This document shows positions 1-64,000 of a DNA stretch of 64,000 nt, piece after piece. A model generated the notes under the pieces. The model was given only the letters and a program-made list of their open reading frames with translations, was not told the DNA's origin and searched no databases. A program made the translations under genes and the position numbers. How positions within the stretch are numbered: position 1 is the first letter of the stretch; every line of letters starts with the position of its first letter. This DNA comes from Thermoflexus hugenholtzii JAD2 (GTDB lineage Bacteria > Chloroflexota > Anaerolineae > Thermoflexales > Thermoflexaceae): contig NZ_FYEK01000066.1 in assembly GCF_900187885.1 (NCBI RefSeq), positions 1 through 64,000 of the forward strand, read 5' to 3'.

Positions 1-60
1 ACCGTGCGCCCCACCACCCTGCCCGACCTGGAGCTCAGCGTGGATGACATCCTGGGATAG
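1..60 (+). CDS. 3' end of an unidentified protein (partial)
   Basis: An open frame runs from the first base and ends in TAG at 58-60, giving a 19-residue acidic tail that reads TVRPTTLPDLELSVDDILG. The codon usage fits the GC-rich neighbours, so this is probably the true C-terminus of a gene lying mostly outside the window. It converges on hutI. Nothing in the tail identifies a family. Confidence 0.5.
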   Translation, partial: TVRPTTLPDLELSVDDILG

Positions 61-105
61 GGGAACCGCGCTCCGGGAGCAGCCCACGCTGCAGCTCTTT
101 CTGGT

Positions 106-1428
106 TTACTTCTCCGGGATGCGGAGGACGCCGTCCTGCACCACCACGCGCCCGCGTTTGATCACCGTGTGGACCAGGCTGACGCCATACCGGTAGGCCA
201 GATGCCGGTAATCCGGTGCCTCCAGGATCACGAGGTCTGCCGCCTTCCCCGGCTCCAGGCTCCCGATCTCATGGCCCAGCCCGACGGCGCAGGCCGCGTT
301 GAGGGTGACGGCGGTCAGGGCCTCCGCCGGGCTGAGGCCCATATAGCGGGTCGCCAGGGCCATCATCATCGGCAACGATTCGCACCAAGAGGTCCCGGGG
401 TTGAGGTCTGTAGCCAGGGCCAGGGCGCCCCCGGCGTCGATCAGCCGACGAGCCGGGGCATACCGTGTGCTCCCCAGCCCGAAGGAAGTCCCCGGGAGCA
501 TCACCCCGATGGTCTCCGAGCGGGCCAGCTGCTCCAGGTGCTCCGGCGGCGTGCTCACCAGGTGATCGACGCTGACCGCTCTCAGGGCCACCGCCAGGGG
601 CACCGCTCCCAACGGGGGCTCGAACTCATCGGCGTGCACCTTGAGGCCGAACCCCAGGTCCTTCGCGGCCTCCAAGATGCGCCGGGTCTGCTCCGGATCG
701 AAGGCCCCTCGCTCGCAGAACACGTCACAGAACCAGGCCGCCCGCCCATCCTCCCAGGGCGGACACCAGAGCCCGTGGTGGGCAAACCGCCAGGCCGCGA
801 CGGTGGGGAGCATCTCCTCGATCAGCACGGCCACGTAGGCGGAGGGATCCTCCTGGTATTCCGCCGGTATGGCATGGGCTCCCATGAACGTGGGCACCAG
901 ATCCAGAGGATGCGCCGCGTTCAATCGATGAAGGAGGTCCAGCAGACGACGCTCGGTTTCCCACTCCAGGCCGTATCCGGTCTTCGCCTCCGCGGTGGTT
1001 GTGCCGTGGAGCAGCATCCGGTCCATCCGGGCGCGGGTCTCCGCCATCAGCTGCTCGGGGGAGGCGGCCCGCGTGGCCCGCACGGTGGCGAGGATCCCTC
1101 CTCCCGCCTGCAGGATCTCCAGGTAGGTGGCCCCTTTCAGGCGCTGCTCGAACTCCGCGGCCCGATCCCCCGCCCAGATGAGGTGGGTATGGGGATCAAC
1201 GAGGCCCGGGACCACCGCCCGGCCCCGGGCCTCGAGGATCTCCGCGGCCTCGGTGATCTGGGCCTCGATCTCCCGGGTGGGCCCCACCGCCACGATGCGG
1301 CCTTCCCGGATGGCCACAGCGCCGTCGGGGATCACGGTGAGGAGCCCCATGGCCGCCCCGCGCAGGGGCCCGCGCCCCCGCGGGGTGACCACCTGGGCAG
1401 CGTGACGGATCAACAGATCAACATTCAC
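106..1428 (-). CDS. hutI: Imidazolonepropionase (HutI)
   Basis: Hydrolyses 4-imidazolone-5-propanoate to N-formimino-L-glutamate, the third step of histidine degradation, in the cytosol. An amidohydrolase fold is shown by the metal motif HTH in VDPHTHLIWAG (about residue 80), KTGYGLEW in the middle, HADEFEPP (metal/substrate His) and the late ATDLNPGTS (metal Asp). About 440 residues with the chosen GTG start, slightly longer than the usual 400-420. That GTG has AGGAGGGA upstream at good spacing. An in-frame ATG at 1467 would overlap the hutU stop but lacks a ribosome binding site. It lies 35 bp downstream of hutU and is surely co-transcribed with it. hutH and hutG are not in the window. Confidence 0.95.
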   Translation of the reverse strand: MNVDLLIRHAAQVVTPRGRGPLRGAAMGLLTVIPDGAVAIREGRIVAVGPTREIEAQITEAAEILEARGRAVVPGLVDPHTHLIWAGDRAAEFEQRLKGATYLEILQAGGGILATVRATRAASPEQLMAETRARMDRMLLHGTTTAEAKTGYGLEWETERRLLDLLHRLNAAHPLDLVPTFMGAHAIPAEYQEDPSAYVAVLIEEMLPTVAAWRFAHHGLWCPPWEDGRAAWFCDVFCERGAFDPEQTRRILEAAKDLGFGLKVHADEFEPPLGAVPLAVALRAVSVDHLVSTPPEHLEQLARSETIGVMLPGTSFGLGSTRYAPARRLIDAGGALALATDLNPGTSWCESLPMMMALATRYMGLSPAEALTAVTLNAACAVGLGHEIGSLEPGKAADLVILEAPDYRHLAYRYGVSLVHTVIKRGRVVVQDGVLRIPEK

Positions 1429-1463
1429 GGGATCCCTCCTCGACGAAGTACGGTCGCGCCGAC

Positions 1464-3125
1464 TCATTTCAGCATCGGCATCTTGATCCCATGCCGGCGG
1501 GCGACTTCGATGGCTTTCTCGTAGCCGGCGTCCGCGTGGCGCACCACCCCCAGGCCCGGATCCGTTCGCAGCACCCGCTCCAGGCGCCACTCTGCCTCCT
1601 TTGTGCCGTCGGCCACCACCACCATCCCCGCGTGCTGGCTGTAGCCGATGCCGACGCCGCCGCCGTGGTGGAAGGCCACCCACGTGGCGCCGGCCACGGC
1701 GTTGAGCAGGGCATTGAGGATCGGCCAGTCGCTGATGGCGTCCGAGCCGTCCTTCATCCCCTCGGTCTCCCGATTGGGGCTGGCCACCGAGCCCGCGTCC
1801 AGGTGATCCCGCCCGATGACGATCGGCGCGCTCAGCTCCCCTTTACGCACCAGCTCGTTGAAGTAGAGCCCGGCCCGGTCGCGCTCCCCGTAGCCCAGCC
1901 AGCAGATCCGGGCAGGCAGCCCCTGGAACCGCACCCGCTTCTGCGCCATGGTGATCCAGCGGCGCAGGCTTTCGTTCTCGGGGAACAGCTCCAGGATGGC
2001 CTGATCCGTCCGATAGATGTCCTCGGCGTCCCCGGAGAGGGCGACCCAGCGGAAGGGACCCTTCCCCTCGCAGAACAGCGGCCGGATGTAAGCCTGCACG
2101 AACCCCGGATAGGCGAAGGCGTCCTTCACCCCCATCTCGTAAGCCTGCTGGCGCAGGTTGTTGCCGTAATCGAACACCACCGCCCCCGCCCGATGGAAGG
2201 CGAGCATGGCCTCCACGTGGACCGCCATGCTCTCCCTGGCCCGCCGGACGTAGGTTTGGGGATCTTTCGCCCGCAGCTCCTCTGCCTCCCACACGGAGAG
2301 CCCACGGGGGACATACATCAATGGATCGTGGGCGGGAGTCTGATCGGTCACCACGTCCGGGATGATGCCCCGGCGGGCAAGCTCGGGGAAGACCTCAGCG
2401 GCGTTGCCCAACAACCCAATGGAACGGGCCTGCCCCGCCTTCCGGTAGCGTTCCACCCGCCGCAGGGCCTCCTCCAGATCCTCCACGATCTCATCGAGGA
2501 ACCCGTGCTCCAGGCGCCGCCGCGCCCGACGCGGGTCCACCTCCACGATCAGGCCCACCCCTTCGTTCATCGTGATGGCCAGGGGCTGGGCGCCGCCCAT
2601 CTCCCCCAAGCCCGCCGTCAACACCCACCTCCCCTTAAGGCTGCCCCCGAAATGAGTCCGGGCGCAGGCCGCCAGCGTCTCATAGGTCCCCTGGAGGATC
2701 CCCTGGGTGCCGATGTAGATCCAGGCCCCGGCCGTCATCTGGCCGAACATGATCAGGCCCTTGCGCTCCAGCTCGTCGAAGACCTCCCAGGTGGCCCAGT
2801 GGGGGACCAAGTTGCTGTTGGCGATCAGGACGCGGGGGGCCAGCTCGTGGGTGCGGAAGATGGCGACCGGCTTGCCGGACTGCACCAGAAGGGTTTCGTC
2901 GGGCTCCAGATTGCGGAGGGCTTCCAGGATGGCGTAGAAGCATTCCCAGTTGCGGGCGGCCTTGCCGCGGCCGCCGTAGACGATCAGGTTCGCCGGATCA
3001 GCGGCCACCTCCGGATCCAGGTTGTTCTGGATCATCCGGTAGGCCGCTTCGATCTGCCAGTTCTTGCAGGTTAACGTGCTTCCCCGGGGCGCACGGATCA
3101 CCGGGGCCGTCCCGCTCGCAGACAT
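1464..3125 (-). CDS. hutU: Urocanate hydratase (HutU)
   Basis: Converts urocanate to imidazolonepropionate with tightly bound NAD+, feeding HutI directly downstream. The 553-residue length is typical of the family. Recognisable segments are the N-terminal [17 protein letters not shown] and [16 protein letters not shown], the glycine-rich NAD site in [14 protein letters not shown] (about residue 170), the catalytic-region Cys in [18 protein letters not shown], and the C-terminal [16 protein letters not shown]. The ATG at 3125 follows AGGAGGTCCCC, which decides against the longer frame opening at 3185. Likely first gene of a hutU-hutI operon. Confidence 0.96.
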
Positions 3126-3221
3126 GGGGACCTCCTGACTCAGGCTGGCACCTCCTGGTGTAGCGCAGATGCGTGGATCCGGCAACCGGGGGCCCGGCTG
3201 CGAACGGCCCAGGGATTAAGA

Positions 3222-3233
3222 CCTGTTAACAGG
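3222..3233. promoter_or_regulatory. 12-bp perfect palindrome in the hutU / secreted-protein divergent gap
   Basis: CCTGTTAACAGG is a perfect 12-bp palindrome in the roughly 200-bp gap between hutU (minus) and the secreted-protein gene (plus). Its position is suitable for an operator of a dimeric repressor such as a GntR/HutC-type factor, but no such regulator is in the window. Chance occurrence is possible. No convincing -35/-10 pair was found around it. Confidence 0.3.
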
Positions 3234-3329
3234 CTCATAATCCGTGGATAACGGTGGGCGGGTAGGATGTCGATGGACAACCGGGACTCCTATGGAGCCC
3301 AAACCATGCGCAACCGGAGGTGTGATCCC

Positions 3330-3902
3330 ATGAGCAAGCGATGGCTGTTCGTCCCGCTTTTCCTGCTGGCCCTGCTGGTCGGGGCGCTGGGGTTCGGGAT
3401 CGTCGGGCGGGCGCAGGCGGCCCGCGCCGCCGCCCCCCTGAGCGGATTCGTCGGCCACCCCGGCGGCTGGTTCGGCCGGGGCCTCTGCGGGCAGGCCGGG
3501 CTGGAGGCCGCCGCCAAAGCCCTCAACATGACCCCTGAGGAGCTCTCCACCCAGCTCTGGGGTGGCCGCACCCTGGCCGAGCTCGCGGATAAAGCCGGCG
3601 TGGACCTCCAGAAGGTCCGCGATGCGGTGAACCAGGCGTGCGTGCAGGCCATCCGTGACGCCATCGAGCAGGCCGTCCGGGACGGCCGCCTGACCCGCGA
3701 GCAGGCGGACTGGCTGCTGCAGGGGCTGGATCGCGGCTACTGGGGCCCGGGCGCCGGATGGTGGGGCTTCCGCGGCTTCTGGGGCTTCCGGGGCCGCGGC
3801 GGGTGGTGGTGGGCTCCGAAAGGGCCGGCCACGCCCACTCCCGCGCCGGGCGGCACCGGCTTCTCCCGACCGCGCTTCGGGATCCTGGGCCGCTCCGCCT
3901 GA
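3330..3902 (+). CDS. Secreted helical protein with Gly/Trp/Phe-rich tail (unknown function)
   Basis: A 190-residue protein that I do not recognise. The first 30 residues are a clear export signal: MSKRW, a Leu/Val core and an AQA-type cleavage site. The middle is a helical region (GLEAAAKALNMTPEELSTQLW, GRTLAELADKAGVDLQKV, then IRDAIEQAVRDGRLTREQAD), a pattern common in small exported Gram-positive and Chloroflexota proteins. The C-terminal 60 residues are dominated by Gly, Trp, Phe, Pro and Arg (GWWGFRGFWGFRGRGGWWW). The start is chosen because GGAGGTG precedes this ATG; upstream in-frame ATGs lack one. It is followed by a strong terminator, so it is monocistronic. Confidence 0.75.
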   Translation: MSKRWLFVPLFLLALLVGALGFGIVGRAQAARAAAPLSGFVGHPGGWFGRGLCGQAGLEAAAKALNMTPEELSTQLWGGRTLAELADKAGVDLQKVRDAVNQACVQAIRDAIEQAVRDGRLTREQADWLLQGLDRGYWGPGAGWWGFRGFWGFRGRGGWWWAPKGPATPTPAPGGTGFSRPRFGILGRSA

Positions 3903-3927
3903 GGATCTCGTGCGTCGATCCCACCCC

Positions 3928-3966
3928 GGAGGGGATGCGCCGGCCGCATCCCCTCCACGCTTTTTT
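3928..3966 (+). terminator. Intrinsic terminator of the secreted-protein gene
   Basis: A perfect 12-bp stem (GGAGGGGATGCG at 3928-3939 with its complement at 3945-3956) encloses a 5-nt loop and is followed by six T residues at 3961-3966. This ends the transcript of the preceding gene just ahead of the HtrA gene. Confidence 0.9.
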
Positions 3967-4002
3967 CAGGGACTCCATTGACCAACCGGACAGGAGGGCA
4001 GG

Positions 4003-5169
4003 ATGAGGTTTCCGAAATGGCTTCGATGGGCTGGTATGGGGTTTCTGAGCCTGCTGGTCGCCTGTCAGGGGATGCGATCCGCCGCTCCAGCGCCCGGTCC
4101 CGCCCTTTCGACCTCCATCCCGCCCACCCCGGGGATCGCTGCGCCGGTGCCTGTGGCCCTGGCCGCCGGAGCCGGGGAGGCCGTCGCCGCCCTGGAGCAG
4201 CAGCTGAAGGCGATCTATCAACAGGTGAACCCTTCGGTAGTCCACATCCGCGTTCGAAGCGGCCAGGGCGCCCTCCGGGAGGAAAGCACCGGTTCGGGCT
4301 TCGTCTACGATCGAGATGGACACATCGTCACCAACCATCACGTGGTGGAAGGCGGGGGGACCGTCATCGTCACCTTCGCAGATGGGACGGAGGTCCTTGC
4401 CCGGGTGATCGGCACGGACCCGGACAGCGATCTGGCGGTGCTTCAGGTGGAGGTGCCGTCGGAGCGGCTTCATCCCGTGGCCTTGGGGGATTCGGGGGCT
4501 GTGCACCCGGGGCAGCTGGCCATCGCTATCGGTAACCCCTTCGGGCTGGAGGGGACGATGACCGTGGGGATTGTCAGCGCCGTCGGTCGGGTCATCCGGC
4601 CGGGATCCCGCGTGTTCAGCATCCCGAATATGATCCAGACCGACGCGCCGATCAACCCGGGGAACTCCGGCGGCCCGCTGCTGGACAGCCAGGGCCGGGT
4701 GATCGGCGTGAACACGATGATCTTCTCCCAGACAGGGGTCTCCTCGGGGGTGGGCTTCGCCATCCCGGTGAACACGGTGCGGCGCATCGTCCCGGAGCTG
4801 ATCGCCCGGGGCCGTTATGAGCATCCCTGGCTGGGGATCTCCGGCTATTCGGTGACGCCGCTGGTGGCGAAGGAGCTGGGGCTGCCGGCCGAGCGGGGGG
4901 CCCTTATCCTGGAGGTGGACCCCCGAGGCCCTGCAGCCCGGGCTGGCCTGCGCGGGGGGAGCCGCCCGATCCCCGTCCTCGGGGAATCCATTCCCGCCGG
5001 AGGCGACCTCATCGTCGCCATCGACGGCCGCCCCATCTCCAGCATGGAGGATCTCATCGCCGAACTGGAGGAACATTACCGGCCCGGGGATGAGATCACC
5101 CTCTCCATCCTGCGGGACGGCCAGACGCGCGAGGTTCGGGTCCGCCTTGCCCCGCGGCCTTCCTCATGA
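4003..5169 (+). CDS. HtrA/DegP-like serine protease, lipoprotein, with PDZ domain
   Basis: An extracytoplasmic quality-control protease of 388 residues. The N-terminus has a lipoprotein signal with lipobox LLVAC (Cys21), so it should be membrane-anchored on the outer face. The trypsin-like domain (about 70-270) carries the triad His113 in VTNHHVVE, Asp143 in DSDLAVL and Ser222 in NPGNSGGPLL. A single PDZ domain follows (about 275-385, with GPAARAGL and DLIVAIDGRPI). The ATG has GGAGGGCAGG upstream. Pro-rich linker residues 30-55 separate the anchor from the protease. It stands alone between two terminator-like hairpins. Confidence 0.94.
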   Translation: MRFPKWLRWAGMGFLSLLVACQGMRSAAPAPGPALSTSIPPTPGIAAPVPVALAAGAGEAVAALEQQLKAIYQQVNPSVVHIRVRSGQGALREESTGSGFVYDRDGHIVTNHHVVEGGGTVIVTFADGTEVLARVIGTDPDSDLAVLQVEVPSERLHPVALGDSGAVHPGQLAIAIGNPFGLEGTMTVGIVSAVGRVIRPGSRVFSIPNMIQTDAPINPGNSGGPLLDSQGRVIGVNTMIFSQTGVSSGVGFAIPVNTVRRIVPELIARGRYEHPWLGISGYSVTPLVAKELGLPAERGALILEVDPRGPAARAGLRGGSRPIPVLGESIPAGGDLIVAIDGRPISSMEDLIAELEEHYRPGDEITLSILRDGQTREVRVRLAPRPSS

Positions 5170-5189
5170 CCCTTCCGGAAGACACAGGC

Positions 5190-5214
5190 GGGGAGGGCAT
5201 CATCGGCCCTCCCC
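5190..5214. terminator. GC-rich hairpin between convergent genes
   Basis: A 9-bp stem (GGGGAGGGC at 5190-5198 pairing with 5206-5214) lies between the HtrA stop and the convergent DUF4282 gene. Neither flank has a U-rich tract, so it may be a weak bidirectional terminator or only an mRNA-end stabiliser. Confidence 0.35.
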
Positions 5215-5231
5215 GTCGGCCCGAGGATCGC

Positions 5232-5552
5232 TTACGCCCCGGTTGGGCGCTGGCGCTCCAGCAGCTCCTTGATGTCCGTCAGGGTCTCGCTGATCCGGAA
5301 GGTCACGATGAGCAGCTCCGCGTAGATTCTGGAGAGCAGGATCCCCAGGAGGACCACCAGGGGGCTTAGGCAGAGGGCGCCCAGGATCGCCCCGGCTCCA
5401 TCCCGACGGCCGGCGATCCCCGCTCCGGTGATCCCGCCGAACAGGATGGCGCAGCCCGCCAAGATGCTGATGGCGACACCGATCCAGAACAGCGCCTGGA
5501 TGAGATAGGGCGTGATCATCCGGCGGAAGGTGAGGAAGTCTTCCCAGTTCAT
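5232..5552 (-). CDS. Small membrane protein, DUF4282-like
   Basis: A 106-residue protein with two long hydrophobic segments (about 20-45 and 60-85) and the opening MNWEDFLTFRRMITPYLIQALFW, which matches the DUF4282 pattern as I know it. The C-terminus is a hydrophilic helix (ETLTDIKELLERQ). The ATG is set by GGAGGTCCTCT just upstream, seven codons inside the longest open frame. It is divergent from the next small membrane-protein gene and shares an 79-bp gap with it. Function unknown. Confidence 0.75.
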   Translation of the reverse strand: MNWEDFLTFRRMITPYLIQALFWIGVAISILAGCAILFGGITGAGIAGRRDGAGAILGALCLSPLVVLLGILLSRIYAELLIVTFRISETLTDIKELLERQRPTGA

Positions 5553-5581
5553 AGAGGACCTCCATCGTCTCAAGGATCGTC

Positions 5582-5610
5582 TTGTCCCCCGAACGATTCG
5601 ACATTATACT
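5582..5610 (+). promoter_or_regulatory. Sigma-70-type promoter of the DUF4190-like gene
   Basis: TTGTCC at 5582-5587 and TATACT at 5605-5610 are separated by 17 bp, a good vegetative promoter. Transcription would start around 5616, close to the start codon. A 6-bp hairpin (CCCCTT/AAGGGG, 5612-5626) overlaps the purine-rich ribosome binding site and could limit translation. Confidence 0.6.
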
Positions 5611-5631
5611 GCCCCTTAAAAAGGGGGAACA

Positions 5632-5967
5632 ATGGAAGCGCCTGCGATTCCTCCTTCTCCGGCGGCATCGAAAACCAGTGGGAAGGCGATCGCTAGCCTG
5701 ATCCTGAGCCTCCTTGGCCTGGTGGGCGTGCTCCCCCTCATCGGTTCCATCCTCGGGATCATCTTCGGCAACCAAGCGAAGGGGGAGATCGCCCGCAGCG
5801 GCGGGGACCTCACCGGCGAGGGGCTGGCCGAGGCCGGCGTGATCATCGGGTGGGTGGGGCTGGCCCTGAGCGTGATCGGGACGATCTGTGCCCTGCTGAT
5901 CCTGGGCAGCACCATCGGGCTGGGGTTCTGCTCTGCCCTTATAGGTGGGATCCTCACTTCCCGTTAA
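5632..5967 (+). CDS. Small membrane protein, DUF4190-like
   Basis: A 111-residue protein with a Pro/Ser/Ala-rich cytoplasmic N-terminus (about 1-17) and two membrane spans (about 19-45 and 70-105). The segment between them, GNQAKGEIARSGG followed by GEGLAEAGVIIGWVGLAL, is the hallmark of DUF4190 proteins. Family members are common in Actinobacteria and Chloroflexota, and their role is not known. AAGGGGGAACA precedes the ATG. It is transcribed divergently from the DUF4282-like gene and converges with the MFS gene 14 bp away. Confidence 0.8.
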   Translation: MEAPAIPPSPAASKTSGKAIASLILSLLGLVGVLPLIGSILGIIFGNQAKGEIARSGGDLTGEGLAEAGVIIGWVGLALSVIGTICALLILGSTIGLGFCSALIGGILTSR

Positions 5968-5981
5968 GATCCGAACCCTCT

Positions 5982-7297
5982 TTAAGGAAGCGATCGGATC
6001 TGCGGGTAGCGGCGGTGCGCCCAGAGCATGTAGCCCAGGCTGGCCGCGGCCCCCAGGGCCACGGCCGCCGGGGCGCCCAGGGCGCTGGCCATCAGGCCCG
6101 CCTGTAACCCGCCCAGCCGCATCATCATCTGGAAAGCCAGGGTATACACCCCCATCACCCGTCCCCGCACCGCGTCCTCCACGTTCACCTGGATCAGGGT
6201 GTTGGCCAGGGCGTTCTGCCAGACGAAGGCCATCCCGCTCAGGATCAGGAACGCCAGCGCCAGGGGGAAAGAACGGGAAAGGGAAAACCCCAGCAGCGCC
6301 AGCGGGAAGCCCAGGTTCCCCCAGGTGAGCATCCGCCCCCGGCGTCCCGTATCCCCATAGGCGGCGGCGAGCAGCGCCCCGGCCACCGCGCCGATCCCTA
6401 CCGCGCCCATCATCAGGCCGTAGGCCACCGCCTCCGGCTGCGCGCACGACAGAAGCACCTCGCCCCACCGGCTCTCGGCAACCCATCCGCAGAGGTGCCC
6501 GACCACCGGTGCCGCGCTGCCCCAGAGCGAGGTACGGGCGAATACGGGGAGGAGAACCGTGTAGGGCATGGAGAGGAAGGCAGATACTCCCACCATGCTC
6601 ACCAAGCCCCACAACGTGGCATCCGCTCGGATGCGAGCCAGCCCGGCCAGGGGATCCGAAGCGGAGCCCGCGCGGACGCGCCGGGCCGTTGAGCCGGGCA
6701 ATCGCATGGCCAGCAGGCCGGCGATCACCGCAAGGAACGAAACGCCGTTGAGGAAGAAGGCCATGGCCTCCCCCAGCGTGGCCACCACCAGACCGGCCAG
6801 GGAAGGGCCGATGATCCGCGCGAAGTTGAACAGGGAGGAGTTCAGGGCGATCGCGTTGCCCAGGTCCTCTTCCCCCACCATCTCCACCACGAAGGCCTGG
6901 CGGGCGGGCACGTCCAGCATCTGAAAGGCCGCCAGCAGCATGGCCATCCCCCACACGTGCCAGACCTGGACATAACCGCTCCAGGTGAGCCAGGCCAGCA
7001 GGAAGGCCTGGAACATCATCAGCGACTGGGTGATCAGGATGACCCAGCGCCGTGGGAAGCGATCGGCCAGGCTGCCGCCGAACAGCGCCAGGGGGAAGAG
7101 GGGCAGGATCGAAAGGCCGTTCATGATGCCCAGCCCGGCCGGCGACCCGGTGAGCCGGTAGACCAGCCAGTTCTGGGCGATGGTTTGCATCCAGGTCCCG
7201 CTGAGGGAGATCAGCTGGCCGATGAAATACAGCCGGTAGTTCCAGTGGCGGAGCGCCCGGAAAGGATGCCGGGCCCGACGGGTCGACATCGCCGGCC

Positions 7298-7301
<4 letters not shown>
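5982..7301 (-). CDS. MFS transporter, EntS/MFS_3-type exporter
   Basis: A 439-residue integral membrane protein with about 12 predicted spans. The opening FRALRHWNYRLYFIGQLISL and the loop motif GGSLADRFPRRWVI (about residue 70) are typical of the MFS_3 group, which includes enterobactin exporter EntS and many uncharacterised drug/metabolite exporters. No substrate can be inferred. Its start overlaps the galK stop in an ATGA arrangement, so the two are probably translated together. An alternative ATG lies four codons downstream. Confidence 0.85.
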
Positions 7302-8470
<1,169 letters not shown>

Positions 8471-8754
8471 GGCTTCCGCTCCGGAGAGATCGTGCAAAAC
8501 CCGCCAACCTCGAATTGTAGCCCGATTCCATCGATGGAAAGGATCGAGCAACTGATCGCAACGGAAGCCCCTTCTCTGTCTTCGAGGCAGCGAGGCCGCG
8601 GTGAAAGCAGGAGAGGCTTCAACCCTGAACCACCGACAACGGGCCTCCTGACGGAATGGAGGCCCCCGATCTCCGGCCAGGCACACCGCGCGGATGATCA
8701 ACCCGGTTGTCCTATAATGAATCCAGCAACCATCCTCCGGATCGGGAGGCTGCG
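8471..8754. promoter_or_regulatory. Divergent galK / hydrolase promoter region
   Basis: This 284-bp gap holds no gene. On the plus strand TATAAT at 8713-8718 is a likely -10 box for the hydrolase gene 37 bp further on; no good -35 is visible. On the minus strand GGCTACAAT gives a -10 candidate (TACAAT, complement of 8514-8519) for galK. No repeat or RNA structure was recognised. Confidence 0.45.
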
Positions 8755-9549
8755 ATGCCGTTCGCCACCGTTCAGGGCGTCCGTCTGGTGTATGACCTCC
8801 GTGGCCAGGGGGTTCCGGTCCTCTGGATCCATGGGTTCCCCCTGGGCCGCTGGCTCTGGGATCCGCAGGTCGAGGCCCTGAGGGATGTGGCCCGGTCCAT
8901 CGCCGTGGATCTACGCGGGTTCGGGGGAAGCAGCACTCCGGAAGGCCCTTACACCATGGAAACCTACGCGGAGGATCTGCGCGGGCTGCTGGACCTCCTG
9001 GGGATCGATCGGGTGGTCCTGGCCGGGCTCTCCATGGGCGGATACGTCTCCTTTGCCTTTTACGCCGCCTACCCCGAGCGGGTTCGCGGGCTCATCCTGG
9101 CGGATACCCGACATCAGGCGGACACACCGGAGGCCCGGGCGAACCGTTACGCGCTGATCGAACGGATCCGCCAGGAGGGGACAGCCGCCGCGGTGGAGGC
9201 CTTCCTCCCCCGTCTGCTGGGGGCCACCACCCGACGGGAGCATCCGGAGCGGGTGGAGATGCTGCGGCGCAAGATGATGACCAACCCAGCCGCCGGGCTC
9301 ATCGGCGCCCTCCAGGCCATGGCCGAACGCCCGGATCGAACGGAGCTCCTCCCCCGGATCCAGGTCCCCACCCTGGTGATCGTCGGCGAGGAGGATGAGG
9401 TGACCCCGCCTGAGGTGGCCCGCCAGATGGCGGAGGCCATCCCCCACGCCCGGCTCGTGGTGCTCCCCTCGGCCGGCCACCTCGCGAACGTCGAGGCCCC
9501 CGAAGCCTTCAACGAGGCTGTGCGGACATTCCTGGGCCAACTCCCGTGA
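8755..9549 (+). CDS. Alpha/beta hydrolase
   Basis: A 264-residue cytosolic alpha/beta-hydrolase. The nucleophile elbow is GLSMGG (Ser about 94), the acid is probably the Asp in GEEDEVTPPEVA (about 222), and the base is His in AGHLANVEAPEAF (about 244). The oxyanion segment WIHGFPLGRWLWDPQ is near the N-terminus. Overall it looks like 3-oxoadipate enol-lactonase or esterase relatives, but the substrate cannot be told from sequence. The ATG follows GGGAGGCTGCG. The gene ends 25 bp before tilS and may be co-transcribed with it. Confidence 0.85.
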   Translation: MPFATVQGVRLVYDLRGQGVPVLWIHGFPLGRWLWDPQVEALRDVARSIAVDLRGFGGSSTPEGPYTMETYAEDLRGLLDLLGIDRVVLAGLSMGGYVSFAFYAAYPERVRGLILADTRHQADTPEARANRYALIERIRQEGTAAAVEAFLPRLLGATTRREHPERVEMLRRKMMTNPAAGLIGALQAMAERPDRTELLPRIQVPTLVIVGEEDEVTPPEVARQMAEAIPHARLVVLPSAGHLANVEAPEAFNEAVRTFLGQLP

Positions 9550-9574
9550 GGGCCGCACGGCCTGCCTGGGGGCG

Positions 9575-11095
9575 ATGGTTCGGGATCCGCTCATTTGGGG
9601 GAAGATCGTGTCGGCAGAGAAGCGCGCCATCGCGCGGGTGCTCCGGGCGGTCCGGGAGGCCGCCCGTCGCTTCTCCCTTTTCTCTCCCGGGGAGACCGTG
9701 GTGGTCGGGGTCTCGGGGGGGCCGGACTCCCTGTGCCTGATGGACGCGCTGCACACGCTGGCTCCCGAGCTGGGGATCGCCCTGCACATCGCCCATCTCC
9801 ACCACGGCCTGCGGGGAGCGGAGGCCGACGCCGACGCCGCGTTCGTGGCCGAGCAGGCGACGGCGCGCGGGCTCCCTTACACCATCGAGCGCCTCGAGGT
9901 CCGGGCCCTGGCGGAGCGGGAAGGCCTTTCCCTGGAAGAGGCCGCCCGTCAGGCGCGCTACACCTTCCTGGCGGAGGTGGCCGCTCAGGTGGGCAGCCGG
10001 ACCATCGCCGTGGCTCATCATGCGGATGATCAGGTGGAGACCGTGCTGATGCATCTCCTGCGTGGGAGCGGCCTGGCCGGGCTGCGGGGGATGCGCCCGT
10101 GCATGCCCCTCACGGAATACCACGGATTGCTTCGTCGGCCCCCGGAGGGGCTCCGGCTGGTGCGGCCGCTCCTCGGCGTCTGGCGGAGCGAGATCGAGGC
10201 CTACTTACAAGCCCGGGGGCTGACCCCCCGTTTCGATCGCTCGAACCTGGACCTTACTTTCTTCCGCAACCGGCTACGCCATGAGGTGCTGCCGTTCCTG
10301 GAGCGCCTCAACCCCCGCCTGCGGGAGACCTGGTGGCGGATGGCGGAGGCCCTCGCCGCCGACTACGAGTTCCTGGAGCAGACCCTGCGTCAGGTCTGGC
10401 CCACCTTCGTGGCCCTCGAGGAGCCGGAGCGGATCGTCTTCGATCTCGCGCGCTGGCGGGAGCTCCCCCTCAGCCTGCGGCGCATGGCCTTGCGGGAGGC
10501 CGCCTTCCGGCTGGCCCATCGCCTGCGGGACCTGCGGTTCGAGCACGTGGAGGAGGCGATCCGGATGGCGGAAGAGGAGATGACCGGAGGGATGCTGACC
10601 TGGCCGGAGGGCCTGCGGGTCGCCGTCGCCTACGGAACCCTCATCCTCGCTCGAGAGGGCGCCCTCTGGCCGGAGCCGGACCTGCCGCTGCTGTCGGGAG
10701 CTCTCCACTTACAGCCGGGGGAGACGCTCTGGCCGGACGGCCGGTGGGTGGTGATCTGGGAGGAGCTTCCGGCATGGGATCCCGCCCGGCTGCAGCATGC
10801 GGATCTGTGGACCCTGTACCTGGATGCGGAGCAGGCGGGGGAGTCGCTGCGCTTCCGGACCCGGCGCCCGGGGGATCGCTTCCACCCGGCGGGGATGCCC
10901 GGGCCGGTCCGCCTGAAGACCTTCCTGATCAACCAGAAGATCCCGCAGGCCTGGCGGGATCGCTGGCCCCTGCTGGTGAACGAGCGGGAAGAGATCCTGT
11001 GGGTGGCGGGGGTGCGGCCCGCGGCCTCCATCCGCCCCGGCCCGCATTCCCGCTGCGTATGGCGGATCGCCATCCGAAGGGCGGCAACAGGATGA
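9575..11095 (+). CDS. tilS: tRNA(Ile)-lysidine synthase
   Basis: Attaches lysine to C34 of the CAU-anticodon isoleucine tRNA so that it reads AUA. The PP-loop VGVSGGPDSLCLMDALH (about residue 50) binds ATP; HLHHGLRG, AHHADDQVET and LLRGSGLAGLRGM are further N-type ATPase motifs of the family. The long form with C-terminal domains is present (FRTRRPGDRFHPAGM, then KTFLINQKIPQAWRDRWPLL). About 506 residues from the ATG at 9575; an in-frame GTG at 9608 is an equally plausible start. It ends 4 bp from the convergent Crp/Fnr gene. Confidence 0.94.
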   Translation: MVRDPLIWGKIVSAEKRAIARVLRAVREAARRFSLFSPGETVVVGVSGGPDSLCLMDALHTLAPELGIALHIAHLHHGLRGAEADADAAFVAEQATARGLPYTIERLEVRALAEREGLSLEEAARQARYTFLAEVAAQVGSRTIAVAHHADDQVETVLMHLLRGSGLAGLRGMRPCMPLTEYHGLLRRPPEGLRLVRPLLGVWRSEIEAYLQARGLTPRFDRSNLDLTFFRNRLRHEVLPFLERLNPRLRETWWRMAEALAADYEFLEQTLRQVWPTFVALEEPERIVFDLARWRELPLSLRRMALREAAFRLAHRLRDLRFEHVEEAIRMAEEEMTGGMLTWPEGLRVAVAYGTLILAREGALWPEPDLPLLSGALHLQPGETLWPDGRWVVIWEELPAWDPARLQHADLWTLYLDAEQAGESLRFRTRRPGDRFHPAGMPGPVRLKTFLINQKIPQAWRDRWPLLVNEREEILWVAGVRPAASIRPGPHSRCVWRIAIRRAATG

Positions 11096-11099
11096 CCGC

Positions 11100-11807
11100 T
11101 CAGCCATTGCCGTGCGCTTCCCCCTCGCTGTGAGCCAGCTCCCGCAGCGCGTCCAAATCCCGGATCCGGATATATCCTCCCCGCTCCGTGCGGATCCACC
11201 CCGCCCGGGTCCAGCGGCTCAGGATCCGGATGGCCGTCTCCAGGGTAGTGCCCGCCATGCGGGCGATATCCTCCCGGGAGAGGGGGATGGTGATCCGAAG
11301 GCCTTCCGCTTCGGGTTGGCCCGCGCGTTCCGCCAGGGTCAGCACCACGTAGGCGATGCGGTTCTCCACCCGCTCCAGGATCAGCGCCCGGATGGACATG
11401 GCCCGCTCCAGGCGCTGACCCAGCATCTGAAGCAACCGGACGGCCACGCGGGGATAGCGCTCCAGGAGCTCCAGATAGGCGGCGCGGGGGATCCGAAGGA
11501 CAGTGACAGGAGTGGCAGCCTGGGCCGTGGCCGGGTTACGACTCAACAGAAGGGTCGCCCCGCCAAATACCTCCCCCGGGCCCAGGAGCTCCAGGATGAC
11601 TTCTTTGCCCGGGGAGGCCTGACGCAACATCCGAACCCGTCCCTCCGCCACGATCCAAACTGCGTCGGCCTCATCACCCTGATGGAAAATATACCGCTCC
11701 GCCGGGAAGGAGAGCACCTCCGTCCAGTGGCCGATCTCGTGATAGGCGTCTACGTCCAGGCCCGCGAACAGAGAGACCCTCTGCAGGATCTCGATCAGGG
11801 AACCCAT
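11100..11807 (-). CDS. Crp/Fnr-family transcription regulator
   Basis: A 235-residue regulator with an N-terminal cyclic-nucleotide-binding fold (about 10-125; FHQGDEADAVWIVAEGRVRM and LLGPGEVFGGATLL) and a C-terminal winged helix (about 155-225; LSREDIARMAGTTLETAIRIL is the recognition region). There is no cluster of Cys for an Fe-S centre, so an Fnr-type oxygen sensor is unlikely; the effector is unknown. The ATG at 11807 is preferred over one seven codons upstream because of the GGGGGA spacing. It is divergent from hisG and convergent with tilS. Its targets are unknown, but a Crp-like activator would suit the glnA-type promoters in this window. Confidence 0.88.
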   Translation of the reverse strand: MGSLIEILQRVSLFAGLDVDAYHEIGHWTEVLSFPAERYIFHQGDEADAVWIVAEGRVRMLRQASPGKEVILELLGPGEVFGGATLLLSRNPATAQAATPVTVLRIPRAAYLELLERYPRVAVRLLQMLGQRLERAMSIRALILERVENRIAYVVLTLAERAGQPEAEGLRITIPLSREDIARMAGTTLETAIRILSRWTRAGWIRTERGGYIRIRDLDALRELAHSEGEAHGNG

Positions 11808-11963
11808 CCATCGATCCCCCGGGGCCAATCATCCGACTTCCCCAGTATAACGGGAGGCGGAGGAACACGAAAACGCCGACATCTGACCACCGGCAGGGAC
11901 CATCCAGGGGGCTGCCCCTGCGATAAAATGGGGGAAAATCAGTGGTCTGCAAGGAGGCACGCG
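11808..11963. promoter_or_regulatory. Divergent crp-like / hisG promoter region
   Basis: On the minus strand TATACT (complement of 11844-11849) is a likely -10 for the regulator. On the plus strand TAAAAT at 11924-11929 is a candidate -10 for hisG. A short perfect inverted repeat (CAGGGG-GCTG-CCCCTG, 11905-11920) sits at the -35 position of the hisG promoter and could be an operator. No leader peptide rich in His codons is seen. Confidence 0.4.
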
Positions 11964-13025
11964 TTGCAGGCGCATGGCCTGTGGCAACCGGGCGCGCGGC
12001 GCCCCGGGGAGATCCGGATCGCGCTGCCCAGCAAGGGGCGACTGGAGGAGCCCACGCTGGCCTTCCTGGCCGCATGTGGCCTGGCGGTGGAGAAGACCAA
12101 CCCCCGCCAGTATGTCGCTCGCATTCCCGCCCTGCCGGGCGTCACCGTCCTCTTCCAGCGGGCCGGCGACATCCCCTTGAGCGTCCGGGACGGCGGCGTC
12201 GACTTCGGCATCACCGGCTATGACGTGGTGATGGAGCGCCTGGATCACGATCCCAATGTCCTCATCCTCCACGAGGCCCTCCATTACGGCCACTGCGACC
12301 TGGTCCTGGCGGTGCCCGAATCCTGGCCGGTGGAGACGATGGAGGAGCTGGCTGCCCTCGCCCAATCCCGGGCCCGGGAGGGCCATCCCTTGCGCATCGC
12401 CACCCGCTTCCCCCATCTGGTGGGCCGCTTCCTGCAGGAGCATGGGATCCCCGCCTTCCAGCTGGTGGTCTCCGAGGGCACCCTGGAGGTCGCCCCCAGC
12501 ATCGGCTACGCGGACCTGATCGCTGACCTCACCACCACCGGGACCACGCTCCACGACAACCGCCTGAAGCCCCTGCGGGACGGCATCATCCTCCATGCCC
12601 AGGCCTGCCTGATCGCCAACCGCAAAGCCCTGCGGACCCGGCCGGAGGTCCTGGCCGTGGCGCGGCAGCTGGTGGAGTTCTTCGAGGCCCACCTGCGGGC
12701 GGAAGGCCACTACATGCTCTTCGCCAACATGCGCGGGGAGTCCGCCGAGGCCATCGCCCGCCGCCTGTTCACCCAGACGGATCTGGGCGGCCTCCAGGGC
12801 CCCACCATCTCCCGCGTCTACGTCCGCGAGGAGGACCCCGGCTGGTTCGCCATCCACATCATCGTGCGCAAGGACCGCCTGAACGAGGCCATCCGGCAAC
12901 TGCGGGCCATCGGCGGCAGCGGCGTGGTGGTGGCCCCGGTGACCTACATCTTCGAGGAAGAACCCCCCCGCTGGCAGCGGGTGCTGGACCAGCTGCGCGA
13001 GGCCGAGGAGGCCTCTCCCTCTTAA
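11964..13025 (+). CDS. hisG: ATP phosphoribosyltransferase (long form)
   Basis: First step of histidine biosynthesis: ATP + PRPP to phosphoribosyl-ATP. The catalytic part begins with EIRIALPSKGRLEEPTL and contains RAGDIPLSVRDGGVDFGITGYD and the PRPP-binding TTTGTTLHDNRLKPL. The C-terminal regulatory ACT-like domain (about 270-345, with HIIVRKDRLNEAI) makes it the long, histidine-inhibited type that needs no HisZ. 353 residues, longer than the usual 290-300. The start is a TTG with AAGGAGGC seven bases upstream; the next ATG has no such site. First gene of hisG-hisC-hisB. Confidence 0.94.
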   Translation: MQAHGLWQPGARRPGEIRIALPSKGRLEEPTLAFLAACGLAVEKTNPRQYVARIPALPGVTVLFQRAGDIPLSVRDGGVDFGITGYDVVMERLDHDPNVLILHEALHYGHCDLVLAVPESWPVETMEELAALAQSRAREGHPLRIATRFPHLVGRFLQEHGIPAFQLVVSEGTLEVAPSIGYADLIADLTTTGTTLHDNRLKPLRDGIILHAQACLIANRKALRTRPEVLAVARQLVEFFEAHLRAEGHYMLFANMRGESAEAIARRLFTQTDLGGLQGPTISRVYVREEDPGWFAIHIIVRKDRLNEAIRQLRAIGGSGVVVAPVTYIFEEEPPRWQRVLDQLREAEEASPS

Positions 13026-13050
13026 AACCCGCACACCAGGAGCGATCCGC

Positions 13051-14151
13051 ATGGAACGATGGATCCGACCGGATCTCCGGGATCTCTTGACCTATAGCAT
13101 GGCGGTCTCTCCGGAGGAGCTGGCCGCCGCTTACGGCATCCGGCCGGACCGGCTGATCCGTCTGCACGCCAACGAGAACCCTTACGGGCCCTCCCCGCGC
13201 GCCCGGGAGGCGCTGCGGAACGGGGAATGGCACTGCTATCCGGATCCTCAGGGGCGGGCCCTGCGCCGCGCCCTGGCCGAATACACTGGCCTCGGCCCGG
13301 AGCGGATTGCCCTGGGCAACGGAGCGGATGATGTGATCGATCTCCTGGCTCGGCTGCTGGTCGGGCCCGGGCGGGCGGCCCTCATCGCCGAGCCCACATT
13401 TGAGATGTATGCCCTCTCCGTCCGCTGGCACGGCGGCCGTGTCCACGTCGTCCAACGGGATGAGGAGTTCCGCCTCCCCCGCGAGACGCTCCTCGAGGCG
13501 ATCCGGCGACTGCAGCCCGCCGCCGTCTTCCTGGCCTCCCCCAACAACCCGGACGGCCAGCTGCTCCCCGAGGAGACCCTTCAGGCGGCCCTCGAGGAAG
13601 GCGTAATGGTCATCGTGGACGAGGCCTACTTCGAGTTCTCCGGCCACACCTTCGCCGGATGGCTCCCGCGCTATCCGAACCTGGCCATCGTGCGGACCTT
13701 CAGCAAGTGGGCGGGGCTGGCGGCCCTGCGCCTGGGCTACGCCTTAATGCACCCGGACCTGGTCCGGGCCTACGACGAGGTACGCCCGCCCTTCAACGTC
13801 AACCTGGCGGCGCAGCAGGCCGCTCTGGCTTCTTTGGAGGATCGGGCGTATCTGATGGAGAACGTGGCCCGCCTGGTGGCCGAGCGGGAGCGGCTTTACC
13901 GGGCCCTGCAGGCCTTCCCCTTCCTCCGGCCGTTCCCCAGCCACACCAATTTCATCCTGTGCCGGGTGAGCGGGTGGGACGCCCATCGCCTGTGGGAGGC
14001 GCTGCTGCGGCGCGGGATCCTGGTCCGCCGCTACACCGCGCCGGCGCTCCGGGAGCATATCCGCATTTCGGTGGGGCGGCCGGAGCACAGCGAGGCGCTG
14101 CTCCGGGCCCTGACGGAGATCGCCGAGGAGGTCCCCCATGGCGCCCCGTGA
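13051..14151 (+). CDS. hisC: Histidinol-phosphate aminotransferase
   Basis: A PLP enzyme of 366 residues that transaminates imidazole-acetol phosphate with glutamate. Family features are [15 protein letters not shown] near the N-terminus, [27 protein letters not shown] and the PLP-lysine segment [16 protein letters not shown] (Lys about 213). The C-terminal FILCRV and HIRISVG complete the fold. It starts 25 bp after hisG and overlaps hisB by 14 bp, so translation is coupled. Confidence 0.95.
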
Positions 14152-14734
14152 GGCCCGACGCCAGCGGCGCACCGCGGAAACCGAGGTGACGGTCTTTCTC
14201 CGACTGGACGGGCGGGGAGAAGCCCGGGTGGAGACCGGCATCGGCTTCCTGGATCACATGCTGCACCTGTTCGCCTTCCACGGGCTCTTCGACCTGGAGG
14301 TCCAGGCCCGGGGGGATCTCCACATCGATCCCCATCACACGGTAGAGGATGTGGCCATCGTGTTGGGACAGGCCCTGGACGAGGCGTTAGGGGATCGAAA
14401 AGGGATCGTGCGGATGGGGCATGCCTATGTGCCGATGGACGAGGCGCTGGCCTTCGTGGCGGTGGATCTCTCCGGCCGGCCTTACGCTGTGCTGGATCTC
14501 CCCTTCGGCGGACCGACGGTGGGGGCCCTGCCCACCTCCCTGATCCCCCACTTCCTGGAAAGCCTGGCGGTCCACGCCCGGATGAACCTGCACGCCCGCC
14601 TGCTCTCCGGGCGGGATGATCACCATCGGGCGGAGGCCCTCTTCAAAGCCCTGGGCCGCGCCCTGGAGCTGGCCGTGCGACCGGACCCCCGACGAGGCGG
14701 TATCCCCTCCACCAAGGGGACGCTCGGATTGTGA
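14138..14734 (+). CDS. hisB: Imidazoleglycerol-phosphate dehydratase
   Basis: Dehydrates imidazoleglycerol phosphate to imidazole-acetol phosphate, the substrate of HisC. A monofunctional dehydratase of 198 residues without a histidinol phosphatase domain. The metal-binding His clusters are clear: [38 protein letters not shown] and the C-terminal [14 protein letters not shown]. The product ends with STKGTLGL as in most HisB proteins. Other his genes are not in this window. Confidence 0.96.
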
Positions 14735-14843
14735 TCTTTTTCCCAATATGACGGCGATCATAGGCCCCCTCCCCTTCTCCGGGGGAAACTAAGCATGACC
14801 TCGGCTTTGCGAACGCAGCAGCATTCCTCGGAGGAGGTGGGCG
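14735..14843 (+). promoter_or_regulatory. Upstream region of the heme-copper enzyme cluster
   Basis: This 109-bp gap has a small inverted repeat, ATGA-N6-TCAT (14748-14761), and a GGAGGAGGTGGG ribosome binding site before the small membrane-protein gene. No convincing promoter hexamers or terminator were found, so read-through from hisB is possible. Confidence 0.25.
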
Positions 14844-14987
14844 ATGGAGAAGGAACAGATCCCGCTGGGACAGATGATCTTCGATGAGCTGTTCCTCCTT
14901 TTCCTTCTCTCCCTCGTCATCAGCCTGATCCTTTACAACATCTGGGGTCTGCTGGATCTGCTGCGAACTCCTCTCCTGGTCCCCTGA
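14844..14987 (+). CDS. Small single-span subunit of the heme-copper enzyme cluster
   Basis: A 47-codon gene with an excellent GGAGGAGGTGGGCG before its ATG. The product has a charged N-terminus (MEKEQIPLGQ), one hydrophobic span of about 22 residues (LFLLFLLSLVISLILYNIW) and a short tail ending in LLVP. Its place directly upstream of the subunit II gene (16-bp gap) matches the tiny IIa subunit of ba3-type oxidases, which is a single helix filling a missing span of subunit II. Sequence similarity cannot be judged at this length. The position supports the assignment and the exact role is inferred. Confidence 0.75.
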   Translation: MEKEQIPLGQMIFDELFLLFLLSLVISLILYNIWGLLDLLRTPLLVP

Positions 14988-15003
14988 AAGAAAGGAGGGC
15001 CCT

Positions 15004-15522
15004 ATGTTCGCGCCGCCGCGGGTGTGGTGGAGGCCCCTGGACCGCCTGGAGCGGACCTGGCTGTTGTTGGCCTTCGCCTGGTGCCTGGTGCTCTTTATCA
15101 TGATGCCGGTCTGGTTGATCCTCGGCCGGCATAACGTCCCGGCGACCACTTATCGGGCTGCCCCTGCCCAATTCCAGCAGCGGGTGGAGGAATTCGTCCG
15201 CCAATATCAGGTTGGCACGGAGAAGGGCATCCCGGTCGTGGAGCCCCCTCCCGGGGATGTCTACCTCCTGGCCCGTCAGTGGCAATGGTACCCCATCCTC
15301 AAGCTTAAGAAAGGACAGACCTACCGCCTCCACGTTTCCTCGATCGATGTGCAGCATGGTTTCTCCATCCAGCCTGCCAACCTGACGTTTCAGATCTTGC
15401 CGGAATACGTCTATGTGATCACCTTGACCCCGCTGACAAGCGGAGAGTTCTCCATCGTCTGCAACGAGTTTTGCTACATCGGACATCACGTGATGGTCGG
15501 GCGCATCCTGGTCACGGATTGA
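15004..15522 (+). CDS. Heme-copper enzyme subunit II with CuA site (ba3-like)
   Basis: A 172-residue membrane-anchored electron-entry subunit. One N-terminal span (about 18-40) is followed by a periplasmic cupredoxin domain. All CuA ligands are present: His in SSIDVQHGFS, then Cys-x-Glu-x-Cys-x3-His-x2-Met in CNEFCYIGHHVM near the C-terminus. The single span and short length match B-family (ba3) subunit II. Electrons would come from a cytochrome c or a small copper protein. It follows AAAGGAGGGCCCT and precedes the catalytic subunit by 14 bp. Confidence 0.92.
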   Translation: MFAPPRVWWRPLDRLERTWLLLAFAWCLVLFIMMPVWLILGRHNVPATTYRAAPAQFQQRVEEFVRQYQVGTEKGIPVVEPPPGDVYLLARQWQWYPILKLKKGQTYRLHVSSIDVQHGFSIQPANLTFQILPEYVYVITLTPLTSGEFSIVCNEFCYIGHHVMVGRILVTD

Positions 15523-15536
15523 GAAAGGAGGCCGGC

Positions 15537-17249
15537 ATGGCGGCTCCAGCCATTCCGCTTGGTGAAGAGAAGGCGATCTTCCGCGTTTGCCCGGTGACCC
15601 GGCTGCGGGTGGATCTGGCGGCGGAGCGGATGATCATCGCCAACGCCACCGCGGCGGTGATCTTCTTGCTCGTCGGCGGGGTCATGGGGCTGCTGCTGGC
15701 CCTGACCCGCTGGGAAGCCGTCCATCTGCTGCCGGCCACCTGGTATTATCGTTTGGTGACGGGCCACGGCTTCAACATGCTGGTGGCCTGGATCGTCTTC
15801 TTTGAGGTGGCCGGGCTCTATTTCGGGAGCACGGTGCTCTTGAACGCCCGGCTGGCAAGCCCGTGGGCGGCCCGCCTCGCCTTCGCCCTGATGCTCCTGG
15901 GGGCCCTGCTGGTGAACGGGATCGTCCTCGCCGGGCGCGCGGATGTGATGTTCACGGCCTATGTGCCCTTGAAGGCCCATCCCCTCTTCTATCTGGGGGT
16001 CATCCTCTTCGCCGTGGGCGCGTTGATCGCGGTGGCGCTCTTCTTCGTCAACCTTCTCATCGCCCGCCTGGAGGGTCGCTATACGGGCTCCGTGCCCCTG
16101 GTGGTCTTCGGGCTGGCGACGGCCGCCATCATCGCCACCTACACCCTGCTCTCCGGGGCCATCGCTTTCATCCCTGCCTTCTTCTGGTCCCTGGGGTGGC
16201 TGCGCACCTATGATCCGGGCTTCTATCGCAACCTCTTCTGGGGCTTCGGGCACCCGGCCCAGCAGATCAACCTGGCCGCCATGGTAGCGGTGTGGTATGC
16301 GCTGGCCGCGATCACCGTTGGCGCGACGCCGATCAACGAGAAACTCTGCCGGCTGGCTTTTGTTCTCTATATCCTGTTCATCAACCTGGGCGCCGCTCAC
16401 CACCTCCTCGTGGACCCCGGCCTGAGCTTCGCGTGGAAAATGTTCAACACGTCCTATGCGATGTATCTGGCCGTCCTGGGGAGCCTGATCCACGCCTTCT
16501 CGATCCCGGCGGCCGTGGAAGTGGCATTGCGACGCCAGGGGTATCGCCGGGGGCTCTTCGAGTGGCTGCGCCGGGCCCCATGGCAGGAGCCGGGGTTCGC
16601 CGCCCTGGTGGTCTCCATGGTCCTCTTCGGCTGGTTGGGAGGGGTGAGCGGGGTGATCATCGGCACGGAGCAGCTCAACATGCAGTTCCATAACACCCTG
16701 GCGGTGCCCGGGCATTTCCACGCCACGGTGGTCGGGGGCACCACCCTGGCCTTCATGGGGCTGACCTATTACCTCATCCCCCTCATCTTCCGGAGGGAGC
16801 TTCGGCTGAAGCGACTGGCCTCGTATCAGCCTTACGTGTTTGGTTTCGGGATGTTGCTGCTGATCTTGGGCTTCCTGCTCAGCGGCACCCTGGGGGTTCC
16901 TCGCCGGGACTGGGCCGTCTTCAAAACCCCCGCTGCTTTCTCTACGCTGATTCCTGAATCCGCCCAGTTCACCCTCGCCATCGCCGGCCTCGGCGGCGTG
17001 ATCGCCTCGATCGGCGGCGCCATGTTCCTCCTCGTCGTCCTGAGCTCCGTGCTCACCGGGGCCGTTCAGGAAGCCCGCTCCCTCCGCCTGGTGGTCGCGA
17101 GCCCGGCGGATCCGCCCGAAGCGGCGGAAACTGCCCATGAGGAGCCCCGGGGGACCTTCGTGATCGCGCTGGCCTTCCTGGCCTTCTTCATCCTGGTTTA
17201 CTTCCGAAACTGGTGGCTACTGGGGCTCCGGAGCTGGCTAGTTCATTGA
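15537..17249 (+). CDS. B-family heme-copper subunit I lacking the cross-linked Tyr (oxidase or NO reductase)
   Basis: The 570-residue catalytic subunit, with about 13 spans. All heme and copper histidines of ba3 oxidases are visible: His77 (TGHGFNM, low-spin heme), His239 (WGFGHPAQQ, CuB), His288-His289 (GAAHHLLVDPG, CuB), His393 and His395 (VPGHFHATV, high- and low-spin hemes). However, the fourth residue after His239 is Gln243, whereas proton-pumping oxidases have the Tyr that is covalently linked to this His (HPxVY). Loss of that Tyr is characteristic of NO reductases in this superfamily, so NO reduction is as likely as O2 reduction. The ATG has AAAGGAGGCCGGC upstream. Confidence 0.85.
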   Translation: MAAPAIPLGEEKAIFRVCPVTRLRVDLAAERMIIANATAAVIFLLVGGVMGLLLALTRWEAVHLLPATWYYRLVTGHGFNMLVAWIVFFEVAGLYFGSTVLLNARLASPWAARLAFALMLLGALLVNGIVLAGRADVMFTAYVPLKAHPLFYLGVILFAVGALIAVALFFVNLLIARLEGRYTGSVPLVVFGLATAAIIATYTLLSGAIAFIPAFFWSLGWLRTYDPGFYRNLFWGFGHPAQQINLAAMVAVWYALAAITVGATPINEKLCRLAFVLYILFINLGAAHHLLVDPGLSFAWKMFNTSYAMYLAVLGSLIHAFSIPAAVEVALRRQGYRRGLFEWLRRAPWQEPGFAALVVSMVLFGWLGGVSGVIIGTEQLNMQFHNTLAVPGHFHATVVGGTTLAFMGLTYYLIPLIFRRELRLKRLASYQPYVFGFGMLLLILGFLLSGTLGVPRRDWAVFKTPAAFSTLIPESAQFTLAIAGLGGVIASIGGAMFLLVVLSSVLTGAVQEARSLRLVVASPADPPEAAETAHEEPRGTFVIALAFLAFFILVYFRNWWLLGLRSWLVH

Positions 17250-17300
17250 CCGGGCACTCCAAACGCCGAAGATCGCTTCAAACATTTCCAGGGCGAAGAA

Positions 17301-17346
17301 AAAGCACAGGGTGCGGGCAGATATCCGGCCCTGTGCTTTGTTTTTC
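17301..17346 (+). terminator. Intrinsic terminator of the heme-copper cluster
   Basis: A perfect 11-bp stem (AAAGCACAGGG at 17301-17311 with 17329-17339) is followed by GTTTTTC. The A-rich sequence on the 5' side would also allow it to work in the other direction. It closes the operon 50 bp after subunit I. Confidence 0.88.
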
Positions 17347-17465
17347 ATGCTCCTTTTTGAATCGCAACATCCGGGTACATCGAGTAGAATGATTCCAGAG
17401 CCCGGTCCGCTGCAGATCCTCAACACCTCGGTTCCCTGCATTCGGCACGAGCCTGGAGAAGGGCC

Positions 17466-18380
17466 ATGGACGATCGCGCGCTGTTTTCGCGAGCCTGGCG
17501 AATCGTGAGCGGCCACAGATCCTTGTGGCTGTTCGGGTTCATCGCCGGTTTCGGACCTCCCATGGCCCTCTTCCAGTTCAGCGGGAACGCCTTCATCGCT
17601 TTCCCTCGATCTCCTGAAGAGCTCCGGGGGCTCCTTCTCCACCCCTCCTTTCCATGGGTGTGGGCAGGGATTTCCCTTCTGGCCCTTTTCACTTTGGTTA
17701 TGTGGCTCCTCATCAACGCATCCGGGCACGCCGCGCTGATTGTTCTGGTGAACCGCGCAGAGGAGGGCGCGGCGCCCACGCTTTCCGCAGGCTGGGAGGC
17801 CATCCGGCGCTACGGCTGGCGGATCTTCCTGATCCACGGGCTGCTCCGGCTGCCCATCTTTTTACTCGCGGGAGCCTCCGTGCTCCCGCTGATCGTTCCG
17901 ATCGGGCAAGCGCTGGTCGAGGGACGATCGACCATCCCGGGCCCCCAGATCGATCTGGGCCTGTTTTGCTGCTGTCTGGGGGCAACGATCTGGATCCCTG
18001 CCTTGATCCTCTTCAGCTGGATCGAAGCCCTTGCGGATCGGGCATGCATCCTGAACCACCGTTCGATCCGTGCGAGCATCGCTTATGGTTGGAACGCTCT
18101 CCAGCGGCATTCCGGCCAGGTGATCCCCTTCGCCCTGATGCTTTTCGGGATCGGGCTGGGAGTTATGGCACCGCTTTACATCCTTCAAGGAATAACCGGC
18201 TATCAGGCAGGCCAAGCGCCGGATCTGGTTTCCGCTCCCGGTGGGCGCAGGTTACCTCTGATGGGTCTATATATTGCGGAACTGGCGATCAACACGGGGA
18301 CCGCCATGTTCTTCTCGTCATGCTGGACCCTGTTCTACCGTCAGCTCTTCATGGCCGCATCAGATCATGCGAGCCAATGA
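17466..18380 (+). CDS. Polytopic membrane protein of unknown function
   Basis: A 304-residue protein with about six hydrophobic spans (near 17-38, 63-90, 115-145, 165-190, 218-240 and 270-292). Hydrophilic stretches such as NRAEEGAAPTLSAGWEAIRRYGWR and LADRACILNHRSIRASIAYGWNALQR resemble the repeated AxxxGW-type helices of DUF975/DUF7544-like membrane proteins, but I cannot name the family. GGAGAAGGGCC precedes the ATG. It is flanked by strong terminators on both sides, so it is a single-gene unit. TAGAAT at 17385-17390 is a possible -10 box. Confidence 0.75.
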   Translation: MDDRALFSRAWRIVSGHRSLWLFGFIAGFGPPMALFQFSGNAFIAFPRSPEELRGLLLHPSFPWVWAGISLLALFTLVMWLLINASGHAALIVLVNRAEEGAAPTLSAGWEAIRRYGWRIFLIHGLLRLPIFLLAGASVLPLIVPIGQALVEGRSTIPGPQIDLGLFCCCLGATIWIPALILFSWIEALADRACILNHRSIRASIAYGWNALQRHSGQVIPFALMLFGIGLGVMAPLYILQGITGYQAGQAPDLVSAPGGRRLPLMGLYIAELAINTGTAMFFSSCWTLFYRQLFMAASDHASQ

Positions 18381-18383
18381 AGC

Positions 18384-18417
18384 AGGGGCCCAGCGGCGCT
18401 GCGCCCCTACCTTTTTT
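18384..18417 (+). terminator. Intrinsic terminator after the membrane-protein gene
   Basis: A nested hairpin (AGGGGC at 18384-18389 pairing with GCCCCT at 18403-18408, with an inner CAGC/GCTG stem) is followed by CCTTTTTT (T-run at 18412-18417), four bases after the stop codon. The remaining 176 bp up to the LysE-type gene show nothing recognisable. Confidence 0.88.
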
Positions 18418-18593
18418 CGGATATGCGCGCCTGAAGGATCCTTCCTGGGCCACCAGGCCCATCTTTTTCCACACATCGCTTGAGCCCCACTTCAACTCAA
18501 CGATGAAGGGGTACAACCTACTCTGGCAAAGATGGAAAGAAACACGAAGGGGATGGGGGCTTTATAGGCAGCGGGATGTGCCGATCCCTCTGG

Positions 18594-19235
18594 TCATCCC
18601 AGAGATGCCAGCAGCTGCCATCCGCTCCATCCACCCATCGCCAGCAACGTCAGCCCGCACAGGAGGGTCAGCGCCCGCAACACCGGAGGGGAGAGCCGTC
18701 GGACCCCGCCGTGGGCCACCAGGCCCAGCACCCCCACCCAGAGGAGGCTCCCTGCGGTGAAGCCGCTGTAGAACACTGCCACCGCGGTCGGCGTGACCTC
18801 CGGGATCCCCAGGCGGAGCATGGTGGAGGCGATGGCGGCGAACCAGAGGAGAACCATCGGGTTCGTCAAGGTGATGGCCAAACCGGTCAGGAACAGCCGG
18901 GAGGAAGAAGCCCCCGCCTCCCAGGAGACGGACACCCCCCGCCATGCATCCCGCAGCGTCAGCATCCCCAGCCCGATCAGCAACACAGCCCCCGCTGCCG
19001 CCATGGCCGTCCCCAGCGCCGGCCATTGCACCAGCAGGGTCGCCGCCCCCACCAGGCTCAGGGTGAAATATGTAAGATCCCCGGCTACGGTCCCCAGACC
19101 GGTGAGGACGGCCCCTCTCCACCCGCTGCGCAGACCCGCCCGCAGGATGGCCAGGTTCCCGGGCCCCAGAGGGACCGAGAGGGAGAGGCTGAGCAGCAAC
19201 CCGCGAAGGAAAATCCCGATCACACGGCCCTCCAT
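18594..19235 (-). CDS. LysE/RhtB-family amino-acid exporter
   Basis: A 213-residue membrane protein with about six spans. The start GIFLRGLLLSLSLSVPLGPGN, followed by AILRAGLRSGWRGAVLTGLG, is the family signature of LysE/RhtB exporters, which expel amino acids by proton antiport; TNPMVLLWFAA is the second conserved segment. Substrate unknown. The ATG at 19235 is the first plausible start; a GTG four codons later has a better-placed GGAGGG and may be the real one. It lies 70 bp downstream of glnA, separated by a hairpin. Confidence 0.85.
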   Translation of the reverse strand: MEGRVIGIFLRGLLLSLSLSVPLGPGNLAILRAGLRSGWRGAVLTGLGTVAGDLTYFTLSLVGAATLLVQWPALGTAMAAAGAVLLIGLGMLTLRDAWRGVSVSWEAGASSSRLFLTGLAITLTNPMVLLWFAAIASTMLRLGIPEVTPTAVAVFYSGFTAGSLLWVGVLGLVAHGGVRRLSPPVLRALTLLCGLTLLAMGGWSGWQLLASLG

Positions 19236-19252
19236 ACAGAGTCTCGGAAACA

Positions 19253-19289
19253 GACAGGGGGCCGAGGGGCTTTCCCTCCGCCCCCTGTC
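19253..19289 (-). terminator. Terminator-like hairpin after glnA
   Basis: A perfect 10-bp stem (19253-19262 with 19280-19289, GACAGGGGGC and its complement) lies just past the glnA stop. On the minus strand it is followed by TGTTTCC, only weakly U-rich, so termination may be partial and allow some read-through into the LysE-type gene. Confidence 0.55.
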
Positions 19290-19305
19290 CGATGAGGCCG
19301 CTCCC

Positions 19306-20796
19306 TTACGCGCTGTAGTAGAGGTAAAACTCATACGGGTGCGGCCGGAGGCGGATGGCATCCACCTCCTTCCGCTTCAGCTCGATCCATGTCTCGATGA
19401 CATCCGGGGTGAAGACGCCGCCCCGCAACAGGAACTCGTGGTCCCGCTCCAGGGCCCGCAGGGCCTCCTCCAGGGAGCCCGGCACCTGCTTGATCTTTCG
19501 GGCCTCCTCCGGCGGCAGCTCGTAAAGGTCCACATCCACCGGGTCCCCCGGATCGATGCGGTTCTGGATCCCGTCCAGGCCGGCCATCAGGATGGCGGCG
19601 AAGGCCAGGTAGGGGTTCGCCGAAGGATCCGGGCAGCGATACTCGATCCGCTTGGCCTCGGGGGAGTCCGAATACATCGGGATGCGGATGCCGGCGCTGC
19701 GGTTGCGCCGGGAGTAGACCAGGTTCACCGGCGCCTCGTAGCCGGGGACCAGACGGCGGTAGGAGTTGGTGGTGGGAGCGCAGAAGGCCAGGAGGGCCGG
19801 CGTGTGGTAGAGGATCCCGCCGATGTAATAGCGGGCCAGCTCCGAGAGGCCGGCGTAGCCCCGCTCGTCCCAGAACAGGTTCCGGCCTTCCTTCCAGAGG
19901 CTCTGGTGCACGTGCATCCCCGAGCCGTTGTCCCCGAAGAGCGGCTTGGGCATGAAGGTGGCCGTCTTCCCGTGGGCCCGGGCCACGTTCTTGATGATGT
20001 ATTTATACATCAACACCTGATCGGCCATGCGGGTGAGGGTCTGGAAGCGCATATCGATCTCACATTGCCCGCCGGTGGCCACCTCGTGATGATGGGTCTC
20101 CACCTCGATGCCCGCCTGCATCAGCCGCAGCACGATCTCCGAACGCAGATCCTGGAGGGAGTCCGCCGGGGGCACCGGGAAGTAACCCTCCTTCCACCGC
20201 GGGCGGTGGCCCAGGTTCGGCCGCCCCTCATCTCGGCCGCTGTTCCAGATCCCCTCCTCCGAGTCGATGAAATAAAAGCCGTAATGCGCCCCCTGATCGA
20301 ACCGGATGCTGTCGAAGATGAAGAACTCCACCTCCGGGCCCCAGTAGCTGACATCGGCGATCCCGCTCCGCTTCAGATACGCCTCGGCCTTGCGAGCGAT
20401 GTAACGGGGGTCCCGGGTGTAGGGCTCACGGGTCACCGGGTCGTAAACGTCGCCGATCAGGCTGAGGGTGGGCACCTCACAGACCGGATCCACCACCGCG
20501 GTCGTGGGGTCCGGGATCAGGATCATATCGCTCTGGTCGATGGACTGGAAGCCCCGGATGCTGGAGCCGTCGAAGCCTAGCCCTTCCTGGAAGACTTCCT
20601 CAGAGAGCGCTGTGATGGGGATGCTGAAGTGCTGCCAGTTCCCCAGCAGATCCACGAACTTGAGATCCACCATCACCACGCCCTGGGCGCGGGCGAACTC
20701 GATGACGTCCTTCGGTTTGGTGAGGGGCTTGGGGGCCTTCCCGTTGCCGCGCTCCAGGACCTCGCGGGCGACTTCGGTGAGGGTCTGCCGGGCCAT
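19306..20796 (-). CDS. glnA: Glutamine synthetase type I
   Basis: Makes glutamine from glutamate, ammonia and ATP; cytosolic dodecamer. 496 residues. The N-terminal beta-grasp part has [12 protein letters not shown]; the metal-site helices are in [12 protein letters not shown] and [30 protein letters not shown] carries the catalytic His; the Glu flap region is [19 protein letters not shown] has a Tyr where type I-beta enzymes are adenylylated. An N-terminal extension of about 25 residues ([18 protein letters not shown]) precedes the usual start. GAAGGAGGTGGCG before the ATG at 20796 is decisive. The promoter has a 20-bp operator shared with the antiporter-amt operon. Confidence 0.96.
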
Positions 20797-20830
20797 CGCC
20801 ACCTCCTTCACGGCATGGAAATTCCCCCCG

Positions 20831-20836
20831 ATTGTA
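20831..20836 (-). promoter_or_regulatory. glnA -10 box
   Basis: TACAAT on the minus strand, 35 bp before the glnA start codon. The -35 position at 17-bp spacing reads TAGCCA, a poor match, which suggests that an activator is needed. The GCTACGG at 20856-20862 (plus-strand reading) recurs at the same offset in the antiporter-amt promoter. Confidence 0.65.
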
Positions 20837-20890
20837 GAAAGAGGCACGAGCCCTGGCTACGGGCAAGGAGACCAAAATCGAGATGCCCAG

Positions 20891-20910
20891 TTTTGTGCAC
20901 GATGCACAAA
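20891..20910. promoter_or_regulatory. Putative nitrogen operator upstream of glnA
   Basis: TTTTGTGCACGATGCACAAA contains a perfect inverted repeat, TTTGTGCA-N3-TGCACAAA. Its centre is 67 bp upstream of the glnA -10 centre. A 16-of-20 match lies at 36551-36570 with the same orientation and spacing relative to the antiporter-amt promoter. An activator binding here is inferred, for example a Crp/Fnr- or NtcA-like dimer. Confidence 0.7.
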
Positions 20911-21122
20911 GGTCTACCGAAAGGGGGCTTGTAGCGCTCCAGCCTCTCGCCTCCGCTAGGCGAGCTCGGCCGCCAAGAATCCATTCTGGTTCTATAAAAG
21001 GTCGACTTAAATAAACTGAGTCTCTACTTTTGTCATAAATCATCCCATGTCTTGGGGGATTTCAAAATTATAGCTGGTGAACTCTGAGATGGGGATCCCG
21101 ATGAAGAGGGGGCTTCCCGATC
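20911..21122. other. AT-rich intergenic stretch between glnA promoter and purN
   Basis: This stretch is notably richer in A+T than its surroundings, especially 20986-21080. It carries a weak hairpin on the minus strand (ATCCC...GGGAT near 21042-21060, followed by GATTTATGAC) that could end the pur operon. No open frame, tRNA or repeat was recognised. Confidence 0.4.
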
Positions 21123-21743
21123 TCAAAAGCCGCGCGACCGGATGCGCTCCAGGGCGCGCTGGATCCCCTTGAGGAGGATGCGATGCTCGGCCTCGTGCAT
21201 GCGGGCCTCGAAGCGCTCGAGGGTATCGTCGGGGAAGATGGGGACCACAGTCTGGGCCAAGACAGGCCCGGCGTCCACCTCCGGGGTGACCTCATGCACC
21301 ATACAGCCGCTATACGCGATCTCCCCGCGCCGGTAGGCCTCGAAGGCGCGGCGGATCGCATCACGCCCGGGGAACATGCCCGGCAGGGCCGGGTGCAGGT
21401 TGATCACCCGGCCGGGGAACCGATCCAGAAAGGCGGGGCTCAGGATGTGCATCCAACCGGCCAGGACGATGAGATCCGGGCGATAGGGCGCGATCCGCTC
21501 GGCCAGATCTCGATCATAATCCGTGCGGTCCAGCCCCCGCTCCCGATAGGGACGCAAGGGGAAATACAGTGTGGGCACGCCCGCTCTGGCTGCCCGAACC
21601 AGTCCGTATGCGTCCTTGCGGTTGGAGACCACCAGCACCACCTCCGCCCACAGGCGGCCCGCCGCACAGGCATCCAGGATCGCCTGCAGGTTGCTCCCAA
21701 ACCCGGAGATCATCACCACCAACCGGCTTCGCGCTTCGGGCAA
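21123..21743 (-). CDS. purN: Phosphoribosylglycinamide formyltransferase (PurN)
   Basis: Transfers a formyl group from 10-formyl-THF to GAR, the third purine step. The formyltransferase fold shows ISGFGSNLQAIL (phosphate loop), NLHPALPGMFPGRDAI (catalytic Asn-His pair in INLHPALPG) and CMVHEVTPEVDAGPVL (catalytic Asp). I place the start at a TTG (21743) because GGAGGTG lies nine bases upstream and it leaves the normal short N-terminus. A GTG at 21797 overlapping the purM stop would add 18 basic residues not expected for PurN. Last gene of the pur operon. Confidence 0.92.
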   Translation of the reverse strand: MPEARSRLVVMISGFGSNLQAILDACAAGRLWAEVVLVVSNRKDAYGLVRAARAGVPTLYFPLRPYRERGLDRTDYDRDLAERIAPYRPDLIVLAGWMHILSPAFLDRFPGRVINLHPALPGMFPGRDAIRRAFEAYRRGEIAYSGCMVHEVTPEVDAGPVLAQTVVPIFPDDTLERFEARMHEAEHRILLKGIQRALERIRSRGF

Positions 21744-21793
21744 GGGTTTCCACCTCCGCTGCGCTTGCCCTCGAGGATATAGGCGCCGACGGC

Positions 21794-22816
21794 TCACCCC
21801 TCGACTCGGACCGCCTGGTCTCCTTCCACGATCTCTCCCACAAGCCAGATTTCCCCGGGCAGGACGGCCTGCGCAAGCTCCACATCGCAGGGGGGGACCA
21901 CCAGGAGCATGCCCAGCCCCATGTTGAACACGTGGAACATCTCCTCATCGGAGATCCCCCCGAGGCGCTGGATGAGCCCGAAGATCGGCGGCTCCGGCCA
22001 AGTCCCCCGACGGAGGACAGCCGCGGTGCCAGGGGGCAGAACCCGCGGCAGGTTCTCATACACGCCCCCTCCTGTGATGTGACACAGTCCTTTCAGATCG
22101 ATGCCTGCAGCCTCCAGACGCCGGATCGGCTCCAGATAACAGCGATGCGGGGCCAGGAGAGCCTCTCCGATGGAGGTCCCCAGCTCCGGCAGAGGCCGCT
22201 CCCAGTTCTGGTCCGCGAGCACCCTGCGGGCCAAGCTGTAGCCGTTGGTGTGAAGACCGCTGGAGGGAAGCGCCAGCAAGCGGTCCCCCGGACGGATGCG
22301 GGAACCATCCCGGATCCGCGGACGCTCCACGACGCCGACGATGGTGCCCACCAGGTCCAGCTCCCCCGGCGCGTAGACCCCCGGAAGCTCGGCCGTCTCT
22401 CCTCCCAGCAACGCGCAGCCGACCTCCCGACAGGCGGCCGCCACGCTTTCCACCACACGGACGATCACCTCCGGGTCCAGACGGGCCGCCGCGATGTAAT
22501 CCAGGAAAAAGAGAGGGCGGGCGCCGTGCACCAGGATGTCGTTGACGCAGTGATGGACCAGATCGTAGCCGACGGTCTCCCAACGGTTCAGACGAGCCGC
22601 CACCTTCAGCTTGGTGCCCACCCCATCCGTGGAGGCGACCAAGACCGGCTCCTCCATTCCCCGAAGGGCCTCCGCCCGGTAGAGGCCTGCGAAGGCCCCT
22701 ATCCCGGCGATCACCTCCGGGCCGTACGTCGAGCGAACGGCGTCCGCGATCCGCCTTCGAATGTCCCGGGCGACATCCAGGCGCACCCCAGCCTGCGCGT
22801 AGGCCTCCGCTGGCAT
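21794..22816 (-). CDS. purM: Phosphoribosylformylglycinamidine cyclo-ligase (PurM)
   Basis: Closes the imidazole ring: FGAM + ATP to AIR. 340 residues, the family norm. Motifs include GIGAFAGLY, VASTDGVGTKLKVA, HHCVNDILVHGARPLFFLDY, LLGGETAELPGVY and CHITGGGVYENLPRVLP, all characteristic of AIR synthetase. It starts 12 bp after purD with its own purine-rich site. Confidence 0.96.
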   Translation of the reverse strand: MPAEAYAQAGVRLDVARDIRRRIADAVRSTYGPEVIAGIGAFAGLYRAEALRGMEEPVLVASTDGVGTKLKVAARLNRWETVGYDLVHHCVNDILVHGARPLFFLDYIAAARLDPEVIVRVVESVAAACREVGCALLGGETAELPGVYAPGELDLVGTIVGVVERPRIRDGSRIRPGDRLLALPSSGLHTNGYSLARRVLADQNWERPLPELGTSIGEALLAPHRCYLEPIRRLEAAGIDLKGLCHITGGGVYENLPRVLPPGTAAVLRRGTWPEPPIFGLIQRLGGISDEEMFHVFNMGLGMLLVVPPCDVELAQAVLPGEIWLVGEIVEGDQAVRVEG

Positions 22817-22828
22817 TTCCCCCTCCCC

Positions 22829-24154
22829 TTATCGGATCGCGGGGGACGATCGGCCGATGTCCCGGCGATAATGCATCCCCTCAAAGTGGATGCGCTCCAC
22901 CGCCGCGTAGGCGCGGGCGGCGGCCTCGGGCAGATTCCCGCCGATGGCGCTGACGGCCAGGACCCGCCCGCCGGCCGTGAGCACCCGATCCCCTTCCCGT
23001 CGGGTGCCGGCGTGGAAGATCAGCACCCCTTCCTGGGCCGCCGCCTCCTCCAGGCCGGCGATGGGAAGCCCCTCCGGGACCGGGCCGGGATATCCCGGGG
23101 CTGCCAGGACCACCGTGACGCAGGCGCCGGGGCGCCAGCGCAGCTCGACATCGCCGAGACGGCCTTCCACGCAAGCCTCCAGCGCCGCCAGCAAATCCGT
23201 CTCCAGCAACGGGAGGATGGCTTGGGCCTCCGGATCGCCGAAGCGGGCGTTGAACTCCAGCACGAAAGGCCCTCGCTCGGTCCACATCAGGCCGGCGTAG
23301 AGGACGCCCACAAAGGGGGTTCCCTGGCAGGCCAGCGCCTGCAGCACGGGCTCCATGATCTCCCGAACCACCCGATCGACGGCGTCAGGACCTACTTCGG
23401 GCACCGGGGCATAGGCACCCATCCCTCCCGTGTTGGGGCCTCGATCTCCGTCCAGCAGCCGCTTGTGGTCTCGAGCCGGCAGCAACGGCCGGGCCGTCCG
23501 CCCATCGCTGAAGGCCAGCAAGGAGAGCTCCGACCCATACAGCCGCTCCTCGACGACCACCGTGTCCCCGGCCTCCCCGAAGATACGCTCGCGCATGAGG
23601 CGATACAGCGCCTCCTCGGCCTCCTCCGAGCTCTCGCACACAAAGGCGCCCTTGCCGCCCGCCAGACCGCTGGCCTTGACCACCACTGGACCCGGGCGGG
23701 CGCGCAGATAAGCTCGCGCTTTCTCGAAGTCATGGAACACGGCATAGTCGGGGGTGGGGATGCCACACGAGCGCATGAGCGCTTTGGCGAAGGCCTTCGA
23801 GGTCTCGATGCGAGCCGCCGCGCGGCTGGGCCCGAAGATCCGAAGGCCGGCCGCCCGGAAAGCATCCACAATTCCCCGGGCCAGCGGGGCCTCCGGGCCC
23901 ACCACCGTCAGGTCGATCCCCTGCTCACGCACAAAATCGATCAGCGCCTGAATGTCGTCCGAGCGAAGGGGCACCGAACGCGCAGGGGCCCGCGGATGCA
24001 GATCGGAAGCCTCCGGGGAAGGTGGCCAGCTCGTCCCCCCGTTGCCCGGCGCGACATAAACCGCCTCGACTTCCGCGGACCGGGCCAGCGCCCATGCCAG
24101 GGCGTGTTCCCGGCCGCCGGATCCTACCACCAGAACCCGTTTCCCCTTCTTCAT
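22829..24154 (-). CDS. purD: Phosphoribosylamine-glycine ligase (PurD)
   Basis: Joins phosphoribosylamine and glycine with ATP to give GAR. 441 residues with an ATP-grasp fold. Diagnostic segments are VLVVGSGGREHALAWALA at the N-terminus, VAPGNGGT, VGPEAPLARGIVD, VVVKASGLAGGKGAFVC (ATP loop), DHKRLLDGDRGPNTGGMGAY and VLEFNARFGDPE (metal ligands). The ATG overlaps the purF stop (ATGA), so translation is coupled. Confidence 0.96.
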   Translation of the reverse strand: MKKGKRVLVVGSGGREHALAWALARSAEVEAVYVAPGNGGTSWPPSPEASDLHPRAPARSVPLRSDDIQALIDFVREQGIDLTVVGPEAPLARGIVDAFRAAGLRIFGPSRAAARIETSKAFAKALMRSCGIPTPDYAVFHDFEKARAYLRARPGPVVVKASGLAGGKGAFVCESSEEAEEALYRLMRERIFGEAGDTVVVEERLYGSELSLLAFSDGRTARPLLPARDHKRLLDGDRGPNTGGMGAYAPVPEVGPDAVDRVVREIMEPVLQALACQGTPFVGVLYAGLMWTERGPFVLEFNARFGDPEAQAILPLLETDLLAALEACVEGRLGDVELRWRPGACVTVVLAAPGYPGPVPEGLPIAGLEEAAAQEGVLIFHAGTRREGDRVLTAGGRVLAVSAIGGNLPEAAARAYAAVERIHFEGMHYRRDIGRSSPAIR

Positions 24155-25647
24155 CGCACGCTCCGGATCCCCTCAAAGGCGAGCTTCGGCGAGGGTTCGC
24201 GCCGGATCTCCTCGGGTAGGGGTGCAGGATATCGGCCGGAGAAGCAGGCGGTGCAGTATCCTCCCTCCGGGACCGGCATCGTCTCCCGAATCGCCCGGCG
24301 CATCCCCTCCAGGCTGAGAAAGGCCAGGCTGTCCGCGCCGGCGAAACGACGGATCCCCTCCTCATCCAGGCGATGGGCGATCAGCTCCTCGTGAGTCGCC
24401 ATATCGATCCCCATAAAGCAGGGGTGGCGGATCGGCGGGGAGGCAATGCGCAGATGAACCTCCAAAGCGCCTCCCTCCCGGAGAAGCTGGACCAGCTGGC
24501 GGGTGGTGTGACCACGGACGACGGAGTCGTCGACCAACACCACCCGACGTCCCTGGAGCACCTCGCGTAGAGGACTGTATTTCAAACGGACCCCCCATCG
24601 TCGGGCCTGATCGTCGGGCTGGATGAAGGTGCGGCCGATGTAGCGGTTCTTCAATAAGCCTTCCACGAAGGGGATCCCGCTCTCCAGGCTGTAGCCGATG
24701 GCGTGAGCGGTGGCGGAATCCGGCACCCCGATGACCAGATCCGCCTCCGCCGGAGCCTCCCGGGCCAGCTGACGTCCCAGGGCCAGGCGCGCCGAATACA
24801 CGGTTCCCCCTTCCCGTTCAGAGTCGGGGCGCATGAAGTAGACATACTCAAAGATGCAAAAGGCAGGGGAAGAGGGGACACCTCCGGCGAAGGACGTCAC
24901 CCCCCGTGGATCCAAACGCACGATCTCCCCCGGCGCGATCTCCCGCACATAGCGGGCCCCGATCATAGACAGGGCGCAGGATTCCGAGGCCACCGCATAT
25001 CCTCCCTCCCATTCCCCCAGGCACAGAGGGCGGAAGCCATAAGGATCTCGAACGGCATAGATCGCCTCGCGGGTGAGAACGACCAGGGCATAGGCCCCCG
25101 GGCTCAAGCGCAACAGGCACCGGAGACGGGAGACCCATGGATCCCCCTCGGGCTCCACAGCCGCCGCAAATCCCCAGGCCTCAGGGGGAGAGGCCAGGAT
25201 CTGAAGGATCAGTTCGCTGTCGCTGCCGGAGGAGAGGCCCACACCCCGCTCCAGAAGACGCCGGCGGAGCGGAAGCGCGTTCACCAGGTTGCCGTTGTGG
25301 GCGATGCCCAGGGGACCGAGGAGAGTCTCGCTGAGGAAGGGTTGCGCGTTCTGCAGATGGGCAACCCCCGTCGTGGAGTAACGGGTGTGCCCGATAGCCA
25401 GATGGCCCCGGAGCGAACGCAGGATCCCCTCGTGGAAGACCTGGGAAACCAGGCCCATCCCTTTGTGCAGATACGCCACGCGGCCATCGCTGGTGGCGAT
25501 GCCGGCGCTCTCCTGGCCGCGATGCTGCAGGGCCCACAGCGCCATCATCGCCAGCGGGGCCGCCGGGCGACCTTCCGAACACAACCCCACGATCCCACAC
25601 GACTCCCGGGGATGATCCGCCTCGCGTCGGGCCATCGGGACCCTCAT
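24151..25647 (-). CDS. purF: Amidophosphoribosyltransferase, [4Fe-4S] propeptide type (PurF)
   Basis: Commits PRPP to purines by making phosphoribosylamine from glutamine. 498 residues. The Ntn glutaminase nucleophile is Cys17 in ESCGIVGL, so a 16-residue propeptide must be removed, as in Bacillus-type enzymes. The four Fe-S cysteines of that type are visible: SPAFCIFEYVYF, RHPCFMGID, and the pair in GGYCTACFSGRYP. The PRPP loop is VVLVDDSVVRGHT. AAGGAGGGAGCG precedes the ATG. It lies 11 bp after purE. Confidence 0.96.
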   Translation of the reverse strand: MRVPMARREADHPRESCGIVGLCSEGRPAAPLAMMALWALQHRGQESAGIATSDGRVAYLHKGMGLVSQVFHEGILRSLRGHLAIGHTRYSTTGVAHLQNAQPFLSETLLGPLGIAHNGNLVNALPLRRRLLERGVGLSSGSDSELILQILASPPEAWGFAAAVEPEGDPWVSRLRCLLRLSPGAYALVVLTREAIYAVRDPYGFRPLCLGEWEGGYAVASESCALSMIGARYVREIAPGEIVRLDPRGVTSFAGGVPSSPAFCIFEYVYFMRPDSEREGGTVYSARLALGRQLAREAPAEADLVIGVPDSATAHAIGYSLESGIPFVEGLLKNRYIGRTFIQPDDQARRWGVRLKYSPLREVLQGRRVVLVDDSVVRGHTTRQLVQLLREGGALEVHLRIASPPIRHPCFMGIDMATHEELIAHRLDEEGIRRFAGADSLAFLSLEGMRRAIRETMPVPEGGYCTACFSGRYPAPLPEEIRREPSPKLAFEGIRSVR

Positions 25648-25658
25648 CGCTCCCTCCT

Positions 25659-26165
25659 TCAGGTGCCCTGAGCCGCGGGACGAAGGGCGCGGATTTCGGC
25701 GTCATCGGCCAGCAGCCGTTGCCGGCCCCGCGCCTGCAGGGCGGCGACCCGCTCCCGGATGGCGGCGTCGCACAGGCCCAGGATCTTCGCCGCCAGAAGG
25801 GCTGCCCCCGCCGGATCCAGCACCACGGCCGGAGCGATCCCCCCGGGCATCCGCAGGGAGGAGAAGATATCCGCTCCCCCGAAAGCCTCGGAGATCGGCG
25901 GGCAGGCGATCACTGGCGCCAGCACCTGACCATCCACCATCCCGCTGAGGGCGTTGGAGCGCCCGGCGATGGTGATGTAAACCTTGGGACGAGAGTCGGC
26001 CTCATATCCTCGAAGCAAGTCCAGCAGATGATCCGGCACCTTATGGGCGGAGGCGACGCGAAGCTCCCAGTCCAGCCCCAGCTCCTCCAGCGCGCGGATC
26101 ACCGCCCGGGCGTGCTCCAGATCCGATCGCGACCCCATCAGGATGACCACCAACGGCCTCGTCAT
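25659..26165 (-). CDS. purE: AIR carboxylase, class II PurE
   Basis: Carboxylates AIR to CAIR. 168 residues. The family core is ILMGSRSDLEHA and VASAHKVPDHLLDLL. The next motif reads AGRSNALSGMVDG, which fits class II enzymes (GRSNxL, using CO2 directly as in animal PAICS) and not class I (AAHLPG). Later PPISEAFGGADIFSSLRMPGG also follows the class II pattern. This agrees with the absence of purK from the operon. It lies 10 bp downstream of purC, the gene with which class II PurE is fused in animals. Confidence 0.93.
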   Translation of the reverse strand: MTRPLVVILMGSRSDLEHARAVIRALEELGLDWELRVASAHKVPDHLLDLLRGYEADSRPKVYITIAGRSNALSGMVDGQVLAPVIACPPISEAFGGADIFSSLRMPGGIAPAVVLDPAGAALLAAKILGLCDAAIRERVAALQARGRQRLLADDAEIRALRPAAQGT

Positions 26166-26175
26166 GGCTGCCCTC

Positions 26176-27141
26176 TCATCCGAAGATGTTGAGGAAAGCT
26201 CGAACGTTGCCGCGGATCCGCTCGACAGCGGGCTGCTCCCCCGGACGGAAGGGCTCCCCCGTCAGCCGCTCGTAGACAGCGATGTAGCGGGCGGCCGCCT
26301 CCCGGATCAGCTCCGCCGGCATCTGAGGTGGTTCGCCGTCCCCCCGGTAGCCCCGAGCGGCGAACCAGGCCCGGACGAACTCCTTGTCCATGGACTCGGG
26401 CTCCTGACCGGGCCGGTAGCTCTCCGCCAGCCAGTAGCGGCTGGAATCCGGTGTGTGCAACTCGTCGATGAGGACCAGCTCGCCGTCGATCAGCCCGAAT
26501 TCATACTTGGTGTCGACCAGGATCAGACCCGCCTGCCGGGCGACCTCCTGGCCGCGGGCGAAAAGGGTCAGGGCGATGGCTTCGATCCGCTCCCAGAGAT
26601 CCGCCGGCACCAAGCCCCGCCGCAGGATCTCGTCACGGGTCAGGACCTCATCGTGCGCCCCGGAGGGCGCTTTCGTGGTGGGTGTGAGGATGGGATGCGG
26701 CAGCGGATCGTTCTTCCGCAGGCCTTCCGGCAGCGGGATCCCATAGGGGCGACGCTCCCCCTGGGCATACAGGGTCCAGAGGGAGGTGCGCGTCACCCCG
26801 GTGATGTACCCTCGCACCACCACCTCAACAGGTAGCGGCTGCGCCCGTCGGACCACCATCACGTTAGGATCGGGAACAGCCAGGAGGTGGTTGGGGATGA
26901 GATCGCGGGTCCGCTCGAACCACCAGGCGCTGAGCTGGTTCAGCACCTGCCCCTTGAAGGGGATCACCCCCAGGACCCGGTCGAAAGCGGAGATACGGTC
27001 TGTGGCGATCAGGATCAGGCGATCCCCCACCTCATAAATATCCCGCACCTTTCCGGCGCGCCGAGTCCCCAGCTCCGGGAGCTCCACGGCGGACACTGCC
27101 TGCGCCATCGCTTCCTGCAGCAGCACATCGGACACGCTCAC
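26176..27141 (-). CDS. purC: SAICAR synthetase (PurC)
   Basis: Ligates CAIR and aspartate with ATP. The 321-residue length is the larger, eukaryote-like form. Visible motifs are GKVRDIYEVGDRLILIATDRISAFD at the start, LPVEVVVRGYITG, ILTPTTKAPSGAHDE, LILVDTKYEFGLIDGELVLIDELHTPDSSRYW (signature) and SMDKEFVR. It starts one base after the purL stop. ATG follows a GGAGGTGC-type site. Confidence 0.95.
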   Translation of the reverse strand: MSVSDVLLQEAMAQAVSAVELPELGTRRAGKVRDIYEVGDRLILIATDRISAFDRVLGVIPFKGQVLNQLSAWWFERTRDLIPNHLLAVPDPNVMVVRRAQPLPVEVVVRGYITGVTRTSLWTLYAQGERRPYGIPLPEGLRKNDPLPHPILTPTTKAPSGAHDEVLTRDEILRRGLVPADLWERIEAIALTLFARGQEVARQAGLILVDTKYEFGLIDGELVLIDELHTPDSSRYWLAESYRPGQEPESMDKEFVRAWFAARGYRGDGEPPQMPAELIREAAARYIAVYERLTGEPFRPGEQPAVERIRGNVRAFLNIFG

Positions 27142-27142
27142 G

Positions 27143-30100
27143 TCAGCACCTCCGGATCGCGTTTTGGAACAGAATCCGACACAGTCCGCCTTGCTCCCCG
27201 CGATGCCAGCGGGGATGCTGCCACGGAAAGATGTGATCCTCCGGGTGGGGCATCAAGCCCAGGACGTTGCCGGCCGGGTTGCAGAGGCCAGCCACGTTTC
27301 GCTGGGATCCGTTGGGATTGAAGGGGTAGCCGGCGGGGTTGCCGGAGGCGTCCACATACGTGAGGGCGATGAGCCCCCGCGCCTCCAGGCTGTGCAGCAC
27401 GGACTCATCCCGCGCTATGAACCGTCCCTCCCCATGGGCGACGGGACAATACAGCAGCTCCTCGATCCCCTCGGTGAACAGACACGGGCTTCGCGGCTCC
27501 GCGCGCAGGTAAACCCAGCGGCACTCGAAACGTCCCGACGCGTTCGGGGCCAGCGTGACCGTCCGCCGGCCGTCCGGCTCCAGAAACTCAGGGCCGGGGA
27601 GCAAACCCGCCCGGACCAGGGCCTGGAACCCGTTGCAGATCCCCAGCACGGGCCTACCGCTCTCAATGAACCGCTCCAGGGCGCCTCTCAGCCCGTCCAG
27701 CAACTCCAGCGCCCAGAGCGTTCCTGCCCCCAGGTCATCCCCATAGGAAAACCCTCCGGGAAGCACCAGCATGGCGTAATCGCGCAGATCCCGCTCTCCG
27801 CGCAGCAGAGCAGACAGAGGGACGATCTCCGGCTCTCCGCCGGCCTGTTGACAGGCCCAGGCGGCTTCGCGATCCCGATTGGTCCCGGGAGCCTGGAGGA
27901 TGAGCACGCGGGGGCGCCGGGAAATCCCCGGGGAGGATGCCCGTTGGGATAAGGGAAACCGGGAAGCCGGTAGAGGAGCGGGCGCGAGGGTGCCTCGCCA
28001 CGCCTGCTCCAGCGCCTCCACGGGCAGCCGGATCCGCTCCCGGCCATCCAGCCCCACCACCCGGAGCAGGCCGTCCGCGGTCACCCGGCCGATGCGCGCG
28101 ATGGGATGTCCCGCCAGCATGGCCTCGAAAGCGGACGCATCCTCCGGGCGCACCTCGACGAGGAACCGGCAGAGGGATTCGGAGAACAGGAGAACGTCAT
28201 CCTCGCTGTCCGCCTCCGGGCAGGGGACCTTGCGCAGGTCCACCTCCGCGCCCAGCCGGCCGGCAAGACACATCTCCGCCAGGGCCACCCCCAGACCGCC
28301 CTCCGAAAGGTCATGGCAAGCCCGGACGAGCCCGGCGGCGATGGCGCGGTGCAGGGCGCGCAGGCGCGCCAGGGCGTGGGGAACCGGCTGAGGCAGCCGT
28401 TCCGCGCCCGGCCGTCCGCCGGGCCGGATCTGTAGATAGTGGCTTCCCGCCAGCTCCGCCCGTGTCTCCCCCACCAGATAGAGCCAAGACCCCGGCGACT
28501 TCAGGTCCATGGTGACCGTGCGAGAGAGATCCGGCACGATCCCGAGCCCGGTGATGAGCAGGGTGCCGGGGATCGAGCGCCGCCTCCCCAGGGCATCCAC
28601 GTGGAAATTGTTCAGGCTGTCCTTGCCGGAGATAAATGGGGCCTGATAGGCGAGGGCAGCATCGCGACAACCCTGGGCGCACCGGACCAGGGCGCCCAGC
28701 TGCTCAGGGTCCTCAACATCTCCCCAACAGAAATTGTCCAGCAGGGCCACCCGGTCGGGGTCCGCGCCCACCGCCACCAGGTTTCGGAACGCCTCATCCA
28801 CCGCCGCCCATGCCATCCCATAGGGATCCCATTCGCCGTACAGCGGGGCCAGGCCCACGCTGAGAGCCACTCCGGGCGCAGAGCCCTCGCCCGCCCCGAC
28901 CTCCAGAGGGGCCAGGATGGGAGCGTCCCCCGGTCCATGGGAAGCCGCCCCCACCAGGGGCTTGACCGCCGTGGCCCCCTGCACCTCGTGATCGTAGCGG
29001 CGGAGGATCTCTTCGCGGCTCCGGATGTTGGGATGGGCCAGCAGCGCGAGCAGGATCTCCCCCAGGTCCTCCGGGGGCGCGATGGGGATGAGCGCCGGCG
29101 GGGCGGGAGGGGACCAGCGGGCCTCGAGGATCCGCGGCGGACGTCCGTTATGGAGGAAGTCCAGGTCGAGCTCGCCGACGATCCGGCCCCGGTAGCGCAG
29201 GCGCAGCTTCCCCGTGGGCTCGAGGACGCCGATGATCGCGGCCTCCACACCGTGCCGGTTGCAGATCTCCTCAAAACGAGGCCAGCATGCTGGCGGGATG
29301 GCCAGCACCATGCGCTCCTGGGATTCGCTCAACCAGATCTCCCATGGCTGCAGACGCGCGTCCCGGAGGGGCACCCGATCCAGGTCGACCTGAGCGCCTA
29401 GGTCGCGGGCCATCTCCCCGACGGCCGAGGAGAGGCCGCCTGCCCCGCAATCCCAGACGGCGCGGTAAAGCCCCTCATCCCGGGCCTGAAGGATCACCTC
29501 CAGGATCTGCTTCTCCAGGATGGGGTTGGGGATCTGAACCGCTCCGCGGGCGGCAGAGGGGGCCTCGGGATCCAGGCCTGCGCTGGAGAAGGTGGCTCCG
29601 CCCAGGCCATCGCGCCCTGTCCGGTTGCCGATCACCACGATCAGATCGCCGGACCGCGGGGCGGCCGCTGACTCCTGATGAGGGAGCAGCCCGAGACAGC
29701 CGCAGAACACCAAGGGGTTGGCCGCATATCCCGGATGATAGAACACAGCCCCGCACACGTTCGGGATCCCCATCTTGTTCCCATAATCCTCGATGCCGTG
29801 GATGACCCCCTCGGCGATCCGCCGTGGGTGGAGGGCCCCGGGCGGCAGCGCCGAGGCCGGCAGATCCGGCGGGCCGAAACACAGGACATCCAGCAGCGCG
29901 ATCGGGCGCGCGCCCACTGCGAGGATATCCCGGATCACCCCGCCCACCCCGGTGCTGGCCCCGCCGAAGGGCTCCACGGCGGAGGGATGGTTGTGGGTCT
30001 CCACCTTGAGGGCCAGATCCCAGCGCCCATCCAGGGCGATGATCCCCGCGTGGTCCACGAGGGCCGAGCGGAGCCACGGCCGGCCCACCTGCGCGGTCAC

Positions 30101-30982
30101 AGCCCGAATGCAGGTGTCCAGCAAACCATTGATCTCCACCGTCTGAGGGGGAGCGTCCGGCGGAGCGCCGGGAGGCGGGCCGGTGTAACGAATGCGCGCC
30201 TTAAAGGTCTTATGGGCGCAATGCTCGCTCCACGTTTGGGCGATGGTCTCCAGCTCGACGTCGGTGGGATCCCGGTCTCGGGCGCGGAAGTAGTCCTGGA
30301 CCGCCCGCAGCTCCTCTACGCTCAGGGACAAACGGCGGTGCGCGTTTAAAGCGCGGAGGGCCCCCTCGTCTGCCTCCCGTAGGGGGATGATCTCCACCAC
30401 GACGGGAGCGGGAACCTCGTTATCAAAGGGCGGGGCAACGCAGCGATCGATGGCATAGCGATGGATCAGGGGGTTCGCGCAATGCTCCACCGCCAATCGC
30501 TGCAGATCGCGCTCTTCCAGTTCCCCCCATAGACGGAAGATCCAACCCCACGCGGCGCGCTCCAGCCCGATGAAGCCGAGCCGATGGGCCGCACGGATCA
30601 GGTTCTCCACCGAGGGATCCCGCAGACCGGGGAGGAGGGTGACTTCGATGCGATGTGCGTCTCTCCCCTCTGGGAGGAAATCCTGGGGTTCGATGGGATC
30701 TTCCACTAACAGAATCCGATAGGTTTCAAGGATCGGATCGGCCAGGAGCAGGCGGGCGAGGCGTTCGACTTCGGGGAGAGAGAGGGGGCCCTGCAAGAAG
30801 CACACACGATCCCGTTGGCAGGCCCGCAGACGCTCAAGGCCCTGCGCGCGGGCCGCTTGCACCAGCCGGCTGCCCTCCGGGTCCTCCGGCGATCGGCTCT
30901 GGATCTCTACCCGGAACCACCTCCGGACCGGACCCGTGGGCAGCGGGGGAACCTCCTCCGTGGGAGCCGCCTCCTGTTCCAT
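27143..30982 (-). CDS. purL: FGAM synthase, single-chain PurS-PurL-PurQ
   Basis: Converts FGAR to FGAM with ATP and glutamine. The 1279-residue chain carries three activities usually split in Gram-positives: an N-terminal region with two PurS-like repeats (about 20-90 and 105-175), the synthetase core (about 215-960; TWSEHCAHKTFKARI, KVETHNHPSAVEPFGGASTGVGG, SGKDSLNNF) and a C-terminal glutaminase (about 1010-1279; APGTNRDREAA, nucleophile Cys in LGICNGFQALV, His in MPHPEDHIFP). The ATG at 30982 is chosen for GGAGGATCCGCGCG upstream. It is the first gene of the pur operon and has a near-consensus promoter. Confidence 0.95.
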   Translation of the reverse strand: MEQEAAPTEEVPPLPTGPVRRWFRVEIQSRSPEDPEGSRLVQAARAQGLERLRACQRDRVCFLQGPLSLPEVERLARLLLADPILETYRILLVEDPIEPQDFLPEGRDAHRIEVTLLPGLRDPSVENLIRAAHRLGFIGLERAAWGWIFRLWGELEERDLQRLAVEHCANPLIHRYAIDRCVAPPFDNEVPAPVVVEIIPLREADEGALRALNAHRRLSLSVEELRAVQDYFRARDRDPTDVELETIAQTWSEHCAHKTFKARIRYTGPPPGAPPDAPPQTVEINGLLDTCIRAVTAQVGRPWLRSALVDHAGIIALDGRWDLALKVETHNHPSAVEPFGGASTGVGGVIRDILAVGARPIALLDVLCFGPPDLPASALPPGALHPRRIAEGVIHGIEDYGNKMGIPNVCGAVFYHPGYAANPLVFCGCLGLLPHQESAAAPRSGDLIVVIGNRTGRDGLGGATFSSAGLDPEAPSAARGAVQIPNPILEKQILEVILQARDEGLYRAVWDCGAGGLSSAVGEMARDLGAQVDLDRVPLRDARLQPWEIWLSESQERMVLAIPPACWPRFEEICNRHGVEAAIIGVLEPTGKLRLRYRGRIVGELDLDFLHNGRPPRILEARWSPPAPPALIPIAPPEDLGEILLALLAHPNIRSREEILRRYDHEVQGATAVKPLVGAASHGPGDAPILAPLEVGAGEGSAPGVALSVGLAPLYGEWDPYGMAWAAVDEAFRNLVAVGADPDRVALLDNFCWGDVEDPEQLGALVRCAQGCRDAALAYQAPFISGKDSLNNFHVDALGRRRSIPGTLLITGLGIVPDLSRTVTMDLKSPGSWLYLVGETRAELAGSHYLQIRPGGRPGAERLPQPVPHALARLRALHRAIAAGLVRACHDLSEGGLGVALAEMCLAGRLGAEVDLRKVPCPEADSEDDVLLFSESLCRFLVEVRPEDASAFEAMLAGHPIARIGRVTADGLLRVVGLDGRERIRLPVEALEQAWRGTLAPAPLPASRFPLSQRASSPGISRRPRVLILQAPGTNRDREAAWACQQAGGEPEIVPLSALLRGERDLRDYAMLVLPGGFSYGDDLGAGTLWALELLDGLRGALERFIESGRPVLGICNGFQALVRAGLLPGPEFLEPDGRRTVTLAPNASGRFECRWVYLRAEPRSPCLFTEGIEELLYCPVAHGEGRFIARDESVLHSLEARGLIALTYVDASGNPAGYPFNPNGSQRNVAGLCNPAGNVLGLMPHPEDHIFPWQHPRWHRGEQGGLCRILFQNAIRRC

Positions 30983-31063
30983 CGCGCGGATCCTCCGTGC
31001 GGTCCAGGGCACTTTCGGCCCCGGCTCGATCCCGCACCGCTCACCCGGCGATTTTGAATTGAG

Positions 31064-31092
31064 ATTTTAACCTGCTCGATTCATGCTGTCAA
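31064..31092 (-). promoter_or_regulatory. Strong sigma-70-type promoter of the pur operon
   Basis: Reading the minus strand, TTGACA (complement of 31087-31092) is followed after exactly 17 bp by TAAAAT (complement of 31064-31069). The start site would be near 31057, giving a leader of about 75 nt before purL. No purine riboswitch or PurBox pair was recognised in the leader. Confidence 0.85.
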
Positions 31093-31144
31093 GGATGAAC
31101 GAAACCGGGATGTAGCCTGGGATCGTCGCCAGCTCAAGCATAGA

Positions 31145-31169
31145 GGGGCGAGGGGATTGCCCTCGCCCC
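31145..31169 (-). terminator. Hairpin ending the antiporter-amt-flotillin operon
   Basis: A perfect 10-bp stem (GGGGCGAGGG at 31145-31154 with 31160-31169) and 5-nt loop lies 65 bp past the flotillin stop and before the pur promoter. The downstream minus-strand sequence CTCTATGCTT is only moderately U-rich. Confidence 0.55.
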
Positions 31170-31233
31170 CCACTCGGCAACACGAGGACGTCCTGGGATC
31201 CGGGAGAAAACAAGAGGTCTTTTCCTGACCCGC

Positions 31234-32523
31234 TCAATCGGAACGTTCGACGGCCTTTTGGGAGAGACCCTGCGGCAAGCGGGAGGTCAGGCGCACGCCG
31301 GTGAGGGCTTCGACCAAGGCGGGGAGCTGAGCCATCGCTTGGGCGAGGTCCCCGGTGAAGCGGCTGATCCCTCCATGCCCATCCCCAATGAGAATGATCC
31401 GCTCCGCCCGCGACAAGGGCTCTGCCAGGGCCTTCGCCAGCGCCGGCAGAATGTCCACCACCATCTGGGCCATGGCCGCCTCGTTGTATTCCCGCCACGC
31501 CCCCGCCTTGGCCCGCATGGCCTCCGCTTCCGCCCGGCCGGTGGCCCGGATGCCCTCCGCCTGACCCGCCGCCTCAGCCTCCAGCCGGTAACGCTCCGCA
31601 TCCGCCAGGGCCAAGATGCGTTGCTTCTCCGCCTCCGCCGGCAGCTCGACTGTTGCCGCGAGCTCCCGCCGCTTGCGCTCGATCTCCTTCTCCTCGATTT
31701 CAATGGCCAGCTCCTTCTCCACCCGGCGGACCGCCATCTCCTCCCGCTTGACGGCCTGGGCGACGCGGTGGCGATGCAGCTCGTAGGCCATGTCCGCTTC
31801 CGCGCGCCGGGCCTCCCGCTCCCGCCGCGCTTCCTCCACCGCTCGCTCGGCCTCCAGCCGGGCGATGCGGGCCACCCGATCCGCCTCGGCCTCGGCCACG
31901 GCCGCCTGCTGACGCACCTGAGCGATCCGCGGCCGGCCAATAGCCTCCAGATAGCCCTGCTCATCGGCGATGTGCCGCACAGTGAGGGAGAGGATGTCCA
32001 GGCCCATGCGTTCCAGGTCCTGCCGGGCCGCCTCGCGGACCTGGCGGGCGAACTCCGCCCGGCGCAGGTAGAGGTCCTCCACGCTCATTGTCCCCAGCAC
32101 TGCCCGCAGATGCCCCTCGATCACCTGCAGGGCCACCCGCCGGATGTCATCTTTAGACTTGGAGAGAAACTGCTCCGCGGCCAGGGCGATGGAGGCCTCG
32201 TCGCCCTTCACCTTCACCTGGGCCACGGCGTCCACCACCATGCGCACACCCTGGGCGGTGTAGGCATCCGCGGTCTGGATCTCGATAGTGAGCAGCTCCA
32301 GGGAGAGGCGCTGCACCCGCTCGAGGATCGGCCAGACGAAGGCGCCCCCCCGCACCAGGCGGTAGCCCACCACCCGCTTGCGCCCGTCGGGATCGATCAC
32401 CTTACGCTTGCGGCCGGAGATGATCAGCACCTCGTTCGGGCCGGCCTTGGTGTAGCGCCAGGCCCAGAGGGCGATGAGCCCGACCAGCACCACCAGAGCC
32501 AGGACACCTGTCGCCAGCATCAT
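31234..32523 (-). CDS. Flotillin-like SPFH protein
   Basis: A 429-residue membrane scaffold protein. An N-terminal span (about 2-23) is followed by GPNEVLIISGRKRKV and the SPFH/band-7 domain (about 25-200; LLTIEIQTADAYTAQGV, LRAVLGTMSVEDLYLRR). The long Glu/Ala/Arg-rich coiled coil (about 200-350; repeated EAE/ERE patterns) is typical of flotillins such as FloT/YqfA. Such proteins organise membrane domains. It is coupled to the upstream gene: the stop of that gene lies inside the GGAGGTGAGCG ribosome binding site. Its presence in an ammonium-transporter operon is unusual. Confidence 0.92.
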   Translation of the reverse strand: MMLATGVLALVVLVGLIALWAWRYTKAGPNEVLIISGRKRKVIDPDGRKRVVGYRLVRGGAFVWPILERVQRLSLELLTIEIQTADAYTAQGVRMVVDAVAQVKVKGDEASIALAAEQFLSKSKDDIRRVALQVIEGHLRAVLGTMSVEDLYLRRAEFARQVREAARQDLERMGLDILSLTVRHIADEQGYLEAIGRPRIAQVRQQAAVAEAEADRVARIARLEAERAVEEARREREARRAEADMAYELHRHRVAQAVKREEMAVRRVEKELAIEIEEKEIERKRRELAATVELPAEAEKQRILALADAERYRLEAEAAGQAEGIRATGRAEAEAMRAKAGAWREYNEAAMAQMVVDILPALAKALAEPLSRAERIILIGDGHGGISRFTGDLAQAMAQLPALVEALTGVRLTSRLPQGLSQKAVERSD

Positions 32524-32526
32524 CGC

Positions 32527-33753
32527 TCACCTCCCCAGATCCGGAAGTGCGCACTCAGCATGTGAAGGCTTCCCCATCCGTTTCATCTCCAGGCGCAACG
32601 CCTGGGGGTCCGCCAGGCAGCCGGCCGCACAGAGGGCCTCCCCCACCCGCTGCCGCAGGTCCGCCGGATCGCGGCCCATGAAAACCGTCCATCGATCCTC
32701 CTCCGTGTAAACGGCCACCCAACCGTCTTCACGCCGGTAGACTGGTAGGAGGACCGCGCGGAGCTGCGGCCCGGTCGCATAGAACCGAAGCCCGGCGATC
32801 GCCTCCGGCAGGGTGCTCACGAGGACCTCCCACGCCGCCGCAGACCAGACCTCCAGGACCAGATCCTCCGGGACGCGAAGCCATCCGCGCTCCAGGCCCC
32901 GGGCGGCTACGACTTTCCACAGCGACCAGATCCCCGCTCCATCGCCGGGGGCCGACAGCGGGGCGCCGGCCAGATGCAGGCGCCAGCTGGTCCCGCTCCA
33001 GGCCACCGGCAAATAGAAGATGGATCCCTCCATCGGCCGGAAGACGGCGACAGGCGGGACCCATGCCAGCTCCTCCGACAGCACCCGCACCTGGACAGCT
33101 CCCACAGGCAGGCCGTATGCATCCGCCACGCGCTGGCGCAGGGTCCCCAGGTCCATCGCCTCCAGGATCGGGCCGTCCGGCTCGTGGACCCGCCATCCCT
33201 CTCCCCAGGGATAGATCGGGATCAGCGCGGAATCATGGGGTTCGGAGCGCTGGAGGGCATAGGGGGGAAGCCGGTCTGCGTATTCGAGCGCCCGGAAGAC
33301 GTCCTCCGCCTGCTCACGGAAATCGGGGATCGCGGTCGCCTCGCAACGGCAACCCCAGATCCGCGCCCGATAGCGCTCCCGGAGCGTCCCATCGATCCGA
33401 ACCTGCTCGAAGAACACTGGAACCCGAAACCCCCATCCGCCGATCTGTCCCTCCAACACCCCCCAAGGCCCGCCGTTCCGGGAGGAGTGGGGAAGCACGC
33501 GAAGATGGAAGAGCCGGTCGTCCACCGATAACCCGACGGGCGATCGAACGGATGGGATGCGGACGACGCGGTTTGCTTCGGCCTTCACCCCCTCGGCCTC
33601 AACGCGTAACGCTTCGACTTGGTGCGGGGAGGAGATGGCTCCGTCGCCGTTCGATCGACGGACCTGATAAATCCGGTGCGGGAAGATCCCCCACAGGAGC
33701 AGGAAGAAGGCAAACCCCAGGCCTCCGAGGATGACCTCCATCTCCCATCCCAT
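32527..33753 (-). CDS. Membrane-anchored protein of unknown function
   Basis: A 408-residue protein that I do not recognise. It has one N-terminal span (about 5-25, VILGGLGFAFFLLLWGIFP) and a large soluble remainder without repeats. Segments such as MDLGTLRQRVADAYGLPVG and RDPADLRQRVGEALCAAGC are alike, suggesting an internal duplication of a helical DLRQRV-type motif (about residues 197 and 365). AAAGGGGGAAGCC precedes the ATG. It sits between amt (12-bp gap) and the flotillin gene (overlapping signals), so a partner role at the membrane with flotillin is inferred only from position. Confidence 0.75.
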   Translation of the reverse strand: MGWEMEVILGGLGFAFFLLLWGIFPHRIYQVRRSNGDGAISSPHQVEALRVEAEGVKAEANRVVRIPSVRSPVGLSVDDRLFHLRVLPHSSRNGGPWGVLEGQIGGWGFRVPVFFEQVRIDGTLRERYRARIWGCRCEATAIPDFREQAEDVFRALEYADRLPPYALQRSEPHDSALIPIYPWGEGWRVHEPDGPILEAMDLGTLRQRVADAYGLPVGAVQVRVLSEELAWVPPVAVFRPMEGSIFYLPVAWSGTSWRLHLAGAPLSAPGDGAGIWSLWKVVAARGLERGWLRVPEDLVLEVWSAAAWEVLVSTLPEAIAGLRFYATGPQLRAVLLPVYRREDGWVAVYTEEDRWTVFMGRDPADLRQRVGEALCAAGCLADPQALRLEMKRMGKPSHAECALPDLGR

Positions 33754-33765
33754 GGCTTCCCCCTT

Positions 33766-35189
33766 TCACATCGCTTCGACAGGGAGCCGGCGGCCGGAGG
33801 GGTAGGCCTCGGCCCCGTGCTCAGTGAGATCCAGGCCGATGCGCTCCTCCTCCGGGCTCACCCGCAATCCGATGGTCTCCCGGATCAGCCAGAAGATCAG
33901 GAAGCCTGTCCCCAGGGACCAAGCGGTCACCGCGAGGATGCTGATGAGCTGGGCGACCAGCTGCGCCCATTCCCCTACGATCAGACCCCGCACCCCTCCG
34001 TAGGTCCCATCGGCGAAGATCCCTACAGCCAGCAGACCCCACAGGCCGGCGAACCCGTGCACTGCCGAAGCTCCGACCACATCGTCCACGCGGAGGACGC
34101 GCTCGACGAAGGCGGAGGCGCCGATCATCACCAGGGCCGCGATCCCCCCGATGAGCACCGCCGCCCATGGGGCCACGTAGGCGCACGGGGCGGTGATCCC
34201 CACCAAGCCAGCGAGGGCCCCGTTGCACGCCAGGGCGAGATCCAGCTGGCCGGTGCGGAAGAAGCCGAAGTAAATCGCCACCACCGCCCCGGCGGCCCCG
34301 GCCAGGAAGGTGTTGACCGCGATCATGGCGATCCGAAGATCGGTCGCCGCCAGGGTGGAGCCGGGATTGAATCCGAACCAGCCGAAGAACAGGATGAAGG
34401 TGCCCAGGGTCACCAGGGTCAGGCTGTGCCCCGGGATCACGTTGGGCGTGCCGTCGCGATTGAAGCGGCCCAGGCGGGGGCCGACCATGGCCGCTCCCAT
34501 CAGGGCTACGAACCCGCCCACCGCGTGCACCACCCTGGATCCGGCGAAATCCCGTGCCCCTATCCCTTCCCCCAGGGACGGCAGGTGAGCGGAGAGATTC
34601 CCCAGCCAGCCTCCGCCCCACACCCAGTGGCCGTAAATGGGATAGATCAGCGCGGAGATGAGGAAGCTATAGGCCAGATAGGCCGTAGTGCGGGTCCGCT
34701 CCGCCATGGCGCCGGAGACGATGGTGGCCGCCGTGGCAGCGAAGACCATCTGGAAGAACCAGAGCATGGCGGTCTGATCCTGGTAAGCAGATCCAGCGAG
34801 GAAGAAGCCGGAGAGGCCGATGAGCGGCGTGCCGCGCTCCAGACCGGGGGCCAGGCTGGACCCTCCGAACATCAACGCGAACCCGAAGGCCCAGAACGCC
34901 AGCCCTCCGATCATGGCATCCATGAGGTTTTTGGTCAGAACCGCAACGACGTTTTTCGTGCGGGAGAACCCGGCTTCTACATCGCAAACCCGGCCTGCAT
35001 GAAGAACACCAGGAAAGCGGCGATCAGCGTCCAAGCGAAGTTGATCGCACGGCCCAGCTCCTCCTTCACGGCCTCTACGGCTTCGTTCTCCGGGCCGGAT
35101 CCCTGCGCCAGCGCCGGGGAGTGCAGCGCAATCGCGGTCAGAACGGTTATGATCAACGCGATGACTACCCGTCGACGCCACCCATGCAT
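33766..35189 (-). pseudogene. amtB: Ammonium transporter with a one-base frameshift
   Basis: Amt/MEP family channel for ammonium. The start is an ATG at 35189 with AAGGAGGTGTTCCG; a cleavable-looking signal (VVIALIITVLTAIALHS) is followed by the first span and FFMQAGFAM, after which the frame stops at TAG (34977). The next frame continues exactly as the family does, VEAGFSRTKNVVAVLTKN, through YGHWVWGGGWLG, FNPGST and the twin-His segments ASAVHGFAGLWG to the stop at 33766. Adding one G near 34980 (GCGATGGTAGAA) restores a 474-residue protein. It is either a real frameshift mutation, an assembly error or slippage. About 38 bp after the antiporter gene. Confidence 0.85.
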
Positions 35190-35227
35190 CGGAACACCTC
35201 CTTCGCCTCGGTTTCTCCAAACCCCGT

Positions 35228-36459
35228 TCAACGCCGGGATGCTTGCAGGCGAGCGATGTCTTCCCCCATCCCCCGGGACGCCGGGGCCCCGGGGTTCCAG
35301 ATCCTGAGCGGGAAGGGCCAGGGGCCCTCCAGGAAGGTCAGACGGAGCAGGATGGGCGTCAGCACGGTGGTGAACATCGTCATCAGGAGGATATCCGTAT
35401 AAAGCCCTGGCCCCAGGATCCCCATCTGGCGGCCCAACGTCGCGATCACCAGGGCCACTTCCCCTCGGGAGACCATCCCAGCACCCACCTGAAGCGCCTC
35501 CCGGGGAGTCAGCCCACCCAGCCATGCGCCGAACCCGCCTCCCAGCCCCTTGCTCAGCACCGCCAGAAGGAGCAGCGCCATCCCGAAAAGGGATAACATC
35601 CCCCGGTCCAGAGGCTGCGCTTCCAGGCCCACGGCCACAAAGAAGATTGGGATCAACAAGCCATCCCCCAGGGTCTGGACCCCCTGGGGGATGTGCTCCT
35701 GCAGCGGCGTGCGGGCGATCCACAGCCCGGTTAGATAAGCGCCGGTGATGGCCGCCACCCCGCCCCATGCCGCGGCGGCCCAGCTCATCCCCATCACCAG
35801 CGCCACCACCAGGGCCAGCCCACCTTCATTCGGATAACGCCGGGCGATCCAGCGGGCGATCGGAGGGAGAAGCCAGCGGCCGATCCCGAAGGAGAGGATC
35901 AGGAACCCAATCATCCGCAACAGCGAGGGCAGCGGTTGCCCCAGCCCGACCAGCCCCGTCACGATGGCCAGCAACCCCATCGCCAGGATGTCGTCCATGA
36001 CGGCGGCACCCAGGATCGTCATCCCCACCCGGCTCTGCGCGCATCCAAGATCCGAAGGGTCCGCACGGAGAGGCCCACGCTGGTGGCAGTGAGGGCGGCT
36101 CCAAGGAAGAGCCCTTCACGCCATGAGAGCCCCGCGAGGAGCCCCAGGGCCAGCGCGCTGATGAAAGGCAAGAGCACACCACCCAGGGCCGCCATCAGTG
36201 CCCCTCGTCCCGTCTCCCGTAGACCGTGAGGATCCGTCTCCAGACCGGTCAGGAACATGAGGAGCAACACCCCGAGCAGGGCCGCGGCCCGGAGCTCCTC
36301 CCCGGGATGGAGCCAGCCCAGGCCAGCCGGACCCAAGAGGAGCCCCGCCAGAAGTTCCCCGAACACCGGCGGCAGCCCCAGGCGCGCGCAAAGCTCTCCT
36401 CCCAATCGAGCGCTGAGGAGGATGAGCGCCAGCGTGGGCAGGATCGAGAGCTCCTTCAT
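35228..36459 (-). pseudogene. CPA2-type cation/proton antiporter with a one-base frameshift
   Basis: A Na+/H+ or K+/H+ antiporter of the KefB/GerN type, about 410 residues if repaired. The first part (start 36459, GGAGGGAGAGGC before ATG) has GLPPVFGELLAGLLLGPAGLG and LFLTGLETD-like LMFLTGLETDPHGL, then stops at TGA (36019) after ARRAGWG. A second frame, overlapping from 36028, continues with GMTILGAAVMDDILAMGLLA, the expected next motif (AAVxDD). One extra G in the GGG run near 36028-36030 would join them. It leads the antiporter-amt-unknown-flotillin operon. Confidence 0.82.
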
Positions 36460-36489
36460 GCCTCTCCCTCCGGCCACCGGTTTGCGCCG

Positions 36490-36495
36490 ATTGTA
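36490..36495 (-). promoter_or_regulatory. -10 box of the antiporter-amt operon
   Basis: TACAAT on the minus strand, 31 bp before the antiporter start codon, embedded in TTACAATCGG much as in the glnA promoter. The sequence at the -35 position is poor (TAGCGA), which again suggests activation. Confidence 0.6.
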
Positions 36496-36550
36496 AGGAA
36501 AGCCAGGGAAGTTTCGCTACGGTCGGGAGGAACGAAAACCGTGGGGCCGG

Positions 36551-36570
36551 TTTTGGGCAGGGCGCACAAA
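36551..36570. promoter_or_regulatory. Putative nitrogen operator upstream of antiporter-amt
   Basis: TTTTGGGCAGGGCGCACAAA matches the glnA-upstream site at 16 of 20 positions. It is less symmetric (TTTTGgGCA versus gGCACAAA). Its centre is 68 bp from the operon's -10 centre, versus 67 bp at glnA. Confidence 0.62.
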
Positions 36571-36652
36571 TCCGCTGTCGGACGGAGGTCCGGAGAGGGA
36601 GATTCGGGGGAAAAGCGGGGGTGGACACGGAGGGCGCCCACCCCTGGTTGCC

Positions 36653-37999
36653 TCAATACACGTGGAAATACCGCTCGATCTCCCAGGCGCTGACGTGGCG
36701 GCAGTAGGCCTCCCATTCCAGCCGCTTGGCCTCGAGGAAGCGCTCGGCCGCCAGCGGGCCCAGGGCCTCCTGGATTACCTCGTCGGCCTCTAAGGCCTCC
36801 AAGGCCTCCCCCAGGGTGGCCGGCAGGCGCTGGATCCCCCGCGCCTCCAGCTCCGCCGCCTCCATCGGGAACAGCTCCTCCTCCACCGGCGGCGGGAGCG
36901 GCAGCCGTCGCTCGATGCCATCCAGGCCGGCCGCCAGCATGGCCGCGAAGGCCAGATAAGGGTTGCAGGCGGGATCGATGCTCCGCAACTCGATGCGCGT
37001 GGATTGATAGCGCCCGGGCTTGATGGCCGGGATGCGGATGAGGGCGGAGCGGTTGATGCGGGCCCAGCTGACGTACGGCGGCGCCTCGAAGCCCCCCAGC
37101 AGCCGCTTGTAGGAGTTGACCAGCGGGCAGAGCACCGCGCACATCCCCCGGGCGTGGGCGATCTGCCCCGCCAGGAAGGCCTTGGCCAGGGGCGAAAGGC
37201 CGTAATCGTCCTCCGGATCCGCGAAGGCGTTCCCCCCATCCTCCCGGCGGAGCAGGCTCTGATGGGTGTGCATCCCGGACCCCGCCCGTCCCTCCAGGGG
37301 CTTGGGCATGAAGGTGGCGTGAAGGCCGTGGGCCTGGGCGATGTGCTTGATGACCAGCCGGGCGGTGACGAGGTAATCGGCCATGCGCAGGGCGTCCGCC
37401 GGTTGGAAGTCGATCTCGTGCTGGCCGGGGGAGATCTCGTGATGGCCCGGCCCGGCCGGGATCCCCAGGGCCCGCAGGGTCTCCACCATCTCGCAGCGGA
37501 CCCGGTAAGCCAGATCCGTGGCCAGATCGAAGTAGCCGATCTCATCGTGGGGGGCGGGGGCGAACCGCTCCCCCTCGGCGCGGAAGAGGTAGAACTCCAG
37601 CTCGGGGCTCACCACGTAGGTGTAGCCCATGCGGGCCGCCCGCTCCATCACCCGGGCCAGCACCGCCCGGGGATCCCCGGCGAAGCGCTCCCCCCGCCGG
37701 TTCACCACCCAGCAGATCACATGGGCCGTCGTCCCCTGCCCCCGGGTCCAGGGCAGGATGGTGAACGTGCTGAGGTCCGGCTTGAGATAGAGATCCGACT
37801 CCGCCACCCGGGCGAACCCCTCGATGGCCGATCCGTCAAACCACTTCCCAGTCTCGATGGCCTCGGGAAGATCTTCCAGGGGGATCGTCACCCCCTTCGG
37901 CGCCCCGAGGATATCGGTGAAACGCAGAATGACAAACCGGACGCCCGCTTGGCGGGCTTCCTCAAGCACGCGGTTCGGATCCACTGCCGGGCTGTGCAT
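36653..37999 (-). CDS. Second glutamine synthetase-like enzyme
   Basis: A 448-residue ATP-dependent glutamate-ammonia or glutamate-amine ligase. GS motifs are complete: KWFDGSAIEGFARV, VSPELEFYLFR, GHHEISPGQHEIDFQ, GSGMHTHQSL, INRSALIRIP and RIELRSIDPACNPYLAF. It lacks the NLY-type adenylylation segment; this place reads PVEEELFPM, as in type I-alpha or GS-like enzymes. Because it overlaps a PucR-family regulator gene by 38 bp, a role in using amines, purines or nitrogen scavenging is possible (gamma-glutamyl-amine ligases are alternatives to a true GS). GAGGAGGTCCC precedes the ATG. Confidence 0.88.
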   Translation of the reverse strand: MHSPAVDPNRVLEEARQAGVRFVILRFTDILGAPKGVTIPLEDLPEAIETGKWFDGSAIEGFARVAESDLYLKPDLSTFTILPWTRGQGTTAHVICWVVNRRGERFAGDPRAVLARVMERAARMGYTYVVSPELEFYLFRAEGERFAPAPHDEIGYFDLATDLAYRVRCEMVETLRALGIPAGPGHHEISPGQHEIDFQPADALRMADYLVTARLVIKHIAQAHGLHATFMPKPLEGRAGSGMHTHQSLLRREDGGNAFADPEDDYGLSPLAKAFLAGQIAHARGMCAVLCPLVNSYKRLLGGFEAPPYVSWARINRSALIRIPAIKPGRYQSTRIELRSIDPACNPYLAFAAMLAAGLDGIERRLPLPPPVEEELFPMEAAELEARGIQRLPATLGEALEALEADEVIQEALGPLAAERFLEAKRLEWEAYCRHVSAWEIERYFHVY

Positions 38000-39611
38000 G
38001 GGACCTCCTCAACATGGGTCGGATTTTGAGGGCCAGCTGCAATCGGAAACAATCCTCCCAGCGTCGCAAATCCATCCCGGTGATCTCCTGGATCCGCCGG
38101 AGCCGATAGGCCAGGGAGTTGCGGTGCAGGAACAGGCGCTCGGCCGCGCGCTGCAGGTTCCCATCGCAGGCGAAGAAGGCCTCCAACGTGGGGATCAGCT
38201 CGGCGTGATGCTCCCGGTCATATCGCTCCAGAGGGCCGAGGACCTGCTCGTAGAACTCCTCCAGGAGCTCGCTCTCCCGCAGGGGGTAAAGGATGCGGTA
38301 GACGTCAAGCCGCGCGTAGGCCAGGGTGCGGTCCCCCCCCAGCAGGGCCTCCACCATCTGCACGGATTGGACCGCCTCGCGGAAGGAACGGGCCAGGCCG
38401 GCGGGGCCGGCGTAGACCCCGCCCACCCCAGCCGCCAAGCGCGAGAGGCCCAGGGCGCGGGCCAGCTCCGCCCGCAGGCCCTCCACCACGGCCTCCGGAT
38501 CCGCCTCCCCACCCGGAGGCGGGAACACGAAGGCAATCCCCTCGGCCATCGGCTGGACCCGACAGCGGGGGAAGCGGGTGGTGAGGCGGCGGATGGCCTC
38601 GGTGAGGCGCTCCGCGTTCCCCTCCGCCTCCGGTGCCCGGAACACGGCCACCGCCGCCGGCTCCTCGATGGGCTCGTTGAGGATGCGGGCCCGACGGCGG
38701 GCCTCCGCCTCCGGGAGCTCCCCGCGCAACACCTGGGCCAGGAACTCCCCCCGGACCCGGGCCTCCGCCGACCACAGCGAACGTTCCCGGATCAGCACCA
38801 AAGCGCAGGCCGCGGCCGCCTGGGCCACCGCCAGACGGTCCCGCTCGGTGATCCTCCCGGTAGTCCCGAGCAGACAGATCGCTCCGACCGGCCGCCGCTC
38901 TAAGAGCACCGCCCCGGCCAGGCAGATCCGCCCCGCGGCATCCGGCCCGAACAGGGCCACCGGGGGCTCCCCTCCTTCCTCCCGCAGGGGCAGGCGCCGC
39001 AGCCAAGCCCGACGCTCCGGGATGCCCGGCGGGGGCTCCGGGGGCCCGGGGAGGTCCGGCCACGGGCTCCCCTCGGCGTCCTCCAGCCACGTCCGTTTTC
39101 CTGTCGCTTCCTCCAACGCCCGCAGGATGGCCGGGAGCCCCTCGCCGGTCAGGGCCGCCTGCTGGAACCGGCGCTGGAGCTCCCGCTCGATCTCATAGAG
39201 GGCCTCCCGGCGGGCCGTGATGAAGCGGGCGATCTGATTGGCCAGGTCCGCCAGGCTGATCCCTTCCGGCAACGCCAAGAGCGGAAGGCCCGCCTCATCG
39301 GCCAGCGGGCCCCAGTCCTCCGGGGCCGGCCCGACCACCGCCAGTCCGGCCGCCTCCCGCTCCAGGGCCACCTCTAGGAGGGCGGGGAACGAGAGGGGGG
39401 GCTCCCGCATGAAGAGCAGGTCGACCGAGAAGAGGAGGAGGTCCCCGCGCTGGATCGCCGTCCGCGCGGGGAGGGTGCGGAGCAAGGTGGCCCACGTCAC
39501 CTCGCGGTCCATCCCGTCCCGGCCGCCGAGCACCCGCGTCCCCGACGGCAGGGTGGTCTCCACCAGCTCCCGTAACGGAACCCCACGCATAGACCGTTCG
39601 TTCTTCTCCAT
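37962..39611 (-). CDS. PucR-family transcription regulator
   Basis: A 549-residue regulator. The N-terminal PucR domain (about 10-125) starts with LRELVETTLPSGTRVLGG and includes GDLLLFS; the middle is GAF-like (about 150-290); the C-terminal helix-turn-helix (about 470-530) has ACDGNLQRAAERLFLHRNSLAYRLRRI, typical of PucR/CdaR activators. Relatives respond to purine-degradation products, glycerate or proline. It shares a transcript with the downstream GS-like gene, probably its target. The start is uncertain: no good ribosome binding site precedes the ATG at 39611, and an alternative ATG is at 39590. Confidence 0.88.
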   Translation of the reverse strand: MEKNERSMRGVPLRELVETTLPSGTRVLGGRDGMDREVTWATLLRTLPARTAIQRGDLLLFSVDLLFMREPPLSFPALLEVALEREAAGLAVVGPAPEDWGPLADEAGLPLLALPEGISLADLANQIARFITARREALYEIERELQRRFQQAALTGEGLPAILRALEEATGKRTWLEDAEGSPWPDLPGPPEPPPGIPERRAWLRRLPLREEGGEPPVALFGPDAAGRICLAGAVLLERRPVGAICLLGTTGRITERDRLAVAQAAAACALVLIRERSLWSAEARVRGEFLAQVLRGELPEAEARRRARILNEPIEEPAAVAVFRAPEAEGNAERLTEAIRRLTTRFPRCRVQPMAEGIAFVFPPPGGEADPEAVVEGLRAELARALGLSRLAAGVGGVYAGPAGLARSFREAVQSVQMVEALLGGDRTLAYARLDVYRILYPLRESELLEEFYEQVLGPLERYDREHHAELIPTLEAFFACDGNLQRAAERLFLHRNSLAYRLRRIQEITGMDLRRWEDCFRLQLALKIRPMLRRSHAQPGSGSEPRA

Positions 39612-39633
39612 CGAATAAAGAAAGGAGATCCAT

Positions 39634-39726
39634 CTACATCCGGTTCACGAAGCCGGACTCGCCCTTCACCTTCGTGCCCACAAAGAGATCCCGAAAGGTG
39701 GAGAAGAACGCCTTCTCCTTGCTCAC
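39634..39726 (-). CDS. 30-residue ORF in the pucR leader, possible remnant or leader peptide
   Basis: A GTG-started frame with a good AGGAGAT site six bases upstream encodes 30 residues, beginning MSKEKAFFSTFRDLFVGTKV and ending in VNRM before TAG. It lies between a TATAAT box (39806-39811) and pucR, ending 22 bp before the pucR ATG. The text FRDLFVGTKVKGESGFVN resembles, from memory, the N-terminus of large adenine DNA methyltransferases, so it could be the stub of a deleted gene. A translated leader that sets pucR expression is the alternative. Neither is proven. Confidence 0.45.
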   Translation of the reverse strand: MSKEKAFFSTFRDLFVGTKVKGESGFVNRM

Positions 39727-39805
39727 TGCTATCTCCTGTTCCTGCCGGGGGTGAAGCCATGAGGAACGCCGGAAGACTCCCGTTTCAAGCGCCGCGACCA
39801 TTGGT

Positions 39806-39811
39806 ATTATA
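39806..39811 (-). promoter_or_regulatory. Likely -10 box of the pucR operon
   Basis: GGCTATAATACC on the minus strand contains a perfect TATAAT. No clear -35 was found at normal spacing. The transcript would have a leader of nearly 190 nt before pucR that includes the 30-codon ORF. Confidence 0.5.
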
Positions 39812-39853
39812 GCCGCGGCCGTCCTCCGGAGGCCCGAGCGACGGGGTGAGACC

Positions 39854-40780
39854 TTAGGGAGAGCCGAACAGACGCCGCTCCACCTGATCCCAGGCCGCTT
39901 CCAGTTCCGGCAACGGTGTATCCTCCCCAGTCAGCCGTCGTTCAGCGGCCTGCCGCTCCAACGGGATGAGCGTCTCCCGAGCGGCCCGGAGCATCTCCTG
40001 CAGCGCCGCCCGCACCGCCGCCGGATCCCCCTGCAGGGCCCGCTCAGAACGGGCGAAGGCATCCGCGTAATCGAAGGCACCCCGGAAGAACTCCTCCAGC
40101 CGGGCCTCTAAGGCTGACCCTGCTTCCGGGGATCGAAGCTCCCCCAACAACGGGCAAAGGTCCTCCCCCGGGATCAGGTCCGCGCAACCGAGCTCCCGGG
40201 GCGAGGGCGGACGCCAGGCAGTGACGGCCGCCCGCAACAGGCCCCACTCCAGAGCCAGATAATACCGGGCCCAGCGCGGAGGCGGATCCTCCATGCGGGG
40301 CCGAGGAAGCGGGACCACCGTAGTGCGTGCCGACAAGGGGATCCTCCGGAACCGCTGAGGAAGGATCTGCAGGACCGCTCGCAGGCGTGCCCGGTGTGCC
40401 TGATCCGGGGATCGAGCCATCGCCAAGATCACCAACGATGCCGTCTGCTCCGGCCGCTGGGCATATCCCCCCAGGATGTTCGCCACATACGGCGCATCGA
40501 TCCCCCGCTCCTCCTTCAGACGGGCCGCCTCCTCCACCACCCGCTCCGTCAGCGAAGGCCGGATCCCCCGCAAGCATCCGCCGGGATCCGAAACCATCTC
40601 CCCACATGCGAGGGCCTGAGGCATCCACGCGGACCACGCCGCCGGAAAGGCCGCCTCCCACAACGCCTGGAAGGGGATCCCCTCCAGGGGGGAGGAAGAT
40701 GGCGTCGGGGATGGGTGAAAGCGACACCCACCGATCAGCAGAAGCGTTCCCAACAACCCCCACCTCATCACTTTCGACAT
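39854..40780 (-). CDS. Lipoprotein of unknown function
   Basis: A 308-residue protein with a lipoprotein signal: MSKVMRWGLLGTLLLIGGC, lipid Cys at about 19. The mature part is mostly helical with no family I recognise. It has several Cys (ALACGEMVSDPGGCLRG, GCADLIPGEDLCPLLG) that could form disulfides outside the membrane, and a C-terminal charged helix region with the sequence REILIPLERQAAERRL-like. The start is set by CAGGAGGAGGTCG. It is transcribed divergently from the AcoR-like regulator with a 246-bp gap. Confidence 0.75.
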   Translation of the reverse strand: MSKVMRWGLLGTLLLIGGCRFHPSPTPSSSPLEGIPFQALWEAAFPAAWSAWMPQALACGEMVSDPGGCLRGIRPSLTERVVEEAARLKEERGIDAPYVANILGGYAQRPEQTASLVILAMARSPDQAHRARLRAVLQILPQRFRRIPLSARTTVVPLPRPRMEDPPPRWARYYLALEWGLLRAAVTAWRPPSPRELGCADLIPGEDLCPLLGELRSPEAGSALEARLEEFFRGAFDYADAFARSERALQGDPAAVRAALQEMLRAARETLIPLERQAAERRLTGEDTPLPELEAAWDQVERRLFGSP

Positions 40781-40929
40781 CGACCTCCTCCTGAAGCACT
40801 CTGAATCGCCGTCCGGCCCGGATGTCCTCCATGGTATTCGGTTCGGGGATCCAATGGAGCCGACACAAGAAGCACGAGCCGTCGCGTCCCTCCGGGGAAA
40901 ACTGGAAGGCTGCGCGCCAGGCCGCTCCC

Positions 40930-40958
40930 TTGCCTTTTCCCTCCGAAGAAGGCAATAT
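40930..40958 (+). promoter_or_regulatory. Possible promoter of the AcoR-like regulator
   Basis: TTGCCT (40930-40935) and CAATAT (40953-40958) have 17-bp spacing. The -10 lies in a perfect GCAATATTGC palindrome (40952-40961). The rest of the gap back to the lipoprotein start shows no gene. Confidence 0.35.
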
Positions 40959-41026
40959 TGCTTTTTTAGAAGATAGAGTGGTGCGGGATGCGCAGCCGGG
41001 CGGGTGGCGCGACGAAGGAGGCAGCG

Positions 41027-43051
41027 ATGCAACCCTGGGCGTATCCGTTGGACCTCCCTCGGATCCGATCCTGGTGGCAGCGGTTCGTGGAGCGCCGGGA
41101 GCTGAACCCGGCCCTGGACCCGCTGGTGGCGGCCCCGTGGGCGCGATGCGCTCCTCGCATGAACCCCCAAGCCCCCCCAGCCCTTCCCTGTCTGGATGAG
41201 GGAACCCTGGAGCGGGTGCGGCTCACCCTCTTTGATCTGATCGCCACCGCCCGACCGCTGATGGAGGATCTCCATCAGTTCACCGAGGGCTCGGGGCTGG
41301 CCATCGCCCTCTTCGACCCCGCCGCGTGCGTGCTGGACGTCCTGGGGGACGCGGGGATCGTCCGCGCGGCGGAGGCGGTGGGGCTACGACCCGGGGTTTA
41401 TTGGAGCGAGGGCCACGTGGGCACCAACGCCTTCGCCCTCGCTCTCCTGGAGCGCACCCCCGTGCAGGTCGTCGGAGCCGAACATTTCGTTGCCCTCTAT
41501 CATGACTGGGTGACCACGGCCGCTCCTATTTACGGCCTGGACGGTCAGCCCCTGGGGGCGATCGGCGTGATGGCGCCGGTGGAACGTGCCCAGCCAGACA
41601 CCCTGGGGATGGTGATGGCCGCCGCCCGGGCCATCGAGAACCAGCTCCAGGCCGCAGAGAACCTTCAGGAGAGCCATCAGTATCTCGCTGAGCTCCAGGC
41701 CATCCTGGAAGCCATCGATCAGGTGGTGATGGTCCTGAACACCCGGGGGGAGATCGTCCGCCTCAACCGCACGGCGGCCCGCGTGCTGGGCCTGGATCCC
41801 TCCGGGATCCTGGGACGCCCGCTGAGCAGCCACATCCAGCTCCCCCCTGCCCTCCAGAACGCTCTCATGGACCCCCAGGTCCACCTGGAGACCGAGGCCG
41901 CGCTGCTCATCGATGGGGCACCCCTGGAAGGCTGGCTGACCCTCCACGCCGTTGCGGAAGGCCGGCATCATCTGGGGTGTGTGCTCACCTTCCGCCGGAG
42001 CGAGCAGATCCACCGCATGGTCGCCCGACTGGTGGGGGCGCAGGCGCTGATGACCCTGGCCGACATCCCCGGCCGTTCCCGGGCCATCCAGCAGGTCCGC
42101 CAGCAAGCGCGGGCGGCGGCGCGCACCAGCCTCCCGGTCCTCCTGCACGGGGAGCCGGGGACCGGCAAGGGGGTGCTCGCCCGGGCCATCCACAACGCCA
42201 GCACCCGGGCCAGCGGGCCTTTCATCGCCGTCTCATGTCGAGCCATCCCGCGGGAGCTGCTGGCGATGGAACTGCTGGGCGTGGAGGGCGGGACTTTTCG
42301 GAACGGGCCGTCGGAAGGGCGGCCGGGGAAGTTCGAGCTGGCCCACGGCGGAACCCTCTATCTGGACGAGATCGAGGCGCTGCCGCTGGAGCTGCAGGCC
42401 GCCATCCAGCGCATCCTGGAGACGGGGGAGGTGATGCGCCTGGGCGGCCTGCGCCCCATCCCGGTGGACGTGCGTCTGATCGCCTCCTCCTCGGCTCCCC
42501 TGGAGCAGCTGGTGGCGGAAGGGCACTTCCGGGCCGATCTCTATCACCTCCTCGCCAGCATGGCCATTCACATCCCGCCCCTGCGGGAGCGGCCGGAGGA
42601 CATCCCGCTCATCGCGGAGGCGGTGTTCCGCCGCCTGCGCCGCGGATCCGGGCGAACGTATCGGCTCACCGAGGCGGCCCTGCAACAGCTGAAAGCCTAT
42701 CCGTGGCCGGGGAACGTGCGGGAGCTGGAGCACGTCCTGGAGCGGGCTGCGGCGTTGAGCGAGGACGGATGGATCGACGTCATCCACCTCCCGGAACGGA
42801 TCGTGGGCGGAACGGACCCGGAGCGCCCGCCGGATTCCGTCCGACCCGTGGAGGAGCTGGAACGGGAGGCGATCCTGCGGGCTGCGATCCGGTATCGTGG
42901 GCGTGTGGGGGCGATGGCGGCCGCCCTGGGCCTCAGCCGCACCACCCTGTGGCGCCGCCTGAAGCGCTACGGCATCGACCCGGCCGCCTTCCGGGACCGC
43001 AAGGAGAAAGCGAAAGGTAGGGGCGAAAAGTCTTTCGCCCCTACCCGGTGA
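41027..43051 (+). CDS. AcoR-like Fis-family regulator with degenerate GAFTGA loop
   Basis: A 674-residue activator-like protein. Order: N-terminal signature typical of AcoR types (ERRELNPALDPLVA), GAF domain (about 70-205), PAS domain (about 220-330; AILEAIDQVVMVLNTRGEIVRLN), AAA+ domain (about 345-590; Walker A GEPGTGKG at 375, Walker B GGTLYLDEIEAL) and a Fis-type HTH (GAMAAALGLSRTTLWRRLKRYGI). The sigma-54 contact loop GAFTGA reads GTFRNG (residues 422-427), so canonical sigma-54 activation is doubtful. The ATG has AAGGAGGCAGCG upstream. Its last residues are encoded by a palindromic repeat. Confidence 0.9.
   Translation: MQPWAYPLDLPRIRSWWQRFVERRELNPALDPLVAAPWARCAPRMNPQAPPALPCLDEGTLERVRLTLFDLIATARPLMEDLHQFTEGSGLAIALFDPAACVLDVLGDAGIVRAAEAVGLRPGVYWSEGHVGTNAFALALLERTPVQVVGAEHFVALYHDWVTTAAPIYGLDGQPLGAIGVMAPVERAQPDTLGMVMAAARAIENQLQAAENLQESHQYLAELQAILEAIDQVVMVLNTRGEIVRLNRTAARVLGLDPSGILGRPLSSHIQLPPALQNALMDPQVHLETEAALLIDGAPLEGWLTLHAVAEGRHHLGCVLTFRRSEQIHRMVARLVGAQALMTLADIPGRSRAIQQVRQQARAAARTSLPVLLHGEPGTGKGVLARAIHNASTRASGPFIAVSCRAIPRELLAMELLGVEGGTFRNGPSEGRPGKFELAHGGTLYLDEIEALPLELQAAIQRILETGEVMRLGGLRPIPVDVRLIASSSAPLEQLVAEGHFRADLYHLLASMAIHIPPLRERPEDIPLIAEAVFRRLRRGSGRTYRLTEAALQQLKAYPWPGNVRELEHVLERAAALSEDGWIDVIHLPERIVGGTDPERPPDSVRPVEELEREAILRAAIRYRGRVGAMAAALGLSRTTLWRRLKRYGIDPAAFRDRKEKAKGRGEKSFAPTR
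43017..43044. repeat. Perfect palindromic repeat overlapping the regulator's 3' end
   Basis: A 12-bp perfect stem (GTAGGGGCGAAA at 43017-43028 with TTTCGCCCCTAC at 43033-43044) with a 4-nt loop lies inside the last codons of the regulator gene. From memory, GTAGGGGCGA...TCGCCCCTAC palindromes are widespread in Chloroflexota genomes. It could also help end transcription. Confidence 0.6.
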
Positions 43052-43063
43052 TGGACACCTGTC

Positions 43064-43246
43064 GGAAGCGAAGGCCCTGGCTATGGAACGGTGTCGCCGT
43101 AAGCCGAAATTCATTTCGGCGGCCATGCGGAGCCGCGACCTGCGCCTCGCAAAATCGAAGGGGAGGAGCGGGGCGAAGGTCTCTTGCTGGAAGCGAAGAC
43201 CTTTAAGGGTGGGATGAGGTCATCTTTGGCCGAAATAAATTTCGGG
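43064..43246. repeat. Two-copy direct repeat with palindromic cores
   Basis: Two units about 126 bp apart each begin with GGAAGCGAAG (43064 and 43189) and end about 40 bp later in a palindrome: GCCGAAATTCATTTCGGC (43103-43120) and CCGAAATAAATTTCGG (43231-43246). This fills most of the 250-bp gap between the regulator and the glycosyltransferase-like gene. The cores and the GTCGG..GCGAAGGCC tag resemble the repeat between lysZ and lysJ. Confidence 0.6.
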
Positions 43247-43301
43247 ATCCGCCCTTCGAGGCGTTCCCGCCTCCACCCTGCTGGAGGGAGCATCGCCTTC
43301 G

Positions 43302-44729
43302 ATGACTCGCTGGCTCCTCATGCTGATTTCGGGGCTTTACCTCATCCTGGCCTGGAACTTCGCACGGCAGACGCCGCCGTGGCAGGTGCCGGATGAGCCC
43401 GCGCATTACAACTACATCCGCTTCATCGCGACGGCCGGCCGCCTGCCTGTCCTCCGGCCGGGGGATTACGATCAGGAATACCTGAGCGCCATCGTCTCCA
43501 GAGGCTTCCCGCCGGAGCTTCCCATCGATCCCCTGCGTTACGAGTTCCACCAGCCCCCGCTTTACTACCTGCTGGCCGCTCCCCTTTTTTTGCTCTTCGG
43601 AGGCCAGCTCTTCCCCCTTCGCTTGTTTTCGGCCTCCCTGGGCCTTCTTCAGGTCCTCCTGGCTTTCGCCGCAACCCGTCGCCTGTTCCCGGAACGGCCA
43701 ACCTGGGCGCTGGGGGTGGCGGCGGTCTTCGCCTTCCTGCCCCAGCACGTGGCGATGAACAGCGGGGTGAACAACGACGCCCTGGCGGAGGCCCTGATCC
43801 TGGGGCTCTGGGTGCAGCTGGCGAAGGAGCTTCAAGGCCATCGCCCGCGCACGGCGTGGATCGGGGGCCTGCTCTTAGGGGCCGGCTTCCTGACCAAGAC
43901 CACCGTCTACCCGATGGCGCTGGTGGTCCTGGTCGCCGTGGGGGTGCGGATCGCTGCGGATCGCGCCCCGCGGGCGGAGGCGATGCGACGCCTGGCGCGC
44001 TGGCTGCTCCCCGCCCTCCTCCTGGGAGGGATCTGGTGGGCGCGCAACGCCCTCACCTATGGCTGGCCGGATCTGCTGGGGCTGCAACGGCACGATCGCG
44101 TGGTGGTCGGGCAGCCGCGGACGGCAGAATGGATCGCCCGTTACGGGCTGGCGGCGACCCTGGATCGCTTCCGCGCGTTCACCTTCCAGAGCTTCTGGGG
44201 GCAGTTCGGCTGGATGGGGGTGGTGCTGGAGGCCCGATGGTATCTTCTCTTCGCCTGGCTGACTGTGCTGGGGCTGCTGGGCCTGGCCCTGCACCTGGGG
44301 CGGGAGGGCCGGCGCTCTCCGGTCTGGGGATGGCCCGGGCGGCTTCTGGCGTTTCACCTGCTGCTCACCGCCGCCGCTTACATCGGGTATAACCTCTCCT
44401 TCGTCCAGCATCAGGGGCGCTATCTCTTCCCGGCCCTGCTCCCCATCGCCCTGGGCCTCACCGTGGGGTGGCTCGCGTGGCTGGAGCGGCCCGCGGCGGA
44501 TGGGCTGGCCGGGGCCTGCGGCCTGGGGATCCTGATCCTGGGGCTCGCGGGGATCCTTGGAAGGGATCTTCCGGCCTTCCCCATCCTCCTGATGATCGGG
44601 ACTGGGCTAGTCACTCAGATAGCGTCGCGATTCCCTGCCCTCCGCCCCGCCCTGGCCCTACTCGCTTGCCTCGGCGCCTTCGCCCTCGATCTCTACCTCG
44701 CCCTCCGGGTAATCCCCTCGGCGTTTTGA
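43302..44729 (+). CDS. Polytopic glycosyltransferase-like membrane protein (DUF2142/GT39-like)
   Basis: A 475-residue protein with about 11 spans. Its first loop has WQVPDEPAHYNYIRF with the acidic Asp-Glu typical of the catalytic loop in GT-C enzymes, followed by FHQPPLYYLLAAP. Such proteins transfer sugars from polyprenyl-phosphate donors to lipids or proteins on the outer face of the membrane. The product cannot be told. GGAGGGAGC lies 13 bases before the ATG, slightly far. It stands alone and converges with the YkvA-like gene. Confidence 0.82.
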   Translation: MTRWLLMLISGLYLILAWNFARQTPPWQVPDEPAHYNYIRFIATAGRLPVLRPGDYDQEYLSAIVSRGFPPELPIDPLRYEFHQPPLYYLLAAPLFLLFGGQLFPLRLFSASLGLLQVLLAFAATRRLFPERPTWALGVAAVFAFLPQHVAMNSGVNNDALAEALILGLWVQLAKELQGHRPRTAWIGGLLLGAGFLTKTTVYPMALVVLVAVGVRIAADRAPRAEAMRRLARWLLPALLLGGIWWARNALTYGWPDLLGLQRHDRVVVGQPRTAEWIARYGLAATLDRFRAFTFQSFWGQFGWMGVVLEARWYLLFAWLTVLGLLGLALHLGREGRRSPVWGWPGRLLAFHLLLTAAAYIGYNLSFVQHQGRYLFPALLPIALGLTVGWLAWLERPAADGLAGACGLGILILGLAGILGRDLPAFPILLMIGTGLVTQIASRFPALRPALALLACLGAFALDLYLALRVIPSAF

Positions 44730-44751
44730 AACGAACACGGCTTAGCGCACA

Positions 44752-45051
44752 TCACTCTTCCAACACCCGATAGGTGGCGTCGATGACCTCGCCGCTCCGG
44801 GTGGGGGGACGCTCGGCCGGCGGGGCCAGATCCAGCAACACGCGAAGGGCCAGCAACGCGAGAACCAGGTCATCCAGAGAGCCCAGGCCGGGGATCATCA
44901 GATCGGGCATGAAATCGATGGGAGAGAGGATATACAGCAACACCAACAGGGGGAGCGCCTTGACCCAACCCGGCGTCCGGGGATCCCGCCACAATCGCCA
45001 GATCCGCCACAGATCCCGTATGATCCGCCCCCAGGATCCTCCACGGCCCAT
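44752..45051 (-). CDS. YkvA-like DUF1232 membrane protein
   Basis: A 99-residue protein. The signature of DUF1232 is complete: WVKALPLLVLLYILSPIDFMPDLMIPGLGSLDDLVLALLALR, with the conserved SPxDxxPD and DD acidic groups flanking two hydrophobic segments. Function is unknown; members occur in many bacteria. The N-terminus is basic and Trp-rich. GGAGGTGAAAGG precedes the ATG. It is downstream of the CBS gene on the same strand, with a hairpin between. Confidence 0.85.
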   Translation of the reverse strand: MGRGGSWGRIIRDLWRIWRLWRDPRTPGWVKALPLLVLLYILSPIDFMPDLMIPGLGSLDDLVLALLALRVLLDLAPPAERPPTRSGEVIDATYRVLEE

Positions 45052-45082
45052 CCTTTCACCTCCTGCGCACCTCGGAAACCGA

Positions 45083-45110
45083 AGGGGCTGGAGGCGCCTC
45101 TCCAGCCCCT
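45083..45110 (-). terminator. Hairpin between the CBS and DUF1232 genes
   Basis: A perfect 11-bp stem (AGGGGCTGGAG at 45083-45093 with 45100-45110). On the minus strand the following sequence is TCGGTTTCC, so termination is plausible but not strong. Confidence 0.5.
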
Positions 45111-45151
45111 GGGACCGACTTCTGTAGTTGGGAGATTACGTCTGGGTTCGG

Positions 45152-45589
45152 TCACTCCTCTGCGGCCAGGCGCACCACCATCTTGAAGATATCAGACTCG
45201 GTGATGATCCCCACCACACGGCCGTCCTCCACCACCGGGAGGCCGCCGATCTTGTGCTCCAGCATGAGGCGCGCCGCCTCATAGATCGGCGTGTCCGGCG
45301 TGACGGTGATGACCTTGCGGGTCATGATCTTATCGACGGTGAGGCGAGCGAGGAGGTAGTTCAGCTCGAAGATGCTGAGGGAAGTGGCATCCGAAGGCGA
45401 AGCCTCCCGCACATCCCCCAGCGTGACGATCCCCACCAGATGCCCGTTCTCATCCACCACCGGCAGACGGCGGATGCGCTTCTCCTTCATGATCTGATGG
45501 GCTTCGGGCAGGGTCGTGCGCGGGGAGATGGTGATCGGATTCGGGGTCATCCAGTCCCGCACCTTGTATTGCTTGAGGACGCTGGCCAT
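45152..45589 (-). CDS. CBS-domain pair protein
   Basis: A 145-residue stand-alone Bateman module. Two CBS repeats are clear: VRDWMTPNPITISPRTTLPEA with RIRRLPVVDENGHLVGIVTLGDV (about 10-65) and VDKIMTRKVITVTPDTPIYEA with KIGGLPVVEDGRVVGIITESDIF (about 85-138). Such proteins bind adenine nucleotides and sense energy state or regulate partners; no partner is evident here. GGAGGTTTCC precedes the ATG. Confidence 0.92.
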   Translation of the reverse strand: MASVLKQYKVRDWMTPNPITISPRTTLPEAHQIMKEKRIRRLPVVDENGHLVGIVTLGDVREASPSDATSLSIFELNYLLARLTVDKIMTRKVITVTPDTPIYEAARLMLEHKIGGLPVVEDGRVVGIITESDIFKMVVRLAAEE

Positions 45590-45621
45590 GGGAAACCTCC
45601 GGGCGCAGGATGTCCGTAATC

Positions 45622-45627
45622 AGTATA
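45622..45627 (-). promoter_or_regulatory. Likely -10 box of the CBS gene
   Basis: GTTATACTG on the minus strand (TATACT) lies 32 bp before the CBS start codon. The -35 is not clear. Confidence 0.45.
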
Positions 45628-45737
45628 ACACGATCTGGAAAAGAGGCGGCACAGGCATCAAAAACAGAAGGGCAGTGTCAAGCAGGTTTCGGGTTATGGG
45701 ATCCGTCCCTCCGCTTTCCGACCTCGAAACGCATCGC

Positions 45738-46463
45738 TCAGGAGGATGGGGGAGAGACATCCGCCGGGGAGGGATGGTAATGGCCTTCGATCCAAAGCTC
45801 GCCGTGCGGGCCCCGCTCTTTCTTCCAGATGGGAACGATCTCCTTCAGGCGGTCGATGCCGTAGCGGGCCGCTTCGAAGATCCCCTCATGGCGATGCCCC
45901 GCGGAAACGGCCACCGCCACGGTGACCTCCCCCACCGCCATGCGTCCGATCCGCTGGACCAGGGCGATGCCGCAGGCCAGCGGCCAGCGGGCCCGGATCT
46001 CCGCCAGGACCTGGCGCATCTTGGCCTCGGCCATGGGGCGATACGCCTCATACTCCAGGGCCTCCACCTGCCGGTCGCCCTCCTCCCCGCGCACCACCCC
46101 GACGAACAGCGCCACCGCGCCGGTTCGGGGGGTGGTCACCGCTCGCACCAGCGCGTTCAGATCGATGGGCTCCGCGGTCAGCGCGATGACCTCCGGCGGT
46201 TCGGGATCCTCCCCGCCCCCGCTCACCGGCGGGAACAGGGCCACCTCGTCCCCGGGCCGGACGTCATCTTCCGGGAACGCGAACTCGTGGTTGATCGCCA
46301 CGACGGTGGAGGGCAGGTAAGGCTGAAGGCTGGGGTAGGCCTCAGCCACCGCGCGCAGCAGATCAGCCACGGAGGCCCCATCCGGGAGCCGCACGGTGAT
46401 CACCTCTCGGCCGGCGCGATCCTTCAACGTGGCGAACAGGCGCACCTGCACTTCCATCTCCAT
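45738..46463 (-). CDS. MoaD-MoaE fusion (molybdopterin synthase)
   Basis: Both subunits of molybdopterin synthase in one 241-residue chain. MoaD part (1-84): VQVRLFATLKDRAGRE and VALFPPVSGGG, with the Gly-Gly that must be a free C-terminus to carry the thiocarboxylate. MoaE part (about 95-230): VRAVTTPRTGAVALFVGVVR, EYEAYRPMAEAKM, HRHEGIFEAARYGIDRLKEIVPIWKKE (catalytic Lys region). Cleavage after GG would be needed, as known for mycobacterial MoaX. The ATG at 46463 has GGGGGAGG upstream; a GTG at 46481 overlapping the moaC stop is the alternative. Confidence 0.92.
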   Translation of the reverse strand: MEMEVQVRLFATLKDRAGREVITVRLPDGASVADLLRAVAEAYPSLQPYLPSTVVAINHEFAFPEDDVRPGDEVALFPPVSGGGEDPEPPEVIALTAEPIDLNALVRAVTTPRTGAVALFVGVVRGEEGDRQVEALEYEAYRPMAEAKMRQVLAEIRARWPLACGIALVQRIGRMAVGEVTVAVAVSAGHRHEGIFEAARYGIDRLKEIVPIWKKERGPHGELWIEGHYHPSPADVSPPSS

Positions 46464-46477
46464 GGCGGGCCTCCCCC

Positions 46478-46966
46478 TCACGGTTCCAGGACGAGATCGC
46501 CGCTTCGTCCCCCGTGCTTTTCGATCAGGCGGATGTTGGTCAGGCGCATGCGCCGATCCAGCGCCTTGGCCATGTCGTAGATCGTCAGGGCCGCCACCGC
46601 CACCGCCGTGAGCGCCTCCATCTCCACGCCGGTGCGGGCCACCGTCTCCACCTGCGCGGTGATCTCCACCCAGGGAAGGGGATGCGCCTCATCGGGATCG
46701 TGAAGGGCGAAATCCACCTGAACCCGGGTGATGGGCAGGGGATGGCACAGGGGGATGAGATCGGGGGTGCGCTTGGCGGCCATGATGCCCGCGATGCGCG
46801 CCGCCGCCAGCACATCCCCCTTGGGGAGACTCCCCTCCCGGATGGCGGCCATGGTCTCCGGAGCCATCCAGACCTCTCCCCGGGCGACCGCCACCCGGTG
46901 GGTCTCCGGCTTCTCCCCGACGTCCACCATCCGCGCCCGGCCGTGCTCGTCCAGATGCGTGAGCAT
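46478..46966 (-). CDS. moaC: Cyclic pyranopterin monophosphate synthase (MoaC)
   Basis: With MoaA, turns GTP into cyclic pyranopterin monophosphate, the precursor used by molybdopterin synthase. 162 residues, the usual size. Motifs: [66 protein letters not shown] and [11 protein letters not shown]. The ATG at 46966 follows CGGGGGATGCC. It lies 13 bp after the alcohol dehydrogenase gene and directly before the MoaD-MoaE fusion. Confidence 0.96.
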
Positions 46967-46979
46967 GGCATCCCCCGGT

Positions 46980-48146
46980 TTAAAAATCCACCATCTTCCC
47001 CTCGTAGGCATACAGCAGCAGGTGCTCCACCTCCTCCGCCGTGGGGGACCTCGGGTTGGTCAGCGTGCTGGGGTCCTCCAGGGCGTATTCCACCAGAGTG
47101 GGGAGATCGGCCTCGAAGTCGTCCCTCGGGATCCCGCAGGCGGCGACGGTCTGAGGCTGCTCCAGGGTTTCGAGCAGCTCCAGGACAGTCCGGGAGAGCT
47201 GGAAAGCCGCCTCGGGGCCGTTGGGGCTCGGCCGTCCGATGGCCTGGAGGAGGTGGGCGTAACGATCCGCAGCCACCCGGGCGTTGAACTCGATCACATA
47301 GGGGAGGAAGAGTCCCACCGCCCGGCCGTGGGGGATGTCGAAGCGGGCGCCCAGGGCGTGGCCCAGGCTGTGGGCCAGGCCCACCATGGCGTTCCCGAAG
47401 CCGATGCCAGCCATCGTGGCCGCCAGGTGCATATGGGCGCGGGCCTCGGGATCCCGGGCGCCGTCCCGGTAGGCGCGAGGAAGGTAAGCGAAGATCAGGC
47501 GGGCCGCGTGCAGGCACATCGCATCGCTGAACGGGTTCCGCCAGGTGCTGACGTAGCCCTCCAGGGCGTGGCTCAGGGCGTCCATCCCGGTGTCTGCGGT
47601 CAGGCGGGGCGGCAGATCCATGGCCATCGCGGGGTCCACGATGGCGATATCCGGCATGTTCTCCCGGGAGCCCACGCCCAGCTTGCGCCGGGCTCGCGGA
47701 TCCGTGAGGACGATGGCCCAGGTGGCCTCCGAACCGGTGCCGCTGGTGGTGGGGATGGCGACGAGGCGGGCGCGACGCCGCAGGCCCAGCGGCTCCATCG
47801 GGCTGATGGCCAATGGGTCGAGGTCCGGCCGTTCGAAGAGCACCCAGATCGCCTTGGCGGCGTCGATCACGGAGCCCCCTCCCACGGCCACGATCCAATC
47901 TGGGTTGAAGGCCCGGATCACATCAGCTCCGATGCGGACCAGGTCGACGGTCGGGTTGGGCTCCACCATGTCGAACACGTGGACCTCCATCCCGGCCCGG
48001 CGCAGGTGCTCCTCGACCTGCCGGACCAGGCCCAGGCGCCGCAGCTGGGCGTCGGTGATCACGAAGGCCCGCTGTCCCCTCAGCTCCTCCAGATAGAAGA
48101 GGGCGTCCTCACCGAAGACGATCTCCGGGGTCTTGAAGAACCACAT
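46980..48146 (-). CDS. Iron-containing alcohol dehydrogenase
   Basis: A 388-residue NAD(P)-dependent group III dehydrogenase. The cofactor motif is [20 protein letters not shown]; metal ligands are the Asp/His set in [51 protein letters not shown] is the family signature. The pattern around FNPDWI and the C-terminal LTNPR resembles butanol-type enzymes, but substrate is unknown. It precedes moaC by 13 bp; the metabolic link to molybdopterin synthesis is not obvious. Confidence 0.92.
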
Positions 48147-48196
48147 CAGTCTCCACCCTCATGCGCTGCGCATGGGGAAAACGCTTTGAAGCCCTT

Positions 48197-48607
48197 TCAG
48201 GCGATGAAGTCAGTAGGCACGCGGGTGCAGCAAAGCACCAGCTCCTTGGCCGCCCGCACGTTCCGCATGATGTTCACCATGTTCCCTTTCAGCTTGATGC
48301 GGCCGGTGACCAGCGCCTGGATGGGATCCAGCTTCCCCTGGATGACCTGCTTCCACACGGAGTAGGGGGCGGACATCCGGTAAGCCGGGTTGCGGGTTGA
48401 TTCATCTGTGACCTCGAAGGCCTCGCGGCACCGCCCGTGCCAGAGGTCCATATACAGCACGACGGGCTTCGTCAGGGGGCCTTCGGGCTCCACGACGAAG
48501 TAGAAATCACCCTCCCAGTTCTTCGCGGCCTCGGCGTAGCCCGGGCTGCGGTTGACCTCCTCCATCAAGGCCTTGATCCACGCGTCGGAGGGAAAGGGGA
48601 TCCCCAT
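48197..48607 (-). CDS. SCP2 sterol-binding-domain protein
   Basis: A 136-residue single-domain protein. The SCP2-like fold is suggested by an early WIKALMEEVNRSPGYAEAAKNWEGDFYFVV, YMDLWHGRCREAF, and the closing IQGKLDPIQALVTGRIKLKGNM, which is the most recognisable SCP2 segment. Bacterial members bind lipids or acyl chains. AGGAGGCTCGCG precedes the ATG at 48607; the frame opens 10 codons earlier. It lies 60 bp after the EF-G-like gene. Confidence 0.85.
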   Translation of the reverse strand: MGIPFPSDAWIKALMEEVNRSPGYAEAAKNWEGDFYFVVEPEGPLTKPVVLYMDLWHGRCREAFEVTDESTRNPAYRMSAPYSVWKQVIQGKLDPIQALVTGRIKLKGNMVNIMRNVRAAKELVLCCTRVPTDFIA

Positions 48608-48667
48608 CGCGAGCCTCCTGGTGTTCGGCGATCCCAAGACTACGGAACCTGCCTTCGGCTCAATGCC

Positions 48668-50752
48668 TCATGCCTTCTCCTTCGCGGCCTCCCGCTCCCG
48701 CCGCGCCTGCTCGATGATGGTCTGGGCGATGTGATGAGGGACCTCCTCGTAGTGGCTGAAGGTCATGCGGAACACGCCGCGGCCCTGGGTCAGGGAGCGC
48801 AGCTGGGTGGCGTAGCGCTGCATCTCCGCCAGAGGGGCCAGGGCGATGATGACGCTCTTGTCGCCCTGCTGCTCGATGCCCTGCACCCGGGCCCGGCGCG
48901 TGTTGAGGTCGCTGATCACGTCCCCCGTGAACTGCTCCGGCACGATGATGGTGAACTGCATGATCGGCTCCAGGAGGACGGGGCCGGCCTGCTGGAAGGC
49001 CAGCTTGAACGCCTCGCGCCCGGCGATCTGGAAGGAGATGTCGTTGGAGTCCACCGGGTGCTCCTTGCCGTCGTAGACGGCCACGCGCAGATCCACGATG
49101 GGGTAGCCGGCCAGCAGCCCCTGCTCCATCACGCTCCGGATGCCCTTCTCGATGGAGGGGGCGAAGTTGGAGGAGATCGCCCCGCCGAAGACCTCCCAGA
49201 CGTATTCGAAGCCGCCGTCCCGCGGCAGGGGCTCGATGCGCAGGTGAACCTCGCCGAACTGCCCGGCCCCGCCGGTCTGCTTCTTGTGGCGATACTGGGC
49301 CCGGGCCACCTTGGTGATCGTCTCCCGGTAAGGCACCTTGGGGACGCTGGTCACGATCTCCACGCCGAACTTGGTCGCCGCCCGACGGACGGCCACGTCG
49401 ATATGGGCATCCCCCATGCCCTCCAGGATGGTCTGATGGGTGGAGGGCTCCTGGCGGAGATGGAGGGTGGGATCCTCCTCGCACAGGCGCTGGAGGGTCG
49501 GGATGAGTTTGGCGGAGTCGGCCTTCGTCTTCGGCTCCACCGCCACCGCATAGAGCGGCGTGGGATAGACAGGCGGGGCGATGCGCACTGGATGGCTGCG
49601 ATCGCAGAGGGTGTCCCCGTGGCCCGTCACGTTCAGCTTGGGGACTGCCCCGATGTCCCCGGCGACCAGCTCCGGAACCGGGATCTGCTCCTTGCCCCGC
49701 ATCACGAAGATCTGGGCCAGCCGCTCGTCCTGTCCCTTGTTCGCGTTGAAGAGATGGGAGTTGGAGCGAACGGTCCCCCGGAAAACGCGGAAGTAGGCCA
49801 GTTTCCCGACGAAGGGATCCGCCGTGATCTTGAACACATAGGCCACGGTCGGCCCGGCCGGATCCGGCTGAATGGCTTCCGGCTGCCCGTTGGAGACCGG
49901 CACCGCCTCAATCGGCTTCGCCTCCAGGGGCGAGGGAGCCAGCTGGACCAGCAGGTCCAGCAGGGGGCCGATACCGATGGTTGAGAAGCCGGCCACACAG
50001 ACCACCGGGACGATGCGTCCGGTCAGGAAGCCGGCCTTCAGGCCCCGCCGGATCTCCTCCTCCGTCAGCTCGCCGCCCTCCAGGTATTTCACGATCAGCT
50101 CATCATCGGATTCGGCAGCGGCCTCCATCAGGCGCATCCGGGCCTCCTCCGCCTCCTCCCGCAACGCCGGCGGGATCTCCCCGGCCTCCCCGCGGGGGCC
50201 CCGGCGCGCTTTCATGGCGATGAGATCCACCACCCCTTCGAAGGCTGCCTGGCTGCCGATGGGGAGCTGGATCGGGACGAAGTTCGCCTTGAAGGCCCGC
50301 TGCAGGCTCTCCAGGGCTCGCTCGTAGTTCGCGTTCTCCCGATCCATCTTGTTGATCACCGCGATGCGGGGCAGGCCTCGCTCCTCCAGGGCCGCCCACG
50401 CCTGCTCAGTGCCCACCTCCACACCCGCCACGCTATCCACCACCACCAGCGCGCAATCCGCCACATGCACCGCGCTCTTCATCTCGCCCACGAAATCCAG
50501 ATATCCGGGAGCGTCCAGGAAGTTGAGCTTGTGGTCAGACCATTCGATGGGGATCAGGGAGGTGTAGATGGAGAGGCGGCGACGGATCTCTTCCTCATCG
50601 AAATCGGAGACGGTGTTGCCTTCCTCCACGCGGCCCATGCGGGTGGTCGCCCCGCTGATGAACAGCATCGCCTCTGTCAGGGTGGTCTTGCCGGATCCGT
50701 TGTGGCCGACCAGCACGATGTTCCGCAGGTTCTCTGTGCGATACGTCTTCAT
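48668..50752 (-). CDS. Elongation factor G-like GTPase (EF-G2 type)
   Basis: A 694-residue EF-G relative with all five domains. The GTP motifs differ from true EF-G: P-loop GHNGSGKTT instead of GHIDAGKTT, and G3 DAPGYLDFV with Tyr in place of the catalytic His of DTPGH. NKMD is intact. Domain IV carries YRHKKQTGGAGQFGEVHLRIEP and the C-terminus has GRGVFRMTFSHYEEVP. This matches the EF-G2 paralogue group (as in Thermus), whose role is not settled and which probably hydrolyses GTP slowly. GGGGGAGGCACG precedes the ATG. Confidence 0.9.
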   Translation of the reverse strand: MKTYRTENLRNIVLVGHNGSGKTTLTEAMLFISGATTRMGRVEEGNTVSDFDEEEIRRRLSIYTSLIPIEWSDHKLNFLDAPGYLDFVGEMKSAVHVADCALVVVDSVAGVEVGTEQAWAALEERGLPRIAVINKMDRENANYERALESLQRAFKANFVPIQLPIGSQAAFEGVVDLIAMKARRGPRGEAGEIPPALREEAEEARMRLMEAAAESDDELIVKYLEGGELTEEEIRRGLKAGFLTGRIVPVVCVAGFSTIGIGPLLDLLVQLAPSPLEAKPIEAVPVSNGQPEAIQPDPAGPTVAYVFKITADPFVGKLAYFRVFRGTVRSNSHLFNANKGQDERLAQIFVMRGKEQIPVPELVAGDIGAVPKLNVTGHGDTLCDRSHPVRIAPPVYPTPLYAVAVEPKTKADSAKLIPTLQRLCEEDPTLHLRQEPSTHQTILEGMGDAHIDVAVRRAATKFGVEIVTSVPKVPYRETITKVARAQYRHKKQTGGAGQFGEVHLRIEPLPRDGGFEYVWEVFGGAISSNFAPSIEKGIRSVMEQGLLAGYPIVDLRVAVYDGKEHPVDSNDISFQIAGREAFKLAFQQAGPVLLEPIMQFTIIVPEQFTGDVISDLNTRRARVQGIEQQGDKSVIIALAPLAEMQRYATQLRSLTQGRGVFRMTFSHYEEVPHHIAQTIIEQARREREAAKEKA

Positions 50753-50985
50753 CGTGCCTCCCCCTCTGTTAGAGGATGTCCCCGATCCGCCCTCGAGGCG
50801 GAAGGTTTCTCACCGCCTCCTGCTTTTTCCGGCCTCCGTCCGTTCCTTCCGCGCCGGCGAAGTCTGATCCCTGAGCCAATGAGCGCGCGTTCAGAGGAGA
50901 CCTTTCCACAGCCCATCTATAGTTTAACCCAGAGCGCCATCCCCGGGGTTCCACTGCCCCCAGCCGGGCCCTTTCGGGACCGCTC

Positions 50986-51519
50986 TCAATTCCGTCCATC
51001 CGCTTCCTGCAACCGGCGAAGCAGACGGGTCTCCAGGTCCTCCTCCAGCTGGGGAGGGCCAAGAGGCTCCTGGTGACGCCGGATCAACGCCACCGTGAGG
51101 GGGTCGCACCCGGCCGCCTGAGCCCAGGCCGCCCCGATCTCCGGATGGGCCCGATACCGCTGGACCCGCGCGGCCCAGCGGCGAAGCAACGGGAGCTGCC
51201 GGAAGATCCGCCGCCAGGAGGGTGGGCACAGGGCCTCCGTCAGCACCAGCAGGGCCCGCTCCCAGGGGGAGAGGGGCGCGGCGGCTTTCCCCACATCGTG
51301 AAGCAACGCCGCTTGCAACAGCGCCGGGTGCGTCTCCCCCCACTCCAGCAAGGTTCGCAACACCGCCAGGCTGTGACGCTGGTCGCCGCGCGGCATCCGC
51401 CAGAACAGGGCCTGGGCCTCCGGAGGCAGGAACCGCGCCACCAGGGCCTGATCCTCCTCCCGGATCCGCGCCCCCAGCGCCCATCGGAACTGCCGCCACC
51501 GATAACGCCATCCACTCAT
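50986..51519 (-). CDS. HD-domain protein
   Basis: A 177-residue protein with an HD phosphohydrolase core: DQRHSLAVLRTLLE (first metal His), ALLHDVGKAA (HD pair) and later YRAHPEIGAAWAQAAG and LIRRHQEPLG (distal His). Such proteins cleave nucleotide phosphates or cyclic dinucleotides; the target is unknown. The ribosome binding site is weak (GGCGAAG). The 233-bp gap between it and the EF-G-like gene shows no gene and no clear promoter. Confidence 0.8.
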   Translation of the reverse strand: MSGWRYRWRQFRWALGARIREEDQALVARFLPPEAQALFWRMPRGDQRHSLAVLRTLLEWGETHPALLQAALLHDVGKAAAPLSPWERALLVLTEALCPPSWRRIFRQLPLLRRWAARVQRYRAHPEIGAAWAQAAGCDPLTVALIRRHQEPLGPPQLEEDLETRLLRRLQEADGRN

Positions 51520-51679
51520 CTTCGCCGGACTTGCCTGCCTGGCCTGAAGCCGGAGGTTGAAGTCTTGAACGATCAGCTCTTTCCCTCCAATGATTCGGAG
51601 ATTTTAATGCAAGTCAACTGCCTGCGGTTGCCCTGCTGGAACCAGTGGCGCAACGGCGAGAAAGATCGATGCGGTAGGC

Positions 51680-51839
51680 GCGGCTTCCGCCGCGACCATT
51701 GTGTCATCGAGAATCGGAGGTTCGGAGTTATCGAAGCGGCTTTCGCCGCAACCCTTGTGTCATTGAGGACGGGAGTTCGGGGCTAAAGCCCCTCCTACAG
51801 AGGCGGAGGGTTCGAGGTGGTGAGAGCGGCTTCATCCGC
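51680..51839. repeat. Imperfect GCGGCTTCxGCCGC repeats in a 462-bp gap
   Basis: GCGGCTTCCGCCGC (51680-51693) and GCGGCTTTCGCCGC (51736-51749) begin two 56-bp units that continue alike (ACC, TTGTGTCAT, GAG, GGAG, TTCGG). A third, weaker GCGGCTTCATCCGC is at 51826-51839, and GGGGCTAAAGCCCC (51778-51791) is a further palindrome. The 51520-51981 gap otherwise has no gene. This is a typical intergenic palindromic repeat island. Confidence 0.7.
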
Positions 51840-51981
51840 TCCAGCGCAGCTCGACGCCAGCGGCGGCCTCCCGGGAACGGCCCGTCCCCCTCGATGCGGG
51901 TAAAATGGAGCCAAGCCTGAAACGCGGCGAGCGCGGAAACGCCCGCCCGTCCCGATCCCTCGAAGGTGGTCCATCAACGCC

Positions 51982-53103
51982 ATGGCTTCATCCCAAGGAA
52001 GGGGCATCCGTCCGCCCCGCGTGTTGATCGTGGAAGATAACCCGAACGAGGCCCGGGCGCTGCATGATCTGCTGGTCTGGAACGGATTTGAGGTGGCCCT
52101 GGCGGCCACCGCCCGTCAAGGCTGGAGCCGGCTGCGCTCCTGGGGTCCCGATGCGGTGGTCCTCGACCTGGGCCTGCCGGATGCGGACGGCTTGACGCTT
52201 TGCCGGGCGATCAAATCCGACGCCCAGCTCCGGGACCTCCCGGTGCTCATCCTCACCGGCCGCTCCGCGGTCCGGGAGCTGGTGGAAGGCCTGCGGGCGG
52301 GGGCGGAGGATTACGTCGCCAAGCCCTACGATCCGCGGGAGGTCCTGGCCCGGTTGCAGGCGCTCCTGCGCCGGGGCCAGCGCATCGCCTCCCTCAAAAC
52401 CTATCACTTGCAATGGTGGAATTTCCTCCGAGCCTTCGTCCCTTCCCCGATCCTGCAGGCGCTCCAGAAGGCCCCGCAGGAAGTGGTGGGCCCCGCCCGG
52501 ATGCGACCCCTCAGCATCCTAACGGTGACATGGGGCGGGCTCCGGGAGCGACTTCGCGAGGCGGCTCAGGATGGCCGGCTCCCGGCCGGGACGCTGGGCC
52601 AGGCCCTGAACCGGCATCTGGAGGTATTCCACACGAGCATCCACGCCGAGGGAGGATCCCCTGCGCCCATGGTGGACGAGGTGACGATGGCCTGGTTCAA
52701 CATCCCCCTCCCCTGCCCGGATCACGCGGTGCGGGCCCTGCGGGCCGCCCTGGTCCTCCGGGAGCGGATCCGCCGGCTCCACTCGGAGCTCCCCCCTGGC
52801 CTGCGTTTCGTCCCCGGGATCCTGCTGCACCGGGGGAACGCCCTGGTGGGGCTGATGGGGGGATCCGGCTACCGGCACTACGGCGCCTTGGGGGAAGCGG
52901 TAGAAGCCGCCCGGCGGCTGGCGCTGATCGCTCCCCCCGGGGAGATCCTCCTCACCCCCACGTTCTACGAGGCCGTCCAGGGCCTTCTCCCCGCCCAGCC
53001 CTGGACCGAGGCCCCCGCTTTCCTCCGGATCCCCCTTTACCGGGTTTCCACCGGAAGCCACCCGCTCTCCCCCTCGTCCTCAACGGAGAAGCGAGGAAGG
53101 TGA
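51982..53103 (+). CDS. Response regulator with a degenerate class III cyclase-like domain
   Basis: A 373-residue protein. The REC domain (about 12-130) has the acid pair VEDN, phospho-Asp in VVLDLGLPDADG and Lys in VAKPYDP. A linker (about 131-175) leads to a cyclase homology domain (about 175-350). There the first metal Asp is lost (SILTVTWGGLRERL), the second motif survives as VDEVTMAWFN, and the usual GDxVNLAARL reads GALGEAVEAARRL, so catalysis is unlikely. It may be a phosphorylation-controlled binding module. No histidine kinase is adjacent. It ends 3 bp before mutL. Confidence 0.85.
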   Translation: MASSQGRGIRPPRVLIVEDNPNEARALHDLLVWNGFEVALAATARQGWSRLRSWGPDAVVLDLGLPDADGLTLCRAIKSDAQLRDLPVLILTGRSAVRELVEGLRAGAEDYVAKPYDPREVLARLQALLRRGQRIASLKTYHLQWWNFLRAFVPSPILQALQKAPQEVVGPARMRPLSILTVTWGGLRERLREAAQDGRLPAGTLGQALNRHLEVFHTSIHAEGGSPAPMVDEVTMAWFNIPLPCPDHAVRALRAALVLRERIRRLHSELPPGLRFVPGILLHRGNALVGLMGGSGYRHYGALGEAVEAARRLALIAPPGEILLTPTFYEAVQGLLPAQPWTEAPAFLRIPLYRVSTGSHPLSPSSSTEKRGR

Positions 53104-53106
53104 ACG

Positions 53107-54753
53107 ATGCCGGCCGGCGTGTCCTCCCGCATTGAAGTCTTGCCTCCGGAGGTGGCCGCCCGGATCGCGGCGGGGGAGGTGATCGAACGGCCGGCCTCCG
53201 TGGTGAAGGAGCTGATCGAGAACGCCCTGGACGCGGACGCCACCGCGATCCAGGTCGAGATCCGGGAAGGGGGCTTCGCCTGGATCCGGGTGGCCGATAA
53301 CGGGACCGGCATCCCCCGGGATCAGCTCCCGCTGGCCCTGGCCCGCTTCGCCACGAGCAAGATCCGCAGCGTTGAAGATCTGACCCGCGTGCGCACCCTG
53401 GGGTTCCGCGGCGAGGCCCTGCCCAGCATCGCCGCCGTGGCGCGGGTGGAGATCCTCACCCGCACCGCCGAGGAGACCGAGGGCACCCGTCTGCTCGCGG
53501 AGGAAGGGCGGATCACGATGCAGCCGGCGGCCAGCCCGGTGGGGACGGCCGTCACCGTGCGGGACCTTTTCTACAACACGCCGGCCCGCCGGCGCTTTCT
53601 GAAATCCCCTTTGCGGGAGGCCGAGCGGGTCCGCGAGACCGTTTATCGCTACGCCCTGGGCTATCCCGAGGTCGCCTTCCGCCTCCTGGTGGATGGCCGG
53701 GAGGTCCTGATCGCGCCCCCGGGGACCGCCCGGGAGCGGGCGGCGCTGATCTGGGGGCGGGAAGCCGCGGAGGAGCTGATCCCGGTCTTCTGGGAGGCGG
53801 CGGACCTGCGCATCACCGGCCTGATCTCCCGGCCCACCCTGGGTCGCTCCTCGCGGGCCTTTCAATACTTCTACGTCAACGGGCGCCCGGTGCGCAGCGG
53901 GCTGCTGGCTGTGGCCCTGGAGCGCCCCTACGCCGGGCGGCTCCCGCCGGGGCGCTATCCCCTGGCGATCCTGCACATCGAGCTGCCCCCCGCCTTCGTG
54001 GACGTCAACGTCCATCCCCAGAAGGCCGAGGTGCGCTTCTCCCAGGAGCGCTCGGTTTACTGGGGCGTGAGCCGGGCGGTGGAAACCGCCCTCTCCGGAT
54101 TCCCCTCGCCGGAGATCCCGCCTGGCTTCTGGCCCGGGGGGATGCCGGAGCTCCCCGCCCGGCCTCTGGCGGAACCCCTGGAAGGATACCGGCCCGCCTC
54201 CCGCTGGCGCGCCCTGGGGCAGCTGTTCCGGAGCTACATCCTGGCCCAGAGCGAGGAGGGCCTGATCGTGGTGGACCAGCACGCCGCCCATGAGCAGGTG
54301 CTCTTCGAACGGCTATGGTCCGGAAGCTCACCGGTGGCCCTCCCCACCCCTGCCGTCCTCTCGTTCTCCGCCCGCGAGGCGGAGCGGCTGGAGGCAGAGC
54401 TGGATGGGATCCGAAGCCTGGGCTTCGACATCGAGCCCTTCGGGGGGAACGCCTTCGTGATCCGCGCCGTGCCGGCCCCGCTCTCCGGGCAGCCGGTGGA
54501 GGGATTGCTTTCGGCAATCCTGGAGGAGCTGCAGGCCACCCGGCGGGACGCGGGGGATCTGCGCGAACGGCTGGCGATGCGGCTGGCCTGCACGGCCGCC
54601 GTGAAAGCGGGGGACGGCCTCTCCCCGGAGGAGATGCAGGCCCTGCTCGACGCGCTCCAGGAAGCCTGGTCCCCCAGCACGTGCCCCCACGGCCGCCCCG
54701 CCTGGTTCCTGTTGGATCGGGAGGAGATCGAGCGCCGTTTCCTTCGCCGGTGA
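53107..54753 (+). CDS. mutL: DNA mismatch repair protein MutL
   Basis: A 548-residue GHKL ATPase and latent endonuclease. N-terminal motifs: IAAGEVIERPASVVKELIENALDADA, VADNGTGIP, ATSKI, LGFRGEALPSI and GTAVTVRDLFYNTPARRRF. The linker is short (about 330-365). The C-terminal endonuclease motif is present, DQHAAHEQVLFERL, with ACTAAVKAGD, CPHGRP and a final Phe-Leu-Arg-Arg, so this is the nicking type found in bacteria without MutH. mutS is not in the window. Confidence 0.96.
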   Translation: MPAGVSSRIEVLPPEVAARIAAGEVIERPASVVKELIENALDADATAIQVEIREGGFAWIRVADNGTGIPRDQLPLALARFATSKIRSVEDLTRVRTLGFRGEALPSIAAVARVEILTRTAEETEGTRLLAEEGRITMQPAASPVGTAVTVRDLFYNTPARRRFLKSPLREAERVRETVYRYALGYPEVAFRLLVDGREVLIAPPGTARERAALIWGREAAEELIPVFWEAADLRITGLISRPTLGRSSRAFQYFYVNGRPVRSGLLAVALERPYAGRLPPGRYPLAILHIELPPAFVDVNVHPQKAEVRFSQERSVYWGVSRAVETALSGFPSPEIPPGFWPGGMPELPARPLAEPLEGYRPASRWRALGQLFRSYILAQSEEGLIVVDQHAAHEQVLFERLWSGSSPVALPTPAVLSFSAREAERLEAELDGIRSLGFDIEPFGGNAFVIRAVPAPLSGQPVEGLLSAILEELQATRRDAGDLRERLAMRLACTAAVKAGDGLSPEEMQALLDALQEAWSPSTCPHGRPAWFLLDREEIERRFLRR

Positions 54754-54757
54754 GGGC

Positions 54758-56665
54758 TCAGGAGTCGGAGGTCTTCGATCCCGGATCCCCGCCCGATTCG
54801 GCCCCCCACACGCGCACATCCCCTACGCGCCGGGTGATCCCCAGGGCGTCCATCTGTTCCAGCAGGGCGACGGCGACCCGCCGGCTGGTCCCCAGCAGAT
54901 CCCGGGCCTCGGCCGCGGAGATGGTGCCGTGGGCCTGCAGGTGCTCCCGGATCCGCGCCACCGCCTCGTTCCAGGTCTCTGGTAGCATCACGAGCTCCTC
55001 GCCGAGCCGGATCAAGCGCCCCTCATCCAGCAGGGCCTGCAGGAGCTCTCGGCCCAGGGCGGCCTCCGCCTCCTTCCAGGTCGGGGGATGCCACGGATCC
55101 CGGCGGAGCCCTGTTAGCCATGTTTCCACCTGTTGACGCTGCGCCTCGGTCAGGCGGATGGTGAAGCCGGGGCGCCGGATCAGCGGGCCGATCTCCTCGA
55201 TTTGACCCTCCCGCAGGGCCGCCTGCAGCACGGCCTCGAAGATCGGGGCTGGCCAGCCGAGGCGACTGCGGGCTTCCTCCCGGGGCATCCCCCGGCGGAG
55301 GGGGTTCTCCCGATGATAGGCCTCCACCCGTTCCACCAGCTGCCCCACGGCCCGGGCCTGCCAGTCGGGGGCCGCCCAGAGGTCCCCGGCGAGCGGGATG
55401 GCCTCCCCGCGTTCGGCCAGGGCCTCGAACCACCGCCGCACGGTCTCCGGCGGCAGAGCCAGGCGCCGGGAGGCCTCCGAGAGGGCGAGGGATCCGGCCT
55501 CCTGCAGCCAGACCCGCAGCCGGGACGCGGGGTCCGCGCGGTGAAGGGCCCGGAGGGCCGTGAGGACCTCCGGGCGGAGCCGGCGGTGGCGGCGAGCCGG
55601 ATGGGCGTCCAGGATCTCCCCACCCCCCAGGGTGATGGAGGGCGAAGGCCAGCGGAGGATGAAACGATCCCCCGGCGCGGCGATCGTGGGGCGGCTCAGC
55701 ACCAGCTGGACGAACCCCATCTCCCCGGGGGGCAGGATCTCCCGATCCAGCAGGCGGACCCGGGCCATGATCTGGGCTGCCCCGTGGAAAAATTTGACTT
55801 CGGCGAAATGGGGAAGCGGCCGCGGGGATCCCTCCCAGTGGATCAGCGCGGCGTCGAGGAGCGCGGTGGGCGCGAACCGCCCGGGGACCGTCACCCAGTC
55901 CCCCCGGCGGAGCTCCTCCGGCGAGACGCCGCTCAGGTTGATGGCCACCCGGGAGCCCGGGAGGGCCTGCTCCACCCGTCGGCGGTAGGATTGCAGCCCC
56001 CGGATGCGCGCGCGGCGGCCGGAGGGCCAGATCTCGACCTCATCCCCAACGCGAAAGCATCCGTCCCGCAGGGTGCCGGTCACCACCGTCCCGAAGCCGG
56101 GCATGGTGAAGACCCGGTCGATGGACAGGCGAGCCCGGCCCAGATCCGGCGGGGGCGGCTGGCCCTCCAGGGCCTGCTGCAGGGCCCCCACCAGTGCCTC
56201 CAGGCCGGCCCGGGTGCGGGCGGAGACCGGGACGATCGGCGCGGTCTCCCAGCAGGTCCCCCGAAGCAGGGCGCGGATCTCCTCTTCCACTAAGGCCTGC
56301 CACTCCGGGTCCACCAGATCGATCTTGTTCAGGGCGACCACGCCTCGGCAGACCTCGAGGAGAGTGAGGATGGCGAAGTGCTCCCGGGTCTGGGGCATCA
56401 CCCCTTCGTCGGCGGCCACCACCAGCAGGGCGGCGTCGATGCCGCCCACGCCGGCGAGCATGTTCTCGATGAAATCCAGGTGGCCGGGCACGTCCACGAT
56501 CCCCACCGTCTCCCCGTTCGGCAGGGTCAGCCAGGCGAAGCCCAGGTCGATGGTCATCTCCCGGATCTGCTCCTCCTTCAAGCGATCCGGGTGGATGCCC
56601 GTCAGCGCCTCCACCAGCGCGGATTTCCCGTGGTCGACGTGGCCTGCGGTGGCGATCACCGGCAT
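54758..56665 (-). CDS. selB: Selenocysteine-specific elongation factor SelB
   Basis: Delivers Sec-tRNA to in-frame UGA at SECIS elements. 635 residues. GTPase motifs: TAGHVDHGKSALVEALTG, DVPGHLDFIENML, NKIDLV. Domains II-III follow (FTMPGFGTVVTGTL). The C-terminal half has four winged-helix units that bind SECIS RNA (for example RRGMPREEARSRLGWP and GTISAAEARDLLGTSRRVAVALLEQMDALG). The REEMTIDLGFAWL-like text near residue 33 (IREMTIDLGFAWL) is a SelB marker. selA and selD are not in the window. It converges on mutL with a 4-bp gap. Confidence 0.95.
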   Translation of the reverse strand: MPVIATAGHVDHGKSALVEALTGIHPDRLKEEQIREMTIDLGFAWLTLPNGETVGIVDVPGHLDFIENMLAGVGGIDAALLVVAADEGVMPQTREHFAILTLLEVCRGVVALNKIDLVDPEWQALVEEEIRALLRGTCWETAPIVPVSARTRAGLEALVGALQQALEGQPPPPDLGRARLSIDRVFTMPGFGTVVTGTLRDGCFRVGDEVEIWPSGRRARIRGLQSYRRRVEQALPGSRVAINLSGVSPEELRRGDWVTVPGRFAPTALLDAALIHWEGSPRPLPHFAEVKFFHGAAQIMARVRLLDREILPPGEMGFVQLVLSRPTIAAPGDRFILRWPSPSITLGGGEILDAHPARRHRRLRPEVLTALRALHRADPASRLRVWLQEAGSLALSEASRRLALPPETVRRWFEALAERGEAIPLAGDLWAAPDWQARAVGQLVERVEAYHRENPLRRGMPREEARSRLGWPAPIFEAVLQAALREGQIEEIGPLIRRPGFTIRLTEAQRQQVETWLTGLRRDPWHPPTWKEAEAALGRELLQALLDEGRLIRLGEELVMLPETWNEAVARIREHLQAHGTISAAEARDLLGTSRRVAVALLEQMDALGITRRVGDVRVWGAESGGDPGSKTSDS

Positions 56666-56690
56666 GGCGGCTCACCTTCCTTTCGGAGGG

Positions 56691-57929
56691 TCAAGGGGTG
56701 GATCCGGGGGAGGGGGATCCGCGGCCCGGGGTTTCTTTGAGGTGTTGCTTCAAGCGCTGGAGGCGTTGCTCGTGGCCCTGGCTCCACGCGCGGGCGGCGT
56801 CGCGCAGGTGGCGCGCCCACTCCTCCTGTTCCTCCAGCAGCCCGCGGAGGAGCTGCTCCAGGCGCGGCCACTGCCGCTCCAGCTCCTCGATCCGCCCGCC
56901 CAGCTCCCGGTGCTCCCGCTCGTGGGCGGCCCAGCGCTCCTCCCGCAGGAGGTTCAGCTGGTGGAGGCGCCGCTCCTGGGCCGCCTGCCATTCGTCCCAC
57001 TCCTGCCGCAGACGCGCCTCGCTCAGCCGGAGGATCTCCGTCATCTCCCGCAGCCGGTTCTCCCATCCCTCGCGCAGGGCCCCCAGCTCCCCTAAGGCCT
57101 GCCGGCTCTCCCGCGCCAGATCCTGGAGCTGGTGGAGGGCGGCGTGGTAGTCCTCGATGCGGGCCAGGCGCTCCTCCACATGCTGCTCCAGGCGGCGGAA
57201 GGCCTGGAGATGCTGGAGATCGGCCAGGCGCAGCGCTTCGGTCTGGGCGGCGATCTCCTCCAGGCGGGCCTCGATGGGCTCGAAGCGCCGGGGCTGCTTG
57301 CGGAGCTCCTCCTCCAGGAGGGGGAAGCGCTGGGCCAGCTCCTCCACCCGCCGCCGCTGATCCACCTGCCCTTGCTCCAGGTCAGCGATCCGCTTGAGGG
57401 TCTGCCGGCCTTGTTCCTCGAGATAGGTGAGGCGGGGACGGGTCTCCTCCAGCCCGCGGCTGATTTCCTCCAGGCGTCGGGCCTGGGCTTGCAGGAGCGA
57501 GACCAGACGGTCCAGCTCCGCGCGCCGGGAGACCAGCTCCTGCTCCGTCCGCTCCAGCCGGGGGAGGGTTTCCCGGAGCTCCTCCACCGTGCGTTGGAGC
57601 TCCCCGATCTGAAGCTGCAACGCGGTTTGTCCTTCGCGGAGCTGGCGTTCCATTTCGTCCAGGCGCCGCTGGATCAGCGCGGTCACCTCCTCCCGCAAGC
57701 GGGTGAAAGCAGGCTCCGCCTGGGCCGGGCGAGTGGCCTGGGCCTGCGCCGCGGCCAGGGCCGCGGCCAGCTGGCGGATCTGCTCCCGAGCCTGCTCCAG
57801 GAGGGCGGTCAGCTGATCCACCCGTTGCTGAAGCAAGGCGATGGTCTCTTTATCCTTCCGTCGCTCCTGCTCCAGCCAGAGGACGGTCTGGCGGGTCTGT
57901 GCAAGCTCCATCTCGATCTCCGGCCGCAC
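56691..57929 (-). CDS. Long coiled-coil protein of unknown function
   Basis: A 412-residue protein that is almost entirely a predicted coiled coil: heptad-like Leu spacing with Glu, Arg and Gln dominating from about residue 5 to 395, broken only near residues 65-75 (AQATRPAQAEPAF). The C-terminus is a short Pro/Gly/Ser tail. There is no membrane span or signal. The GTG start at 57929 has AGGAGGTGCCTT before it. It is upstream of selB on the same strand (25-bp gap), so the two may be co-transcribed, but a functional link is not evident. Confidence 0.8.
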   Translation of the reverse strand: MRPEIEMELAQTRQTVLWLEQERRKDKETIALLQQRVDQLTALLEQAREQIRQLAAALAAAQAQATRPAQAEPAFTRLREEVTALIQRRLDEMERQLREGQTALQLQIGELQRTVEELRETLPRLERTEQELVSRRAELDRLVSLLQAQARRLEEISRGLEETRPRLTYLEEQGRQTLKRIADLEQGQVDQRRRVEELAQRFPLLEEELRKQPRRFEPIEARLEEIAAQTEALRLADLQHLQAFRRLEQHVEERLARIEDYHAALHQLQDLARESRQALGELGALREGWENRLREMTEILRLSEARLRQEWDEWQAAQERRLHQLNLLREERWAAHEREHRELGGRIEELERQWPRLEQLLRGLLEEQEEWARHLRDAARAWSQGHEQRLQRLKQHLKETPGRGSPSPGSTP

Positions 57930-58089
57930 AAGGCACCTCCTGGCAGATGTGCAGGGGTTCGACGAAAGCCGTTCCGCTTGCTCCAGCGCGAGACGCCGGA
58001 GGACATCTCCGGCGCCTGTTGTAGGTTCAGTCTACACGGTTTTTCCGAGAGCGGGGCCACGGACCTCCCCAGCTGGTCATCGCCTCCTC

Positions 58090-58117
58090 TTGACAAAATC
58101 GAAATCCCGCGTATATT
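58090..58117 (+). promoter_or_regulatory. Promoter of the lysine operon
   Basis: A perfect TTGACA (58090-58095) and TATATT (58112-58117) with 16-bp spacing. The transcript would start about 58124, some 25 nt before the leader-peptide ATG and 200 nt before lysW. Confidence 0.75.
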
Positions 58118-58148
58118 TAGAGCCAAACTCAGGGAGCCGACCCTGCGC

Positions 58149-58232
58149 ATGGAACGCTGGACATCCTGGATGGTGTGCATCAAAAAAGCCGCTGCGCCTC
58201 CGGGCCCGGACGGTAGTCCGGTCCTGACGTAG
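58149..58232 (+). CDS. Lysine-operon leader peptide
   Basis: A 27-residue frame starting MERWTSWMVCIKKAAAPP and ending TAG at 58230-58232. Tandem lysine codons AAA AAA (58182-58187) lie exactly at the 5' edge of the first hairpin, so ribosome stalling there would block its left arm. This is the layout of amino-acid-controlled attenuation; leader-peptide attenuation has been reported for the lysine cluster of Thermus thermophilus. A GGAG about 13 bases upstream is a weak ribosome binding site. Confidence 0.7.
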   Translation: MERWTSWMVCIKKAAAPPGPDGSPVLT

Positions 58233-58245
58233 CGGCTTTTTCATC
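58183..58245 (+). promoter_or_regulatory. First attenuator hairpin of the lysine operon
   Basis: AAAAAGCCGCT (58183-58193) pairs with AGCGGCTTTTT (58231-58241), an 11-bp stem ending in a T-run, with an inner CCGGAC/GTCCGG hairpin (58206-58221). The left arm begins within the two Lys codons of the leader peptide. It can act as a terminator when the ribosome does not stall. Confidence 0.75.
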
Positions 58246-58258
58246 CGTCAGGATCCCA

Positions 58259-58297
58259 CCCCCAGGCTACCGTCCGGTGGCCTGGGGGTTTTCTTTT
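58259..58297 (+). terminator. Second, strong terminator in the lysine leader
   Basis: CCCCCAGGC (58259-58267) pairs with GCCTGGGGG (58280-58288), followed by TTTTCTTTTT. Its loop and first stem base (CTACCGTCCGG, 58267-58277) are fully complementary over 11 nt to CCGGACGGTAG (58206-58216) in the first hairpin, so the two elements can form an alternative structure. It lies 29 bp before the lysW start. Confidence 0.85.
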
Positions 58298-58325
58298 TCC
58301 CAAACCCGACGGAAGGAGGTCCATC

Positions 58326-58496
58326 ATGTCCCAGGCGATCTGTCCGGAGTGCGCGGCCGGCGTGCCGCTGCGGGAGGACGTCATGCTCCACGAGTTCCTC
58401 ACCTGCCCCGAGTGCGGGACCGCCCTGGAGGTGGTCTCCCTCTCCCCGCTGACCCTCGACCGGGCGCCCCAAGTAGAAGAGGACTGGGGGGAGTGA
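58326..58496 (+). CDS. lysW: LysW amino-group carrier protein
   Basis: The 56-residue acidic carrier to which L-2-aminoadipate (or glutamate) is attached through its C-terminal Glu, protecting the alpha-amino group during lysine (or arginine) synthesis. It has two Cys pairs for zinc (AICPECAAG and LTCPECGTAL) and ends in the hallmark EDWGE. GGAAGGAGGTCCATC precedes the ATG. It is the first structural gene of the operon, 3 bp before lysX. Confidence 0.95.
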   Translation: MSQAICPECAAGVPLREDVMLHEFLTCPECGTALEVVSLSPLTLDRAPQVEEDWGE

Positions 58497-58499
58497 GCG

Positions 58500-59417
58500 A
58501 TGCGGATCGCCCTGTTCTGCTCGCTGGTGCGCACGGAGGAGAAGTGGCTGCTGGAGGCGCTCCGACGCCGGGGGGCAGAGGTCGAGGTCCTCCACGATCG
58601 CTCCACCGTCCTGGAGGTCGGAGCTGCAGAAAGCTGGCGCCGGTTCGATGCGGTGCTAATGCGCTCCCTCAGCCACTGGCAGGCCTTCCACGCCGCCCGG
58701 CTGCTGGAAGACCTGGGGCTGCCAGTAATCAACCCCTCTACGGTGATCCACACCTGCTCCGACAAGCTCCTCACCACCGCCGCCCTGGTCCGGGCCGGGA
58801 TTCCCACCCCTCGGGTGAAGGTCGCCTTCTCCCCCGAAGGCGCCCTGCAGGCCATCGAGGAGATGGGCTACCCGGTGGTCCTCAAGCCAGTGCTGGGCTC
58901 CTGGGGCCGGCTGCTGGCCCGGGTGAACGACCGCGACGCCGCGGAGGCCCTCCTGGAGCACAAGGAGACCCTGGGGGGGTTCGCCCACGGCGTCTACTAC
59001 ATCCAGGAATACATCCCCAAGCCAGGGCGGGACATCCGGGCCTTCGTGGTGGGCGGGGAGACGGTGGCCGCGATCTACCGGACCTCGGCGCACTGGATCA
59101 CCAACACGGCCCGCGGCGGGCGTGCCCTCAACTGCCCCATCACCCCGGAGCTGGCGGACCTCTGCGCCCGGGCGGCGGCCGCGGTGGGTGGCGGGGTGCT
59201 GGCCCTGGACCTCTTCGAGGATCCGCGGCGGGGGCTGCTGGTCAACGAGATCAACCACTCCATGGAGTTCCGCAACTCCGTGGAGCCTACCGGGGTGGAC
59301 ATCCCGGGGGCGGTGGCGGACTTTGTGCTCCGGGTGGCCCGGGAGGGCTGGGCCGCAGCCCACCGCGCTCTTCCCCAGGAGGTCGGGCGATGGAACGGGT
59401 CCGCATCAGCATCGTAG
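58500..59417 (+). CDS. lysX: LysW-aminoadipate ligase LysX
   Basis: ATP-grasp ligase that joins the amino group of L-2-aminoadipate to the C-terminal Glu of LysW. 305 residues. Motifs: [35 protein letters not shown] (ATP binding), [32 protein letters not shown] and the substrate segment [22 protein letters not shown]. As the only LysW ligase in view, it could also act on glutamate for arginine synthesis; the homocitrate synthase downstream argues for lysine. Overlaps lysY by 28 bp. Confidence 0.94.
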
Positions 59418-60430
59418 GCGCCTCGGGATATGTGGGCGGGGAGCTGCTGCGCCTGCTGCTCCGGCATCCCTACGTGGAGATCGCCCAGGTCACCTCGGAG
59501 TCCCATGCCGGGGAGCCGGTGCATCGCGTGCACCCGCACCTGCGCAAGGCGACGGGTCTGACGTTCTGCCGCATGGCGGACCTCAAGCCATGCGATGTGC
59601 TCTTCATCGCTCTCCCCCATGGCCAGGTGGCGCCCCGCATCGAGGCCTTCGCGGCCCTGGCCCCCGTCCTCGTGGACCTCTCCGCGGATTTCCGGCTCCG
59701 CCGGCCGGAGGACTATGCCCGCTGGTATGGCCATCCCCACCCCCATCCGGAGTGGCTGTCCCGCTTCGTCTACGGCCTGCCGGAGCGCTACCGGGCGGAG
59801 CTGCGCGGGGCCCGCGCCATCAGCGGGGTCGGCTGCAACGCGACCGCCGCCATCCTGGCCCTCTGGCCCCTGGTCCAGGCCGACCTGCTCGACCCGGAGC
59901 GGCCGGTGATCGTGGACATCCAGGCCGCTTCCTCGGAGGCCGGGCGCGAGCCGAACCCGGGCTCCCATCACCCGGAGCGCCATGGGGCGATCCGCCCCTA
60001 TGCCCCCGTCCAGCACCGGCACACCGCCGAGGTCCGCCAGGCCCTCGGCCGCGAGGGGGTGGTCCTCTCCCTCACCGCCGTGGACGCCGTGCGGGGGGTG
60101 CTGGCGATCGCCCACGCCTGGCCTCGGGATCGCATCGCCGAGCCGGAGCTGTGGCGGATCTACCGGGCCGCTTACGGCGAGGAGCCCTTCATCCGCCTGG
60201 TGAAGGATCGTCAGGGCGTGCACCGGCTGCCGGATCCCAAGGCGGTGGTGGGGAGCAACTTCGCGGACGTCGGGTTCGCGGTGGAGGAGGAGACGGGACG
60301 GATCGTGGCCCTGTGCGCCCTGGACAACCTGATGAAGGGCGCGGCGGGCTCCGCCGTCCAGTCCCTCAACATCGCCATGGGCTGGCCGGAGACGACCGGC
60401 CTGGATCTGATCCCCGTGTATCCCGCGTGA
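59390..60430 (+). CDS. lysY: LysW-aminoadipyl-phosphate reductase (LysY/ArgC family)
   Basis: NADPH-dependent reductase giving LysW-aminoadipate semialdehyde. 346 residues, ArgC fold: [20 protein letters not shown] (dinucleotide site), [23 protein letters not shown], the catalytic Cys in [13 protein letters not shown] (about 150), and HRHTAEV. The C-terminal [20 protein letters not shown] is family-typical. The ATG lies within the lysX end, with AGGAGGTCGGGCG upstream. Confidence 0.94.
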
Positions 60431-60444
60431 GGGGAGGCGGAAGG

Positions 60445-61269
60445 ATGTGGGTGATCAAGCTGGGAGGGAACGCAACGGTGAACGCGGAGGCGGTGCTGGA
60501 GGAGCTGGCCGCCTGGGCCCGGGAGGGCCGGCGCTGGGTGCTGGTCCACGGGATCTCGGCGGAGGCCGACGCGCTGGGGGAGGCCCTGGGCCATCCGCCC
60601 CGCTACATCACCTCGGCCTCGGGCTTCACCAGCCGATACACCGACGCCCGCACCCGGGACATCCTGCTGATGGCTTACGGCCGGGCGAACGCCCACCTGG
60701 TGGCGGCCCTTCATCGGCGCGGCGTCCCGGCCATCGGCCTGCGGGGGATCGACGGCGGGTTGCTCCAAGCCCGGCGGAAGGAGGCCCTGCGGGTGCGGGA
60801 GGGCGAGCGGATCCTGATCCTGCGGGGCGATTACTCGGGCACCCCGGCCGGGGTGAACGAGAGACTCCTGCGCCTCCTGCTGGATCAGGGATTCTACCCG
60901 GTGATCGCCCCGATGGGGCTGACGTCGGATGGGGAGATCGTCAACGTGGATGGGGATCGGGCGGCGGCGGCTCTGGCGGCCGCCCTCAGCGCGGAGGGCC
61001 TGATCTTCGTCACCGGGGCGCCGGGGTTGCTCCGGGCCTTCCCCGATGAATCCACCCGGGTGCCGCGATTGACCCTTCCAGAGCTGGAAGCGGCGATGGC
61101 CTGGGCCCAGGGCCGGATGCGCCACAAGCTGCTGGCCGCCCGCGAGGCCCTGACGGGCGGCGTGCCGCAGGTGCTCCTGGCCGACGGCCGGCGGCCCGCC
61201 CCCCTCGCCGCGGCCCTGAACGGGAACGGCACCCGAATCGAGGCCGACGGGCACGGGTGGGTCGAATGA
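60445..61269 (+). CDS. lysZ: LysW-aminoadipate kinase (LysZ/ArgB family)
   Basis: Phosphorylates the side-chain carboxylate of LysW-bound aminoadipate. 274 residues with the amino-acid-kinase fold: VIKLGGNATVN at the start, VLVHGISAEAD, TSRYTDARTRDILLMAYG, VIAPMGLTSDGEIVNVDGDRAAAALAAAL, TGAPGLL and GRMRHKLLAAREAL. GGGGAGGCGGAAGG precedes the ATG. The stop codon falls in the loop of a GGTCGAA/TTCGACC palindrome that begins a repeat. Confidence 0.94.
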   Translation: MWVIKLGGNATVNAEAVLEELAAWAREGRRWVLVHGISAEADALGEALGHPPRYITSASGFTSRYTDARTRDILLMAYGRANAHLVAALHRRGVPAIGLRGIDGGLLQARRKEALRVREGERILILRGDYSGTPAGVNERLLRLLLDQGFYPVIAPMGLTSDGEIVNVDGDRAAAALAAALSAEGLIFVTGAPGLLRAFPDESTRVPRLTLPELEAAMAWAQGRMRHKLLAAREALTGGVPQVLLADGRRPAPLAAALNGNGTRIEADGHGWVE

Positions 61270-61485
61270 ATTCGACCTTGGCAGACCTCCGGCCGAGGGT
61301 CGGCCTGCGCTGACCGAAGAGACATTGCGTCGGCGAAGGCCGATGCCTGGCGCGAAAGCGCTTGAGAAGGCCGATTTCAATCGGCGTGAGAGCACGTCGA
61401 ATGAATTCGCCCTTGGGAGGCCTTCGGCCAACGCTCCGCCTGCGCCGACCGTAGGGGAAAAGGCGTCGGCGAAGGCCGATTCCCA
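61260..61485. repeat. Two-copy palindromic repeat between lysZ and lysJ
   Basis: Two copies of an approximately 88-bp unit start at 61261 and 61396 (period 135 bp) with GTCGAATGAATTCG and end with GCGTCGGCGAAGGCCGAT. Between them lie GCGCGAAAGCGCTTGAGAAG and another palindrome, GCCGATTTCAATCGGC (61370-61385). The first copy opens in a hairpin containing the lysZ stop codon. No gene is present in the 246-bp gap apart from a weak open frame. The motif recalls the repeat at 43064-43246. Confidence 0.7.
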
Positions 61486-61515
61486 TCGACACCCATCCGC
61501 GGGAGGAAGAGGACA

Positions 61516-62711
61516 ATGGACATACGAGCGATCGAAGAACGCTACACCAGCGGGGTTTACCCCAAGCGAGAGCTCGTCCTGGTCCGCGGCGAGGGCGTTT
61601 ACGTGTGGGATGAAGCGGGACTGCGCTACCTCGACGCCACCGGCGGTCAGGGCGCCGCCCTCCTGGGCCACAACCCGCCGGCGGTCCGCATGGCCCTCCA
61701 GGAACAGATGAACCGCCTGATGGTCTGCCCGGAGATCTTCTACAACGATCAGCGGGCCGCCCTCCTCCGGGCCCTTCAAGAGGTGCTCCCCGGGAACCGG
61801 GAGTGGCGCATCTTCCTCTGCAACTCCGGCGCCGAGGCGGTGGAGGCCGCCCTCAAGTTCGCCCGCCTCCGCACCGGGCGGTCGGAGATCATCGCCGCCC
61901 GCCGGGCCTTCCACGGCCGCACCATGGGCGCCCTCTCGGCCACCTGGAACCCGGCCTATCGCCAGCCCTTCGAGCCGCTGGTGCCCGGCTTCCGCCACAT
62001 CCCCTTCAACGATATCGCCGCCCTGGAGGCCGCCATCGGCCCCCAGACCGCTGCGGTGATCCTGGAGCCGGTTCAGGGGGAGGGAGGTGTGTGGCCGGCC
62101 GACCCCGCCTTCCTGCAGGCGGCGCGGGCGCTGTGTGACCGCTTCGGGGCCCTGCTGATCTTCGATGAGGTGCAGACCGGGTGCGGGCGGACGGGGCGCT
62201 GGTTCGCGGCGGAGCACTCCGGGGTGGTCCCCGATCTGCTCGCCCTCGGCAAAGGGTTGGCCGGGGGGTTCCCCATCGGCGCCCTCGCCTTCCCCGCGGA
62301 GTGGGGCCCGATGCCCGTGGGCGCCCATGGCTCCACCTTCGGCGGGAACCCGATGGCCTGCGCCGCGGCCCGGGCGACCCTGGAGACGATCCGCCGGGAG
62401 CGCCTGGTGGAGCGGGCGGAGCGGCTCGGCGCGGATTTCCGGGAGCGCCTCCGTCAGCTCCGATCCCCTCTGATCCGGGAGGTCCGCGGCCTGGGCCTGA
62501 TGGTGGGCGTGTCCCTGCGGGTCCGCGCCACGCCGGTCCTGCGCCGGCTGATGGCGCGGGGCGTGCTGGCGCTCCCCGGCGGGCCGGACGCCATCCGTTT
62601 CCTGCCGCCCCTGATTGTGGAAGCGCACCATTTGGCGGAGATCGCCGCAGCCCTCGAGGAAGCCCTGGTGGAAACATCCCTTCCCGTTCCCTCGACTTTG
62701 GAGGAAAGCCC

Positions 62712-62715
<4 letters not shown>
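61516..62715 (+). CDS. lysJ: LysW-lysine/aminoadipate semialdehyde aminotransferase LysJ
   Basis: Class III PLP aminotransferase that turns LysW-aminoadipate semialdehyde into LysW-lysine. 399 residues. Motifs: [80 protein letters not shown] and the PLP-Lys site [18 protein letters not shown] (Lys about 251). GGGAGGAAGAGGACA precedes the ATG. Its stop overlaps the lysK start (ATGA). An acetylornithine aminotransferase role for arginine is the alternative. Confidence 0.93.

Positions 62716-64000
<1,285 letters not shown>

Follow-up and report, generated by a model that had tools for sequence, protein, structure and literature searches.

A heme-copper subunit I of Thermoflexus hugenholtzii JAD2 with Gln in place of the active-site Tyr very probably belongs to an eNOR-type NO reductase

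Introduction

The stretch of 64,000 nucleotides from Thermoflexus hugenholtzii JAD2 analysed here (hereafter, the window) encodes a heme-copper subunit I from which the cross-linked helix VI Tyr of B-family (ba3) O2 reductases is absent, with Gln243 found instead. An earlier note on this sequence suggested that the enzyme might be an NO reductase supplied with electrons by CuA, or else a new active-site variant. The locus raises the question of whether its product is an NO reductase, an O2 reductase that dispenses with the usual Tyr, or something else. A Gln variant of this kind, the eNOR, is said to have been described by Hemp and Gennis in 2008, and the eNOR characterised by Murali et al. 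in 2024 is reportedly the purified Rhodothermus marinus enzyme, which reduces NO.

In a 2022 paper, eNOR subunit I was defined by a conserved Gln that takes the place of the cross-linking Tyr of oxygen reductases (PMC8756737). The same paper lists the residue at this site as Q in eNOR, E in cNOR and qNOR, N in sNOR and CuANOR, and D in gNOR, and describes a cupredoxin subunit II immediately upstream of subunit I in the eNORs of Chloroflexi (PMC8756737). In Ardenticatena maritima, an eNOR is encoded in an operon with nirK (PMC4653789). A passage of PMC11388526, citing Murali et al. 2024, presents the eNOR as biochemically characterised and related to B-family oxidases.

Results

Features of the locus are collected in Table 1. 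Subunit I matched Pfam COX1 with an E value of 1.7e-65 and, among PDB chains, subunit I of the Thermus and Aquifex ba3 enzymes (E about 1e-42). In an alignment with these chains, the six positions of metal ligands are filled by H77, H239, H288, H289, H393 and H395, just as the earlier note had claimed for the heme and CuB histidines of B-family oxidases. The replacement of the Tyr was likewise read correctly there, down to its number: Q243 aligns to Tyr237 of T. thermophilus ba3, HPAQQ standing where oxidases have HPIVY or HPVVY. In a wider frame, GHPAQQINL lies opposite the oxidase motif GHPxVYFWL (HPIVYFWL in T. thermophilus ba3). A structure model of subunit I computed from 38 sequences (pLDDT 84.8, pTM 0.88) can be superposed on subunit I of aa3 and ba3 enzymes over about 460-486 residues, with VIA-align Z scores of 36-37 and an rmsd of 2.1-2.5.

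Table 1. Positions in the window of the probable eNOR genes, the active-site codons and two neighbouring genes
Feature	Position	Strand	Remark
CRP/FNR-family regulator	11100-11828	-	cNMP_binding + HTH_Crp_2; about 3 kb upstream
47-aa single-helix ORF MEKEQIPLGQMIFDELFLLFLLSLVISLILYNIWGLLDLLRTPLLVP, probably IIa-like	14844..14987	+	upstream of subunit II
eNOR subunit II, 172 aa	15004..15522	+	one N-terminal transmembrane helix + CuA cupredoxin domain
eNOR subunit I (catalytic, heme-copper), 570 aa	15537..17249	+	open frame; Pfam COX1; Gln clade
H239-P-A-Q242-Q243 codons	16251..16265	+	CuB ligand His + Gln at cross-linked Tyr position
304-aa hydrophobic multi-helix protein	17466-18380	+	directly downstream of subunit I

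The Gln codon might have been a sequencing or assembly error, or a mark of a pseudogene. Both are ruled out, since QQ was found at positions 242-243 in every Gln-clade protein read, from independent genomes of several phyla, and since other genomes of the genus carry copies of the gene that are 97% and 91% identical. Subunit I from the window shares 90-91% identity with its counterparts in Ca. Thermoflexus japonica and Ca. Thermoflexus tengchongensis.

Besides Gln243, the Gln clade is invariant at Gln242 (Val in ba3), Asn245 (Trp), His319 (Thr312), Asn304 and Tyr307, and nearly so at Glu268 (Asp262 in ba3); the alignment also shows one additional residue in the helix that follows. Tyr254 and Ser316 (Tyr248 and Ser309 of ba3) are retained. 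Judged from sequence alone, the positions of the B-family K-type channel are partly kept (Tyr254, Ser316, Ser322) and partly substituted (Asn267/Glu268, His319). We also sought a Tyr that might reach the active site from another helix, an outcome that the earlier note had held against its own proposal. This look at the sequence covered the cbb3-style position only, which we take to lie on helix VII, six residues ahead of the HH pair. Ile282 is found there, invariant in our alignment A2 of the Gln clade, and a Tyr of the cbb3 (C-family) type was rejected on these grounds. Both Tyr307 and Tyr310 are invariant in A2, while several members of the clade have His at the position of Tyr310.

Directly upstream of subunit I, subunit II has every ligand of the CuA site (H118, C153-N-E155-F-C157-YIG-H161-HV-M164), in agreement with the earlier statement that CuA is retained; in NCBIfam it matches CoxB and the CuA domain of NosZ weakly. 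Homologues of the small ORF that precedes it share the motif F/L-D-x-[IV]-[FY]-L ... W-[GA] and, in the majority of eNOR loci examined, likewise come just before subunit II. On three annotated plasmids, those of Thermomicrobium roseum, Defluviimonas and T. thermophilus, the ORF in this place is named only as a hypothetical protein. No match to the 47-aa product was obtained in Pfam or NCBIfam. The ba3 oxidase of T. thermophilus has a one-helix subunit IIa of 34 aa, and the place and size of the small ORF suggest a similar role, so that its product is probably a third, IIa-like subunit of the complex. For the 304-aa protein encoded on the other side of subunit I, Pfam, NCBIfam and the 83 related loci gave no match.

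A tree of 51 rows was composed of 32 Gln proteins and 19 Tyr proteins, and a single branch with support of 100/100 parts all of the former from all of the latter. The solved ba3 enzymes of T. thermophilus and Aquifex are on the Tyr side. Subunit I from the window falls inside the Gln side with members from Thermomicrobium, Thermus and Nitrospinota. This side includes the plasmid copies of Thermomicrobium roseum, T. thermophilus and Defluviimonas, and members from Nitrospinota, Spirochaetota and Myxococcota. Grouping with O2-reducing ba3 oxidases, which the earlier note had named as evidence that would speak against it, was looked for in this tree and does not occur. The tree was midpoint-rooted for drawing and, as such, does not give the direction of the change between Gln and Tyr; its rows are without the R. 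marinus and Natronomonas eNORs and without sNOR, gNOR, bNOR and nNOR references. Three haloarchaeal plasmid matches named b(o/a)3 were read as possible eNORs and set aside, as all of them have Tyr.

Within the Gln clade, Lys replaces His at a low-spin heme ligand (GHFK against GHFH) in the T. thermophilus plasmid protein (L129:7983-9668) and in L108 and L110, of the Bacterium HR19 type. These three cluster together at 95/90, and their motif suggests His/Lys heme ligation; the window protein retains His395.

Close homologues of subunit I occur in 19 of 150 genomes drawn from the class; a scan of species genomes yielded 80 loci with names. NirK was found in 10 of the 19 eNOR genomes and in 12 of the 131 others (Fisher p = 2.4e-5, uncorrected for relatedness), and is missing above the cut-off from the remaining 9/19. 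Within the genus, a NirK above the cut-off is confined to the genomes that carry eNOR: all four of these have it, as against none of the other three. An enrichment of NosZ was considered as eNOR-specific evidence too, and is weakened by the fact that genomes with Tyr-bearing B-family oxidases show it as well.

The genome of T. hugenholtzii itself encodes NirK, at 314.9 bits against a curated cut-off of 296.3, and NosZ, at 881 bits against a cut-off of 625; a search for NirS there gave nothing above the cut-off. The eNOR genes are located away from nirK and nosZ, which sit on other contigs; their neighbours in the window are histidine and purine genes, with no denitrification genes among them. 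The CRP/FNR-family gene has FixK as its best NCBIfam match, under the cut-off of that model. Other CRP/FNR genes are close to eNOR in 8/83 loci, and the product might be a regulator responsive to NO or O2.

In a probable Ardenticatena maritima genome (G033:C5, locus L145, reverse complement of about 3243-7580), whose subunit I is 68% identical to the window protein, NirK clusters with eNOR: it is followed by the small one-helix ORF, the genes for subunits II and I, and finally an ORF of 307 aa. This last one possibly encodes heme o synthase, which other loci have there. NirS lies at most 6 kb from eNOR in 8 of the 83 related loci, and a same-strand cytochrome b gene is present in 48 of them. 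On the Defluviimonas plasmid (L128:9742-13951), the eNOR genes have the look of a mobile respiratory module: after them come genes for heme o synthase and SCO, and then those for a cytochrome b protein and a member of the hemerythrin family.

T. hugenholtzii has four heme-copper subunit I genes. Two encode Tyr-bearing oxidases, one of the A-family with HPEVY and one of the B-family with HPLVYFW. We would also like to comment on a second Tyr-less subunit I outside the window (G000:C27:262349-263893, minus strand; loci L004 and L139). It reads FAHNLMEAMG, with Glu at the Tyr position (H+4), and retains the HH pair. Its helix X motif is VTAHTM, in which the second His, the low-spin heme ligand, seems to be replaced, perhaps by Met. 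The CuA-type subunit II adjoining this gene carries CLEYCGVGHGRM. A search of 41 relatives turned up a close copy in just one other genome of the genus, and stops interrupt that copy.

Discussion

We conclude, with a probability of roughly 0.92, that the locus encodes an eNOR, a heme-copper NO reductase built from two subunits on the plan of B-family oxidases, to which a small third one probably belongs. Gln243 with all metal ligands kept, together with a cupredoxin subunit II immediately upstream, corresponds to the published definition of the family. In this light, the suggestion that NO may be reduced with electrons from CuA gains support from both this signature and the genome context, while the idea of a new active-site variant is not supported, as Gln at this site beside a subunit II with CuA is what the literature gives as the mark of eNOR. 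Chloroflexota hosts and co-occurrence with Nir are also shared with described eNORs. The window genes differ from them in not being located beside nir genes; we found no other difference of note.

T. thermophilus ba3 shares the fold, the six histidines and a CuA subunit II with the window enzyme at 27% identity, and differs from it in having HPIVYFW against HPAQQIN, Thr312 against His319 and Ser261/Asp262 against Asn267/Glu268. Bacillus bNOR (formerly CuANOR) likewise reduces NO, derives from the B-family and has a CuA subunit, but Asn is listed at its Tyr site (PMC8756737, Table A4). With cNOR and qNOR, the proposed enzyme would share the reaction from NO to N2O, whereas these have Glu at the Tyr site, are related to the C-family and rely on a cytochrome c subunit or on quinol instead of CuA (PMC8756737, PMC11388526).

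In such an enzyme, electrons from a soluble donor, cytochrome c or a cupredoxin, would enter at the CuA site of subunit II, and would pass to the low-spin heme (H77/H395) and then to a binuclear site made of the high-spin heme (H393) and CuB (H239, H288, H289), where 2 NO + 2 e- + 2 H+ would give N2O + H2O. In oxidases, the cross-linked His-Tyr provides an electron and a proton for O2 splitting. Since NO reduction has no need of this extra electron, the Tyr would be dispensable, and the Gln243 in its place may help to hold NO or to carry protons. In the putative Thermoflexus pathway, eNOR would stand between NirK, which makes NO, and NosZ, which consumes N2O. The sequence, the ligands, the clade and the gene content are direct observations; we infer the activity of this copy, its electron donor and its proton route, while NO reduction by eNORs is taken from the literature. 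The enzyme might also conserve energy. A fuller version, in which the enzyme conserves energy as a three-subunit complex with the 47-aa protein as an integral part, and in which Gln242, Gln243, Asn245 and His319 form a distinct site for binding NO and delivering protons, supplied through a proton channel like that of the B-family, is less probable than its opposite.

Might the enzyme be mainly a ba3-like O2 reductase that dispenses with the His-Tyr cofactor or takes a Tyr from a different helix? Its overall fold equals that of ba3 and aa3 subunit I, CuA is kept, and candidate tyrosines exist in the conserved Tyr254 and in Tyr307 and Tyr310. However, Tyr310 gives way to His in several members, the cbb3-type position is occupied by Ile282, and the clade stands apart from all Tyr oxidases at 100/100. 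A genomic link to NirK and NirS, a host already equipped with two ordinary Tyr oxidases, and the reduction of NO by one member of the eNOR family (as cited in a passage of PMC11388526) make this explanation very improbable. Even less credit is due to a distinct Gln-bearing NOR family other than eNOR: a tree without the named reference eNORs of R. marinus or Natronomonas leaves some room for it, but the residue, the subunit make-up, the gene order and the host groups, Thermus and the probable A. maritima genome with its NirK cluster included, are those of published eNORs.

A different matter is what an eNOR would be used for. An enzyme serving mainly NO detoxification rather than respiration is a variant of the eNOR reading and compatible with it. 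The separation of the eNOR genes from nirK and nosZ, which lie on other contigs, would fit such a role, as would the T. thermophilus plasmid copy, which neighbours an Rrf2 regulator and a DUF542 protein of a type associated with repair of NO damage. Nevertheless, the frequent same-strand cytochrome b gene (48/83 loci) suggests a respiratory chain, CuA points to the level of cytochrome c, and both NirK and NosZ are present in the genome, so that we regard a mainly detoxifying function as rather unlikely.

Conclusions

Overall, the window enzyme is very probably an ordinary member of the recently established eNOR family. In the literature that could be searched, we found no description of the conserved small protein, a probable subunit, or of the Lys that replaces a heme-ligand His in some relatives. 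As general annotation names such genes cytochrome c oxidase, hosts that produce N2O are missed. The eNOR reading of this locus adds to them a thermophilic Chloroflexota lineage that apparently carries nitrite, NO and N2O reduction.
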